Below, one piece after another: positions 1 to 49,085 of a stretch of DNA of 49,085 nucleotides (positions within the stretch are counted from its first letter, which is position 1; the number at the start of each line of letters is the position of its first letter). Origin of the DNA: a virus; the IMG/VR virus record IMGVR_UViG_3300003981_000003, positions 1 to 49,085 of that record. One strand, 5' to 3'. The notes beneath the pieces were generated by a model. It searched no databases. It had not been told where the DNA came from and saw nothing but the letters and a program-made list of their open reading frames with translations. The position numbers and the translations under genes are program-made.

Positions 1-1
1 T

Positions 2-382
2 AATAGTTTAACTTGCTATATTTTTGCACAAATATGGCACAGGTATGCGCCAGAACTAGCACTTTTGTATAGCGAAAACATACCTAAAATATTATTAGAA
101 CAAATTGAAAAAAACAAAGCAACACTTGACGAAAAAATAATAGAAACACTAAGACTACCACGACTACAACTGCCACTAACACCGATAATGATAAAATTAG
201 ACATATGGGACAGCTACCCAGGAGAAAAATACCTAGAAAAAACGCTAGGATATGATTTAGCATTTGAGTTCATTCAGAAATATATTATTTTTATTGATAA
301 ACTACTAACAATTTTAGGAAAAGAACACTACTATAAACTCTTCATAAAAGACCCCGCAAACCTACCAATAATAAAGCTCTAA
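2..382 (+). CDS. Amidoligase-like protein, C-terminal part (start lies outside window)
   Basis: The reading frame is already open at base 2, so the 5' end is missing. The translated remnant (starting N-S-L-T-C-Y-I-F-A-Q-I-W-H-R-Y) is a clear paralog of the C-terminal third of the protein at 964-2136: both share AQIWHRYA, LALLY, the LPxLQLPxTP block, YPG and the KDPxNxPxI ending. A TTG at 65 could be read as a start, but homology continues upstream of it, so it is internal. By relation to 964-2136 and 4738-5919 it belongs to a glutamine-synthetase-fold amidoligase-like family. The catalytic region would lie upstream of the window and cannot be checked. Confidence 0.7.
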   Translation, partial: NSLTCYIFAQIWHRYAPELALLYSENIPKILLEQIEKNKATLDEKIIETLRLPRLQLPLTPIMIKLDIWDSYPGEKYLEKTLGYDLAFEFIQKYIIFIDKLLTILGKEHYYKLFIKDPANLPIIKL

Positions 383-545
383 GCCCCCCCCCCCTTCCAC
401 CGGTGGGGGCAGTCTTTAGCTGTCGTCATTTTTGGCTTGCTTGCTTGTATGCTTCTAGTGCACCGTATGCCCACCGCCCCGGTGTGGTTGGTAGTTAGGG
501 GGTTTGGGTTTTACGCTGGGTGTATGTACGTGGTATGTGTTTAGG
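383..545. other. Intergenic spacer with C-run and CACCGGTG
   Basis: There is no gene. A run of Cs follows the stop codon, then CCACCGGTGG (397-406), one copy of the genome-wide palindrome. The rest is G/T-rich and contains GTATGCCC at 467-474, a box also found in the candidate origin near 40.1 kb. The spacer ends at the promoter of the next gene. Confidence 0.5.
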
Positions 546-573
546 CTTATATACTTCCACTATACCTATAACA
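546..573 (+). promoter_or_regulatory. Archaeal promoter with TATACCTATA box
   Basis: A TATA-like CTTATATAC lies about 45 bases before the ATG at 599. It is followed by CTATACCTATAACA (560-573), the TATACCTATA motif seen at most early promoters here. The leader then carries GTGAGACGTGTGAG, almost identical to the leader of the amidotransferase gene at 3175. Confidence 0.55.
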
Positions 574-598
574 GAGTGAGACGTGTGAGAGTGGTAGT

Positions 599-958
599 AT
601 GGTACAGGTAGGTGTGGAGAGGCGTTCTTCTATGCACCCCCTGGATTGTATAAGGGAGGCTGAAAAGCTAGTTGTTTCCCAGTGGGTTTACTTTGCTCTT
701 GAAGACCCGTACGTTTACTTGGAGGAGGAGCCTGATAAAAGAGAAGAAGTAATTAGAATTGAAGTGTTCGAGGGTGTTGAGTTGGAACTGCATAACGTCC
801 ACATAATTAGTGAGAGTAGGTATAGAGCACAGTGTGGTACAGTGTATGAGGCATTAGTGTTAGTCGAGAAAATAATACTAACAATCGGTGACGAAAAGTT
901 TGAAATGATAAACGATTACAAAGATGAGGTAAGAAGAATAAAATTAATTATAAGGTGA
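599..958 (+). CDS. Hypothetical protein, 119 aa
   Basis: Not recognised. ATG start about 50 bases downstream of a TATA box, with the TATACCTATA motif in between. The protein is acidic in the middle (EEEPDKREEV) and alternates short hydrophobic strands with charged turns, suggesting a small alpha/beta fold, with a basic C-terminus (RRIKLIIR). No signal peptide or membrane segment. Its stop overlaps the start region of the downstream amidoligase-like gene, so the two are probably cotranscribed and translationally coupled. Position at the head of the operon suggests a role linked to the amidoligase, but this is only context. Confidence 0.75.
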   Translation: MVQVGVERRSSMHPLDCIREAEKLVVSQWVYFALEDPYVYLEEEPDKREEVIRIEVFEGVELELHNVHIISESRYRAQCGTVYEALVLVEKIILTIGDEKFEMINDYKDEVRRIKLIIR

Positions 959-963
959 TGAAA

Positions 964-2136
964 ATGGCAGTAGCTAAAATTATAGGAACCGTCATATCGG
1001 AACCTGCAGAAAACCCCTCCTCCCTTCTTTTTGCACCGGGAAGGGACAGGTTAGGGTTTATTTCCGGGTATGTTGAAGAATTCATTAAGTTCTTTGAGAA
1101 TGAAAATAATATTAGAGAGTATGCTAAAATACTTGCAAGGTGGCTTCTGGGCAACGTACTGACTTACAGGGAATCGTTCCTGTCACATGGGCAAGAACTA
1201 GAAGTAGACGAGCTAATACTAAAATACGAAGACGAGTATGAAGAAAAACCGCTAGTAAAGAACTTCGCCAAAATGATTTATAGAACTGAACATGATGATG
1301 CCAGTGGGCCGAGGGAATATAACCTGCCAGCTTACCACCTTAACAACCCACTGTCGCAAATGCTACTACATTTTGCGTTTGAGATAGAGGACTACAAGAA
1401 CGATTGTGCATGCTATGGTTCACACTACCATATCAGATACTTCCACCCTAAATATTGGAGGATAGCTGATGACTACAGGTATGTTCTCCGACAGGCCGGT
1501 ATTGTACTAGCAAATCACGCTTCATCACTGCTAGCTTACAGGCCAGACACGTGGGCCACGTACTATGTCGAGGACAACAACTACTATTACGATGACGATG
1601 ATTATGATGATTACGATTATGATAGGGACTACCACATTTGTAGAATACGCTGGGCCGACCCAATAGTGGAACCTACCTCTAAATATTCAGCATTCTACTA
1701 TAACGTTCAGGACGACAATTTAAGAACAGTCGAGAACAGGCTATGCGAAAACAACAGTCTAGCGTGCTATATGTTTGCACAGATATGGCACCGGTACGCC
1801 GGTAAGCTAGCGCTACTCTACAAGAAGAATGACCCTAGGAAGCTAGATGAGCAAATAAGAAGCATGAGACCAGTATGGGATGATGACTTCATGAGCCAAT
1901 TTGAACTACCAGCACTACAGCTACCATTCACACCGGTGAGGCTGAATCTTGAATACAATGATGAGAAATACCCGGGACAATTATTCTTAGAGTATGTAGT
2001 TGGCAAGGAAACTGCTAGCAGATTCGTGACGACTTACATTAAGCTAATAGATACGGTACTTGGTTACATGGAAACTAAGAGATTTAGATTGTTCAGGAAA
2101 GACCCTAAAAATATGCCAGTAATAGCGTTCATCTAA
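964..2136 (+). CDS. Divergent glutamine-synthetase-fold amidoligase-like protein
   Basis: The ATG at 964 is chosen because AGGTGA (953-958) sits five bases before it; an ATG at 958 or GTG at 955 is possible. The 390-aa protein aligns by eye with the better-conserved amidoligase at 4738-5919. It has an E-L-E pair near residue 78 (E-V-E in the other), REYNLP near 117 (HEITLP), a CYGSHYH motif around 150-156 (CGSHLH) and E-N-R at 257-259 (E-D-R). These are the metal/ATP-binding positions of carboxylate-amine ligases of the Amidoligase_2 type. An insert at about residues 200-223 is extremely rich in Asp and Tyr. Forming an isopeptide or amide bond is therefore the inferred activity; the substrate is unknown. 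Partial duplicate at 2-382. Confidence 0.6.
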   Translation: MAVAKIIGTVISEPAENPSSLLFAPGRDRLGFISGYVEEFIKFFENENNIREYAKILARWLLGNVLTYRESFLSHGQELEVDELILKYEDEYEEKPLVKNFAKMIYRTEHDDASGPREYNLPAYHLNNPLSQMLLHFAFEIEDYKNDCACYGSHYHIRYFHPKYWRIADDYRYVLRQAGIVLANHASSLLAYRPDTWATYYVEDNNYYYDDDDYDDYDYDRDYHICRIRWADPIVEPTSKYSAFYYNVQDDNLRTVENRLCENNSLACYMFAQIWHRYAGKLALLYKKNDPRKLDEQIRSMRPVWDDDFMSQFELPALQLPFTPVRLNLEYNDEKYPGQLFLEYVVGKETASRFVTTYIKLIDTVLGYMETKRFRLFRKDPKNMPVIAFI

Positions 2137-2152
2137 CACCGGGGTGGATGGA

Positions 2153-2569
2153 ATGTTAGAGAAAATTGCAAGAGCTGGTAAAGAAGAAATGGAAAAGATG
2201 ATTAACAAAGAATTCATAGAGCTATTAAGAGTGTCAAAACCAGCGATTGAATGTCCAACGCCAAAGAGGCTGGTAGAAGCGACACAGAAAATATTTGAAC
2301 TAATTTTCGGTGACAAGATAGAATGGCTACCGGGCAAAATAGAAGTTGGCACCGGTATAACAGCACATGTAATGTTTAACTTTTTCATATATGGTAAAAC
2401 TACCTACAAAATAGAATACACAGCCACATGGGAAAAAGACAGGGATAGTGACTGCTACAAGTTTGAAGGACTCACGGTATGCAATAACACGACATGCCTG
2501 GTATTAGACTACACTATGGGCCTAGTAATCTATGACAAACACGATGACATGGACGACGAGGACTACTAA
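2153..2569 (+). CDS. Hypothetical protein, 138 aa
   Basis: Not recognised. The ATG at 2153 is preferred over the GTG at 2144 because GGGGTG lies six bases before it. It has an N-terminal amphipathic helical half (many Lys/Glu) and a C-terminal beta-rich half with Cys residues (D-C-Y, V-C-N, T-C-L) and a strongly acidic tail (KHDDMDDEDY). The layout of helix, LF-x-LF segment and strands resembles the 113-aa protein at 2746-3087 and the 139-aa protein at 48276-48695, so these may be distant relatives. It lies 16 bases after the amidoligase-like gene and is probably in the same operon. Confidence 0.7.
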   Translation: MLEKIARAGKEEMEKMINKEFIELLRVSKPAIECPTPKRLVEATQKIFELIFGDKIEWLPGKIEVGTGITAHVMFNFFIYGKTTYKIEYTATWEKDRDSDCYKFEGLTVCNNTTCLVLDYTMGLVIYDKHDDMDDEDY

Positions 2570-2577
2570 ACAACTCC

Positions 2578-2612
2578 CCATTTTTCCCATTTCACACCCA
2601 TTTTTTTATTCT
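2578..2612 (+). terminator. T-rich terminator
   Basis: Three T-runs (the longest seven Ts) in a pyrimidine-rich stretch directly after the stop codon at 2569, typical of archaeal termination. A CACCGGTG palindrome follows at 2646. Confidence 0.45.
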
Positions 2613-2690
2613 CCCGTATGCCCCTCCAAGCCAGCCACCAACCCCCACCGGTGGGGTTAGGAGAGTTGTTGTGTCGTGTATGGGCGTGTA

Positions 2691-2710
2691 AGTACCAAGA
2701 TTTTTATACC
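2691..2710 (+). promoter_or_regulatory. BRE/TATA promoter
   Basis: AGTACCAAGATTTTTATACC runs into TATAATATG. The GTACYAAG element plus TTTTTATACC recurs at 3110, 6129 and 46135, defining a strong shared promoter class. The start codon is 35-40 bases downstream. Confidence 0.7.
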
Positions 2711-2745
2711 TATAATATGCCAATATAGAACACGAGCGTGATAGT

Positions 2746-3087
2746 ATGAGGATTCTTGTTTCTGTGGAGGGAGAGGATATGAGGATGCTTTCCCTAACAT
2801 TCAGAAATATTATTATTTTTCCAGAGATTCCAATAGAGAAAAAGCAAGAAATTATAGAGAAGCGAATAATGGGACAGGGCCTATATAGCAAGCTATGCAA
2901 ACTACTGTTCAAGCTCTTCAGAGCTGACATACATGTTGACAATGAGCTAAACATACATGTTGTGAAAAAAGGCGTGAAGAGTAGAGTGGAGCTTATATAC
3001 ACTAAGAGAACTGGCTGGATGCTAGAACATGCGATTAAATATGAGAATGACAAGAAAGTTTGGGAAGCAACTATTGAATACCATTAA
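2746..3087 (+). CDS. Hypothetical protein, 113 aa
   Basis: Not recognised. It stands alone between its own promoter (2691) and the promoter of the amidotransferase gene. The ATG follows a leader with weak Shine-Dalgarno complementarity. N-terminal beta strand (RILVSVEG), a basic amphipathic helix (LYSKLCKLLFKLF) and a C-terminal set of strands ending WEATIEYH. Basic overall. Its layout resembles that of 2153-2569. The GTACYAAG/TATACCTATA promoter suggests expression together with the amidotransferase and other genes carrying this box. Confidence 0.7.
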   Translation: MRILVSVEGEDMRMLSLTFRNIIIFPEIPIEKKQEIIEKRIMGQGLYSKLCKLLFKLFRADIHVDNELNIHVVKKGVKSRVELIYTKRTGWMLEHAIKYENDKKVWEATIEYH

Positions 3088-3109
3088 CTTTTTCCCGTAT
3101 AGTAATGTA

Positions 3110-3144
3110 AGTACTAAGGTTTTTATACCTAGATTATACCTATA
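3110..3144 (+). promoter_or_regulatory. BRE/TATA promoter with double TATACCTA motif
   Basis: GTACTAAGGTTTTTATACCT is followed 14 bases later by a second TATACCTATA (3135-3144). The leader has GTGAGACGTGCGAG (about 3150-3163), matching that of the gene at 599. The second copy lies near the predicted transcription start, so it could be an operator or initiator element. Confidence 0.65.
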
Positions 3145-3174
3145 GTAAAGTGAGACGTGCGAGGTAGATAGGAT

Positions 3175-3963
3175 ATGTGCGGAATAGGTGCGCTTGTGGA
3201 TATGAGTGGCTCGGGTATTTCCTCCGGTAAGGCCGAGGAGTTTATCAAAACTCTCTTCCGGGGTAACCGGGAGAGAGGTACTGACGCCGCCGGGGTCTAT
3301 GCTTACCGCCCCGGTGGTATGGGGTTGCTAGTTAAGGCCCCATATGACCCCGAATTTTTCGTTGAGTACTTACCGTTTGGAAAGTTAGACGGTGCACAAA
3401 TAATAATAGCACACAACAGAGCCTACACTTCATGCCCACCGAGTAACAACTATTGCAATCACCCGCTAGCTATTAACGGTACGACCCCCACCGGGGGGAA
3501 ATGGTCGTTGATACTAGTCCATAACGGTGTTATTGACGATGAGATACCGCACAGCTACGAGGCTAGGGTAGACAGTTTCAGCTTACTGGTGAAGTTCAAA
3601 ATCGAGCATGAGAAAAAGGGTAAAGAAGCGATAGAGGCTCTAAAGGAGATGTTAAAACTATATGGGAGGAAAGCAATAATAGGCCACTATGTCAGGGAAG
3701 ATGGGCAGAACATATTCTTCTGGTATAGGAATACTAACCCTCTAGTTAAATGCATGGATAACGACATAATGATGTTTGCTAGCCTAGAAAAAGCACTACC
3801 ATGTAAAAAGGCCAAGACTACTGATACTGAAGTGCTACACTATATGGTCTTCAAGGATAACGGTAAGACAAATGAGCTAGTAGAGCTGGGCGAAAAGTAT
3901 GTTGGAAGCTACAGTTATGGCTACAGCTACGGTTACAGCTACAATTACAAAAAGATAAAGTAG
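3175..3963 (+). CDS. Stand-alone class II glutamine amidotransferase (Ntn-type glutaminase domain)
   Basis: The protein begins M-C-G-I-G, so Cys2 becomes the N-terminal nucleophile after Met removal, the hallmark of class II (PurF/GlmS-type) glutaminases, which release ammonia from glutamine. Further family signatures are RGTDAAG (34-40), AHNRA (79-83), VHNGVIDD (115-122) and R-V-D-S (131-134). At 262 aa it is only the glutaminase half; no synthetase domain is fused, so a separate partner must use the ammonia or glutamyl group. Amidoligase-like genes flank it on both sides, an arrangement known in phage and bacterial peptide-modification loci. The C-terminus is a Tyr/Gly/Ser repeat (SYGYSYGYSY) before a basic tail, unusual for the family. 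It has its own strong promoter. Confidence 0.88.
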   Translation: MCGIGALVDMSGSGISSGKAEEFIKTLFRGNRERGTDAAGVYAYRPGGMGLLVKAPYDPEFFVEYLPFGKLDGAQIIIAHNRAYTSCPPSNNYCNHPLAINGTTPTGGKWSLILVHNGVIDDEIPHSYEARVDSFSLLVKFKIEHEKKGKEAIEALKEMLKLYGRKAIIGHYVREDGQNIFFWYRNTNPLVKCMDNDIMMFASLEKALPCKKAKTTDTEVLHYMVFKDNGKTNELVELGEKYVGSYSYGYSYGYSYNYKKIK

Positions 3964-3998
3964 GACACGTGGGTGTAGTGTTGGGGGTGAGAAGAAAA

Positions 3999-4352
3999 AT
4001 GAAAGCAAAAAAGATAGGGGAAAGCGTACTGATAATAATTAAAACAAAAATATTCGGTAAGAAGACAAAGCTAAAACTAGAACTGACCAGAGACGATATC
4101 GTGAAGCTGATTGGAATACAAACAATAACTAAAGGCCACGAATACGAAACACCCGAATGGGTCAAAGCCATTGAGCTGACAACGCCCGGGAGGATGCACG
4201 AGATACAGGCCGAATGGGTCAAAGCCGTTGAGCTGACAACACCGGGGAAGTTAGGAGAAGAATGGGCTGAATGGGAGACACTCCACGAGGCCGAGGAGTA
4301 CGAGTATGCTAACATCAACGAGCTGTACAACCCTGAAACATGGAGGTGGTAA
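3999..4352 (+). CDS. Small acidic protein with tandem EWVKA-ELTTPG repeats
   Basis: ATG at 3999, eight bases after a strong GGGGGTGA site; the longer GTG start at 3969 lacks one. The first 45 residues are basic and beta-like (MKAKKIGESVLIIIKTK). Then come two near-identical units, PEWVKAIELTTPG and AEWVKAVELTTPG, about 19 residues apart, and a Glu/Trp/Tyr-rich tail ending ETWRW. No known family. Because it sits between the amidotransferase and an amidoligase and is rich in exposed-looking Glu, it could be a peptide substrate or carrier for them; this is speculative. The stop is three bases before the next start. Confidence 0.7.
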   Translation: MKAKKIGESVLIIIKTKIFGKKTKLKLELTRDDIVKLIGIQTITKGHEYETPEWVKAIELTTPGRMHEIQAEWVKAVELTTPGKLGEEWAEWETLHEAEEYEYANINELYNPETWRW

Positions 4353-4354
4353 AA

Positions 4355-4732
4355 ATGGTGCTGGTAGCTGTCAAGGCGGTTAAAAAGTGCATCCTGCCAC
4401 CAGAAGCATATAACCTGCTGAAGAAATTGGAAGACGACTTCTGTTGCCTAGAGTTTGAAATGGACACCACACCGGATGGTGTTGAGCTGACTGTCGAGAC
4501 AATGTTGGAAGAGGCCATATGCCTAGTCTACAACGAAATACTCAACAATATCGAGGGACGAGTAGAGCTAGACGTAACACCAGGAATGGCTCTACTATTA
4601 AGAGGACTGCTACGCTATATGGACATAGAATCACTAGCATCCCTAACACCGAGCAGGCGCACGAGACGCTCCGACCTCGACAGGGTCTACGCCAAACTGA
4701 AGACAGCCGCTGACATCGCCGGGTGGAGGTGA
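4355..4732 (+). CDS. Hypothetical protein, 125 aa
   Basis: The ATG at 4355 is chosen because GGAGGTGG lies just upstream, overlapping the end of the previous gene. Mixed alpha/beta. The N-terminal MVLVAVKAVKKCILPPEAYNLL is followed by an acidic Cys pair (DDFCCLEFEMD), a helical middle and a basic Arg-rich C-terminal helix (SRRTRRSDLDRV). No match recognised. It is tightly packed between the acidic repeat protein and the amidoligase, with overlapping translation signals, so it is likely a component of the same system. Confidence 0.7.
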   Translation: MVLVAVKAVKKCILPPEAYNLLKKLEDDFCCLEFEMDTTPDGVELTVETMLEEAICLVYNEILNNIEGRVELDVTPGMALLLRGLLRYMDIESLASLTPSRRTRRSDLDRVYAKLKTAADIAGWR

Positions 4733-4737
4733 ACGAA

Positions 4738-5919
4738 ATGATTGGGAATAAAGAGTTCATCAGGGAGTTCGCCGCCCAGCTAAGAGACCACAACCCCATA
4801 TCACCACTCTTTCCCCTCACCGGTGTTTTGTGGGGGAAGGAGGTAGAGTATATCGTGCCGAATGCTTCAGCGACAGCGAGACGTGTGGCCAACGTTTTGG
4901 GGATTAGCTATGACTCGGATGTCACGTTTGTTACGTCTGTGCTAGACTACCATGTAGACTACTCGACAGCCCACGAGATAACACTACCACCCATAACACT
5001 ACCAATAACGTCGAAACATGCCACACTATACAATATGGGTGAAGCCTTCACGATGCTAACAGGTATAAGGGTGCGCCACGACCAGTACAACAACCAGTCC
5101 TGTGGCTCACACCTGCACTTTTCAGCTACCGACAGGTACCTGATGGCACGTATGGCCAACTGGACAATGATACTGTCGCCCTTATCAGTGTTTCTGCGCT
5201 CTAACCCGTACCACTTAACGGAGAGCAACGATATAGTGTTTGACATCTACGCCTGGAGGCCCAGGATAAGCCATTTCGCAAGCCCGCCGAGATACATTGA
5301 CAACATGCTGGTGCAGAACGCCCCCCGGGGATGGAGAGGGTTAAGACCGGACAATAACCCTAACAGCTTCTATGCTGTTGAAATAAACAGGTATCGTAAA
5401 GATGCCGTGACCATTGAGGACAGGATACCAGAGTCCCACTGGCTAGGGGACTATGCTGTGCTGGCACTATCATATGTGCTGGCGAACCATGTTAAACCTC
5501 CGATAATGCTACTATCTAAAATCTACAGTTTAGTTTACGACATCAGGAACGGTAACGGATTCCTTAGATGGCTAGAAAATACCGAGCTAGAATACTACCT
5601 GCTGTACACCGATAAGAGGGATTGGGTGCATATGAGCTTCTACGAGTTCCTAGAAGACCTGATAAGCATTGCAGAAAAAGACATCAGAAAACTGGACAGC
5701 CGACTACCACCGGTGGTCGAGGGGCTATTGAGCCCTAACGACTACTATGTTTGGCTGTACAATAAGAGCATGGAATGGATACCCGAGAAATATGCGTGGC
5801 TAGAAGATTATGCAAGAATATACCCGACAGGGATGCCAACACTATACGAGGATTACACGCCACCCGAAGAACAAGAATCCCTAGACGAGGAGGCCGAATA
5901 CTACGAGACAGTAGGCTAA
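4738..5919 (+). CDS. Amidoligase (glutamine-synthetase-like carboxylate-amine ligase)
   Basis: ATG at 4738, five bases after GGAGGTGA, which overlaps the previous stop. The 393-aa protein shows the diagnostic residues of the Amidoligase_2/GS-like family: WGKEVEY near residues 33-38 (E-x-E metal ligands), HEITLPP near 79-85, CGSHLHF at 122-128 and IEDR at 226-229. Such enzymes use ATP to join a carboxylate to an amine; known relatives act on peptides, cell-wall material or small molecules. The C-terminal 130 residues are helical and end in an acidic tail (PPEEQESLDEEAEYYE). It is the best conserved of three paralogs in the window. The nearby glutaminase (3175) is the obvious nitrogen donor. 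The actual substrate cannot be told. Confidence 0.75.
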   Translation: MIGNKEFIREFAAQLRDHNPISPLFPLTGVLWGKEVEYIVPNASATARRVANVLGISYDSDVTFVTSVLDYHVDYSTAHEITLPPITLPITSKHATLYNMGEAFTMLTGIRVRHDQYNNQSCGSHLHFSATDRYLMARMANWTMILSPLSVFLRSNPYHLTESNDIVFDIYAWRPRISHFASPPRYIDNMLVQNAPRGWRGLRPDNNPNSFYAVEINRYRKDAVTIEDRIPESHWLGDYAVLALSYVLANHVKPPIMLLSKIYSLVYDIRNGNGFLRWLENTELEYYLLYTDKRDWVHMSFYEFLEDLISIAEKDIRKLDSRLPPVVEGLLSPNDYYVWLYNKSMEWIPEKYAWLEDYARIYPTGMPTLYEDYTPPEEQESLDEEAEYYETVG

Positions 5920-5955
5920 CCCCCTTTTTCCACCGGGGCGTGCGCCCCAAAAGCA

Positions 5956-6052
5956 TTATACAATGGGTAGGACTACGGAGTCCTACTACCCGTTGGGTTA
6001 GGGTAAACGGGTTTCAGAGCCCGGAAAACGCAATCATTTATATGCTTTTCGG
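5956..6052 (-). ncRNA. 97-base promoter-hairpin element, copy 1
   Basis: Read on the minus strand: CCGAAAAGC (BRE-like), then ATATAAATG (TATA), GTTTTCC near -10, CTAACCCAAC, then the hairpin GTAGGAC...GTCCTAC (8-bp stem, 4-base loop), CCCATTGTATAA, and CTTTTGGGG. This order is promoter, short structured RNA and T-run, predicting an RNA of about 60-70 bases. It runs toward the end of the convergent amidoligase gene, so it does not lead a coding gene. The stem GGGGCG/CGCCCC at 5936-5949 may end it. Confidence 0.65.
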
Positions 6053-6128
6053 TCTCCTAGAACCCCACAACATCATCCCCAGCCCGCCGGTGTGGTGGGG
6101 GCCGGGAAATTGGGGTTTGTGTGTGTAT

Positions 6129-6150
6129 GTACCAAAGCTTTTATACCTAT
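6129..6150 (+). promoter_or_regulatory. BRE/TATA promoter, probably for a leaderless transcript
   Basis: GTACCAAAGCTTTTATACCTAT followed by AACAACACTAG. The predicted transcription start (about 25 bases past the TATA) falls at or just before the GTG at 6176. Confidence 0.65.
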
Positions 6151-6175
6151 AACAACACTAGTATAATGTGGCCAT

Positions 6176-6634
6176 GTGAGGCCGAGAGTGATAGGAATGG
6201 TCGAGGAGAGAGTTGGGGGCGAGAGCCCCCGGGGGAATGGGAGGTTCCTCCTAGTTGGGAGGCACAACCTAACCGAGAGACAGAAGGAGCTACTCAAGAA
6301 GGTAGGACTAGAGAAGATGGTGACCCGTATCGAGACCGTGAACAACCCGATACAGGTAGTAGCAGAGGCCAAGCGCACCGGGGCAGAGGCAATAGTGGTT
6401 CAGGGATTACCGATGCACATAATGGCTAGCATAATCAACAGTGCCAGCCGGGAGGGGATGCCCGTGCTGGCGTTTGAAATGGAGCAGGTCGGGCTAGTAA
6501 GCAATGAGAGCGAAATACCGGAGAACGCCGAGGTCGTACTACCGAGCCGTGAGGGAACCATCAGGATATTGAGGACTGCAAGACTAGTAATGCTGAAGAG
6601 GGTCGTAATAGAGAAGGAGGTGGTAGCAGAGTGA
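6176..6634 (+). CDS. Hypothetical Rossmann-like protein, 152 aa
   Basis: The GTG at 6176 is likely the 5' end of the mRNA, since the TATA box is only about 32 bases upstream and no Shine-Dalgarno is seen. The protein has alternating strands and helices: FLLVGRHNLTERQ, a helix, AEAIVVQGLPMHIMASII and VLAFEMEQVG, a small Rossmann-like layout with a possible ligand loop after the GLP turn. Arg/Lys-rich C-terminal strands (TARLVMLKRVVIEKEVV). I cannot name the family. First gene of a five-gene cluster (6176-7555) with overlapping ends. Confidence 0.7.
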   Translation: MRPRVIGMVEERVGGESPRGNGRFLLVGRHNLTERQKELLKKVGLEKMVTRIETVNNPIQVVAEAKRTGAEAIVVQGLPMHIMASIINSASREGMPVLAFEMEQVGLVSNESEIPENAEVVLPSREGTIRILRTARLVMLKRVVIEKEVVAE

Positions 6635-6828
6635 GCAGAGTGAAAGTAACCATAGAGGCCCCAAACCCGGAAAAGTACGCTCCGGGCTTCAATCACCCCG
6701 GGGTGGAACTAGAGCTCCGCAGGGCCCCAGAAGTTGTTTTCCATGTCAGGGGCCCAAAATATTCTATCACCACCAGTGACGTCGAGATAGCGTACAAGTA
6801 TGCATGGGCCTTTCTCAAGGGGTGTTAG
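6631..6828 (+). CDS. Hypothetical protein, 65 aa
   Basis: The GTG start overlaps the previous TGA (GTGA), with GGAGGTGG about ten bases upstream, so the two are translationally coupled. Small and beta-rich (VKVTIEAPNPEKY, VELELRRAPEVVFHVRG), followed by a short helix ending in LKGC. Not recognised. Probably cytoplasmic. Confidence 0.65.
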   Translation: MSRVKVTIEAPNPEKYAPGFNHPGVELELRRAPEVVFHVRGPKYSITTSDVEIAYKYAWAFLKGC

Positions 6829-6830
6829 AA

Positions 6831-7064
6831 TTGATTTGTGGGCTGGTCCTTCTGGTTTCAATTTTAAACCTTGTACTCCTAGCCGCATACAAGAGCGTGT
6901 ATGACAATTTGTTAAACACGGTAAACCTTCTAGTAAACTTCCTGTATGCCACCGGGCTGGCACAGGAGATAGTGTACAGTGATGGGGAGCTGATACTGCT
7001 ACAGCACGTAAAGGATGCCACTACGACCACCGGGGGTGAAAGGGATGAGAGGCAACAAATATAG
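6831..7064 (+). CDS. Small single-span membrane protein, about 77 aa
   Basis: The TTG at 6831 is preferred because GGGGTG lies six bases before it and the previous stop is immediately upstream; an in-frame ATG at 6804 would overlap the previous gene by 25 bases. The N-terminal ICGLVLLVSILNLVLLAAY is a clear transmembrane segment. A leucine/asparagine-rich amphipathic helix follows (LLNTVNLLVNFLYATG), then a polar tail with a TTTT tract. Function unknown; a membrane role such as lysis or superinfection control cannot be judged. Confidence 0.6.
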   Translation: MICGLVLLVSILNLVLLAAYKSVYDNLLNTVNLLVNFLYATGLAQEIVYSDGELILLQHVKDATTTTGGERDERQQI

Positions 7065-7239
7065 CCTGTTCCTCGCATTTCTCGGGGATGTTCGGAGCCC
7101 CGAGAACAGTAAACTATTATTTATATACTCCCCGAGAAGGCCGGACGTGGTAATGCTGAAAAAGCTATCACGGGAGTTGAGGCAAGGTAAAATCAGGATG
7201 GTCAATGAGAACGTGGGGGTGGCAGTGATTGAAGACTAG
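7045..7239 (+). CDS. Hypothetical protein, 64 aa
   Basis: ATG at 7045, five bases after GGGGGTGA; an upstream ATG at 7015 has no such site. It overlaps the end of the membrane-protein gene by 20 bases. Short alpha/beta protein with many Arg/Lys (FIYSPRRPDVVMLKKLSRELRQGK), suggesting nucleic-acid or protein contacts. Not recognised. Confidence 0.6.
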   Translation: MRGNKYSLFLAFLGDVRSPENSKLLFIYSPRRPDVVMLKKLSRELRQGKIRMVNENVGVAVIED

Positions 7240-7555
7240 CATGTTCACACGCCTGGACGGTACTGTTGTTTTTACCCGCCAAATATCCGAGGGAGAGGCC
7301 CGCATATTCTGCAGGACACTAAAGGAGAACCTGTCGTATGGGTGGGAGCCCGGGGACTGCTGGCTGGACTACATGTCGAGGAGAAAAATACACTTCGAGC
7401 TACACCGAGAGGACAATAAACCGCTCGGGATAGAGCATGCAATACTGATAGCATACTCGACGGTCGAACCGGGAAAAGAACCGAAATACTACTACCGTAT
7501 GGTCTACGGGCTGGAAACACTAGTAGTCCACGACCCAGAAGCTCCACTCCCCTGA
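7229..7555 (+). CDS. Hypothetical protein, 108 aa
   Basis: The TTG at 7229 has GGGGGTGG six bases upstream; an ATG at 7241 is the alternative. The sequence is mixed (TVVFTRQISEGEARIF, WEPGDCWLDYMSRRKIHFELH, IEHAILIAY) and reads as a compact alpha/beta domain. Not recognised. Its last 36 bases overlap the end of the convergent ribbon-helix-helix gene, so the two transcripts are complementary at their 3' ends. Confidence 0.65.
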   Translation: MKTSMFTRLDGTVVFTRQISEGEARIFCRTLKENLSYGWEPGDCWLDYMSRRKIHFELHREDNKPLGIEHAILIAYSTVEPGKEPKYYYRMVYGLETLVVHDPEAPLP

Positions 7556-7804
7556 ATTCTCCAACAGGTCACGCACCGTCAAACGCTTCCCCTCAACCTC
7601 ACCCCTCCCACTCTTCCCCCTCCCCCCACCGGTGGGGCTGGGGGACAGCTTGTCGGGGTTTTCCCGTATGTATGCTTCTATCCCTGTCCTTACGAGCAGT
7701 TCTAGTGTCTTCGTTATGCTTAGGTTTTCTCGTCGGGCTATCTCCCTGACTATCCCGTCGAGCTCGACGGGGAGCACTATCTGCCTCGTCTTATACTTGG
7801 CCAT
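7520..7804 (-). CDS. Ribbon-helix-helix DNA-binding protein
   Basis: The ATG at 7804 is chosen over an upstream GTG frame because GAGGTGG precedes it and the previous stop overlaps it (TAATG). The first 50 residues match the ribbon-helix-helix pattern: strand TRQIVLPVEL, helix DGIVREIARREN, turn LSIT, helix KTLELLVRTGIEAYI. Such proteins bind DNA as dimers through the strand and repress transcription. The C-terminal half is a Gly/Ser/Arg linker and a short tail ending WSFWVVDY. It is a good candidate for binding one of the short palindromic motifs in this genome (TATACCTATA or CACCGGTG), though nothing shows which. Confidence 0.7.
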   Translation of the reverse strand: MAKYKTRQIVLPVELDGIVREIARRENLSITKTLELLVRTGIEAYIRENPDKLSPSPTGGGRGKSGRGEVEGKRLTVRDLLENSGEWSFWVVDY

Positions 7805-8019
7805 TACCCGACCACCTCGCAGTACCTGAAGCACGACTCCGACGTCCACTCCACACCGGTGAGGGTAGAGTAGTGGCTCTCGTATATGTGTGAGTTCTCC
7901 TCGAGTCTGTCATCTGGCGTGCAGAACTCGGCCTTGTACAGTTGTTTGGCGCCCTCGCAGTAGTATGTGCACCTGTAACAGGTCACGTGTCCCTCCCCGG
8001 GGAAGACTATCACGGGCAC
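7804..8019 (-). CDS. Small Cys-rich protein, 71 aa
   Basis: The GTG at 8019 is preferred because GAGGGG lies about seven bases before it; a TTG at 8034 is also in frame. Six cysteines: C-Y-R-C and Y-C-E-G near the N-terminus, E-F-C in the middle, C-F-R-Y-C at the end. This suggests a zinc-binding or disulfide-stabilised mini-domain. The stop overlaps the regulator start, so the pair is an operon. The 97-base element copy 2 lies 88 bases upstream on the same strand and may provide its promoter and leader. Confidence 0.6.
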   Translation of the reverse strand: MPVIVFPGEGHVTCYRCTYYCEGAKQLYKAEFCTPDDRLEENSHIYESHYSTLTGVEWTSESCFRYCEVVG

Positions 8020-8106
8020 GGTTTGACCCCTCAACTGTTACACCGGTGGTGTGCGTGATATTTTAGCTTGTATGCTGTGTTCTTAGGGGGCTGTATGCTG
8101 TTTTCA

Positions 8107-8203
8107 TTATAGAATGGGTAGGACGTGGTGGTCCTACATGCTGTTGGGCTAGCTGTACGGGGTGTGAAACCCGGGAAAACGCACTCGTATTTAAGTTTTA
8201 CAG
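8107..8203 (-). ncRNA. 97-base promoter-hairpin element, copy 2
   Basis: Minus strand: CTGTAAAAC, TTAAATACG (TATA), GTTTTCC, CTAGCCCAAC, hairpin GTAGGAC...GTCCTAC with a 6-base loop, CCCATTCTATAA. It is the most divergent copy in the BRE/TATA region but keeps the exact length and the hairpin. It lies directly upstream of the Cys-rich protein and ribbon-helix-helix genes, so here it could act as promoter plus structured leader. Confidence 0.6.
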
Positions 8204-8344
8204 TCGAGTAGAACCACACCAAACCATCACCAAAACACCCGGAAAACACCCACCCAGAAAATCGGGCCAAACACGCACCCCTAAGAGAAGCATTTAACCC
8301 CCAAACCATACCGGTGTTGTTAGCTGTATACGGGGTGTAAGTGT

Positions 8345-8566
8345 ATGGGACTGTTAATGAGGCTCTTCAAGGGGTTCCTGTATGGGAACGTCATCGGGAT
8401 ATTCTTCGGCACAGTAATATACCTGCTAGCCAGCAGTGTTCACGGCCTAGGATTCATCAGCATAACCCCGACCGCCCTCGGAGGCATAATATATGCGGCC
8501 GGGGTCACCGGTGGGGTAGGAATGGAGTACAGCAGGTGGATGGACGAGCAGGAAAAACACGGTTAA
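8345..8566 (+). CDS. Small two-span membrane protein (holin-like by size only)
   Basis: ATG at 8345 with GGGGTG six to seven bases upstream. The 73-aa protein has two hydrophobic spans (VIGIFFGTVIYLLASSV and ITPTALGGIIYAAGVTGGVG), a basic N-terminus (LMRLFKGF) and a charged C-terminus (RWMDEQEKHG). Size and topology fit small holin-like proteins, but no lysis neighbour is present, so function is open. It is isolated, with convergent polymerase downstream. Confidence 0.6.
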   Translation: MGLLMRLFKGFLYGNVIGIFFGTVIYLLASSVHGLGFISITPTALGGIIYAAGVTGGVGMEYSRWMDEQEKHG

Positions 8567-8691
8567 ACCCTGACCATCCAGGCTCCTGAACCCCGAACCC
8601 GTTTTTCCCTATCAAGCATATAATGCTCGATTCTCCATATTCTACCGCCACCACATCGGTGGAAGGCTAGAGGGGCGCATGTTTTCCCGGG

Positions 8692-10752
8692 CTAAAAGAA
8701 CTGGTCCAGACTCGACTGGACACGCTCACGCTCCCCGGACAAGACACGCCTCACACGTTCATACTCCTCAAACACTATCCGGCGATAATACGAGTACCAG
8801 GGGCGCACCCTCCCACCACCGGGGATTACAGGGACGGGCTCGCCCGGGTACGTGATAATGTAGCATATCCTGTCCAGCTCCGGCTTGTAGCCCTGCTCGA
8901 GGGCACGCTTGTATGCTTTAACGTGCTGTGCGTTCACCCGGTAGTCATAGTTTGCCCTGACCCCCTTACACACGATAAGCTCCTCGTCGAGCAGTCCCCT
9001 GTACAGCCGGGACTCCCACTCCCTGAAAACCTCCTCCACCCTCCCCGGGTCGCCTGTGGTCAGGGCCGTAACATAGATTGACCGTATGGCATCCTTAACG
9101 GCCCGAGGATAATCGCTACGCACTATAGCCACGCCAGTCCATTTCAGCTCCCCGCTGGACAGTATGCCCACGTACCTCTTCTTTGCACCTCCCTCACCGG
9201 TCTTCGACGGGAGGAACAGTATGCGCTTGAACGTGTACTCGTGCTTGATACGGTACGGACTTATCCACCTGTTGAACAGCCCTTCCAGCCTCCTCTCCTC
9301 CCCGGGGGGTATAGGGACAAAGACGCTGTCCGTGTCAATATAGATGACTTTCAGGCCGAGCTCGCTCTCAATACGCTTCTTCAACCCGAGAATCGTCCTC
9401 CTCCCACCGGCGGTTACAGCTTCAGCCTTGGAGATGTCGTAGTACCTGTATGCTGGGAAGCCGAAAAGGCCGTACAGGCTGTTAATGATAATCTTTATCG
9501 CCAACTGTACCCGGCAGGACTCAATGTTTCCAGCCTTACACTTCCGCTTCTCCTCTCTCCTCCGGTGGAGCATGGTCTCCTCGATGTATGGTAGTACTTC
9601 CCCTTTGAAGCCTGCAACGTCTATCTTCTCGTGCATTATCACGTGAGGGTACAGGCTTTCAAAATCGAAAACGGCAACGTTCTCATATATGCCTGGGACA
9701 GGCTCAAGCACGAAGGCCCCCTGATACTTCACCCCTCCAGCATCCCGGTGCCACCGGGTGCGTGCGGCCATCCCGAGACCCCGTAGCCTCCGGATAATCA
9801 CGGTGTCCCCGACTTTCAGGGCGCTAGCAGTATTCGAGCTCTCCAGCCTCGACTTGTTCACATAGAGGGTGCACGGGTCTACCCCTAGAAGACCTGAAAC
9901 GCTCAGAGGCTCGACGCTAAGCTCCAGCTCCCGGTCAATCATGTATGTCAGCACGGCATCACGCATGTTATATTCGAGAAGCTCATCCCAGCCCATACTG
10001 CTCACACGCTTCTCACGCTTAATCTTACCCTCCCCCAGCGTGTGCTCTGCCGCCTCGTCGAGACTGTAACTCTCAAGCCCCTTCACAGCCTTCTTATAAA
10101 AACCACGCAAGTCCAGCGGGTACACGGTCTCATAGAACAACCTCCCCCCACTATCACCGGTGAGACGGTAGTAGCGGCGTGAGAGGTGGGCCCAGTCGAA
10201 CATCACGTTCCATCCGGCAATCACACGGGCCCCGATAGCATGGAGGGTTCCAGTAACAGCCCTCAACATTTCCTCCTCACTATCATAATCCCCCAGGACG
10301 AAGCCGTACTCACGGCCGCCACTATCAACAAAAGACACGCTTAGAACCCTGTACTCGCCAGCACGGGAAGGGTCTGGGAAGCCCTTTGAATCGTCCACCT
10401 CAATGTCCAGGTAGACTGTCTCACCGGAGGGCACATAACGGACAGTCCCATCAATCATCAGCCGGTGCAAGTACGGGATATCAGCCTCGAAAGTGTTCTC
10501 AACGCCTGCCCGCTCCCTCAGCACCGGGATGAAACGGGTATCGGGAACCTTAACCTTCACGAGTCGGCGCCCATCATCCCCCCGGAGCTCGGTCTTCTGG
10601 AACGTGTGAGGAGGCCACCGGGGAATCCGGACGTTAGCGTCAAGAAAAAAGTACGGTTTAGCCTCGACCATGCTAAGACTCCTTAGCTCCCCGGTCGGAG
10701 CGTAAAAGTAGACCTTCCTGTCCTCCCGGTGGAGACAGCTACCGGCGAGCAC
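8692..10752 (-). CDS. polB: Family B DNA polymerase
   Basis: Replicative polymerase with 3'-5' exonuclease. Counting from the GTG at 10752: Exo I YLDIEVDD (D116/E118), Exo II AGWNVMFDWAHL (about 179-190), Exo III YNMRDAVLTY (about 261-270), motif A FDFESLYPH (about 362-370), motif B KIIINSLYGLFGF (about 420-432) and motif C YIDTDSVFV (about 471-479). All catalytic aspartates are intact. At 686 aa it is shorter than typical cellular archaeal PolB (about 770-800 aa), as in many viruses. The GTG follows GGGTGG and overlaps the end of the RadA-like gene; a TTG at 10782 is the alternative. Last gene of the operon starting at 12155. The C-terminal SSLDQFF resembles a sliding-clamp (PIP) motif. Confidence 0.95.
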   Translation of the reverse strand: MLAGSCLHREDRKVYFYAPTGELRSLSMVEAKPYFFLDANVRIPRWPPHTFQKTELRGDDGRRLVKVKVPDTRFIPVLRERAGVENTFEADIPYLHRLMIDGTVRYVPSGETVYLDIEVDDSKGFPDPSRAGEYRVLSVSFVDSGGREYGFVLGDYDSEEEMLRAVTGTLHAIGARVIAGWNVMFDWAHLSRRYYRLTGDSGGRLFYETVYPLDLRGFYKKAVKGLESYSLDEAAEHTLGEGKIKREKRVSSMGWDELLEYNMRDAVLTYMIDRELELSVEPLSVSGLLGVDPCTLYVNKSRLESSNTASALKVGDTVIIRRLRGLGMAARTRWHRDAGGVKYQGAFVLEPVPGIYENVAVFDFESLYPHVIMHEKIDVAGFKGEVLPYIEETMLHRRREEKRKCKAGNIESCRVQLAIKIIINSLYGLFGFPAYRYYDISKAEAVTAGGRRTILGLKKRIESELGLKVIYIDTDSVFVPIPPGEERRLEGLFNRWISPYRIKHEYTFKRILFLPSKTGEGGAKKRYVGILSSGELKWTGVAIVRSDYPRAVKDAIRSIYVTALTTGDPGRVEEVFREWESRLYRGLLDEELIVCKGVRANYDYRVNAQHVKAYKRALEQGYKPELDRICYIITYPGEPVPVIPGGGRVRPWYSYYRRIVFEEYERVRRVLSGERERVQSSLDQFF

Positions 10753-11656
10753 GGCGCCCACCCTTCCCCGGTGGGGGCTCAATGTTCACGGCCATCTTCA
10801 GCTCAGAGTTCGTCAGGTACTTGTACCATTCCCCCTCGGGAACGTCCTCATAGCCTGTCGGGGTTATACGGGCTATGGACACACGGCCGAACATCTTCTC
10901 CTGCTCCCCCCGGAGGAGCCAGAACTTCCGTATGTCAGGGTTCTGTTTGCCGCCGGAGGGTTTCAGTAGCACTAGCCGCTTGATATAGTAGCGTATCACG
11001 GTGCCCCCGACCATGTTCTCCCATATGTCGTACGGGTTGGCCGGGTTCCTCCCGGCGTGGTGGGTTGTTAGTACCCCGATATTGTACTTGCCCTGCAAGT
11101 ATTCCAGCCTGCTCATTATGGCGGCCGTAGCGTCGGCACGGCTCGGATAGTTCTGCTGTCTCGAGGGGAACACACGTAGCGGCGCAGTTATACTGTCGAG
11201 CACTATGAAGTCTATCTTCTTCTCCAGTATCACCTCCTCCACCGGTGAGGGGTGGATGACGTCTTCAACGTGGAACTCGTACTTGTCGCCTTTCACGATT
11301 ATTCTCGGGCCCTTATACCCGAGGAATTCCAGCAGGTTCTCGAGGCCCTTCCTAACCTCGACCTCAATATCCCTCCCCTCCGGCAGGGGGCCGTACCGCT
11401 CTTTGAACTGCGGTATCCATGCACGTGCGAAGCTCGCAATACTACCCTCCGTGTCAATGTACAGCACGTTGAACCCGTTATACGTGAGAAAGTATGCCGT
11501 CTGAAGGCTGAACAGGGTTTTACCCGCCTGCGGCATCCCGTAAATCCCGAATATTTCATCGCTAGTGAAAGCGGGCCCGTCAAACAGGTAGTCGAGAGCC
11601 CGGACAGGCCCTGGGAAGGCTCTAACCCTCTCAGCTATGTACTCGCTCAGCTTCAC
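10739..11656 (-). CDS. RadA/RecA-like recombination ATPase
   Basis: The 305-aa protein has one RecA-fold core: Walker A GMPQAGKT (40-47), IDTEGS (68-73), Walker B IDFIVLDS (148-155) and a TTHHAGR segment. It lacks the N-terminal helix-hairpin-helix domain of full archaeal RadA, so it resembles RadB or viral RecA-like proteins. The likely role is strand exchange or recombination-dependent replication with the polymerase, whose start overlaps its end. GTG start with GGAGGTGG six bases upstream, in a GTGA overlap with the preceding small gene. The C-terminus is basic (GKGGRRARR), suitable for DNA contact. Confidence 0.85.
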   Translation of the reverse strand: MKLSEYIAERVRAFPGPVRALDYLFDGPAFTSDEIFGIYGMPQAGKTLFSLQTAYFLTYNGFNVLYIDTEGSIASFARAWIPQFKERYGPLPEGRDIEVEVRKGLENLLEFLGYKGPRIIVKGDKYEFHVEDVIHPSPVEEVILEKKIDFIVLDSITAPLRVFPSRQQNYPSRADATAAIMSRLEYLQGKYNIGVLTTHHAGRNPANPYDIWENMVGGTVIRYYIKRLVLLKPSGGKQNPDIRKFWLLRGEQEKMFGRVSIARITPTGYEDVPEGEWYKYLTNSELKMAVNIEPPPGKGGRRARR

Positions 11657-11829
11657 CTTCGTCCACCTCCAAAGCGCATAGTTAGCATGCTTACACCACT
11701 TACGGTAAAAAAACCGGGACAGCTACACACGGGGACGCCCCGGATAACACTGGCCGTATGAGTCCCCGTGCTACCATCAACAGTGAGATGGAGACTCCTG
11801 CCATTGTACAGCTCGTCGAGAACCCTCAC
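11653..11829 (-). CDS. Small hypothetical protein, 58 aa
   Basis: The GTG at 11829 is preferred because GGGGTG lies six bases upstream; a GTG at 11838 is possible. It contains CSCPGFF, half of a SWIM-like CxC signature, but the second pair of ligands is missing, so a zinc site is doubtful. Ends FGGGRR. Overlaps the RadA-like start by four bases (GTGA), so it is cotranslated with it. Confidence 0.55.
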   Translation of the reverse strand: MRVLDELYNGRSLHLTVDGSTGTHTASVIRGVPVCSCPGFFTVSGVSMLTMRFGGGRR

Positions 11830-11831
11830 GT

Positions 11832-12155
11832 TCAGCACCCCGGCGTGGTAGTGTTCCAGTAGCCGCTAGCAGGCTCAACATCCCTGTCAGCATACTCTTC
11901 AACCATCAGCTCGATACTCCTGAACCAGTGATAGTCGCCACCAACAACATACCCGATAATATGGCCTCCGAGAGCCTGGAACCTTGAGAGGGCCTGTACC
12001 AGCCACACTATCGGCACGCTCTCATCAACCCTGAGAACCCCTACAACACCGGGGTTTTCGGTTGGACGGTAGATGTGGGTGCGTGGTTTGAGCTTGGAGC
12101 CTAGCCTGTCGAAAGCCTCCTCGTCCTCAGCCCAGAGGACTACGGTTAGACCCAT
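11832..12155 (-). CDS. Hypothetical protein, 107 aa
   Basis: ATG at 12155, five bases after AAGGGTGA; the upstream GTG at 12164 overlaps that site. Alpha/beta pattern MGLTVVLWAEDEEAFDRLGSKL, VVGVLRVDESVPIVWLVQAL, GGHIIGYVVGGDYHWFRS, suggesting a small Rossmann-like domain. Not recognised. First gene of the 12155-8692 replication operon, immediately behind a TATA promoter. Confidence 0.65.
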   Translation of the reverse strand: MGLTVVLWAEDEEAFDRLGSKLKPRTHIYRPTENPGVVGVLRVDESVPIVWLVQALSRFQALGGHIIGYVVGGDYHWFRSIELMVEEYADRDVEPASGYWNTTTPGC

Positions 12156-12200
12156 TCTGTTCACCCTTGCTTCACGCTTGTTACCATTGGCCAGTGGAAG

Positions 12201-12218
12201 GATAAAACTATAGGTATA
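12201..12218 (-). promoter_or_regulatory. Promoter of replication operon, with TATACCTATA box
   Basis: On the minus strand TATACCTATA (12218-12209) is directly followed by GTTTTATC (TATA box). The same order is seen at 15916-15935. Start codon about 50 bases downstream. Confidence 0.6.
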
Positions 12219-12224
12219 TACGTG

Positions 12225-13637
12225 CTAGTACAGCTTCAACTCCACCGGGGGCCCAACAAGCACACGGCCACGCACACTATTATACGCCGTCCAAACCCCG
12301 TACACTATAGCGTCAGCAATATCGTCCCGATACCCGCTACGCTTCTTAACAGTCCTCCGCCCACCTCGAGTCTCAGCATAGTAATACCCGTAAAACTGCT
12401 CCAACACATTCTTATCTCTCGGCAACAGTATCCTCTCCTCCTCGGCAAGCCTCCTCACAAGCTCATACATCTCAACCCTAACATCACCGGTCGCACGGAT
12501 ATGATAGACAGGGCTTGGCACGGTCATCTCCAGGTACTGGGCAACAGTCATTCCAACACCAATATAGTCCACCCCAATCTTCTCAGCGTTAAACCTCCGA
12601 GCAACATCCGACGCCCACATAACAACACGGCTAGCACGCCCCCGACATAGCTTCCCAGTATAAACGACCTGATACACGGTCTCATTAGGGTTCCCATCAC
12701 CCTCCGGAACGGCCACAACAGCAATACCGCTACAATCCTTACCCCCAACAGCCACGTCAAGACCGACAAAACACCGGTAGCCACGCCGGCACTTATCCCA
12801 CCTCTCAGCCTTAGCCACCGGTTCAAGCAGTCGTGGCGTGAACAGGGACCCGGTAAGCTCGGGGAACTCCGCCTCGTACATTACCCTGAAAACCTCGCTT
12901 GGGAGCCTGTGCATCTCCCCCTCGATAAACTCCCGGCTCATAAACCCCTGCTCGACCGCCTCACGCCACGTGACACGCACCTTATAGTAGTCGTCGCTAC
13001 GCCAGGCCTCCCAGAGATGGTTAAGCCTGTGCGGAGTGCTCAACTCTACCAGCACCGGGGGCAGACGGTTACGGGGGCTCGCCAAGAGCCTCAGAACATG
13101 CTGGTAGTAGACCTGGTCCGGAATCTCTGCGCTCTCATCAATAATCAGCGTGCTAGCACCGAAACCCAGTACCCTCTCCGGGCGGGCAACAGAGAGGGCA
13201 CGGATAACACTCCCATTCTTCAAGTGCATCCTGTCCATACGGAAAGGTTTAGACTCGTCTACCAGCTGTGCGAGGAACTCGTTACTCTCAACATACCGCC
13301 GTATATGCCCGTACAGTATCTCGGCCTGCTCCTGCCGGGGAGCAATAATAATCACGTCCTCGTTCGGGTAGATTGCCGCCATAGTCAAAGCCATAGCACT
13401 AGTAGCCACAGTCTTACCCGCACGAGTACTAGCTAGGAAAAGGAACTTCCACTTCCCCTCCCACCGCCGGTGGAGAACAGGGTACACAAACTCTAACTGG
13501 TACTTTGTTAGGCGTAACGGTTTACCGTCCGGCCCGACGAAGAACTCCTGGAACCATGACTGAAGGCTCCTCTCATCCCGGAGTATAGTCTCTGCGAGAG
13601 GGTTCTCCTTCACCCATTTAGGCCTTCTCCTTGCCAC
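12225..13637 (-). CDS. terL: Terminase large subunit (packaging ATPase-nuclease)
   Basis: Packages DNA into the prohead. The 470-aa protein shows the ATPase Walker A ASTRAGKT (69-76), Walker B LIIDE (164-168) and a C-terminal RNase H-fold nuclease with GLDVAVGGKD (D294) and DDIADAIVYG near residue 440. Length is normal. The GTG at 13637 has GGGGGAT upstream and overlaps the small-subunit gene by 20 bases, typical of coupled terS-terL. Confidence 0.93.
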   Translation of the reverse strand: MARRRPKWVKENPLAETILRDERSLQSWFQEFFVGPDGKPLRLTKYQLEFVYPVLHRRWEGKWKFLFLASTRAGKTVATSAMALTMAAIYPNEDVIIIAPRQEQAEILYGHIRRYVESNEFLAQLVDESKPFRMDRMHLKNGSVIRALSVARPERVLGFGASTLIIDESAEIPDQVYYQHVLRLLASPRNRLPPVLVELSTPHRLNHLWEAWRSDDYYKVRVTWREAVEQGFMSREFIEGEMHRLPSEVFRVMYEAEFPELTGSLFTPRLLEPVAKAERWDKCRRGYRCFVGLDVAVGGKDCSGIAVVAVPEGDGNPNETVYQVVYTGKLCRGRASRVVMWASDVARRFNAEKIGVDYIGVGMTVAQYLEMTVPSPVYHIRATGDVRVEMYELVRRLAEEERILLPRDKNVLEQFYGYYYAETRGGRRTVKKRSGYRDDIADAIVYGVWTAYNSVRGRVLVGPPVELKLY

Positions 13638-13923
13638 TCTTATCCCCCTTCAGCTTCTCAATAATGGTTTCCCAAGGGTTCTCAACGTTCACAGCATACT
13701 TATACTTCAACAGCACGTACTGGCCGAGAATCCGGTTCGCCTGGTCATAATAGAGGTACTTGTTCACCCGTATATCCCCAGACTCAAGCTCAACCATACG
13801 AATCCGCTCAAGGTCTTCCAGCACCATCCGGTAAAGCCGTTTAAGCTCGGACACAACATCAAAATCCTCCTCCCCACCCCCACCGGTGGAGGCAGGCTTT
13901 GGGAGCTTAGCCTTCCTAGGCAT
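13618..13923 (-). CDS. terS: Probable terminase small subunit
   Basis: The assignment rests mainly on position directly upstream of, and overlapping, terL. The 101-aa protein has a basic N-terminus (MPRKAKLPKP), a Gly-rich linker and a helical core (VVSELKRLYRMVLEDLERIRMVEL, YYDQANRILGQYVLLKYKY), plausible for a DNA-recognising oligomer, but no classic helix-turn-helix is obvious. ATG with GAGGGGTGG upstream. Packaging sites often lie in or near this gene; a structured region follows at 14010-14050. Confidence 0.6.
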   Translation of the reverse strand: MPRKAKLPKPASTGGGGEEDFDVVSELKRLYRMVLEDLERIRMVELESGDIRVNKYLYYDQANRILGQYVLLKYKYAVNVENPWETIIEKLKGDKSGKEKA

Positions 13924-14109
13924 ACGCTACCACCCCTCGCACCGGTGAAGGATGGTATGGGTGGTAAGGGCAATATTAAGAATAGTCCCACGTGAGGGGT
14001 CCCCCTGTCGGCGCCGCTACAACACGGCTCTGAGACCGTGCCGGGGCGCCTCATCCACCGTTCCGGTCATCCCCCATTTCCACCGGTAGTGTGTGGTCGG
14101 AGGCTAAAA
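13924..14109 (-). other. Structured non-coding region before terS
   Basis: It contains CACCGGTG at 13940. An AT-rich stretch (CTTAATATTG on the minus strand, about 13967-13978) could be a TATA box for terS-terL. A nested hairpin lies at 14010-14050: outer arms GGCGCC (14010-14015 and 14045-14050), inner arms CACGG (14023-14027) and CCGTG (14036-14040) with an 8-base loop. Both arms are perfect. It could be an RNA leader, a terminator for the upstream element or a packaging site. Confidence 0.45.
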
Positions 14110-14113
14110 AGTG

Positions 14114-14210
14114 TTATAGAATGGGTAGGACCCGATAATCCTACACCCGTTTGGGCTAACCCCTGGGCGTGTCAGAAGCCGGAAAATGCAATCGTATATA
14201 AGCTTTTCGG
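14114..14210 (-). ncRNA. 97-base promoter-hairpin element, copy 3
   Basis: Minus strand: CCGAAAAGC, TTATATACG (TATA), GATTGCATTTTCCGG, TTAGCCCAAAC, hairpin GTAGGA...TCCTAC (8-base loop), CCCATTCTATAA, then CACTTTTTAG, a convincing T-run terminator. It lies about 190 bases upstream of terS on the same strand. Confidence 0.65.
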
Positions 14211-14307
14211 TTGTTTTGAGATACTCTAAGTCATTGTTAAAACGCCCAGAAACACGCCTCCGGAAAAATCGGGAAAACCGGCAACCACCGGTAGAAAAAA
14301 GGGGTGT

Positions 14308-15111
14308 TTACGGCTTGTCGAGAAGGCACAAGCTATGATACGGGCAGTACTTGCACACCCATCCCGGCCGGGCCTCGGGGAGCCTGCCGCTCTGAACGCT
14401 CGCCCAGAGGTCCTCTGCCCCCCGGAGGAGGAGGTCTATTGCCTGCCTGTTAGGCTTGTAGTCCTCCTCAAACACCTCGACAGTCTTATCGCTAATGTTC
14501 ACGTAAACCATAGCTAGCTTATCCGGGACGAGCCCGTAGTTAAGCTCGACCAGCCTCGCATAAATTGAAATCTGCAACAGGTGGTGCTCGTACGGGCTAC
14601 GTGGAGTGTGAACAGTCGTCTTCTTATCCAGCAACACCCAGCCATCACCGGGAAGGTAGACGAACTCGTCAATCCTCCCAGTAACCAGGGGCTCCTCCCC
14701 GGGCTCCCTCAACTGGACATTGCCCTGACGCTCCATGCCCCGGTAGTAGGCGACCGGCAACTCGTGGAAACCCTGCACCTCCCCGGGGTCGAAGCCGGCT
14801 AGAGCACGCTTGACAGCGTCCTCAGTCTCAAGGAACTTCTCCCAGGGAGCAACCTCGTAGCCGCTCATATCCACCGGTGCGAGCGGTATCTCGTGTAGCT
14901 TCTTCCCTGTCGCCAAGGTGATAATGCTCTGCTCGTCGTACCGGGCGAGGGCAATCTCGGGGTGCCGCTTATAGTAGTAGACCCGCCGGGGGCACCTGTA
15001 GACCAGGTCTGTCACGTGGAGCTTATCGCTCCTGTCCTCCTCAATATAGCTGTAGAAGCGGGACAATAGGAGCCTCTTAAGACTGTAACCCGTCTCAGTG
15101 CGCTTCTCCAT
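14308..15111 (-). CDS. Cas4-like Fe-S PD-(D/E)XK nuclease
   Basis: The 267-aa protein has the RecB/Cas4 nuclease layout: VTDLVYRCPRRVYYY with the first Fe-S Cys (C40), the nuclease core TGRIDEFVY...GWVLLDKKT (Asp and D-x-K), QISIYARLVEL, and a C-terminal C-x2-C-x5-C (C253, C256, C262). Four cysteines are thus placed as in Cas4/AddB-type 4Fe-4S nucleases, which trim DNA ends. No cas1/cas2 is nearby, so it is probably a viral recombination or DNA-processing enzyme. ATG overlaps the stop of the OB-fold gene (TAATG). Confidence 0.85.
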   Translation of the reverse strand: MEKRTETGYSLKRLLLSRFYSYIEEDRSDKLHVTDLVYRCPRRVYYYKRHPEIALARYDEQSIITLATGKKLHEIPLAPVDMSGYEVAPWEKFLETEDAVKRALAGFDPGEVQGFHELPVAYYRGMERQGNVQLREPGEEPLVTGRIDEFVYLPGDGWVLLDKKTTVHTPRSPYEHHLLQISIYARLVELNYGLVPDKLAMVYVNISDKTVEVFEEDYKPNRQAIDLLLRGAEDLWASVQSGRLPEARPGWVCKYCPYHSLCLLDKP

Positions 15112-15872
15112 TACTCCTCCCTCAGCGTCACAATATCGTTCTCAACCTTCACCAGGGGCTCGACCAGGCTCCAATCCACGCCGTAGCTCTTAAGCACGCT
15201 CATGAAAGTGCTCTTCCTAACACGCTTAACCATCCGCAGATACTCGACCACCCTGTCCACCGGTGAAGGCCCGCTCACAACGCCAACATGCTCCTCCCCG
15301 GAGGCCTCCTGACCGGGGAGCTCAGCGCTAGCAGGCGTTTCAGGCTCCACAGCACTACCACTACTGCTGTCCTCACCGGTGGGTGCTGGGTTGAGCTTTC
15401 TGAGTATGATTATGCTCCTGCCACGCCTGTAAATGTTGAATCTGAGCTCTTTCTCGCCTGTCCTCGGGTTCTCGCTCTCAACGACCCGGCCACTCATCCT
15501 CACCTCGTCGCCGGGGTCAATAGTGCCTAGGAGCTCGTCGAACTCCGTGTATGCTGGGACTATTGCTAGTGCACGTATGCTTGACGTCTCGTCGGCGACC
15601 TCGAAAATGTAGACGTTTATCACCCCGATACTGCCGTCGTCGCACGCCCCTTTCCGGAGCGTTTCAGGGCACCCGTCATAGCTTGTTAGGAACCTGTCAA
15701 TTACCACGCCCTCAATGGTCGCCTTGTCCCCGGGCTGTAGGTCGGCTATCTTCTTCTTCTCCAAGGGGCGCCGGTGGATTGCGTAGTACAGCCTCATGCA
15801 GGCCTTCTCGTTCCGCATGAGCCTAGGGTAAGTGGCTTTACACCACTCTTCTACCTCTCTCGGAAGAGCCAT
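15111..15872 (-). CDS. OB-fold single-stranded DNA-binding protein (RPA-like)
   Basis: The first 60 residues form a helical lead. Then KIADLQPGDKATIEGVVID starts an OB-fold of the RPA type, continuing VINVYIFEVADETSSIRALAIV and GDEVRMSGRVV to about residue 170. A Ser/Pro/Glu-rich flexible linker follows (about 175-215), then a C-terminal helical domain (RVVEYLRMVKRVRKSTFMSVLKSYGVDWSLVEPLV), possibly winged-helix. Likely coats single-stranded DNA during replication. Cotranscribed with the Cas4-like nuclease from the promoter at 15916. Confidence 0.75.
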   Translation of the reverse strand: MALPREVEEWCKATYPRLMRNEKACMRLYYAIHRRPLEKKKIADLQPGDKATIEGVVIDRFLTSYDGCPETLRKGACDDGSIGVINVYIFEVADETSSIRALAIVPAYTEFDELLGTIDPGDEVRMSGRVVESENPRTGEKELRFNIYRRGRSIIILRKLNPAPTGEDSSSGSAVEPETPASAELPGQEASGEEHVGVVSGPSPVDRVVEYLRMVKRVRKSTFMSVLKSYGVDWSLVEPLVKVENDIVTLREE

Positions 15873-15915
15873 TCTCTCTCGCCTCGCTTGTCACCTAGAA
15901 TCTTAGGCGTATAGA

Positions 15916-15935
15916 AGTATAAAAGTATAGGTATA
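15916..15935 (-). promoter_or_regulatory. Promoter of OB-fold/Cas4-like operon
   Basis: Minus strand: TATACCTATA (15935-15926), then CTTTTATACTT (TATA). Predicted start near 15893; ATG at 15872. Same arrangement as at 12201-12218. Confidence 0.65.
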
Positions 15936-15940
15936 TGCTT

Positions 15941-16099
15941 CTACTTGTCCTCCTCGCAAACAACAAACTCCACCGTCCCCCGGAGGAGACGGCGGAAAGC
16001 ATTGGAAGCCTCGACACGGGCCTCAAAAAAACCGTCCGCATCAACAACTATAACGGGGAGCTTAGCCCGGCAGACATACCGTCTACTCTTCCCCTCCAC
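15941..16099 (-). CDS. Small hypothetical protein, 52 aa
   Basis: A short open frame whose GTG at 16099 lies inside the end of the preceding gene with GGTGGTGG just upstream. It reads MEGKSRRYVCRAKLPVIVVD then ADGFFEARVEA, ending FVVCEEDK: a plausible compact beta-alpha-beta fold with two Cys. It fills the space between the preceding gene and the promoter of the OB-fold operon. Not recognised. Confidence 0.5.
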   Translation of the reverse strand: MEGKSRRYVCRAKLPVIVVDADGFFEARVEASNAFRRLLRGTVEFVVCEEDK

Positions 16100-16376
16100 C
16101 ATCCACCACCGGTGGTTTGAGCTGGGAGTCTATCTCTGACAGTACCTCTAGAGCGTTGGCATCGTTACCCATGAATTCGACCATAATCTCGGGCTTCACG
16201 CTCATGGTGAACAGCCTGACACGTATAATTTTCCCGTTAAAGGGCAACCCGTAATCAATATAGCCGATGCCGCTCTCCAGCGTATCGAAACTGTCAAGAG
16301 CCTCAATTTCCTCCTGGCTGACACGCCGGAACGCTAGCCAGCCAACCCGGTAATGGATAAGCTTCCAGCTACTCAT
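16083..16376 (-). CDS. Hypothetical protein, 97 aa (head-tail region)
   Basis: ATG at 16376, overlapping the previous TGA (ATGA), with GGTGATGG upstream; a TTG at 16400 is a weaker option. Sequence MSSWKLIHYRVGWLAFRRVSQEEIEALDSF, then strands GKIIRVRLFTMSVKPEIMVEFMG, an alpha+beta fold. Not recognised. The three-gene minus-strand set 16600-15941 shares one promoter. Confidence 0.6.
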   Translation of the reverse strand: MSSWKLIHYRVGWLAFRRVSQEEIEALDSFDTLESGIGYIDYGLPFNGKIIRVRLFTMSVKPEIMVEFMGNDANALEVLSEIDSQLKPPVVDGGGEE

Positions 16377-16600
16377 TGCACCATCACCCGTACTACCCAA
16401 AGGTTGTTCTTAGTATTTTTAACGCTTAGCACGGCCCCATGTCTCGAAATCTCCTCGGTCGGGGGAACATCCGAGAACCACATCGTAAGCTGGAGCATCC
16501 CGCCCGGCTTAGGAGTGATAATCAAGTTCTTAAGGCTCCCATCATTAAGCATGTCAATAGCGAACTTAAGCTTCAACACGTTACGAGCATCCTCAAACAC
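16373..16600 (-). CDS. Hypothetical protein, 75 aa
   Basis: GTG at 16600 with GGTGG (from CCACCGGTGG) six bases upstream. Short alpha/beta: helix FEDARNVLKLKFAIDML, strands NLIITPKPGGMLQLTMWFSD and AVLSVKN, NLWVVRVMVQ. Unknown. First gene behind the TATA box at 16641-16650. Confidence 0.6.
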   Translation of the reverse strand: MFEDARNVLKLKFAIDMLNDGSLKNLIITPKPGGMLQLTMWFSDVPPTEEISRHGAVLSVKNTKNNLWVVRVMVQ

Positions 16601-16640
16601 CTAAGACCACCGGTGGGGGAAGATGGACGGTAGGATTAAT

Positions 16641-16650
16641 ATTTAAAAAT
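16641..16650 (-). promoter_or_regulatory. TATA promoter
   Basis: ATTTTTAAAT on the minus strand, about 40 bases before the GTG at 16600. Confidence 0.5.
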
Positions 16651-16750
16651 AGCCTATGGTACAAGGCCCCGTACCGGTCATGGCCACGCCTATCATCCCT
16701 TCCGGGGCCACCATCAACACCACTGGTGGGGGTTAGAGGGAGATAAATGT

Positions 16751-17692
16751 TTAGTCCGTGTAGACACGCCACGCTCTCAGCACGCCTTCCAGCTCCCGTA
16801 TCCTCTGCTCTATCCACTGTAGCTGTCCCATCAGGCTAAGATTATCGCTTGCCGGGGCCTGCGTGAGGCGTCTCTCGTTCACGAGCACGTCCCTTGCCGC
16901 CAAGAGCAGTGTGAGCTCACGGACAGGCTGGGGTAGCTCGTCGCACCCGTACGTGTACTCGATGTAGAACTCCTTACCGCCCATGAAGAAGAAGAAGTGT
17001 TGCCAGTACAGCACGCCCTTCACACGGTCAAGCCATACATCGCCGTCCCCACGAGAATACCTCAAATGGCTGGTAACATCCTTATAGCCACGCCCCGTGA
17101 AATACTCCAGCCGTGTAACCTCCCTTATACACCGGTGCTCAAGGTGTATTGGTGCTCCTGCGAAGAACGGCCACTCAGCCTTCCAGAGCTTCATGCTGTA
17201 GTACTGCTTCCATCTCTTAGTGCGCCCGTTCCAGGTCGAATTGGTTATCCTGTCCACGTACTCCATCTTCTCCAGTATCACACGCACCAGCCTGCACCAC
17301 TGGTCTTCCCCGAGCCTTGTGAGCCCGAGCCATGAAGCCAGCTCCTCCGGGGTAACATACAGCCTAGCCATTGTGTCCCGGTCGAAAACGGTAACCATTA
17401 TCCTAGTACCACCGGTGGGGTCGTAGGCGTAGAAGAACGGGGCCGGGTTGAACCCGCTATTACTGTTAGCGTTGAGAAGCAACCCACCATAAGACTCGGG
17501 GCCAACAGTAACCGTGCACTCCCCAGAGCCCGTGCACTCCCCAAGCACTACTTCCCCTCTACCACCGGGGGGGATGGCTGTCAGCTTGCCCTGCCCGTTT
17601 TCGTCGGTTTTAACCTTGACTGTTAGGGTGTCCCCGTTGATTATGCATTTCTCCGTGAACCCTGCGGGCCTCCCAATACTCACGCTCAACAC
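16751..17692 (-). CDS. Probable head-tail connector/adaptor protein
   Basis: Position next to the capsid gene and the C-terminal pattern (PQPVRELTLLLAARDVLVNERRL ... WIEQRIRELEGVL) suit a head-completion/adaptor protein. The N-terminal 100 residues are Gly/Thr-rich and beta-like (DTLTVKVKTDENGQGKLTAIPPGG). The middle is basic and aromatic (WNGRTKRWKQYYSMKLWKAEWPFFAG) with a run FFFFMGGKEFYIEYTYGC. Motif evidence is weak, so the role is an inference. GTG start; possible TATA boxes at about 17725 and 17765. Confidence 0.5.
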   Translation of the reverse strand: MLSVSIGRPAGFTEKCIINGDTLTVKVKTDENGQGKLTAIPPGGRGEVVLGECTGSGECTVTVGPESYGGLLLNANSNSGFNPAPFFYAYDPTGGTRIMVTVFDRDTMARLYVTPEELASWLGLTRLGEDQWCRLVRVILEKMEYVDRITNSTWNGRTKRWKQYYSMKLWKAEWPFFAGAPIHLEHRCIREVTRLEYFTGRGYKDVTSHLRYSRGDGDVWLDRVKGVLYWQHFFFFMGGKEFYIEYTYGCDELPQPVRELTLLLAARDVLVNERRLTQAPASDNLSLMGQLQWIEQRIRELEGVLRAWRVYTD

Positions 17693-17800
17693 TATCCCCT
17701 ACCCTCACCGGTGGTGGGTGGTTGGTGTTTAATTTTTCCCGGTTTTCCGGGGAGGTGTTTCCAGGGTATTTTAACGATTGTTTCGTGCACATCTAAACAG

Positions 17801-17896
17801 CCGAAAAGCTTTTAAACAAATGCGTTTTCCGTGCTTTCAGCCCCGTACACCTAACCCAAACGACAGTAGGACCCCGGGGTCCTACCCATTGTATAA
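17801..17896 (+). ncRNA. 97-base promoter-hairpin element, copy 4
   Basis: Plus strand: CCGAAAAGC (BRE), TTTTAAACA (TATA), GCGTTTTCC, CTAACCCAAAC, hairpin GTAGGACC/GGTCCTAC (loop CCGG), CCCATTGTATAA, then CAACTTTCC. This copy is 96 bases. It has a strong archaeal promoter core and lies 87 bases before the gene at 17983 on the same strand. Confidence 0.65.
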
Positions 17897-17982
17897 CAAC
17901 TTTCCAGGGCACATACACACACAAACCTAAGAATAAATCTCCCCGGCCACAGCAAACACCGGTGGAGGAGGTGGGTTGCAGG

Positions 17983-18312
17983 TTGTCTTATCATGGGGTT
18001 AGGCATTGCGTGTTCAAACGGGCCTCAGAAACGGGCCGTATAAGCCCGAGGGGCCTGTTCGAGGAGTGCCTTGCAAGGGTCGAGGCTAAGAACCTGGTTG
18101 TTGACAGGTACACGCTGGGGGAAAGGCTCGACACGGCGATAGGAGAACTGCTCGTGAACACGGGCGGGGACTACGAGTACACGGAGAACGGGGAGCTCCT
18201 CCTAGGCCCCCGGGGGAGAAGTGTTGCCCGGAGGCTCTACTTGGAAGCGGAAAAAGAAAGGGTTGAGAAGTGCCGTAGGGGCACGGTCCTGTGCTACTAT
18301 TATCTCGTCTAG
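17983..18312 (+). CDS. Hypothetical protein, about 109 aa, possible winged helix
   Basis: The only plus-strand gene in the head region. GGAGGAGGTG (17964-17973) precedes a TTG at 17983; in-frame GTGs at 17962 and 17971 are alternatives. SPRGLFEECLARVEAKNLVVDRYTLGERLDTAIGELLV followed by YEYTENGELLLGPRGRSVARRLY looks like helices plus a hairpin wing, so a DNA-binding role is possible. Ends in CYYYLV, overlapping the convergent capsid gene by four bases. Probably driven by element copy 4. A regulator of late genes would fit but is unproven. Confidence 0.55.
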   Translation: MSYHGVRHCVFKRASETGRISPRGLFEECLARVEAKNLVVDRYTLGERLDTAIGELLVNTGGDYEYTENGELLLGPRGRSVARRLYLEAEKERVEKCRRGTVLCYYYLV

Positions 18313-19547
18313 GCGCTGATGTTCCTGATTTTGAAGTGCGTATTGAACCTGCGGGCCATCGTGTTGCCGAACATCAGGTAGACTCCACGAATCACCGGTT
18401 TGCCCACTACGGCCGGGTTCCTGATTTCGAAGTATGTTGTCGGCATCGCCACGCTGAAACTCAGCCTGGGGGCACCGTAACCCTCCGGGTCGTTCAGGTC
18501 GAAACCGTAGATTCTGCCGACTGTCCCGTCCCCGTCGCCGGGTATATCTACGCTCATGGCCATTGGGACGCCGAAAATGCTTGTAACGGTCATTCCACCA
18601 TCTATCCTGGTGCTCGGCTTCACACCGTCGGTTCCAGCATCAACGCTGGCATAGGTGAACAATGTGGCCCTAGCGTGCGGGTCGAGATAGTATCTTGCAA
18701 TGTTCATGAAGAGCTGGACGACCTTAGCGTAAGTGTCGGGCCTGGTCATTATCAGGCTGGTCTGACCGCCCCTGCTCGGAACCTTGTTAAGTATCGTGTC
18801 GCTCAGGAGGTCGAGAGTCAGGGGCTGGTTCTCAACGGTCGTCCCATTAGTCTCCATAACCACTATGCTGTCAGCCCAGCTGGGAGCGCTGTGCCTGTCA
18901 ATCCCGTAAACATCTACGGCCGCACCAACCTCCTTTCCAGCGGTCCCACCGTTCAGGACACTCTCAGCATGCCCAGAAACTATCCTGTCAATCGGGACAA
19001 TACCCGTGTCCGTAGCCACCGTGTCATCACTAGTGTTACCGATAACCCTCCGGCCAAGAATCTGGTTCACCCTCTTAGCATACTCGAGAGCGTAAATCTT
19101 ACGTAGCTGGTCAAAGCTAAGAGCCATATCATCAACGCCAGCATTAACGAAGGCCTCGTAGAGCAGGCTCATCTCGAAGCTAAGGCTTAACGGTGCAGGG
19201 GTCACCTTTAAAGTCTCAACCTTCGGCTTCACCGGCTCAGGGATAGCGTCCGTCTCACTCGTAAGCTCGATATCGCTAGCGCTACTCGTCGCATACGCTG
19301 TGAGAACCCTCCAACCGCTCCTGTTCCACTTGGTCTTAGGGAGGTACTTGAAAATATTATCCTCCCTGTTAAGCTGGCTCCACACCTCAGCACCATAAAG
19401 AATGTTCCTCCAGTCCGGAATCTCATTGGCAGTAACAGCCCCAACACTCTTAGCGAGCTCCGTAGCCTCGCCAAGCGGTAACAGGCCATTCACAACCTGC
19501 CCCGCATACCAGGCGCTAATCTCCTTAGGAGTCAGAACAAAACTCAT
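18309..19547 (-). CDS. Major capsid protein, HK97 fold
   Basis: The 412-aa protein forms the head shell. Features fit HK97-type capsid proteins: N-terminal helical arm, central GVDDMALSFDQLRKIYALEYAKRVNQILGRRVIGN (spine-helix-like), LIMTRPDTYAKVVQLFMNIARYYLDP, a P-loop-like GMTVTSIFGVPMAMS segment, and a beta-rich C-terminus. The ATG at 19547 follows GGGTGGA; a GTG at 19556 is the alternative. It follows the protease/scaffold gene in the usual order and has its own strong promoter, fitting high expression. Confidence 0.85.
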   Translation of the reverse strand: MSFVLTPKEISAWYAGQVVNGLLPLGEATELAKSVGAVTANEIPDWRNILYGAEVWSQLNREDNIFKYLPKTKWNRSGWRVLTAYATSSASDIELTSETDAIPEPVKPKVETLKVTPAPLSLSFEMSLLYEAFVNAGVDDMALSFDQLRKIYALEYAKRVNQILGRRVIGNTSDDTVATDTGIVPIDRIVSGHAESVLNGGTAGKEVGAAVDVYGIDRHSAPSWADSIVVMETNGTTVENQPLTLDLLSDTILNKVPSRGGQTSLIMTRPDTYAKVVQLFMNIARYYLDPHARATLFTYASVDAGTDGVKPSTRIDGGMTVTSIFGVPMAMSVDIPGDGDGTVGRIYGFDLNDPEGYGAPRLSFSVAMPTTYFEIRNPAVVGKPVIRGVYLMFGNTMARRFNTHFKIRNISA

Positions 19548-19594
19548 ACCGTCCACCCATACAACTCAGAAAAAAGAGGGATACAACCTGGAAA

Positions 19595-19609
19595 ATAAAA
19601 GTTTAAAAG
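19595..19609 (-). promoter_or_regulatory. Capsid gene promoter
   Basis: Minus strand CTTTTAAACTTTTAT between the protease stop (19615) and the capsid start (19547); predicted initiation near 19575. Confidence 0.6.
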
Positions 19610-19614
19610 TAGGA

Positions 19615-21303
19615 TTACTTGCCGTGAAGAACCTCCCAGGCAGTCTTACCCCTCATAATCTGCTCAACAAGCCCCTGAATATCAGGCTTACCCTCAACAA
19701 CCTCGGGAGGAGTCGAAGCAACTACCGGTGGTGGCACAGGATTAGCCTCCCTTATACCGGCACGCTTCATAACGCTCATAGCATCAGTCTTACCCTCAAT
19801 AATAGCCTCCACATCCTCAGGCCTCACAGCAGGCCCAGAAGCCTTCTCAACCTGCCCACGCTCCCCAGCACTCTTCTCCACAGCGCTAATCCTCTGCGAC
19901 AGTTCAGTGACCTGCTCGGTAAGCCTAGCAATACTAGCCCTTATCTCGTCGAGAACCTTCAACACGTCGCTCTTACCGGTAACACGCTCCTCAGCCTCCT
20001 TCTCCCGGGCACTCTCAGGCTCGCCAGGCTTAGACTCCTTAACCTCCTCAACGCTCTCAGGCTCATCCGCACCGGTTGGGGCCTGAGACTTCTCAACAAT
20101 CTCAGCGTCACCATCATCGAGAGCGGGACTACGTAGCGATGCAGGTTCCACACCAGACACTGCAACCATGTCAGCCACCTCTCCACCGGTTGTCTCCTGG
20201 GGCTCGCCACCCTTTTTAACGTAACCCCCATGAGCACGAGTGCAGTACTCCTTGCCGTACTTATCAACGCAAATCTTAAAGCAGATAGCCTTGGCCTGGT
20301 CTAGACTCTTACCGTTACAGTCCATCTGGTAATTGACACACCCACAGAACCTGTTAGGCCCGTGACCGTCAGGACACTTCATAGTCTTGAAATGCCCCCT
20401 CACACACTTACCATCCTCCTTACGAGTGCAGACAAAATACTTGTCCTTACAAGACTCCTTAGCGAGCTCCTCCACGCTGAAAGCCTTCTCAACCTCGAAC
20501 TCCTCAGTCTCCGGGCTAACATCAACACTATCCATACTACCACCATCACCGGTGGGGTGTGTAGCGGCATCATTATTATGCTTCTTGGTCTCCCCGGCCT
20601 CAGGATTGCCCTCAACATCGCCGCTGAAAAGGTCAAGGCACTTCTTAACGGCCCGCACAAGGTCACCATCATAGTAGCAGTTCATGAAGTACCTGATACA
20701 CCCGCAGATAGGCCGTTTACGCCCGCTAGTATCGCCCGGGCAAGTCATCTTCTTCCAATGGCGCCCATCCGTGTAACGGCCACGAGGACAATCCTCCTTG
20801 ACCAGCTCAGCACTCTTAGCCATCTCGTTCACATACGTAACTTTAGCCTCCGGGTTGGCCGGCTCACGCACAATACTAATCTCGTACAGGTCAAGGTCTT
20901 TAGTAATATTTACCTCCTCACCCTTCTCGTTAATACTCTTCACACGGCTAGCAATACCAGCAATACTGAAACCCCTAAGAGCACCGCTCTTAACCATTTC
21001 CCAGACCCTATCGGCAAGCGGGTGACTCTTGAAAAGAACAGCCTCAATATAGATGCCCTCACGCCCAGTCTCCGGGTGGGCACGGCGCTCCCACCGGATA
21101 ATCCGCCCAACAGGCTTATTACCGTGCTCGTACAGGAGCGGAATCTGACCCATACTGTTAGCAAGCCGGTACAGGGCCTTCTCAACCTCTTCCACCGGGA
21201 CGAAATCGCCCTGCCTATCCTTAATGGCCACAGTAGCCCAGCCGCCAACAAGCCTAATATCAGGGTCTACAACGACCATACGGTCATTCTTAGTCAGCTC
21301 CAT
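19615..21303 (-). CDS. Prohead protease fused to scaffold, with two Cys-rich inserts
   Basis: Residues 1-155 form a U35-type HK97 prohead protease: PLLYEHGNKPVGRI with catalytic His60, LRGFSIAG with catalytic Ser113, and LYEISIVREPANPEAKV. Two related Cys-rich domains follow (about 172-222 and 285-354), sharing H-[WF]-K-x-M-x-C-P, C-G-C, Y-x-M-x-C and further Cys; each could bind metal. The C-terminal 150 residues contain a coiled coil (VLDEIRASIARLTEQVTELSQRISAVEKS) typical of scaffold. At 562 aa it is a protease-scaffold fusion. The duplicated Cys domains are not part of the usual family architecture. ATG start. Confidence 0.85.
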   Translation of the reverse strand: MELTKNDRMVVVDPDIRLVGGWATVAIKDRQGDFVPVEEVEKALYRLANSMGQIPLLYEHGNKPVGRIIRWERRAHPETGREGIYIEAVLFKSHPLADRVWEMVKSGALRGFSIAGIASRVKSINEKGEEVNITKDLDLYEISIVREPANPEAKVTYVNEMAKSAELVKEDCPRGRYTDGRHWKKMTCPGDTSGRKRPICGCIRYFMNCYYDGDLVRAVKKCLDLFSGDVEGNPEAGETKKHNNDAATHPTGDGGSMDSVDVSPETEEFEVEKAFSVEELAKESCKDKYFVCTRKEDGKCVRGHFKTMKCPDGHGPNRFCGCVNYQMDCNGKSLDQAKAICFKICVDKYGKEYCTRAHGGYVKKGGEPQETTGGEVADMVAVSGVEPASLRSPALDDGDAEIVEKSQAPTGADEPESVEEVKESKPGEPESAREKEAEERVTGKSDVLKVLDEIRASIARLTEQVTELSQRISAVEKSAGERGQVEKASGPAVRPEDVEAIIEGKTDAMSVMKRAGIREANPVPPPVVASTPPEVVEGKPDIQGLVEQIMRGKTAWEVLHGK

Positions 21304-21348
21304 GAAACATCCCCCACAACACCGGTGGGGGTGGGAGGGTTAAAGTGG

Positions 21349-21360
21349 AGAATAAATTTT
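21349..21360 (-). promoter_or_regulatory. TATA promoter before protease gene
   Basis: AAAAAATTTATT on the minus strand, about 50 bases before the ATG at 21303. Confidence 0.45.
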
Positions 21361-22596
21361 TTAGAGGCACACGCCGAGACTGCACAGCTTCTCCAAGTGC
21401 AACTCTATACTGCGCCTCTCATGCCCGCCATGATAGCTTGACAGGGCATGAATACTGTCGGCCACACGCACAGCATTATCCCAGGCCTCACGGAACGTGT
21501 CCCCGAAACCGTTAGCAGTAGCCAGTAGAACCTCATTTGGAGGCGCCCATATACGGCCACCAACATTTATGGCACGCCTGAAACCGACACCCCTCAAATA
21601 CTCCTCCCCCGGGAAGTCGAGAGGCCTCCAATATTCGGGCTCATCCGTGTAGACCCCAATCTCGACAGCCCACGTACTAGCAGGCTTAAACTCTACCACA
21701 GTCCCATCAGCAATACCAGCGATAAGCCCGGCATAATCGCCAACACTACGTGGGAACAGGCTACTCCCCGGGTAGGGGAAGCGTGGGGTAGGATCTGTAA
21801 CATACAGTTTACTCCCGTCCCAGAAAGCCTCCACGCTCATGTTCCCATGATACCCGGTCTCACGCAGGAACCCCTCAATCCTGTCCAGCCAGAACTCGTC
21901 GAAAATACTCTCCCACACCCACTTCCCGGTCGTGGAATGGCCCTTATGCTCGACCGTGAAAAGACAGGGACGGACAAACTCCTCCCCATTAAAGAAACAG
22001 TCAAGCCCGACCTCCACACCGGCCGCCTCAGGCTCGATAATAGCGCTGATATAGTCGGTCAAAGGCCCGAGACCGCTCTGCATAATCCTGACACGGAAAT
22101 CCTCCGGGCTCTCAACACGCATAGTCTCCATGTTGCCCCGGAAAGTTTCAAGCTTAACGTAGAATGGCCCCTCACCCCGGTGCTCCTCCAGGAACCTCAT
22201 AATATTCTCCAGCCCCTCCACCGGAGTGTAAGGGGTTACAGGGACGCCCAGCTCTTCAAGCTTCTTCTTCCCGTACCCCCGGTCGAGCTCTAAACGCTCG
22301 ACAGGCTCGCTATTCCCGAAAACATTCTTACCCGCCCGGCGCATCAGGTCGTTAAGACTCCCAAACCCGCTGTCCGTGAACACGACATAGTCCACGTCCC
22401 CGTAGACCAGGCCCCAATCGTCAATCTTAACAATCTCAGGGAAGCCCCACCCGTCCGCCCAATCTTCAGCACGTGGGAAAGGCTCGTGCCACTCCTTATA
22501 ATAGTAGACCCGGCCGTCATCAGCATCCATCAGGGAACGGCCAAGCTGGAGGGCATGGTCAAGGCCAATGCCCGTATCATACACTAAAACCTTCAC
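21361..22596 (-). CDS. ATP-grasp ligase within head operon
   Basis: The 411-aa protein resembles PurD/carbamoyl-phosphate-type ATP-grasp enzymes. It has an N-terminal Rossmann-like part (VKVLVYDTGIGLDHALQLG), KKKLEELGVPVTPYTP, FYVKLETFRGNMETM (ATP-binding lysine strand), GVEVGLDCFFNGEEF, and a metal/ATP site at DPTPRFPYPGSSL. These enzymes activate a carboxylate as acyl-phosphate and attach an amine. GARS-like ATP-grasp proteins are known in some head modules and have been proposed to modify virion proteins. The GTG at 22596 follows GGGTG; GTG 22605 is possible. Overlaps the preceding gene by 20 bases. Confidence 0.78.
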   Translation of the reverse strand: MKVLVYDTGIGLDHALQLGRSLMDADDGRVYYYKEWHEPFPRAEDWADGWGFPEIVKIDDWGLVYGDVDYVVFTDSGFGSLNDLMRRAGKNVFGNSEPVERLELDRGYGKKKLEELGVPVTPYTPVEGLENIMRFLEEHRGEGPFYVKLETFRGNMETMRVESPEDFRVRIMQSGLGPLTDYISAIIEPEAAGVEVGLDCFFNGEEFVRPCLFTVEHKGHSTTGKWVWESIFDEFWLDRIEGFLRETGYHGNMSVEAFWDGSKLYVTDPTPRFPYPGSSLFPRSVGDYAGLIAGIADGTVVEFKPASTWAVEIGVYTDEPEYWRPLDFPGEEYLRGVGFRRAINVGGRIWAPPNEVLLATANGFGDTFREAWDNAVRVADSIHALSSYHGGHERRSIELHLEKLCSLGVCL

Positions 22597-22822
22597 GCCT
22601 AGCACCCAGCCGGTAGAAGACCACGAAAGACGTTAAAATAAGAAGCCCCCCAAGAAACTTCGCAGTCCACCCATCAACACCGGAAAGAGAAAGGAAAACA
22701 CCTCCAAGACCTATCAGAGAGCCTGACAGGGCGTCCAACACCTCACCTTTCAGGCTCTCCTTCAAACCTTTGGTCTTCCTCCCTGTACCTTGTGCCCGGC
22801 TGGTTACCCGGCGCTTCGGCAT
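22577..22822 (-). CDS. Small two-span membrane protein
   Basis: Start uncertain: ATG 22822 is used; GTG 22840 or GTG 22741 (just past the portal stop, after AGGTGAG) are possible, the last giving a protein of about 54 aa. The conserved-looking part is hydrophobic: SGSLIGLGGVFLSLSGV, then GWTAKFLGGLLILTSFVVFY, with a basic tail. The unusually long overlap with the portal gene (80 bases) argues for the shorter form. Possible membrane or holin-like role. Confidence 0.5.
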   Translation of the reverse strand: MPKRRVTSRAQGTGRKTKGLKESLKGEVLDALSGSLIGLGGVFLSLSGVDGWTAKFLGGLLILTSFVVFYRLGARREGFSV

Positions 22823-24398
22823 AATATCTCTCTCGCTCACGGCTCCTCTTCACCTCCGGGTTCTCGTCCCCATCAGAACCCTTACGTCTCGGGCTCGAAC
22901 TATAATTTCTTAACGCCCTCTCAACCTGCTCCCCTAACATCCCCGGTGGGGGGTCGCCCTCAATAATGATGTCCCAGCTACCATCGTCCATCTGGCGTAT
23001 CCTAGCGTCGAAGCCCATCCGACGTAGTATGGCCACGATATCGGCTACACGACGCTTCATGTCCAGCTCCGTCTTACGGTCCCTTATCTCCGGTGGGGCA
23101 AGCATGTACGTGTAGCTTCTAACGCCTATGCGCTTGACAATCCAGGGGAGAACCTTCTCGTTCAAAATCCTCTGCTCGAACTCGACCGCCCTGTTAGTAA
23201 CGATGAAACCGCTAGTAGCGTCCTGGGAGCGGCTGACACTCTCGTAGAAGACCGGGCTAACACCGTAAACGGCCGCTATGACACGGCGTAGCTCCCTGCG
23301 CAACTCTATCATGTCATACTCCTTCGGGTGGATGCTAAGGTCTATCCACTTGGCAACATCCCCTTTAAGGTCGAAATCCTCAATCACTATCGGGTAAATA
23401 GCGTGAGGGTTAGTACGAGCCTCATCCTTAAGCTTCTCCCAAGCCTTCCAGATGCTCTCGAAATGCCCCCGGAGGATTAGCAGTCCGGGCGGAGCCCTAT
23501 CCTTCTTGAAAGCCGTGTAGATGAAATAGTCCATGTACATCAACGCAAGAATCTTGTACATGAGCCCGATTAGAGGCGGGTACCCGTACCCGGCGCCAGG
23601 GAAGAACTTCTTAACATGCAACACCTCCCAGGGAGCATAAAAGATACGGTTACTGTAGCTCCCCGGCTTGACAAAAGCGAACCATGCAGGGAAAGGCTTA
23701 ATCCCCCCGGGGCATAGGGGAGGCTCCTCGTCCTGCTCGGTCTCAATCACGTTTTCACGGTCGTTAGGGCAGAACCACACTTTCCGGCCCGCATCAGTCT
23801 CCCCGTAACGGCCATGCTTGTTCATGACTATCCTCATGAAACGGGCATCACCCCGGTAAATCCCCTTCAACTCCGCACCAACAACATCACCAGAATCGCT
23901 GAACTCGTAATCGTAAATGGCCACGAGATAAGCATTATCGAGCACGTTAAGGTCGAACAGGAACTGCTTCAAGACCTCTGTCAGCGTCTCCCCATAATCG
24001 TTCATACGGGACAACCACTTTTCCAGGATAAGGTACTCCTGCTCGTTAGGCTGAACCAGCTGGTCGGACGGGCAATACTCTAAAGCCTCAGCCCTATCAT
24101 CATACTCCACACCGGTGGCAAGACAGAGCCACCTATATTTGGGAACAATCTGCACACCGCTACGGAGAGCCTCCCTTATCAAAGCATTAATCGGCCCATA
24201 AACCTCCGGACTATGAGTAGCAACCATATAAAGCGTGGCGAAATCAAGCGGCGTATAAGGAATAGTCTCCCCATAAAGCCCCCGGCCAACAGGACTGAAA
24301 CCACCGGTGGGCAGAGTTGGAAGATAATATCCTACGCCCTTCTTCTCGAACTCCTCCCTACCGCTACCACCACGCCAGCGCTTCAGAAACTCGAACAA
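22743..24398 (-). CDS. Portal protein
   Basis: The 551-aa protein forms the dodecameric DNA gate of the head. Recognisable parts: N-terminal region with YTPLDFATLYMVATHSPEVYGPINALIREALRSG (portal N-domain), APWEVLHVKKFFPGAGYGYPPLIGLMYKILALMYMDYFIYTAFKKDRAPPGLLIL (stem/clip pattern common in portals), VAKWIDL, RELRRVIAAVYGVSPVFYESVSRSQDATSGF (C-terminal crown), and a charged low-complexity tail. Its neighbours (protease, capsid) agree. TTG start with GGTGGTAG upstream. Confidence 0.88.
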   Translation of the reverse strand: MFEFLKRWRGGSGREEFEKKGVGYYLPTLPTGGFSPVGRGLYGETIPYTPLDFATLYMVATHSPEVYGPINALIREALRSGVQIVPKYRWLCLATGVEYDDRAEALEYCPSDQLVQPNEQEYLILEKWLSRMNDYGETLTEVLKQFLFDLNVLDNAYLVAIYDYEFSDSGDVVGAELKGIYRGDARFMRIVMNKHGRYGETDAGRKVWFCPNDRENVIETEQDEEPPLCPGGIKPFPAWFAFVKPGSYSNRIFYAPWEVLHVKKFFPGAGYGYPPLIGLMYKILALMYMDYFIYTAFKKDRAPPGLLILRGHFESIWKAWEKLKDEARTNPHAIYPIVIEDFDLKGDVAKWIDLSIHPKEYDMIELRRELRRVIAAVYGVSPVFYESVSRSQDATSGFIVTNRAVEFEQRILNEKVLPWIVKRIGVRSYTYMLAPPEIRDRKTELDMKRRVADIVAILRRMGFDARIRQMDDGSWDIIIEGDPPPGMLGEQVERALRNYSSSPRRKGSDGDENPEVKRSRERERYYAEAPGNQPGTRYREEDQRFEGEPER

Positions 24399-24440
24399 CT
24401 ACTACCACCAACACCGGTGGGGGGGTGGGGAGAAGTCAAA

Positions 24441-24450
24441 TTTATATTTC
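24441..24450 (-). promoter_or_regulatory. Portal gene promoter
   Basis: GAAATATAAA on the minus strand; predicted initiation about 24418, TTG at 24398. It overlaps the stop region of the metallophosphatase gene. Confidence 0.5.
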
Positions 24451-25185
24451 TGGCACGCTCAGGGGAACAAAGCCTTTCAGCCTGCCCTTATCAGTCCATA
24501 TGCACCATTGCTCACCGGAGGGAATGAGCCCCATTCTGAAACTGTAACGGCTGTCCACGTGCCATGTCCCGTTGATGAAAACGTGCTTCTTCCCTACCCG
24601 GTGGTAGTGGAGACTGTGGAAGTGCCCCAGTAGTACCCCATCGAAATCGTGGACTTGGCTCCACGCCATCACACGCCGGCTTATACCGTAGAAGGGGATG
24701 TTAGCGTACGTGCGTATCCCGTCCCCGTGAACAACCAGGAACTTTAAGCCTTCGCTCTCAAAGAATAGGGGTTCACGCTTCTCCGCATATGTGAACTCGA
24801 TATCGGGAAAAGCATTGTCAAGCATCATGTACAGTATGCCGTCTAGATTGCCGTAGTTCCTCTTGTTCAGCCTCCCATGATTGCCCTCGACACCGTACAC
24901 CTTCACCGGTTGGGGCGACATGACACTGACATATCTTATCAGCTCGGAGAGAGCGTTGAAAGCCTGTCTCATCTGCCTGTTAGCAGTATAGTCTACCTCG
25001 GCCGTTTGTGTCGGGTAGATTTCCTCTCCTTCTACCATATCCCCGCCGAAAACAATCTTGGTTGGAAGTCTGAGACAAGAGCTTGCTATATCGTGTTTAA
25101 AACCTTCGAGCTTGGACAACATAATATCCCCGGAGACGTCTGGAGCCCCGAAGTGGGTATCACTTATGAAGAGTATTTGCTCCAC
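24442..25185 (-). CDS. Calcineurin-like metallophosphoesterase
   Basis: All metal-site blocks are present in order: SDTHFG (D9/H11), VFGGDMVEGE (D49), GVEGNHGRL (N102/H103 region), VVHGDG and LLGHFHS. The 247-aa protein is thus an intact two-metal phosphoesterase. Relatives are nucleases (Mre11-like), phosphodiesterases or phosphatases; the substrate cannot be assigned. It lies directly before the portal gene, so packaging-linked DNA trimming or virion-associated activity is conceivable. GTG start with GGTGGTG upstream and TATA at 25221-25230. Confidence 0.85.
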   Translation of the reverse strand: MEQILFISDTHFGAPDVSGDIMLSKLEGFKHDIASSCLRLPTKIVFGGDMVEGEEIYPTQTAEVDYTANRQMRQAFNALSELIRYVSVMSPQPVKVYGVEGNHGRLNKRNYGNLDGILYMMLDNAFPDIEFTYAEKREPLFFESEGLKFLVVHGDGIRTYANIPFYGISRRVMAWSQVHDFDGVLLGHFHSLHYHRVGKKHVFINGTWHVDSRYSFRMGLIPSGEQWCIWTDKGRLKGFVPLSVPEI

Positions 25186-25220
25186 ATTCCAGCACCACCT
25201 AAGAAAAAGTCCCCATAGAA

Positions 25221-25230
25221 TATTTATTCG
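25221..25230 (-). promoter_or_regulatory. TATA promoter before metallophosphoesterase
   Basis: CGAATAAATA on the minus strand, about 40 bases before the GTG at 25185; it overlaps the 3' end of the preceding gene. Confidence 0.5.
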
Positions 25231-25415
25231 TTTCTATCACCATCATCCTTCCTGTTGTTAGCACGGCGACGGCCAAACGCCAGCCCGAGAATACTGGTAA
25301 TGCCTGCAAGCACAAGGCTCATAACGGCATCATCCGCAGGATGATAATGCTCATGGACAACCCCAACCACACCGAAAACAACAATGGCAATTGCCATTAG
25401 AGTGTTATCATCCAT
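25224..25415 (-). CDS. Small two-span membrane protein, 63 aa
   Basis: ATG at 25415 with GGTGG six bases upstream; a longer frame to 25487 lacks support. Spans TLMAIAIVVFGVVGVV and AVMSLVLAGITSILGLAFG are separated by a polar loop (HEHYHPADD), with a strongly charged C-terminus (RRRANNRKDDGDRNE). This topology fits class II holins. It sits between tail tip and head genes, a plausible place for a lysis gene, but no lysin was recognised. Confidence 0.6.
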   Translation of the reverse strand: MDDNTLMAIAIVVFGVVGVVHEHYHPADDAVMSLVLAGITSILGLAFGRRRANNRKDDGDRNE

Positions 25416-25516
25416 CAGCCACCACCTGAAAACCCCGGTGCCAACAGGAAAGAAATAAATAGTATCGCTACTAAGAACGCCTAACAAGAAAAAACCGGGC
25501 GATAACAGGTTAAAAC

Positions 25517-28500
25517 TTATATTGGCTGTAGCCTGCCACGCCCTCTAAGCCCAAGCGCAAGCATCGTCCTAACAGCACTATCACCGGGAGGAGACCCGAG
25601 ACTGCTGAACTCCAACACTAGCAATCCATGCTCGTACTTCACGCTTGAAAGCCTCAGGGAATCAACAGTAACACCGTACACGTCCACCGGCGGGTGGGTA
25701 GCACCAATAAGGCTCGCCGGGGAAACCCCAGTTGAAACAATAAGACTTAGCGGCACCTTGGCTACCACCCGATACTCGGGCTGACTACGAGACTTGTACG
25801 GGTCGGCAAAGTACGAGTCGGCACTACTGATTGTCGGGATAGTGCCATACTCAACGCTACAGTACCTCTCCCCCCTATCATCGGTGGCGTGAAGACGGAC
25901 AATGTTGCTTATACGGTAGCTCACGACCAGGGGATTACTACATGTTGCACTCCCGGAGGCCGTGAGGCGCACGAGCTTAGCCGCTTTATAATTCCACCTC
26001 TTATCCTCCCCTGTCGCATACGAGTAGTCGTAAGCGCTTATCTCCGTGCAGTTAGGCACATCCCCACTGTCAGTCCCTGTGAGCTCCTCCGTGTAGTATG
26101 TCAACTCAACATCAGCATAATGCTTACCGTCACTATCAGTCCCAGTCTCAACAATTCTAGCATCCTCATTCACCGGGGTACAGTTGGGGGAGTCCGGCCC
26201 TGAGTAATTATCCCCTAAACACACGGCCACCCGCTTAACAGTCCAGTTTGTCCCATCGAAACTAACATTGAAAACTTCACGCACGTACTGTCCGAATGGC
26301 TCCCCAGAGACGACATAGCGTGTGCAAGTCTTCTTATAGTTCACGGCACGACCAACAATATGTTTCGAGTAGTCGTTAAGGGTCTTACTGTTAAAGCCCA
26401 CAACCAGGCGTACAAGACCACTATCATACTCGTACCACCGGGTAACCCCGAAACCGTTAAACACATCCACCAGCAAACCGGCAAGGCTACCCTCATAAAT
26501 GTAACGCTCAACATTTAACGAGCCACTACCAACAACCTCGACCCCTGTGAAAACCTTCGAGAGCAAACTCACAATAGCGCCCACCAAATCCCCATTAACA
26601 ACCTCCAACCTCACCGGTGTTGTGGCGAAAAGGCTCACGATATCTCGGATTTTAAGCGTGTATAAACCGCCATGCCTCCCGTACTCCTCAATAACCCCTA
26701 CTCCAATAAGCGAGTTCCCACCTGCAAGAACAGCTATACGTGTAGCAGGGCCAAACTCTAAACCCTCAAGAGCACGCTCGGGAACCGTAACTGTAGCCGT
26801 GAACTCCGTACCGGTGAAAACAAGACTCTTAATATTGGCCCTCCCAGTAACGTCAAGCTTAAACACGGCTTCAGGACTAAAAGCAACAACATCCATACTG
26901 GACAGTACAAACCCATGACCAGTCTTAGCCTTCCCAGTATACGCCGAGGAGAACGTGGCACTCCAGCTAATACTGCCAACACTAGCACTCCTCTCAACAC
27001 CGGTGGTAGCGGCGATAGAGCTGAAACTGCCCGTAATAGCGCCCGTCTCATAGATACCGACCGACACACCGGTGGTTGTAGCGGTAGAGGCTAAAGCGGG
27101 AGTAGCCCTCCCAACAGCAAGCTTCCCAGCTATCACACCGGTTGTGGTTACTGTCCCGGCTAGACTGCTACCAATACTGCCAGTACCCAGCTTGACGGTC
27201 TGCGCAAGCGCTGTCCCGCTAGCAGTCATCGAACCCGAAACACTACCCACACCGGAGAAGCTGGTAGTTGTAGTGGTGGAAACCGTAGCACTCGCCGAAC
27301 TGCTAACCGCTCCTGCACCGGTGGTTGTGAGCGTTGTCTGCACAGCGGTGGATGCGGCCAGGCTAGACGTGACGCTTCCAATCTGCTCTTTGGAGAGGGT
27401 GTTCTTGGACGTGGCCGTCAGCCCTGATGTTACCCCTCCCACACCGGTGGTGGTTGTTGTGGATGTTACTGTTACCGTGCCTGTTAGAGCCCCGGTTAGA
27501 CTTCCAGCATTAGCCTCTTTCAGGAGACTAGTTGAGACCGCTTCAAGGCTACCGTTGACCACACCGGGGTTGCGGTAGGCTTCTGTTGTTGTTGAGATTG
27601 TTACCGTGTAGCCGGCGTCCTCGTATAGTATTCTCTGGTTCTCGTAGACCGTCCAATTGGCAGGGCTCCAAGCGGCAGGGCCAATAGTTATCGGATAGTA
27701 CGGATTGTGTGTTGCAACCGTATCTGTCTTAGAACACATTTTGTTCCCATCTTCGTAGTACGTGATAGAGCCCGGCGAGAGGTGTCCCTCGGCCGTAACA
27801 TTATTCGAGCTTTCAAGGTTTGAGGAGCCACATGTTGTCCAACCACTACCATTCCAGTACTGATAGTCCCCGTTCCTGAAGATGGGCTGTTTGTCCTCGA
27901 CTATAATAAGGTGTGGCCACCTAGGCTTGGCCTCCCCGCTACTATATGACACGTGGCCCCGCACAATGCTAACCAGCTTATCGTAGTATTGCTTTCTTCG
28001 ACCAGCAAGAACATACTCTAGAATGTTGGTAACACTAGAATTACCCCCATTTAATCCGAACTCCAAGTTTCCATTCTCAACCTTGATAAAAGTTGCACTG
28101 CCACCAATATTCCACCGGGCCGAAATATATGACCGGTCATCGAAAGTCCCGGTATTCCAGTCCTCGTAGAACAGGAAAACCTCCCAAGGCGATACCGCAA
28201 AGTTGCCACCGCTAGAGACATACCCGATATAGTACTTCCGTGTCGAGTTAGCTAGAACGCTAGCTTTAAAGTAAATCACAGCCTTCTTGTTTGTGCTGTC
28301 AAACATGTCCACGTAGAAATGCTTAACAGTCGAAAAACTAGGGTCGTCGGACACGACAATATTATCAGCCGATGAAACCTTAGACCAGAACGTACTGAAA
28401 CTCGAATCAATAACAACCTTCACAGGCACGTCGAAATAATCACTGCCCGAACTGTTAGAAACGGTAACCTCCAGGAGACTCTCAACACTCCCCCCGGGAG

Positions 28501-29395
28501 CCCTTACAACTTCCACCACCGGTGGCGTGCCGGGGGCGAAAAACATTAGGGCCCAGTCAATTGAGACTGTTATATTATTATCCCCCGTATCACCGGCGAG
28601 CACTAGGCTAGCCTGTCCTGCGGGGTATGAGTAGTCCAGCTCTAGCCATGATGCGTACGCTCCACCGTAAACCTTGGAGCCATCATACTCGACAACCATC
28701 AAACTGTTAGACTGTAACGGTGCCGGCTTCCCACCCTGAACACTCCCGGTGCCACCGGAACCATTCACATAGGACAGGGTGATAGAGTCATACTTCCCAC
28801 CTGGAACTCCCAGGTAAGCCTTAGCCTCAGACGTCCCATTGTAGGCTTCATCGCCGGTAGCGGTAAACCCGAGAATAAGCTTCCCAGAGCTCCCAGGATA
28901 GCCCGAAACCATGACCATTATCCGGCTAGCCCACGACGGTATCTGCACGGGCTTACCGTTCAGATAGCTACCAGTACCGTCCCAATCGCCACCAAGAGTC
29001 AAGACACTGTTTGAAGCGCTAATAGTTACACCGTTATTATGGCACTTCCACCTGCCACTAGTACACGGGTCACTGTCGAAACCGTCGAAGAACGGGAACA
29101 CCTGTTCCGGGTCGTGAACAGCAATACTACTATCAACCCCAAGCTCATAAACCGTAGGCCCCTCATCACCGGGGAGGTCTGCCGGGAACCAGAATATTAC
29201 CAAGCTAATGTTGGCATTGTAGTATTCCACCCATACAGGCTTAACATTCCCGTTAGAATCCTTAACATAGAGGCCTCCCGGAAAGTCCTGGGAGGAGAAA
29301 AGCTCGGGGCACGTGTTTCTCAGGACGACACGTACAGGTACTCCTGTGGCACTCTTCTTAGACGGGTTCCACACCTTCAGGTAGCATGTTGTCAT
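25517..29395 (-). CDS. Large tail-tip/adhesin protein, 1292 aa
   Basis: Likely the host-contact protein at the distal tail. N-terminal 600 residues hold two repeats of a DUF2341-like pattern (VPVRVVL ... VIFWFPADLPG; DVPVKVVI ... AVIYFKASVLANSTRKYYIGY), each followed by a lectin-like segment (FPFFDGFDSD; FLFYEDWNTGTFDD). Residues about 640-850 are Thr/Ser/Gly-rich repeats built on TTTGV and GSL/SSL units. The C-terminal 400 residues (FVLSSMDVVAFSPEAVFKLDVTG ... IRDIVSLFATTPVRLEVVNGDL ... GFGVTRWYEYDSG) resemble baseplate-hub-like domains that pair with phage tail tips. No signal peptide. ATG start. The hub assignment is tentative. Confidence 0.7.
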   Translation of the reverse strand: MTTCYLKVWNPSKKSATGVPVRVVLRNTCPELFSSQDFPGGLYVKDSNGNVKPVWVEYYNANISLVIFWFPADLPGDEGPTVYELGVDSSIAVHDPEQVFPFFDGFDSDPCTSGRWKCHNNGVTISASNSVLTLGGDWDGTGSYLNGKPVQIPSWASRIMVMVSGYPGSSGKLILGFTATGDEAYNGTSEAKAYLGVPGGKYDSITLSYVNGSGGTGSVQGGKPAPLQSNSLMVVEYDGSKVYGGAYASWLELDYSYPAGQASLVLAGDTGDNNITVSIDWALMFFAPGTPPVVEVVRAPGGSVESLLEVTVSNSSGSDYFDVPVKVVIDSSFSTFWSKVSSADNIVVSDDPSFSTVKHFYVDMFDSTNKKAVIYFKASVLANSTRKYYIGYVSSGGNFAVSPWEVFLFYEDWNTGTFDDRSYISARWNIGGSATFIKVENGNLEFGLNGGNSSVTNILEYVLAGRRKQYYDKLVSIVRGHVSYSSGEAKPRWPHLIIVEDKQPIFRNGDYQYWNGSGWTTCGSSNLESSNNVTAEGHLSPGSITYYEDGNKMCSKTDTVATHNPYYPITIGPAAWSPANWTVYENQRILYEDAGYTVTISTTTEAYRNPGVVNGSLEAVSTSLLKEANAGSLTGALTGTVTVTSTTTTTGVGGVTSGLTATSKNTLSKEQIGSVTSSLAASTAVQTTLTTTGAGAVSSSASATVSTTTTTSFSGVGSVSGSMTASGTALAQTVKLGTGSIGSSLAGTVTTTGVIAGKLAVGRATPALASTATTTGVSVGIYETGAITGSFSSIAATTGVERSASVGSISWSATFSSAYTGKAKTGHGFVLSSMDVVAFSPEAVFKLDVTGRANIKSLVFTGTEFTATVTVPERALEGLEFGPATRIAVLAGGNSLIGVGVIEEYGRHGGLYTLKIRDIVSLFATTPVRLEVVNGDLVGAIVSLLSKVFTGVEVVGSGSLNVERYIYEGSLAGLLVDVFNGFGVTRWYEYDSGLVRLVVGFNSKTLNDYSKHIVGRAVNYKKTCTRYVVSGEPFGQYVREVFNVSFDGTNWTVKRVAVCLGDNYSGPDSPNCTPVNEDARIVETGTDSDGKHYADVELTYYTEELTGTDSGDVPNCTEISAYDYSYATGEDKRWNYKAAKLVRLTASGSATCSNPLVVSYRISNIVRLHATDDRGERYCSVEYGTIPTISSADSYFADPYKSRSQPEYRVVAKVPLSLIVSTGVSPASLIGATHPPVDVYGVTVDSLRLSSVKYEHGLLVLEFSSLGSPPGDSAVRTMLALGLRGRGRLQPI

Positions 29396-29415
29396 TATTC
29401 ACTCCCGTCCCCTCA

Positions 29416-30177
29416 CTAGAGCTTCAAGTAGACCTTGACCGTGTTAGTAGCACCTCCTACCAGGTTGACCCCGTTGGTGAAAGTAACAGTCCCAGTAATA
29501 TCGCAAGTATTAGGGTCGGTACAATACTTAACTCTGAGCGAGCCGAGAGTCGTGTCAGAGCTCGGAGTAATATCAACACTCAACACCAGCTCTTTAGCAC
29601 CATCACTATCAATATCCTCGTAAGTCGCTGTAACACCGAGATTCGAGGCAATAACATTACCGGACGTGTCCTTAGCATCGGCAGTATTAATGTTCGGCAC
29701 ATTAGTGCTGGTGGAAGCACCAATCAGATAGCCTATCCAAGCATCCAGGAAACCATCAATACTAACGCTACCATCACTGCCACTAGCAGTTGAAAGACTA
29801 ATCGTAACATCAAGCTTATAGCTAGCATTAGCAGGAATCGAGTCCCCACTAACACTACCCTTAAAGAACACGTCACCCGTAATAGTCCCACTACTATTAC
29901 TCGTAGCAGGCGCAGAACTGCTACCCGGAGTAGCATAAGCATAGTTGAAAGTTATCCCCGACGCACCGGTAGTCCCAGTAACAGTAGCCTTACGGCTAGC
30001 AGTACCATTACTCGCCCAATCAGAACCTGAAACATCCCAAACCTTAGAGCCAACATTATTCGAACTATCCGTATACCAGGCCTCAATAGCTGTTATCTTC
30101 TTCTGAGGCACACTACCAGTCCAGAGGGCCCCGAGAGCATCCTTCAACACGTTCTGAGTAGTACCGTCACTAACCAC
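29416..30177 (-). CDS. Tail-associated beta-rich protein, 253 aa
   Basis: Low in charge, very rich in Ser/Thr/Gly/Ala/Asn (SGTITGDVFFKGSVSGDSIPANASYKLDVTISLSTASGSDGSVS), as in tail fibre or spike proteins. A short acidic block (YEDIDSDGAKELVLSVDITP) may bind calcium. It lies between the tape-measure cluster and the adhesin. GTG start in TAGTG overlap with the 36-aa gene upstream, with GGTGGGAGG nearby. Confidence 0.65.
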   Translation of the reverse strand: MVSDGTTQNVLKDALGALWTGSVPQKKITAIEAWYTDSSNNVGSKVWDVSGSDWASNGTASRKATVTGTTGASGITFNYAYATPGSSSAPATSNSSGTITGDVFFKGSVSGDSIPANASYKLDVTISLSTASGSDGSVSIDGFLDAWIGYLIGASTSTNVPNINTADAKDTSGNVIASNLGVTATYEDIDSDGAKELVLSVDITPSSDTTLGSLRVKYCTDPNTCDITGTVTFTNGVNLVGGATNTVKVYLKL

Positions 30178-30287
30178 TACCTCCCACCATCACCGGTGGT
30201 GGGTGGGACAGGGAGTTTTTTAGTCTTAACTGTTAGGCCTCCAACGTTCACAAGAATGACCACTCTACGCTTATCCTTCTCCGCCAT
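30177..30287 (-). CDS. Mini-protein, 36 aa
   Basis: ATG at 30287 with GGTGGTG just upstream; the stop overlaps the next start (TAGTG), which supports translation. Basic N-terminus (MAEKDKRR), a strand VVILVNVGGLTVK, then KLPVPPTTGDGGR. The PTTGDGG end is encoded over a CACCGGTG copy. Too short to classify. Confidence 0.5.
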   Translation of the reverse strand: MAEKDKRRVVILVNVGGLTVKTKKLPVPPTTGDGGR

Positions 30288-30302
30288 ACGCACCACCAGC
30301 TG

Positions 30303-30743
30303 TTACAGTTTTCCGGCCGGAGCCCCAGCATAAAACTCTACCGTGAACTTCAGCAAGCTAAGCCCGTCCCCAACGCTCTGCGTCAGGAGAACATTGTTCA
30401 CGGCACCCTGAAACTCGTATGAGCCATTATCACCACAGTCCACAGTCAGAACATGGTACCCCATAGGGTCGCCATTACCAGCTGTAACCTTCAACTGTTC
30501 AAGCTCGGACTCGATACTGACAACATCCCCGACACCGGAAACATCACGAAGGCCCTCAACACGCAACTGAGTGTAAGGAGTAAGAGTCATGTAAACCATG
30601 CCCTCACCACTCACCGGTAAGGGTAGCTGTTCAGTCCCATAGTAGAGCTTAGCATTCAGAGAGTAAGCATACCCCAGCTCGACACTCTTCTGGAGGTTCC
30701 CATTAGAATCGTAGAGCTTCAACGTAACCTTGCATCCGGCCAC
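30303..30743 (-). CDS. Tail protein (unassigned), 146 aa
   Basis: GTG at 30743, with GGGGGTG upstream; GTG 30752 is possible. Beta-rich: CKVTLKLYDSNGNLQKSVELGYAY, EGMVYMTLTPYTQLRVEGL, HVLTVDCGDNGSYEFQGAVNNVLLTQ, LLKFTVEFYAG. Position right after the tape measure suggests a distal tail or tail-tip adaptor, but no motif proves it. Confidence 0.55.
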   Translation of the reverse strand: MAGCKVTLKLYDSNGNLQKSVELGYAYSLNAKLYYGTEQLPLPVSGEGMVYMTLTPYTQLRVEGLRDVSGVGDVVSIESELEQLKVTAGNGDPMGYHVLTVDCGDNGSYEFQGAVNNVLLTQSVGDGLSLLKFTVEFYAGAPAGKL

Positions 30744-30757
30744 GACCCACACACCCC

Positions 30758-32806
30758 CTAGAACGCCGGGGAGAAAGCATCCCTAATAACACGTTCCACC
30801 TCCCCACGCAGGTTAAAATCCCTATCAAAATGGAGTCCAACCTCAACCTTCAACCTCCTCAAACCCCCCTCAACACCGGCGGCGGCACGGCCAGCCCCAT
30901 AGTAGAGGTTTCCAATCATGCTCCCGAGGAGCCCCACTCCCTCCTCGAACAGGCCAATAAAACGGTGCATGGCCCCGCCGGCACGCTCCGTCTGGACTCC
31001 GAGCCTGTAAAGCTCGCCGCTGTACTTGAACAAGCCCTCAGAAGCAGTAAAGATAGCACTCGTCAGCCCCCGGGTCTGCTCAGCATACCTCATACTCGAC
31101 AGGTAGGCCTTCTGGAACCCTCTAGCAATGTTTTCCGTACCTCCCCCAAGCTTCTTGGCAAGCTCCGCACCAACAACCGTGCCAACCACACCGCCAAGAA
31201 CAGCCGCCCCAGCAGTACCACCGGGGAATCCGAGTGCGAAAGGCTTAGTGCCCGTCTCACTAACACGCATCACACTTTTAACACCGGAGGGGAGAGACTC
31301 CAGTAGCCTCCTGCCAAGAACTGTGCCGAAAAATGCTGAGAATACCTGTCTGATAGCACGTGCAAGGTAAATTCCGAAGAGAGTGGTCACGACCAGGCCA
31401 CCACCGGCGAAGAGGACGTTGGCTCCTGTCTCCCCGATATGACTGGCCAGCCAGCTATGTATCTTCTCGAGGTATCCCTCAATTTTAACGCTAGCCCTGA
31501 TTAGCGGTATGCCAATGTTCTTGTAGAACATTATGGTTACGAGCAGTATACTACGCACAAACGGTAACAGCATTAGGCCCACAGCGTCAGCTAGCGGTTT
31601 AATAGCTAGCACGTAAGTAGCATGCATCATACCCTCGATGGCCCCCATAACACCGCTTATCCGGCTTAGACGGCCGATAATAATCTCCATAAGGGTCTGC
31701 ATACCGACCGTAGCAAGAATCATCTTGCCGATGAAAAATGACATCCTAGCGTTAAAGCTCTTCAGGCCACGCTCGATAATCTCCAGTTCATCAACCTCCT
31801 CCCCTCTAGCCCTAGCCTTCTCCTGCTCTGTTCGAACAGCCTCGAGGACACTGCTAAAACCACGCTGTAAGAAGAACTTGCTCATGTCCAGGAAAGCCTT
31901 CCAGAAACCCCACCTAGCACGTCCACCGCCAAGGCCCACAAGAAACTCTTCAAACCCACTACTGCTAAGCATCTCCGAGAGGCGAGTAACACCCTCAAGG
32001 CTCAGATAAGGCCTCCCACCACCATAAACCTCACGGTAGAACTCTGCAAGACCCTCCGCAAACTTCCTGTACATCCTAGAGCTGGGTTGCCCGGAGGCAA
32101 GCTCGGCAAGATAGCTCACAATAGGGTGAGGCTCAACATTAGACTCCCGAACAGCCCTAGCAAGATTCTCCCCGGAACGCTTAATCTGCTCGCCAACCTC
32201 CTTAAAGCCACGACTAGACTCTAAAGCAACCCTAGCAATATCACCCCTATCAGCACCGGCGGAGACAACTGACGATAGCTTGTCGAGGGGTAGACTTCTG
32301 AGAGTGTCCGAAAGCTTACGGTTAGACTCTTCTAGGCTCTTAAGAGTGCTAACAATCTCCATTCCAACACGCTCGAAAACCCCCCTAACCTCCCCAATAC
32401 TACCGCCAACATCAGGAACAGGCCCAATACCGCCCTCCACATCCCCGGTAACGCCGCCCCTAGAAGCTTCCCTCACCGGTGGGGGACGTGTTGCCGGCGG
32501 TTGTGGCACGGTTTTTCCGAGCTCTCCTAGCTTCGAGATGAGCTTGCGGTTTGTCTCGATTAGCTCTTTCAGGGCAGACGTGAGGCTCCGCTGTGTCTCT
32601 GTTGCGACCAGAATTGACGTCCGGAAACCACTACTAATTTCATGTAGCAGGCCCTCAATGTCCCCCTGGGCCGCTGAAGGCTCAATATTGACTGTGGCTT
32701 TCCTGAGAGCTTCCGATAACCGCTTGCTCACCTCGTCGAAAACCCTAACTAGCTCTTCACGGTCAATCTCAACTACAACGTCAAACCTGAGAGGCTCCCA
32801 GCTCAA
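30758..32806 (-). CDS. Tail tape-measure protein
   Basis: The 682-aa protein sets tail length and usually travels ahead of DNA. Features: N-terminal coiled coil (EIDREELVRVFDEVSKRLSEALRKATV), further helices with Ser/Lys repeats, hydrophobic segments around residues 365-450 (MILATVGMQTLMEIIIGRL; LMLLPFVRSILLVTIMFYKNIGIPL) and a Gly/Ala-rich stretch (GTAGAAVLGGVVGTVVGAELAKKLGGG). It follows the two chaperone frames as in all long-tailed phages. Length of 682 aa would predict a tail near 100 nm using the usual 0.15 nm per residue. TTG start overlapping the previous TGA. Confidence 0.85.
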   Translation of the reverse strand: MSWEPLRFDVVVEIDREELVRVFDEVSKRLSEALRKATVNIEPSAAQGDIEGLLHEISSGFRTSILVATETQRSLTSALKELIETNRKLISKLGELGKTVPQPPATRPPPVREASRGGVTGDVEGGIGPVPDVGGSIGEVRGVFERVGMEIVSTLKSLEESNRKLSDTLRSLPLDKLSSVVSAGADRGDIARVALESSRGFKEVGEQIKRSGENLARAVRESNVEPHPIVSYLAELASGQPSSRMYRKFAEGLAEFYREVYGGGRPYLSLEGVTRLSEMLSSSGFEEFLVGLGGGRARWGFWKAFLDMSKFFLQRGFSSVLEAVRTEQEKARARGEEVDELEIIERGLKSFNARMSFFIGKMILATVGMQTLMEIIIGRLSRISGVMGAIEGMMHATYVLAIKPLADAVGLMLLPFVRSILLVTIMFYKNIGIPLIRASVKIEGYLEKIHSWLASHIGETGANVLFAGGGLVVTTLFGIYLARAIRQVFSAFFGTVLGRRLLESLPSGVKSVMRVSETGTKPFALGFPGGTAGAAVLGGVVGTVVGAELAKKLGGGTENIARGFQKAYLSSMRYAEQTRGLTSAIFTASEGLFKYSGELYRLGVQTERAGGAMHRFIGLFEEGVGLLGSMIGNLYYGAGRAAAGVEGGLRRLKVEVGLHFDRDFNLRGEVERVIRDAFSPAF

Positions 32807-33033
32807 CCCATACCACCCCTAACACCAGTTTGCGCCCGGACACGCTCCACACGGGCCTGCTCATCCAGCATCTCTATAATCCCACGCACAACCATGAACG
32901 GCATACTATCCACATCCACCGGAGTCCAGCCATAACGCTCAGCTAGAAGGAAATAGACTAGCATCCGCTCCTCCCACTTATCCACCGGTTGCGCCCCTGT
33001 TACAAGGCGTCTGAGGGCTCGCACACGCCCCAT
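32803..33033 (-). CDS. Tail assembly chaperone, second frame (T-like)
   Basis: A 76-aa frame immediately before the tape measure. Its ATG at 33033 has no good ribosome-binding site, and the open frame extends back through LDSN to a slippery heptamer at 33045-33051, right at the stop of the upstream frame. It is therefore probably made mainly as the C-terminal part of a -1 frameshift fusion (about 178 aa), like lambda gpGT. Helical: RVRALRRLVTG, DKWEERMLVYFLLAERYG, RGIIEMLDEQARVERVRAQ. Confidence 0.65.
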   Translation of the reverse strand: MGRVRALRRLVTGAQPVDKWEERMLVYFLLAERYGWTPVDVDSMPFMVVRGIIEMLDEQARVERVRAQTGVRGGMG

Positions 33034-33041
33034 ATTAGAGT

Positions 33042-33338
33042 CTAGAAAGGGCTATTCTGAAGCGCTAGCAGTGCAAGGGCAAGACCATCCTTAACGGGGA
33101 GCTTCTCGGGCTCTCTAAGCTCAGGTATCTCCGGATCGGAACCGTCGAACATGACCCTGAAGAGCCTGATTCCAAGCTTAAGCATGTTCACCTGCTTCTT
33201 AGCCACATTACCAGTGGAAGGGTCAATACTGGCCATCTCACCTAGAATGTCCATTACCTCGCCAAAAGTCGGCTCTCTAAGATAGACTTTAACCTCCCCA
33301 TAGCTCGGGAGACTAACTTTCACCTCACGCCTACCCAT
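33042..33338 (-). CDS. Tail assembly chaperone, first frame (G-like)
   Basis: The 98-aa protein starts at ATG 33338 with GGGGTGA about ten bases upstream. Strands KVSLPSYGEVKVYLREPTFGEVMDIL, then helices with IDPSTGNVAKKQVNMLKLGIRLFRVMF, ending LALALLALQNSPF. Size, fold pattern and location between tail tube and tape measure match gpG-type chaperones. Its last two codons CCT TTC lie in the heptamer C-CCT-TTC directly before TAG. Confidence 0.65.
   Translation of the reverse strand: MGRREVKVSLPSYGEVKVYLREPTFGEVMDILGEMASIDPSTGNVAKKQVNMLKLGIRLFRVMFDGSDPEIPELREPEKLPVKDGLALALLALQNSPF
33045..33051 (-). promoter_or_regulatory. Predicted -1 ribosomal frameshift site CCCTTTC
   Basis: On the minus strand the zero frame reads AGC CCT TTC TAG, so CCCTTTC fits the X-XXY-YYZ slippery pattern and the stop codon follows at once. 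Slipping back one base gives CCC TTT CTA GAC TCT AAT ATG and continues through the whole second chaperone frame; a TAG blocks that frame just upstream, so the window for shifting is narrow. Confidence 0.6.
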
Positions 33339-33353
33339 CACTATTCACCCCTA

Positions 33354-34289
33354 TTAACCGCTACTCGTACCGGACGCACCGGCAATACTAATCGTGAGCG
33401 GCATGTACTCCACGTCGAGCATCACTATCTCCCCTATCCGCACCGGGGTGCCAAGCCTGGAAATCTTGCCACCGCTAAGACTTATACTACCATTACCGCC
33501 GAAGTTGAGCGTTGCACCAATATCAACCGGGTCGTCCACGCCTCCAAGCCCAACGCCAGCATTCTCGACCAGGTCCCTCAGGCTGGACTCTGTCCCGTAT
33601 ATGGTTGCACGTAGCGTTACCTCCTGCCTGTCCTGGTAGACGATAGTGTAACGCCTGTCTCCAAGGCTATAGGCAGGCTTATAGCCCGTGTCCACACGGA
33701 GGCTATACTCCCTCACCGGGTAGTGGTTACCGTTAATCGTTATTGTAGCATCGGCAAACGTTACAACACTGCCTGACGGCCCAGTATAGTCAATAGTGGC
33801 ACCACCAGTCCCCGGTAACACGTCCTTAAAGACACCGTTCACGCTCACCTCAACAATCTCGCCCTCACGGGCTCTAACCTCGAAATCCCCTATAGCACCC
33901 CCAACAAGGAAAACCTCATTCTGCGGGCCATACCTGCCCGGCCTAACGTAAATGTTAACGAGCTTAATATCACCAGAAGGCGACACATCAACCAGATTGT
34001 TGAGAATCCCAACATCACCGGTGAGGCTGAAGGTGGCCGTGAACCTCCCCTCAAACCTGAGAGGCACTAACACCTGGGGTACACGGCTACCAAGACTGTA
34101 AATCCTCTCAACGCCCTGGTTCAGCTCGAACGTTGTGAGACTAGCATTATATCCGAACGCAGTAACCGGGATGTGCTTGTTATTGTTAGCGTCGGTCGTC
34201 TCGGTTAGACAGTTAAGGCTCGACGTATCACAAGGGTTATACCCAAGGCTAGCATCAACAAACGTGTAGACCCTATCTACACAGCTCAA
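33354..34289 (-). CDS. Probable major tail tube protein
   Basis: The 311-aa, low-charge, beta-rich protein sits just before the chaperone genes, the standard place for the tail tube. Segments such as VPLRFEGRFTATFSLTGDVG, GEIVEVSVNGVFKDVLPG, YPVREYSLRVDTGYKP and RQEVTLRATIYGTESSLRDLVEN follow tube-protein patterns, and the end is IGEIVMLDVEYMPLTISI. It is larger than minimal tube proteins (about 150-250 aa), so an extra surface domain may be present. TTG start; its own promoter at 34326-34340 fits a high-copy structural protein. Confidence 0.65.
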   Translation of the reverse strand: MSCVDRVYTFVDASLGYNPCDTSSLNCLTETTDANNNKHIPVTAFGYNASLTTFELNQGVERIYSLGSRVPQVLVPLRFEGRFTATFSLTGDVGILNNLVDVSPSGDIKLVNIYVRPGRYGPQNEVFLVGGAIGDFEVRAREGEIVEVSVNGVFKDVLPGTGGATIDYTGPSGSVVTFADATITINGNHYPVREYSLRVDTGYKPAYSLGDRRYTIVYQDRQEVTLRATIYGTESSLRDLVENAGVGLGGVDDPVDIGATLNFGGNGSISLSGGKISRLGTPVRIGEIVMLDVEYMPLTISIAGASGTSSG

Positions 34290-34325
34290 ATAACCCCACC
34301 ACCACCGGGGTGGGGGATGGGGGAG

Positions 34326-34340
34326 CTAATTAATTCTTTA
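34326..34340 (-). promoter_or_regulatory. Tail tube gene promoter
   Basis: TAAAGAATTAATTAG on the minus strand, about 40-50 bases before the TTG at 34289. Confidence 0.5.
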
Positions 34341-34937
34341 CACTATCACACGCACCCGGTATGTTATCTCGAATCCAGCGTACATTTTAGTCTTCTCCTC
34401 CAGGTCGTCAGCACGAATAGGCTCCGCCAATACCACTTTCACCGGGGCGTCCGTGAAAACACAGAATCCCGACGTGCACCCAGCATTGAAGAACGTTTCA
34501 TCCTGCCAGTCCACCATCCCACGCTCAACCGGGTACTGTGACGGCACGGCTATGAAAACATGGCTACCCCACGAGTCGGCACGGTCAATATCTGAGAGCT
34601 CGACCTGTACGGGCCGTTTCCAATCACTCTTATCCTGCATGCGCCGGACTGTTTCCCCGATAATGTCAGAGGCAATACTAACATCGTCCCGGTCGGGGCC
34701 AATAACAAGAATCTTCCCGGAATAGTCGAGAAGCCTGCAAGTCCCACCGAGACTGAACCATTTAGAGCTGTAGGCCCCGGGGAAGACCATTACAAGTGTC
34801 CTATCGCCAGGGTGAACCTCCTTGTAGTAGAACCCGTATCCAGCCTCTACGGGCCCGTTAAACTTGTATGCTCTATCGCTCAGAGAATAGACCAGCTCTG
34901 CAAGCACACGGTCTGTAACGCTACGGGCTGAGAGCAC
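34338..34937 (-). CDS. Probable tail completion/terminator protein, 199 aa
   Basis: Assigned by synteny (between a neck protein and the tail tube). Alpha/beta sequence: ARSVTDRVLAELVYSL, GFYYKEVHPGDRTLVMVFPG, KILVIGPDRDDVSIASDIIGETVRRM, FEITYRVRVIV. The GTG at 34937 has GGAGATGG upstream and overlaps the preceding gene by 17 bases. Confidence 0.5.
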   Translation of the reverse strand: MLSARSVTDRVLAELVYSLSDRAYKFNGPVEAGYGFYYKEVHPGDRTLVMVFPGAYSSKWFSLGGTCRLLDYSGKILVIGPDRDDVSIASDIIGETVRRMQDKSDWKRPVQVELSDIDRADSWGSHVFIAVPSQYPVERGMVDWQDETFFNAGCTSGFCVFTDAPVKVVLAEPIRADDLEEKTKMYAGFEITYRVRVIV

Positions 34938-35343
34938 GTTCCATCTCCTCCTTCATCCTCCGGTGCAAACCATCCACCCAGTGGTAGGCCTTGTTCCCCT
35001 TTTTACGTATGACCGCACGCACACGCAGAGCCCTTTTAACAGCGTCATCGTAAGTGTCAGCGTACTTAGCCATAGCCCACTCAATCAAGGGGTACAATGG
35101 CGGGGCATGAGGCTTAGAGCCGAAATGTAGCACGTAAGCGGCAGGGTCATTATTCTCCACTACAACCTCAACCCTGCCATCACCGGTCGTCCACTCCCTG
35201 GGCCGGTTGGAGAGGGATAAGTGTCCAGTAGCATAGTGCTCCTTTTCTTTGAGCTCCCTCTTCATAACGCTATCAATGAACTCTGATATCTGCCATGAAA
35301 AATCGTGAGCGTTCTCCACCCTAACCTCTTTCACCCGTATCAC
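34921..35343 (-). CDS. HK97 gp10-like neck/tail-completion protein
   Basis: The GTG at 35343 overlaps the previous TGA (GTGA); the longer frame to 35415 has no start support. The 140-aa protein contains YVLHFGSKPHAPPLYPLIEWAMAKY, the pattern seen in gp10-family proteins, where a conserved G-x-x-P-H-x-P-P precedes the last helices, and ends in a basic helix (HRRMKEEMERAL). It likely joins the tail to the head-completion complex. Confidence 0.65.
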   Translation of the reverse strand: MIRVKEVRVENAHDFSWQISEFIDSVMKRELKEKEHYATGHLSLSNRPREWTTGDGRVEVVVENNDPAAYVLHFGSKPHAPPLYPLIEWAMAKYADTYDDAVKRALRVRAVIRKKGNKAYHWVDGLHRRMKEEMERALSP

Positions 35344-35783
35344 AGTACACGCACCCCATCCGCTTTCAACGGGCCCTTCTGATGCCCAAAAGTCCTCCAC
35401 AAACAGTAGTAGCACAGCTCGTTGAAACGCACAAGATACATTACAGGCTCACGCCTACCACAAACACTACAGGCGAGCTCTCCAGAAAGGTTAGTGATAA
35501 CCTGGACTCTCCCCTCAGCCTTAAGCTTCTCCTTAGCATACGCACGGTCAAAATGCTCCCGGCACAGCACAACCTCCAATGGAACCTTCAAAGTCTGCTC
35601 GGTACGCCCACAATACTCGCAGGTATTCTTGTCCCACCAGAAATCGTACTTCCTCACCGGTGGTAGCGGTCTAGCATAAGGCCCGAAACTCTTATAGCGC
35701 ATCATATAGAGGTCCAGGCTGTCCTTGAACGTTCTAGGTCTGACAACAACCACCCTTAAACACCGGGTGGTGTTGGTGTACAT
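35340..35783 (-). CDS. Zinc-ribbon protein of the neck region, about 147 aa
   Basis: ATG at 35783, 15 bases after the reductase stop; GTG 35753 is an alternative. Two Cys clusters: CEYCGR...VVLCREH (C-x2-C-x18-C-x2-H) and CSVCGRREP...LCYYC (C-x2-C-x17-C-x2-C), each a likely zinc site. Basic N-terminal half (RPRTFKDSLDLYMMRYKSFGPYARPLPPVRKY). A T-run (TATTTTTTCC) between the reductase stop and this start may separate the transcripts. Role unknown; position suggests head completion or regulation. Confidence 0.6.
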   Translation of the reverse strand: MYTNTTRCLRVVVVRPRTFKDSLDLYMMRYKSFGPYARPLPPVRKYDFWWDKNTCEYCGRTEQTLKVPLEVVLCREHFDRAYAKEKLKAEGRVQVITNLSGELACSVCGRREPVMYLVRFNELCYYCLWRTFGHQKGPLKADGVRVL

Positions 35784-35797
35784 GGAGGAAAAAATAC

Positions 35798-38700
35798 TTA
35801 GAGCTCGCATGTCTTGCATGTTGAGTTCTCGGTTTCACCCATCACCAGCACGCTCCCATCCCCACCGTTCTTCTTGGGGAGCGATACCAGCCGTGAACGC
35901 CTCTTACACTCGACAAACCTCTTATCACCGGTGCGCCCGGAAGCGCCGAAGTCTATTACCTGCACCATCTTACTCTCGTCCCTGTAGATTGTTACTCCCC
36001 GGAGGCCGAGTAGCCATCCGAGAATGTATACTGTTTCAACGTCCTGTTTCGTAGCGTCCTTCCTGAGGTTCACGGTCTTGCTTATTGACTGGTCCGTGTA
36101 TAGCTGTGCGGCCGCATTATGCGCTAGATGGTACCAGTAGTCGAAATCCATACTGGTGCTGTACATGTCAGCAAGCATTCTTAGGCCCAGTATGAATCCG
36201 GGCCCAACCTTCCCGGAGAGTTTAGCTTCAATGTCTGGTAGCGCCCATCTCAGGCTACCCTTATGCTTGCTGACCTCGTCGAAAACAAGGCCAATAACAT
36301 CCCTCCCCACACCGGCGTTCCTAGCCAGCTCCAGCAGGTCGTCCCTGAAGCTTGACACCACCTCGAGGAAGCTCCCAACACTAACATTGCGCTGGAACAC
36401 GAGAGCGAAATAAGGCTCTATACCACTACTCGTGCCGGCGATAATGCTTATGCTACCGGTCGGAGCGACCGTATTCACGACCGTGTTCCTGGGAGCAACA
36501 GCCCCAATACTCCTCCCATACTCCACGAGCACCCTCCAAGCATCGCCGGGGCGCCACACGGCAAGCGCTAATAGTAGCCTTGGATTCCCTACAACTTCCT
36601 CCACCGGTTTGGTGAGGGCATCGTCCGCCATTTTCCTTGTTATACCGAAGACGTTTTCCGCCACGTTCTCGAGCGCCTCGATGCTAACAAGCTTCACGGT
36701 ACCATCGGGCTCAACACGCTCCCCGGAAGCGCCGGTAAGCCTCTCGTACACCCACCCGGGAATGCTGACATCATGGTATTTCAGCTTCAGCCAGCCATCC
36801 TCGAATTTAACCACGCTAGCCACCTTCTTAAGCGCCGGTATGTGCATCTCCAGCAGTTCATCGGAGTTCCCTGGTTTGACGCACTCCATACGCCTCCAAT
36901 CATAGACCTTGCACTTGAACGCCGGGGCAGGGCCAAGCTCTGCTCCGAGCTCCCAGCTACGCTTCCAAGCGTAAACATTTATTGCGGCCGTAAGTATGAG
37001 CGTTACCGCTACTGCCTCCTCGCTGTCATAGGGCAGTCCCAGTTTTGATAGGAGGTCTGCTAGCCCCATCATTCCCAGGCCGACCTTGCGTGTCAGACTG
37101 TTAGCCTTATGATGGTTCTCATGTGGATGCCTGTTCCTATCTATGACAGCGTCCATAGCGTCCATCACAGTCTGCACGTCAAGATAGAAACTGTCGAGGT
37201 CGAACATTCCCTTATCAGCATACTTCTCAACACTCATACTACCAAGGTTACAGCTTTCAAAGTAATATAAATACTGCTCCCCACAGTTATGATGTACAAG
37301 TCCTCCAGCAATGTACCTCTTATACCCGGGGACCGTAAAATCGTAGAAGTCCACCATGCCAGCATCCCCAACCGCCTTAACAGTAGCCCAGACAGAGTCA
37401 CGCTTAGCCTTCTTCAGCACCAGCTTCCCACTCTTACCGGTAGACTCGAACCCTACTATCTCAGCGAAAATCTTACGGCTATACCCGTTTATCACCAGCT
37501 CATAGTACCCTTTAAACTCGTATACACGTTTTTCCCCGCTGGATGTAGTGTACTCAATCGTCTTCCTATACGGGCGGTTATAGATACGGCTGAAAACCCC
37601 CAGAGCCGTTAAGAGAACCTGCACATCCTTCAGCAGTCCCAGGCTACTGCTCGTAAGACGCACGGCCCTATCATTATCAACAGTACCATCAGCCGTGAAC
37701 AGGCCACGCAGAAACATGGCAAGACTCTCAAAGTCAAGCCTCCAAACTATCTCCGGAAGCCTCCTCTCCGGTTGTCTGAGCATCGTGCCCCCCATAAGCT
37801 CGATAATCTTCTTGTACAGCCTAGTATTCTTGCCGACCATTACAACCTGCTCGCTACCATGCCTTCTCAGATACTTGTTCGGGTTAGCTCCAAGCCTCAA
37901 TATAGCACGCTTCACCCTCTCAAGAGCCTCCCCATCCTGAGGCCCGAAATACCACGCCACATAGTACTCGTTCAGAGTGCCATCACCAATCAGCCATCCA
38001 AGCGCAAAAGCCACGTCAGGCTCAAGCCTCACACCGGAAGACAACTCCCCCCTAGCATGCTCCGGGTGTAGCCTGGCAACCATCACCTTATCCCCGGGCT
38101 TCAGCTGGTCAGCCCTCTTCCATCCCTCCGGTGTCAAGAACTTGTGCTCATGCGTTACCACAGCCTCATAGCCCTCCCTTGTCACCACACGCAGGCCAGG
38201 CTTCCTCCCAACATGCCAGACCCAAGCATTAACCGTGTCCGTAGAGTAGAGAGCCAGCTCATCACCATATGAGGTAACGTAGACGGGAACCTCCCTGTCG
38301 GGCACCACAAGTCTAGTCTCATAAGCTGTGAGCTCCCCACCCTCTCCAAGCACATCCTCGCCGGCGGAAACAGCCCTAGCATGTATGCCACGCTGTCTAG
38401 CCTCCTCCCATATGTCACGTGCCTTCTTCCATCCCTCCGGTGTCAGCATCCTAGTGTCTCCCGACACGCAAGGATTAGTAACACCTATAGTACCAAGCCA
38501 AGGAGTTGGATTCCACTTATTGTAGTTATCAAGAAACAATAACCCAGGGTCCCCAGTACTCCATGCACTGGAAATAATCTCCTCCCACAGTACACTGGTT
38601 GGGATATGCCATATGTACGGGTTTTTACTGTCCCAGCTCATGCCAGCTTCTTCTAGTATTTTAACCGAGTTCTTCTTGGCATGTTCAACCATGTCTTCGA

Positions 38701-39796
38701 GAATGCTAATATACGGGGTCTCAACCTTATCAAGAATCTCGCCCAACATACCTATCCCGGTGGCCCTTGATACAGCGTATGATATCCTGTAATCCCCCGG
38801 GCCAACCTCGCCGGTTAGCTGTGGATTAACCAGCCACCACTCACGCCCTTCAAACAAAGCTTCAAAGAATGCATCATGAATGCCAACACTAATGTTGAAG
38901 TTTGTTAGGAACAGGTCTCCAAGAGGGAACCTCTTAGCTTGTATGAATCCTGCCTCCTCCGGCGGGGTCATGCCATCCCTAGTATGCTCCTCGAAATCAC
39001 CATTAACCTTGCACCCCTGCGACTCTAAATCCCCTTTAACACCGGTGGCAACAGCACGGGCGTATGCTGGTAGCATGTACCTGTAAGCGTCCCAAACATT
39101 GAAGTACGGGTTGTAGAGGTCGGCATGCCAGTCGTGCATAACACCCATGTTGGCCCCACGCCTCTTCCCCCCCTGTTTTACAGCGTCGGTTACCCGGTCG
39201 AAAATCGTCATAAAACTTATTGGGCCACTCGAGAACGAGCCCGTCCCCCTAACCATTGACCACCGGGGGCGGAGGTTGCTGAAGTTAAATCCCTGTCCGC
39301 CTCCATGTTTGAACGTTAATGCTTGCACCCGTGTAGCCTCCATGATATCGTTAAGGTCGTCGTAGAGCGGGGTAACATAGCACGCCGATAAGGTTCCATG
39401 TGCGCCGTCAACATACATGTTGAACAGAGTTGGACTGTTAAACACGAATCGCCTCGAGAGAAGAAGCTCAGAGAGTATTAGCGGGTTCACACGCCCCTCA
39501 AAACCCTTAGCCACCCGGCGCATAAGGCTTGAAGGTGTCTCCACGATATGGCCGTACTCGTCCCGTGAGAGATACCGGCTCATCAGGACACGTATAGCGT
39601 TATAGGTGAACCCATAATCGTGAGGGTCGGGAATCCTAGGGTCTACGAGCCGCCCCCCGTTAGACGCATATCCCCGGTAATGGTTACCAACCTCACGGTA
39701 GATTTCCTCTAGGAGGAGCTCTTTAGCCTCCTCAGCCTTCCCAGGGTCGAAGATTGACTCCCGGACAAGTTCGAGCTGAAGCTTATCGCTATTCAC
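35798..39796 (-). CDS. nrdJ: Adenosylcobalamin-dependent ribonucleotide reductase (class II) with intein
   Basis: Makes deoxyribonucleotides. The 1332-aa precursor gives about 937 aa after intein removal. Signatures: SPTLFN and SACYVTPL (first redox Cys), KHGGGQGFNFSNLRP, GTIGVTNP|CGEQ (active-site thiyl Cys at the intein junction), PTGSISIIAGTSSGIEPYFAL, and the C-terminal redox pair CKTC. The class II assignment comes from the NrdJ-type order and the C-terminal CxxC; no NrdB-like subunit is in the window. The GTG at 39796 is preferred: the TATA CTAAAATATA lies at 39821-39830, so an ATG at 39811 would precede the mRNA start, and GAGGTG precedes the GTG. Confidence 0.92.
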   Translation of the reverse strand: MNSDKLQLELVRESIFDPGKAEEAKELLLEEIYREVGNHYRGYASNGGRLVDPRIPDPHDYGFTYNAIRVLMSRYLSRDEYGHIVETPSSLMRRVAKGFEGRVNPLILSELLLSRRFVFNSPTLFNMYVDGAHGTLSACYVTPLYDDLNDIMEATRVQALTFKHGGGQGFNFSNLRPRWSMVRGTGSFSSGPISFMTIFDRVTDAVKQGGKRRGANMGVMHDWHADLYNPYFNVWDAYRYMLPAYARAVATGVKGDLESQGCKVNGDFEEHTRDGMTPPEEAGFIQAKRFPLGDLFLTNFNISVGIHDAFFEALFEGREWWLVNPQLTGEVGPGDYRISYAVSRATGIGMLGEILDKVETPYISILEDMVEHAKKNSVKILEEAGMSWDSKNPYIWHIPTSVLWEEIISSAWSTGDPGLLFLDNYNKWNPTPWLGTIGVTNPCVSGDTRMLTPEGWKKARDIWEEARQRGIHARAVSAGEDVLGEGGELTAYETRLVVPDREVPVYVTSYGDELALYSTDTVNAWVWHVGRKPGLRVVTREGYEAVVTHEHKFLTPEGWKRADQLKPGDKVMVARLHPEHARGELSSGVRLEPDVAFALGWLIGDGTLNEYYVAWYFGPQDGEALERVKRAILRLGANPNKYLRRHGSEQVVMVGKNTRLYKKIIELMGGTMLRQPERRLPEIVWRLDFESLAMFLRGLFTADGTVDNDRAVRLTSSSLGLLKDVQVLLTALGVFSRIYNRPYRKTIEYTTSSGEKRVYEFKGYYELVINGYSRKIFAEIVGFESTGKSGKLVLKKAKRDSVWATVKAVGDAGMVDFYDFTVPGYKRYIAGGLVHHNCGEQYLYYFESCNLGSMSVEKYADKGMFDLDSFYLDVQTVMDAMDAVIDRNRHPHENHHKANSLTRKVGLGMMGLADLLSKLGLPYDSEEAVAVTLILTAAINVYAWKRSWELGAELGPAPAFKCKVYDWRRMECVKPGNSDELLEMHIPALKKVASVVKFEDGWLKLKYHDVSIPGWVYERLTGASGERVEPDGTVKLVSIEALENVAENVFGITRKMADDALTKPVEEVVGNPRLLLALAVWRPGDAWRVLVEYGRSIGAVAPRNTVVNTVAPTGSISIIAGTSSGIEPYFALVFQRNVSVGSFLEVVSSFRDDLLELARNAGVGRDVIGLVFDEVSKHKGSLRWALPDIEAKLSGKVGPGFILGLRMLADMYSTSMDFDYWYHLAHNAAAQLYTDQSISKTVNLRKDATKQDVETVYILGWLLGLRGVTIYRDESKMVQVIDFGASGRTGDKRFVECKRRSRLVSLPKKNGGDGSVLVMGETENSTCKTCEL
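37286..38470 (-). other. Intein with LAGLIDADG homing endonuclease in ribonucleotide reductase
   Basis: A 395-residue insert starts with Cys (CVSGDTRMLTPEGW, block A) and ends VHHN followed by an extein Cys, the canonical splice ends. Block B is VVTHEHKFLTPEGW. Two LAGLIDADG motifs (ALGWLIGDG and FLRGLFTADG) indicate an endonuclease that looks intact. It sits at TNP/CGEQ, so the +1 Cys used in splicing is also the catalytic thiyl-radical Cys of the enzyme. Confidence 0.93.
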
Positions 39797-39820
39797 GTGT
39801 TCACACCTCATCTGGCAAGC

Positions 39821-39830
39821 TATATTTTAG
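39821..39830 (-). promoter_or_regulatory. Ribonucleotide reductase promoter
   Basis: CTAAAATATA on the minus strand, centred about 29 bases before the GTG at 39796. A GTATGCCC box lies at 39830-39837, immediately upstream, the same box as in the palindromic region at 40.1 kb. Confidence 0.6.
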
Positions 39831-39959
39831 TATGCCCGGGGGGTTAAATCGGCATGTAATTACCCATAAGTATAACAACCCGGCGCTAGGCCCCAGAAGG
39901 GTCGGGGCGGCCGGCTCCCCCCTCCCCTTTTCCCTTATTACACCGGTTGGGGTGGTGGG

Positions 39960-40380
39960 CGGGTGTAGTATATGTTTATCTCTTACTTGTTTAAAACATA
40001 TTAGGGTATGATACTACAAGTATGATACTACAGGTATGAGCATGGTGCTAGCCATGAGAAACATTATAGATTCAACCGGTATGCCCAGCATGCCCAGTAT
40101 GCCCACTTCTATACAGATACCCCTATACTATAACAGTTGTTATACTATAGGGGGTACTGTTGTAAAAGTGGGCATACCGGGCATACCATAAAGATTCTTG
40201 TAAAATAATGAAAAAATAACCTCAGAGTTACACATTAACGATGATTTAGAGCGTCTCAAAGCGTCATCAATTTTCATCATGATTTTTGACAGGGTATGCC
40301 CATCCTACTGGGCATACTCCGGGCATACTATGCCCGGTTTCGGGCATACCCCATTAATCTATAATACTTTCATAGGACTT
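39960..40380. repeat. Palindromic iteron region, candidate replication origin
   Basis: Non-coding region between reductase and primase-helicase. GTATGCCC or its complement occurs about ten times in 40079-40349. Symmetry is striking: GTATGCCCACTT (40097-40108) mirrors AAGTGGGCATAC (40166-40177) around a dyad TATAACA-GT-TGTTATA (40129-40144), and a further box on each side (40088 and 40179) keeps the same centre. A second cluster (40294-40349) has hairpins with arms GTATGCCCA/TGGGCATAC. Direct repeats GTATGATACTACA lie at 40006 and 40020. The stretch between the clusters is AT-rich (AAAATAATGAAAAAATAA). These are features of initiator-bound origins. Confidence 0.6.
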
Positions 40381-40456
40381 CTGCGCACAACACCGGTGGA
40401 AAAAGAGGTTAGGGTTTAAATGAGAAGTTCCGGGAAAAGATGGGATAAGATTGGCC

Positions 40457-42949
40457 CTACTGTTCTGGGCATATTATGCAGTATCGCATATTCTCGTGGT
40501 AGACTGTTGTGAACCCGTCATATTGCAGTAGTCTCCTCCTTCCAAGCCGGCGTATTCCAGCTTTCCTGGAAACCTGGTTGGATATTATGACTCGTATGTG
40601 GCTTGGCACGTAGTAGCACTTCTTAGACGGGTTAAACACTATTTTATCCTCTCTAAGCAATTCAATCATGCCATCCCCGGTTTCCATCTCGACAATCTCT
40701 ACCTCACCGGTGGCCTCCATCTCCCGGATAGTGTGGACGAACAGTCTTGCAAGCTCTACAGGGTCTTCACCGTCCTCGTCAGTACCATTGAAAACCTCAT
40801 CCCACACAGCATCAAGACCTGGAAGCTCGACACCTAGCACTTCAACCATCACCTCACGTGCCATCTCAACCCACCGGCGAAGCAGGAGTTCACGGGACAC
40901 GGGCCCCTCCATGCTGGCGGCACGGGCACCGTAACGCTTAATCATTTCCACGCCAAGCCATCTAACACCCTCGGCCACATCCGGTGGCATTGTCCTTGGA
41001 GTGTGGCCACGTGCACTCTCAACCTTGACCCCTTCATCCTGGGAGAGCCCGAGCGGGACAAGTTTATCCCTCATGTCCGCCCCACCGGAGGGACTGTCGT
41101 TAGTCATCGCTATGAGCCCACGAATATTGTAGTAGTGGCCCGTGTACTGTCCTGCCCGGACCTCACGTATGAACGTGTTAGTAGCCATCTCGTGTATCAT
41201 CTCGATGAGAGCCTGGTTCCGGGGGTCGTCCGTGAACCTTAACTCCTCGATAATCAGGGGGAGCGTTATAGCTGTGAGAGCACGCTGGAACTCGTACTTA
41301 GTCCTCGGAGTGTTCTCGGGCGGTATGCTGAAAAGTAGCCGGATAGTGTCCGCAAGCACACCCTTACCGGTCTCACGGGGCCCATACACTACAAGCCCTG
41401 GGAAGTACCCGTACTTAGACCGGAAAAAGTGGGCGTAAACACTCGCAATGGCGAACGACAATATGAACACGGCCTTATCAGGCCTCCCATAACTGTTAAT
41501 GAGCCTGTGAAGACTCATCCTAGCACCATCCACATCCCCCACCGGTGTGGTTGGAGGGTTCCACTCGACTGACGGCTTCCAGGGTGCGCTGTACTCTCCT
41601 CTTGAAACCAGGACAGGCTCACCGTCTACCAGCCACACGCCGGGACTGTAGAACGTTCTGGAAGGACTACCCTTCAACGCCAGCCGTTTAACAGCATTCA
41701 TAATAATACGGTCATGCCTCCTCTCGAGGCTCAACTCTCCGGCAACAGTAGCGCTAACACTCTCAACATCCCCAACATAGAGCCTGCCATCACCGGTGCG
41801 GACACGGACTCCACGTAGCTCCGGTGTTATCCCGGTGAAAACTGTTGGCTCAACACTCAGTATGCCCGGCTCCCCTATTATCCTGCGTTTGCCGGAACGG
41901 TACTCGAAAACTATCTTCTCCGGGTAGATGACCATCTTTTTAGACCAGCCTTCATTGTCCGTCTCGAGCACTATGCTGTAGACTTTGAAACTCCTCTTCA
42001 CTAGGCGTTTAAGCTCTACGAGCGTGGCCCTAGTAAGAGAGCCGTCAAGGCCTAGAACCTTGGACTCCACGTCTAGCATCACATCCTCAAGGCCTCTCTC
42101 ACCGGTTATGGACTCTCTGGGCATTCTCACCATTCGTGTAAGCCAGTACCTAATATCAGAGACACGCTTCTCCTGTTCCTCATCACCAGCGGATAAAGCC
42201 TCAATAACACGCATAATGCTCTCCGGGGAGACACCGTTCTTAAACATGAAACCTGACAGGGCGAACAAGAGATTATTACGGTACCCCTTAACGTAGAACG
42301 GCCTTAAAAGCTCGACAATATCCATGACCTCATCCTCAGACAGCACCCTCCCACCGACACCGGTGAGGGTAGCGGTAGTCTTACGGTTGCCCCCGCACGA
42401 CTCTTCGATTAGCCGGAACATAGTGTTCACAGTGTCCATGTCTAGCCTTGGAATCTCCGTCTCGTCCAACCAGAAGCCAGATATGGGCTCGTACCTGCGC
42501 CCTGAAGGGTGTATGCTTGGAGGTGCAACGACGAATCCTCCCTCACCTTTAACGTCAATGTCGGGGCACGGCTTGAAGGTTCTAACAGGCTCTTCCGCCC
42601 TCAGATATACATGGTAGCCTTTGCTCGTTCTAGCAATCCATGTCCACTTAGACACCGGTGTTTGTGGGAGGATGCCCTCATTGGCCATTCTATTGTACAC
42701 GTTGTCAATGAACCTGTGGAAGGCCTCATCGCTGTCGAAGTCTAACACGAAGAAGTTTCCGGAGATTGCACCGCATATTAGCCCGATGTTAGCGTCAGGG
42801 TGGGACTTGAATATTGCTTCGAGCTGTACAGGGTGTAGCCTCCTCTTTTGTAGTTCTCTCCACCGGGGGATGAGGTTTTCCTTGGACTTGGGTTTTAATG
42901 GGATAATATTGAACCCGTGTTCCACGTAGAACTTTGCGGCTTCAAGCAT
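40457..42949 (-). CDS. Primase-polymerase/helicase (AEP prim-pol plus SF3/D5-like ATPase)
   Basis: The 830-aa protein combines, in order: a prim-pol domain (first 150 residues) with LDFDSDEAF (catalytic D-x-D near 70-72), TSKGYHVYLR and DIDVKGEGGFVVAPPS; a PriCT-like helical segment near 225-250 (NNLLFALSGFMFKNGVSPESIMRVIEAL); and a helicase with Walker A YGPRETGKG (about 522-530), Walker B LPLIIEE, and a following region IRGLIAMTNDSPSGG resembling motif C of SF3/D5 helicases. It likely starts and unwinds viral replication next to the palindromic region. Start ATG 42949. Confidence 0.88.
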   Translation of the reverse strand: MLEAAKFYVEHGFNIIPLKPKSKENLIPRWRELQKRRLHPVQLEAIFKSHPDANIGLICGAISGNFFVLDFDSDEAFHRFIDNVYNRMANEGILPQTPVSKWTWIARTSKGYHVYLRAEEPVRTFKPCPDIDVKGEGGFVVAPPSIHPSGRRYEPISGFWLDETEIPRLDMDTVNTMFRLIEESCGGNRKTTATLTGVGGRVLSEDEVMDIVELLRPFYVKGYRNNLLFALSGFMFKNGVSPESIMRVIEALSAGDEEQEKRVSDIRYWLTRMVRMPRESITGERGLEDVMLDVESKVLGLDGSLTRATLVELKRLVKRSFKVYSIVLETDNEGWSKKMVIYPEKIVFEYRSGKRRIIGEPGILSVEPTVFTGITPELRGVRVRTGDGRLYVGDVESVSATVAGELSLERRHDRIIMNAVKRLALKGSPSRTFYSPGVWLVDGEPVLVSRGEYSAPWKPSVEWNPPTTPVGDVDGARMSLHRLINSYGRPDKAVFILSFAIASVYAHFFRSKYGYFPGLVVYGPRETGKGVLADTIRLLFSIPPENTPRTKYEFQRALTAITLPLIIEELRFTDDPRNQALIEMIHEMATNTFIREVRAGQYTGHYYNIRGLIAMTNDSPSGGADMRDKLVPLGLSQDEGVKVESARGHTPRTMPPDVAEGVRWLGVEMIKRYGARAASMEGPVSRELLLRRWVEMAREVMVEVLGVELPGLDAVWDEVFNGTDEDGEDPVELARLFVHTIREMEATGEVEIVEMETGDGMIELLREDKIVFNPSKKCYYVPSHIRVIISNQVSRKAGIRRLGRRRLLQYDGFTTVYHENMRYCIICPEQ

Positions 42950-42963
42950 GTCCAACCCTTATT

Positions 42964-43053
42964 CACCAGTTATACCTATCACAGCCCAGGTATTTATGCG
43001 TTACTTGGTAAAGAAACATTTAAATATTACCTCGAACATAGGTATAACTGGTG
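42964..43053. promoter_or_regulatory. Divergent promoter with perfect 16-bp inverted repeat
   Basis: CACCAGTTATACCTAT (42964-42979) is the exact reverse complement of ATAGGTATAACTGGTG (43038-43053). Between them lie two back-to-back TATA boxes: GCATAAATACC (minus, about 42988-42998) and TTTAAATAT (plus, about 43018-43027). Each repeat falls near the predicted transcription start on its side, so a regulator bound there could control both directions. Both carry the TATACCTAT core seen at other promoters. Confidence 0.7.
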
Positions 43054-43392
43054 GTAGAAGTGGGTGATGACAGGATTCTTGCACAGCTCTTCGACAGGAA
43101 GATTGAGAAAGCGGCCGAAGAGGCCGGCGTTGATATTATCGAGGTAGAAAAGGTTGGAGGCCGGAACGGGAAGATACTCGACTACATAGACTCCGGGATG
43201 GTTGTAAGGTACGAGGGGAGAGGCATGAGGATATGGTATTTCCCGATAAAATTCTGGCGCAACGTCGCCAAAGTGATAGAGGAGGAGAGCAAGATACGTG
43301 TAAAGCGCAGAGACCTGGAAAACAACGAGTACTTCACCATAGTCATAAACGAGGGGCTAGCATACTGGAAGCTCTACGTGCCGACAAGGTGA
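43051..43392 (+). CDS. Hypothetical protein, 113 aa
   Basis: The GTG at 43051 coincides with the predicted transcription start, so the mRNA is probably leaderless; GTG 43060 is possible. Alpha/beta, charged: ILAQLFDRKIEKAAEEAG, then IIEVEKVGGRNGKILDYI, MVVRYEGRGMRIWYFPIKFWRNVAKVI, YFTIVINEGLAYWKLYV. Unknown family. Divergent from the primase-helicase and sharing its operator-like repeat, it is a reasonable regulator or early-function candidate. Confidence 0.65.
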   Translation: MVEVGDDRILAQLFDRKIEKAAEEAGVDIIEVEKVGGRNGKILDYIDSGMVVRYEGRGMRIWYFPIKFWRNVAKVIEEESKIRVKRRDLENNEYFTIVINEGLAYWKLYVPTR

Positions 43393-43399
43393 GCAGACC

Positions 43400-43777
43400 A
43401 TGATGTCATGTCTAAGGCTGAGAGCCCCATACACACCGGTTGAAATTACACCCTCAGACATCGAGAATGCGAGGAACGGTGATATTGAGTCTATAAGACG
43501 GCTAATAGTCGCTAGCGCTCTGGACATCACCGGTGAAGTGTTCAGGTGCGACGATGATAAGGGGTTCCTACGACTACTACACGAGAACCCGGTGATAAGG
43601 GAGGACAGGGAGTTTGTAAGACTGTACCTGCCCATGAACAAGATAGCGTTCATAAGGAAACTGCTGAAACAGCTTTACGGTGTGAACATAACATACGGTG
43701 ACCTGCGCTACAAGGTGCTAACACACGGGTACAAGTACGGGTTCGGAGACTATTTCATGGTTAAGGCGAGAAAATGA
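43400..43777 (+). CDS. Hypothetical protein, 125 aa
   Basis: ATG at 43400 with AGGTGAG upstream. Helical N-terminus after TPSDIENARNGDIESIRRLIVASALDITG, then FVRLYLPMNKIAFIRKLLKQLYGVNITYGDLRYKV and GYKYGFGDYFMVKARK. The C-terminal helix-strand block resembles that of the upstream 113-aa protein. Not recognised. Overlaps the next gene by four bases. Confidence 0.65.
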   Translation: MMSCLRLRAPYTPVEITPSDIENARNGDIESIRRLIVASALDITGEVFRCDDDKGFLRLLHENPVIREDREFVRLYLPMNKIAFIRKLLKQLYGVNITYGDLRYKVLTHGYKYGFGDYFMVKARK

Positions 43778-44079
43778 GCCTGGAAGAACGTTTCAGGTAC
43801 GATGTCTGCCGCCACCTCCTCTACCACACCGGTGGGGAGGCTAGCAGGCTTGTTAGCATTGATGTTCTGGACGATGTTTTTAGTCGTTATGGTTTCTGGT
43901 GTAAGCCTAGCAGTATCGAGAAGGCGTGCAATGGCTGGGTGTTCTTTGTGAGGCGTGACGGCAGAGTCTATGTTGGCTTTCGTGATGAGGCCCTCCCCGG
44001 TGTTTTAGGGTTTGTGGCATGGTTTGGGGAGGTTATGCGTGAGTATATTCGTAACGGGTTTTATGGGGAGTGGCAATAA
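43774..44079 (+). CDS. Hypothetical protein, 101 aa
   Basis: The ATG overlaps the previous TGA (ATGA). VCRHLLYHTGGEASRLVSIDVLDDVFSRYGFWCKPSSIEKACNGWVFFVRRDGRVYVGF could be a winged-helix-like module (helices then a beta hairpin with basic wing RRDGRVY). Not proven. Base composition is more G/T-rich than its neighbours, with many T-ending codons. Confidence 0.6.
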   Translation: MSLEERFRYDVCRHLLYHTGGEASRLVSIDVLDDVFSRYGFWCKPSSIEKACNGWVFFVRRDGRVYVGFRDEALPGVLGFVAWFGEVMREYIRNGFYGEWQ

Positions 44080-44080
44080 G

Positions 44081-44093
44081 CTTTTATAGGTAT
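44081..44093 (+). promoter_or_regulatory. TATA promoter with TATAGGTAT
   Basis: CTTTTATAGGTAT, the TATACCTATA-type core in reverse sense. Predicted start about 44110, GTG at 44124. Confidence 0.55.
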
Positions 44094-44123
44094 CACACGC
44101 ATATTCTAAGGTGGGTGAAGCCC

Positions 44124-44732
44124 GTGAAGTTCCGGAACAATGTGTACACGATTGTCCTCGAAGGCCCGGACGGGGTGGGCAAAACCACTCTCGCCAGCAA
44201 GCTCTACACGGTAATCAAGCAGAGAATCCCCGGCGAGTTCACAGTCGGCATATACAAGGAGCCGCACCGGCAAGGCCTGGAAACCGCTGAGGACTACATA
44301 CGTGACAGGTTCAGAACAGTTAGAATGGTGAACGAGGACGCTAGGAACTCGATGTTCCACATCGCAATCATAGACCGGTACAACCCGAGCACAAGAATAT
44401 ACAACAGGGACAGTTTCACATACAGCATCACGGCCAGACTCCTGGAAATCGGGGTTCCAGTCCCTAACAGGATAGTAATACTCAACCACGAGCCGTTCAC
44501 ACCGGAGTGGTCCATGTGGCTGGACAATGTCGCACGCACATCCAAGGAGCGCTCCAAGATGATTAGCGTAAGCATAGCGTACGAGTACTACCCTCTCTTC
44601 ATCAGGCATTCATGCTCGCTCAGAACAGTACTCATAAGGCCGACCACACCGGGGCTTGTAGAGGAAGTATACGGGATTGTCGAGGACGACGTGGTCTCAA
44701 GGTTTGCGTCCATGCTGGTGGGTGATGCCTAG
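44124..44732 (+). CDS. Thymidylate kinase-like P-loop kinase
   Basis: The 202-aa protein has the P-loop GPDGVGKTTLASKL (about 14-27), KEPHRQG, and a DR-type motif IIDRYNPST, as in dTMP kinases, and a matching length. The usual DRY/H-x-x-S segment is present, while the lid region is hard to judge. It would phosphorylate dTMP made by ThyX. GTG at 44124 with GGTGGGTGA upstream; the open frame to 44070 includes the promoter and is rejected. Stop overlaps next start (TAGTG). Confidence 0.75.
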   Translation: MKFRNNVYTIVLEGPDGVGKTTLASKLYTVIKQRIPGEFTVGIYKEPHRQGLETAEDYIRDRFRTVRMVNEDARNSMFHIAIIDRYNPSTRIYNRDSFTYSITARLLEIGVPVPNRIVILNHEPFTPEWSMWLDNVARTSKERSKMISVSIAYEYYPLFIRHSCSLRTVLIRPTTPGLVEEVYGIVEDDVVSRFASMLVGDA

Positions 44733-45397
44733 TGCAGGGCACCCTGATAGTTGATAAGCGTGAGCCCGAGAAGATGAGGAAGCTAGCAGACCGGGTGGAA
44801 GACATTCTAGCTGACTGCGTGGTCCTCGGAGAGACAAGCTTCGTGTGCGAGCGAAAAACCCCCGGTGACATGTGGGGTAGCCTTAAAGATGGGAGGTTCT
44901 GGAAACAGCTGGCACGCATACGGGAGATGGCCCAGGAGATTGACGGATACCCTGTCCTCATAGTTGATGGTAAGCCCTACACGGCCATAAAGAACAGCAA
45001 CCTCACCCTTGCACGCTACTACGGACTAATAGTTGGGGCCGCAAAGACCGGTATAATAGTGGTTCAAGTCCCCAACGATAACCACTTGAAAGTCCTGATG
45101 GACACGCTCAAACGACAGGCCGGACGCCCGCCCAGCACCCCCCGGGAGGTCAGGGTAACAAGGAAGACGATACTGTCCGATTACGAGCAGGCCCTAGCAA
45201 TGCTCCAAGGAGTCACCGGTGTTGGCGGCAGTAAGAGCAGGAAGCTACTTGAGAAGTACGGTAGCGTGAGTAACGTAATCGGACTGGACGTTTCAACGCT
45301 TAAACGTGAACTCGGAGAGAAGACGGGAGAACAGTTCTACCGGGTAGTACACACGGACTACCGCCGCAAACACCAGGGCAGTCAGGGGGAGAGGTGA
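44732..45397 (+). CDS. ERCC4/XPF-family structure-specific nuclease
   Basis: The 221-aa protein has the ERCC4 nuclease core: LIVDKREPEKM, VCERKTPGDMWGSLKDGRFWKQLARI (V-x-E-R-K-x3-D type catalytic motif) and YPVLIVDG. The C-terminal helix-hairpin-helix region is LQGVTGVGGSKSRKLLEKYGSVSNVIGL. Cellular archaeal XPF relatives often carry a helicase; this short form cuts flaps or branched DNA in recombination and replication. GTG start. Confidence 0.9.
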   Translation: MQGTLIVDKREPEKMRKLADRVEDILADCVVLGETSFVCERKTPGDMWGSLKDGRFWKQLARIREMAQEIDGYPVLIVDGKPYTAIKNSNLTLARYYGLIVGAAKTGIIVVQVPNDNHLKVLMDTLKRQAGRPPSTPREVRVTRKTILSDYEQALAMLQGVTGVGGSKSRKLLEKYGSVSNVIGLDVSTLKRELGEKTGEQFYRVVHTDYRRKHQGSQGER

Positions 45398-45403
45398 TTT
45401 TGT

Positions 45404-45976
45404 ATGCTTTCCGACAGGGATATTAGGAGCCTGATAAGTGAAGGCCGGCTTATTGTTGAGCCTGGGACGTACCGTGTCGGCGAGAACGGGTTAGACCTTA
45501 GCGTTGGCCGTGAGTACTGCGTGCTCAGAGAGCATGGGAAGCCCGTAGAACTCCTATCTCCCCCACCGGTGGAGGAGCTGTATGATTGTCGTGTGGCCGG
45601 TGATGAGGGGATTCTGGTGCCTGCTCATGGGCGTGTCCTGCTCCACACGGTCGAGCGTGTCAGGCTACCCTGGGATGTGGCGGGTATCGTGGGTATTCGT
45701 AGCACCTATGCGAGGTACGGGCTAGCGTTCCCTGTTACTGTTGTTGATGCTGGGTTCGACGGGCAGATAACCTTGGAGCTTATCGGCACTAGCTTCCCAG
45801 TCATTATAGCCCCAGGGGAGAGGATGGTGCACCTAGTACTGTTCAAGACCTCCACGCCGGTGTGGAAGCCGTATGATGGGAGGTATTACGGGCAGGAGAA
45901 AGTTAGACTGCCGAAATACGTCCACGCCGGGAAGGATAGTTCTACACGGAGGCCGCCCAGAGAGGCCTATCAGTGA
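45404..45976 (+). CDS. dcd: dCTP deaminase (possibly bifunctional with dUTPase)
   Basis: The 190-aa protein shows MLSDRDIRSL at the N-terminus, GIRSTYARYGL, and VVDAGFDGQITLEL containing the catalytic Glu, plus a C-terminal YYGQ loop. It converts dCTP to dUTP (and to dUMP if bifunctional as in some archaea), feeding dTMP synthesis. ATG with GAGAGGTGATTT upstream. Follows the nuclease gene by six bases. Confidence 0.9.
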   Translation: MLSDRDIRSLISEGRLIVEPGTYRVGENGLDLSVGREYCVLREHGKPVELLSPPPVEELYDCRVAGDEGILVPAHGRVLLHTVERVRLPWDVAGIVGIRSTYARYGLAFPVTVVDAGFDGQITLELIGTSFPVIIAPGERMVHLVLFKTSTPVWKPYDGRYYGQEKVRLPKYVHAGKDSSTRRPPREAYQ

Positions 45977-46134
45977 TACGCACGGTTCTCCCAAGAGTAT
46001 TCTCTTTGCCGACTACAGTCCTCACCGGAGTCTTTACGGGGCCTCGGATAATTATTCTCACACTACCCATCCTCCTATCCCCACCGGTGTTGTTTGGGTG
46101 TGGAGGGTTTAATGGTGTTAGTATTGGTGTGCTA

Positions 46135-46152
46135 GTACTAAGGTTTTTATTC
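46135..46152 (+). promoter_or_regulatory. BRE/TATA promoter, GTACYAAG class
   Basis: GTACTAAGGTTTTTATTC, same class as at 2691, 3110 and 6129. It starts the small operon 46187-46770 (probably to ThyX). Confidence 0.65.
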
Positions 46153-46186
46153 TCTGACAGGCTTATACTTATGGTAGTGATGAGTC

Positions 46187-46417
46187 TTGGAAGAATGCGT
46201 GTTCACACTCGGAAAGGAACACCCGGAGCCGGGCACACGATGCTACAGGCTCTGGAGGGTCTGGCGTGAGCTCATGCGTGTAGTGGACGAGGAAATACCG
46301 ATAAACTACTACGCCGGGTACACGGCGACCCTGAAAGTCGAGAATGACGGGCCAACCACTAAAGTAACATTCCTAGTAACCATAGTCCCCGGTGGCGAGG
46401 AGGTGGTTTACGTATGA
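46187..46417 (+). CDS. Hypothetical protein, 76 aa
   Basis: TTG at 46187, about 40 bases past the TATA box; a downstream ATG is also in frame. CVFTLGKEHPEPGTRCYRLWRVWRELMRVVDEEIP, then strands INYYAGYTATLKVENDGPTTKVTFLVTIVPGGEEVVYV. Unknown. Stop overlaps the next ATG (ATGA). Confidence 0.6.
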   Translation: MEECVFTLGKEHPEPGTRCYRLWRVWRELMRVVDEEIPINYYAGYTATLKVENDGPTTKVTFLVTIVPGGEEVVYV

Positions 46418-46770
46418 CCCTGTACATCACGGACTTCCTGAGCCCCACAATGCTCGTGGGTCGTGGCGAGACGGCCAGCATAGTAACGTTCAGGCTCCCC
46501 GCCAGTAGCCTCGGATTCTGGCTCGAAGAGCTTGAGAACGCCGTGATAGTTACCAGGACGCACATACTAGAGAAGATAGGCGGCCTCCCACAACCCGGTG
46601 ATAAGAGGGTTTTCCTGGAGCCCGGCGACATACTGATAGTCGTGCGTGGACGTGGCATTATAAGCGATGAGGAGTACTTCAGCTGGAAGCGCCTCCTTTC
46701 CGGCGAATACGATGAGAGGCTAGAACTGGTACTGTTCTGCAAGGGCTCGTGCCCTGTAACCCGCAAATAG
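46414..46770 (+). CDS. Hypothetical protein, 118 aa, distant resemblance to DUF1874/ring-nuclease fold
   Basis: Order of elements: MTLYITDFLSPTML, a helical region, VTRTHILEKIGGLP, RVFLEPGDILIVVRGRG, SDEEYF and a closing strand LELVLFCKG. This loosely parallels the DUF1874 family of archaeal viruses (STIV B116, SIRV gp29), where a His-bearing helix is followed by R-x-x-x-x-L-x-x-x-D and a GxxxSxEE segment. The His here (TRTH) is offset by a few residues from the family's active-site His, so the relationship is only a suggestion. It has an early-type promoter two genes upstream. Confidence 0.6.
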   Translation: MTLYITDFLSPTMLVGRGETASIVTFRLPASSLGFWLEELENAVIVTRTHILEKIGGLPQPGDKRVFLEPGDILIVVRGRGIISDEEYFSWKRLLSGEYDERLELVLFCKGSCPVTRK

Positions 46771-46789
46771 CACCGGTGGTGTTGGAAGC

Positions 46790-47377
46790 ATGGTTGTTGT
46801 TAGACTGTTGGACGCTAACAATTGTAAGCGCAACGTTTACCTTGCCCTGAAGAGTAGCTCCGGGAAACTGCTCGTGAACGGGCTCGACAAGTACTTGGAG
46901 CGCACCCCTAAAGCCGACCTCCACCGGGCGTTGAGGTACTGGCCGAGCGCTACCGAGCATTGCGTGCTAACCTTCTACGTGGAGTGTAGCCGGGCGTGTA
47001 TGGATGAGATGACACGGCACAGGCACCTCAGCTTCACAGTCTCGAGCACCAGGTACTCCGGGTATGCCGAGCCGGCAAGCATGGAATGGGCAGACAGTGA
47101 TACTGCCGCCAATATCACCGGGTTCATCGGGCAACTCTTAGACTACTACCACACCCTCACCGGTGAGGTAGACGTTAAACGCCAGATACTCCCGCTCGGG
47201 ATTAGGGCCACAGCTATTGTCACCGGGAATTTGAGGGCGTGGCGCCACTTCTACTGTCTCCGCTCATCGCCCGGAGCCCACCCGGAGATAAGGATGGTTG
47301 CACGTGAGATTGGCCGGATAATATCCGAGGAGCTACTGGACGGCAAAGAACCTCCATGCCCAGACTTCAACCCCTAA
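46790..47377 (+). CDS. thyX: FAD-dependent thymidylate synthase ThyX
   Basis: Contains the ThyX signature R-H-R-x-x-S-F-T-x-x-S-x-R as RHRHLSFTVSSTR (about 76-88), plus LPLGIRATAIVTGNLRAWRHFYCLR. At 195 aa it is slightly short but complete. It makes dTMP from dUMP using methylene-tetrahydrofolate and FAD. ATG about 12 bases past CACCGGTGGTG, whose GGTGG may serve as ribosome-binding site. Last gene of the nucleotide-metabolism block. Confidence 0.92.
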   Translation: MVVVRLLDANNCKRNVYLALKSSSGKLLVNGLDKYLERTPKADLHRALRYWPSATEHCVLTFYVECSRACMDEMTRHRHLSFTVSSTRYSGYAEPASMEWADSDTAANITGFIGQLLDYYHTLTGEVDVKRQILPLGIRATAIVTGNLRAWRHFYCLRSSPGAHPEIRMVAREIGRIISEELLDGKEPPCPDFNP

Positions 47378-47530
47378 CCTCACCGGTGGTGTGTGGGGGA
47401 GGCCTGGTTAGACCCGTGTTTTCTTTTTCCTGCCTGGAAGCTTTTTCCACCGGTTGTTGGCCTGGTTTGACTAATTTTCTGGGAGCCTGTTCTCACCGGT
47501 TGTTGATGATGGTGTTGAGGCCTTCTAGAT
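47378..47530. other. Intergenic spacer, termination region after thyX
   Basis: Contains CACCGGTG (47381), T-runs (TTTTCTTTTTCC near 47419-47430), and two copies of CACCGGTTGTTG (47448 and 47494), 46 bases apart. No gene seen. Confidence 0.45.
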
Positions 47531-47532
47531 GT

Positions 47533-47629
47533 CAGAAAAGCTTATAAACGATTGCATTTTCACCCGTTTGAAGCCCCGAGGGGTTGGCCCAACGCCCAGT
47601 AGGACTAGCCGGTCCTACCCATTCTATAA
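47533..47629 (+). ncRNA. 97-base promoter-hairpin element, copy 5
   Basis: Plus strand: CAGAAAAGC, TTATAAACG (TATA), GATTGCATTTTC, TTGGCCCAAC, hairpin GTAGGAC...GTCCTAC (6-base loop), CCCATTCTATAA, then CAATTCC. No coding gene follows for over 600 bases on this strand, so this copy supports an RNA gene rather than a coding leader. Confidence 0.65.
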
Positions 47630-47880
47630 CAATTCCACCGGACTGAACACAGCTGGAAACACGCCCAGACAGCCGCCCACACCGGGGAATGCAGGGGAAA
47701 GAGCTATTGGACGGTTCTAGAGCCTGTAACACCTACCGCTACCGCCTTCCCGCACCGGTGGTGTGAGGGGGAGACGTGAAATATACGTATAACTGCTAGG
47801 GTTTACATATAATAGTTGAAACCTAAACTAGGACTTCGAGCCGTGTCCCAGCGTTAAACAGGGAAAACTATACTACGACC
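47630..47880. other. Non-coding spacer
   Basis: Contains CACCGGTG at 47753 and AT-rich stretches (AATATACGTATAACT near 47780; TTTACATATAATAG near 47800) that could be promoters. No convincing reading frame. Confidence 0.4.
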
Positions 47881-48170
47881 CGTATAAAAGGGACAACAAC
47901 ATGATACCTAGAACGGGACGGGCACCCGGCGAGAACAACAAGGAACACTCCCAGCACGCCGGCACAACAACAATAGGAATAACGCCCGCCAAAGAAAAAC
48001 AAGAGCACAACAGCAACCTAAGACGAGTACCACACCGCCAGCCGCCAACCACCCATCCCCGCACCGGAAGAAGGGGGAAAAGGGAGACACGACAGGCGGG
48101 AAACCCGGCGCACAAGAAGAAAAACCCGCAACCCCACCCCCAAACAACACGAGAAATAGGGTTTTTTTCT
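47881..48170 (+). ncRNA. Candidate RNA gene with T-depleted body
   Basis: CGTATAAAAGG (47881-47891) is a strong TATA box; transcription should begin near 47910. The following 250 bases on the plus strand are almost free of T, including 101 bases (48056-48156) with none, and end at GGGTTTTTTTC (48159-48169), a terminator-like T-run. Open frames exist on both strands but their products are low-complexity, and the ATG at 47901 lies before the predicted start. A structured or protein-binding RNA is the better guess. Confidence 0.4.
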
Positions 48171-48275
48171 GGTTTTGGCGGGCTGTTTGTTTTGTGGGGT
48201 GGGGAAAAACGGGTTTAGAGTGTGGGAAAACAAGGGGTTTGGCTTGCTTGTTGGGTGGCCCCGGCGGGGGCTAGG

Positions 48276-48695
48276 CTAGCATGGGGCACAGTCGTGGTCG
48301 CCTTCATCTGTTATCCAGGCCCGCCCTTGTGGGGTCTCTAGTTCGAGTGTTTTTACGTACATTGCATAGTAGCTAACAAGCTCATTCTTTTTCGAGTGAC
48401 CGACAAGGTCAATATTTAGCCGCACAGTTTTGCCCACCGTGTAGCCATATCTAAGTGTTATTCCTAAGAAGTCGTTTTCAATATAGGTTTCTATCGTTGT
48501 TGGTTTTGTCCCGGCCCACGGCTCAATAATATAGTTAAGCTTATTAATAATTTCGGTGAGTGACCCCCGGAAACAGCGGTCAGCTAAGAGGTTGAAGAGG
48601 TGTTTAACTATCGGTTTCAAATCCATTGGGTCCATGTTCTCAAACCTGGCCAAGAAGCTCTCAAGGAGTTCCTCACGAGTTTCCTTATCCGACAT
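48276..48695 (-). CDS. Hypothetical protein, 139 aa
   Basis: ATG at 48695, with a weak GATAAGGA upstream. The N-terminal half is helical and charged (KETREELLESFLARFENMDPMDLKPIVKHLFNLLADRCF); the C-terminal half is beta (FLGITLRYGYTVGKTVRLNIDLVG, LVSYYAMYVKTLELE), ending in an acidic, Cys-containing tail (DEGDHDCAPC). The layout resembles the 138-aa protein at 2153-2569. No known family. Only minus-strand gene at the right end. Confidence 0.65.
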   Translation of the reverse strand: MSDKETREELLESFLARFENMDPMDLKPIVKHLFNLLADRCFRGSLTEIINKLNYIIEPWAGTKPTTIETYIENDFLGITLRYGYTVGKTVRLNIDLVGHSKKNELVSYYAMYVKTLELETPQGRAWITDEGDHDCAPC

Positions 48696-49085
48696 TCCTT
48701 ATCCCTCTATTCTCTGTCTTGTTCACTCTATATTGTAGTTTGGCTTGGTATTTATGTTTGGCCTGGTTGGTTGGTATATATTTTGGGTTGGTTTTTATAG
48801 GTGCTTTTTAAGGGGCGTATATACTGTTATTCCTATTGCTATGCGCCAGTGCGGTGGTTGTAGTGCTTGTTATTGTCAAAAATCGTTTATCTTATAGAAC
48901 CACGTATTATACTTATTTTAAAATGCGCCTATAAGAGTGGGTGAACGTTTATCAATAATAATTTAACCTTAGAATTTTCTTTGAAATAATTGTTATACCA
49001 ATAAGGTTTTATGATAGTTAAACTAACAATTATAGCTATTTAGAGTTGAAAAACCTAAGAATATATACGGCTACAGACACCACCG
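48696..49085. other. AT-rich right-end region without genes
   Basis: Strongly AT-rich from about 48870. A 10-bp inverted repeat ATAATTGTTA (48986-48995) / TAACAATTAT (49024-49033) flanks a 28-base spacer. Several TATA-like stretches (TTTTTATAGG near 48790; AAGAATATATACGG near 49060) suggest promoters for plus-strand genes beyond the window. No gene seen. Confidence 0.45.

Follow-up and report, generated by a model that had tools for sequence, protein, structure and literature searches.

A putative glutamine-fed amide-bond module of divergent amidoligases and a class II glutamine amidotransferase in a Thermoproteia-type archaeal head-tail virus

Introduction

Genes for GS-like amidoligases are found linked to genes for glutamine amidotransferases (GATs) in many bacterial phages. 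In phiEco32- and LUZ24-like phages the gene order is COOH-NH2 ligase, small ORF, Amidoligase_2, GAT, small ORF, ATP-grasp and GGCT (PMC3890496), with the families concerned being COOH-NH2_lig (PF14395), Amidoligase_2 (PF12224), GATase_6, ATP-grasp and GGCT/AIG2, whilst an amidoligase with a GAT nearby has also been described in OM43 phages (PMC10580990). For the archaeal viruses phiCh1 and ChaoS9, a class II GAT is recorded in a survey from 2021 (PMC8651126), and the neighbour of this gene is annotated as 'uncharacterized' in the records of both viruses. Here, we analyse a gene cluster at the start of a 49,085-base virus record from IMG/VR (IMGVR_UViG_3300003981_000003, referred to in its entirety as the window), in which an earlier note had proposed an amide-bond system comprising three amidoligase-like proteins and a stand-alone glutaminase.

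Results and Discussion

The window encodes a terminase, a portal, a head protease and a capsid protein related to those of the haloviruses HVTV-1/HCTV-5 and of a Methanofastidiosa virus, and relatives of this capsid protein are encoded in 117 IMG/VR stretches; these relatives support the assignment of the window to an archaeal head-tail virus. A 44-nt CRISPR spacer from a Thermoproteia genome matches the terminase gene of the window at 36 of 41 nt (12286–12326) and belongs to an array of 15 repeats: the other 13 spacers of this array do not match the window, and a control with the reversed window returned nothing. Given its five mismatches, the spacer may derive from a related virus. At the DNA level, the ribonucleotide reductase gene of the window aligns to many Thermoproteia genomes, mostly with 63–73% identity. 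Capsid relatives and CRISPR spacer together bear out the archaeal head-tail virus of the earlier note and point to Thermoproteia as probable hosts, with the label "hyperthermophilic" being based on membership of this class rather than on a named host. Searches of 229 Thermoproteia genomes with LigB and with PF12224 (the latter run without a positive control) gave nothing credible, the single LigB match being rejected as riddled with stop codons.

The ORFs of the cluster were found where the earlier note had placed them (Table 1). The two complete candidate ligases, LigA and LigB, are each separated from the GAT by small ORFs, and the overlapping translation signals described previously are present: the GTG start of LigA overlaps the stop codon of the preceding ORF, and LigB overlaps the ORF before it. 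The start of LigA could also be the ATG at 958 or 964, and that of LigB either GTG at 4723 or ATG at 4738. Shared promoters had also been proposed, and the same 21-nt promoter-like box indeed occurs three times and nowhere else in the window, where no copy is expected by chance; a scan for sigma-70-type promoters gave a near-chance outcome, as expected for an archaeal virus. Within the cluster, the ORF list and family libraries revealed no recognisable biosynthetic or transport genes, nor any COOH-NH2_lig, ATP-grasp or GGCT gene. A likeness between the ORF at 2144 and one at 48276, suspected by eye, found no support from BLAST and was rejected.

Table 1. Features of the cluster and associated promoter-like boxes in the window.
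Feature	Position	Strand	Remarks
C-terminal piece of LigA paralogue, 126 aa	2..382	+	45% identity to LigA 267–392, E 2e-35
Small acidic ORF, 119 aa	599..958	+	Overlaps LigA start; no family
LigA, putative divergent GS-like amidoligase, 393 aa	955..2136	+	Four motifs; L331 BLASTP
LigA GQELE (G-x-E-x-E, metal/ATP strand)	1189..1203	+	Aligned to HGMEIE of haloviruses
LigA DDASGPRE	1294..1317	+	Same motif as phiCh1 NDASGPRE
LigA YGSHYH (CGxHxH)	1414..1431	+	Tyr for Cys; haloviruses Ala
LigA TVENR (T-x-E-x-R)	1726..1740	+	
Small ORF, 141 aa, acidic tail	2144..2569	+	No family
Promoter-like box GTACCAAGATTTTTATACCTA	2692..2712	+	BRE/TATA type
Small ORF, 113 aa	2746..3087	+	No family
Promoter-like box GTACTAAGGTTTTTATACCTA	3111..3131	+	Upstream of GAT
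GAT, stand-alone glutamine amidotransferase of class II, 262 aa	3175..3963	+	Pfam, profiles, catalytic residues
Small ORF, 127 aa	3969..4352	+	57-nt in-frame tandem repeat (EWVKA[IV]ELTTPG twice)
Small ORF, 130 aa	4340..4732	+	Overlaps LigB start
LigB, putative GS-like amidoligase, 398 aa	4723..5919	+	Four motifs; HMM, hhalign, MAFFT
LigB GKEVE (G-x-E-x-E)	4834..4848	+	
LigB DYSTAHE (DxS..E)	4957..4977	+	Then ITLPP
LigB CGSHLH	5101..5118	+	
LigB TIEDR	5410..5424	+	
Promoter-like box, third copy	6129..6149	+	Upstream of 6176 ORF

The most secure assignment in the cluster is that of the GAT. Whilst its match to Pfam GATase_6 (E 2.8e-4) lies under the curated cut-off, the protein is matched by an HMM of phage GATs (E 4e-12), by the corresponding profile in hhalign (P 97%, E 3.8e-11) and by tblastn in three phage records. 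Its first possible start codon gives Met-Cys (MCGI), leaving Cys2 as the predicted nucleophile, and the remaining catalytic positions are all kept: R34-G35, H80-x-R82, H116-N117-G118 and D133. With the Cys nucleophile, Arg, HNG and Asp of this Ntn hydrolase class in place alongside the profile similarity, and with no synthetase domain attached, we regard the assignment of this sequence to the class II glutamine amidotransferases as certain, and the stand-alone glutaminase described before is confirmed at this level.

For LigA and LigB, no family match was obtained in Pfam (none at E up to 10), PHROGs or NCBIfam, with the lone NCBIfam row for LigB (E 0.07) far under its cut-off and the COOH-NH2_lig profile giving no significant match to either protein. 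Neither reaches the gathering cut-off of PF12224, and both are hence filed here as GS-like amidoligases outside this model. LigB contains the ordered series GxExE, DxS..E, CGxHxH and TxExR; it scores 11.0 bits (E 0.05) against an HMM built from 47 amidoligases, where none of 4,000 shuffles exceeds 4.7, and aligns to an amidoligase profile in hhalign with E 5e-4. In an unguided MAFFT alignment, three LigB motifs align with those of 24 of 24 amidoligases, a set selected for the presence of the motifs; G38, E85, C127, G128, H130, H132, E232 and R234 are among the invariant columns.

Structure prediction for LigB from the single sequence gave an AlphaFold model with a pLDDT of 32, and an alignment-guided model reached 50.8, still of low confidence, with beta strands on the motifs. 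The best VIA-align rows for the guided model were glutamine synthetases (Z 5.2–5.8), Dop and PafA ranking below them, and among viral proteins the amidoligase of Arthrobacter phage Salgado matched it best; as the guiding alignment was made of amidoligases, the model is biased. A Foldseek search against the PDB returned no GS among its best 50 rows, only unrelated proteins at E 0.18 or worse. The low-confidence model lends support to, but does not prove, a GS-like fold of LigB.

In the case of LigA, all four Amidoligase_2 motifs are present in order, with Tyr replacing the Cys of CGxHxH, and the protein carries an insert rich in Asp and Tyr. The case for LigA as a ligase is built on these motifs and on a short match to haloviral ligases, with no support from HMMs: a BLASTP alignment to the ligase of the IMG/VR contig L331 places three motifs in register (29% identity over 114 aa), its E of 5e-5 having been obtained in a three-sequence set, and such small sets overstate significance. 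In hhalign, LigA scores 29.9 against the haloviral ligases (best of 200 shuffles: 22.2), while HMMs from two or three of these ligases did not separate LigA from its shuffles; BLASTP and hhalign are the only methods that did. The third amidoligase-like protein of the earlier note proved to be the C-terminal end of a LigA paralogue, cut at the contig start; this fragment contains no catalytic motif and aligns to LigA past the last of these. Two of the three proposed amidoligases, LigA and LigB, are thus retained on the basis of their motifs.

The specificity of the motifs was assessed in several ways. Shuffling LigA and LigB 100,000 times each never reproduced the three-motif pattern, and out of 3,030 ORFs from 161 loci the four-motif pattern selected amidoligases only. 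A DNA pattern with the CGxHxH-to-TxExR spacing of LigA and LigB retrieved at least 120 loci from IMG/VR, and among those listed an independent HMM from other phages recognises 119 ORFs as amidoligases; a second DNA pattern, derived from the EIxLP motif of LigB, found 21 loci, with true amidoligases in 18 of them. No relatives were recovered by single-protein pattern scans for LigA, LigB, GAT and terminase, or by tblastn when LigA and LigB were run against phage records. PF12224 found nothing in 41 capsid-related virus records, a search that is insensitive since the model misses the amidoligase-like protein (HMM E 0.0023) of L146, a different virus whose capsid protein is related. Taken together, the motifs, joined in the case of LigB by profiles, support LigA and LigB as putative, highly divergent GS-like amidoligases, and the enzyme classes originally suggested for the cluster are supported.

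The closest counterparts of this arrangement are found in haloarchaeal viruses. The GAT neighbour in phiCh1 and ChaoS9 carries HGMEIE, NDASGPRE, GSHVHL and TIELR, and forms one ORF following the sequencing correction stated in MK450543; the ligase/GAT pairs are PhiCh1_200/_195 and ChaoS9_220/_215. The DASGPRE-type pattern led to L331 as a third virus, again with adjacent ligase and GAT. Like the window, all three are archaeal head-tail viruses with a stand-alone class II GAT near a protein with GS motifs, and their ligases match the motifs of LigA, including replacement of the Cys in CGxHxH. They differ in possessing one ligase with the GAT directly after it (gap about 4 nt) rather than two that are not adjacent to it, in a GAT of 191 aa as opposed to 262 aa, and in haloarchaeal rather than Thermoproteia-type hosts. 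From these sequence features, the 'uncharacterized' neighbour is likely the same kind of ligase as LigA. The ChaoS9 gene table gives no phiH1 homologue for either the ligase or the GAT gene, which is consistent with the two having been gained or lost together and acting together. The earlier statement that no case was described in a hyperthermophilic archaeal head-tail virus stands uncontradicted, with no amidoligase named for archaeal viruses in the literature found (coverage being thin for subscription papers); however, the gene pair itself does occur in phiCh1, ChaoS9 and L331, with its ligase unrecognised.

Comparison to bacterial phages places the cluster in a wider family, in agreement with the linked phage loci to which it had been likened. 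It shares with the phiEco32/LUZ24 clusters an amidoligase and a class II GAT in an operon-like run with small ORFs, but has two ligases and lacks a nearby COOH-NH2 ligase, ATP-grasp and GGCT; a further difference is that phage GATs usually have long C-terminal extensions. A distant ATP-grasp of the window is not similar to those of the phage clusters and was rejected as one of their type; its matches to ORFs beside phage amidoligases were due to chance, these ORFs being terminases and one unrelated ORF. A GAT ORF lies close by on the same strand for 18 of 121 viral amidoligases. In Salgado, the OM43 phages and the contigs L170, L172, L196 and L268, a GS-like ligase shares its strand with a short GAT, as in the window. 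These are, however, bacterial phages or unassigned viral contigs, their ligases are caught by standard amidoligase profiles and lie much nearer the family consensus than LigA or LigB, and Salgado also carries a GGCT gene that has no equivalent in the cluster. As for Pup-type tagging, PafA and Dop appear only as GS-fold matches of the LigB model, and none of the small ORFs in the cluster has the Gly-Gly-Glu/Gln end expected of a small, disordered Pup-type modifier.

We consider it probable that these genes specify an amide-bond module like the amidoligase/GAT systems of phages, dependent on ATP, supplied by glutamine and with a protein or peptide as its target, here in a Thermoproteia-type archaeal head-tail virus. 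Going by homology and conserved residues, the GAT would split glutamine using its N-terminal Cys; fold and motifs suggest that LigA and LigB would use ATP to activate a carboxylate as an acyl phosphate, which, to judge from the gene linkage, could then be joined to ammonia released by the GAT or to another amine. Given the host type, the acceptor would most likely be a carboxylate of a host or virus protein or peptide and not peptidoglycan. That the ligases and GAT amidate or conjugate one of the small proteins encoded alongside them, for instance the product of the ORF following the GAT with its two EWVKAxELTTPG repeats, strikes us as highly improbable; were it true, systems of this type would be expected across the tailed viruses of haloarchaea and Thermoproteia.

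A participation of LigA in such a module could be questioned: its motif Cys is replaced by Tyr, it bears the insert rich in Asp and Tyr, and HMMs do not match it, so that LigA (and the fragment) might be an unrelated protein or an inactive relative, leaving LigB alone to function with the GAT. We hold this to be unlikely, as the four motifs occur in order, even the three-motif version is never reproduced by shuffling, and the haloviral ligases paired with a GAT also dispense with the Cys (Ala) while sharing DASGPRE. Alternatively, LigA and LigB could act as synthetases of a small molecule or free peptide (e.g. a glutamyl-amide) using ammonia from the GAT, with the product serving as effector or osmolyte. 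Metabolite synthesis has already been proposed for cellular Amidoligase_2/GAT clusters, a role in secondary metabolism has been suggested for the pair of mycobacteriophage Marvin (as quoted in PMC10580990), and the small ORFs would then not need to be substrates; the lack of any recognised biosynthetic or transport gene in the cluster, or of another recognised enzyme of this kind with the phiCh1, ChaoS9 and L331 pairs, nevertheless makes this explanation rather doubtful.

To our knowledge, Thermoproteia and haloarchaea possess no peptidoglycan, and hence an action on the cell wall, as put forward for phages, cannot serve as a general explanation. This bears directly on the idea that the module alters the surface of the host, be it cell wall or S-layer, and so excludes superinfecting viruses: for the phiEco32 amidoligase/GAT, a cell-wall change directed against superinfection was proposed (Iyer et al. 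2009, as quoted in PMC10580990), but with the peptidoglycan substrate missing in these hosts only an S-layer variant could apply, and we judge it very unlikely here. Modification of a protein or peptide by the amidoligases and GAT is the explanation that we favour.

Conclusions

Amidoligase/GAT pairs are known from phiEco32/LUZ24-like, OM43 and Arthrobacter phages, and thus this kind of system is not in itself new. What is new is a variant from an archaeal virus of hyperthermophile type that has no COOH-NH2 ligase, ATP-grasp or GGCT gene close by, together with the link to the halovirus ligases. The phage amidoligase/GAT module would accordingly extend to archaeal head-tail viruses, one of them tied to hyperthermophile-type hosts, and the neighbour of the glutaminase in phiCh1 and ChaoS9 gains a likely function. 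As phiCh1 and ChaoS9 are cultivated, the target of the module can be tested in the laboratory.

Ligase and glutaminase genes in related viruses

In the haloarchaeal tailed viruses phiCh1 and ChaoS9 and in a third contig, from IMG/VR, the class II glutaminase gene is immediately preceded by the gene for a predicted, previously unrecognised GS-like amidoligase (table); for neither gene of the pair does the ChaoS9 table give a phiH1 homologue. A separate virus (L146), whose capsid protein is of archaeal type and related to that of the window, has one amidoligase-like protein, which was not detected by Pfam.

Coordinates of features in the window and in related viruses
Feature	Sequence	Position	Strand	Remark
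PurD-like ATP-grasp protein	window	21361-22605	-	NCBIfam TIGR00877, E 4e-6
Ribonucleotide reductase gene	window	35798-39811	-	intein-like insert
Tandem repeat, 57-nt, in-frame	window	4153-4266		small ORF of cluster
Amidoligase-like protein	L146	165-1055	-	Cys-rich insert
Predicted GS-like amidoligase, then class II glutaminase	L328 (MK450543, phiCh1)	1516-3163
Predicted GS-like amidoligase, then class II glutaminase	L329 (MK310226, ChaoS9)	1516-3169
Predicted GS-like amidoligase, then class II glutaminase	L331 (third contig)	1226-2896

Further features of the window and probable link to a host

Within the ligase/glutaminase cluster, the amidoligase candidate LigA carries an Asp/Tyr-rich segment (DNNYYYDDDDYDDYDYDRDY, 1585-1635), the C-terminal tail of the glutaminase GAT is rich in Ser, Tyr and Gly (SYSYGYSYGYSYNYKKIK, 3905-3960), and the tandem repeat encodes two copies of EWVKA[IV]ELTTPG. 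Three copies of a 21-nt promoter-like box (GTACYAARRNTTTTATACCTA; 2692, 3111 and 6129) are confined to this region. The palindrome CACCGGTG occurs 54 times across the whole window, against approximately 0.8 copies expected from base composition. Elsewhere, the PurD-like gene is flanked by portal and head protease genes, and phage records gave no match to its product. The insert in the ribonucleotide reductase spans approximately 395 codons at NPC/CGEQ; this gene is host-like and can be aligned at the DNA level with many Thermoproteia genomes. A spacer from the CRISPR array of a Thermoproteia genome (L306/L327; G067 contig 5) is identical to the terminase gene of the window at 36 of 41 nt.
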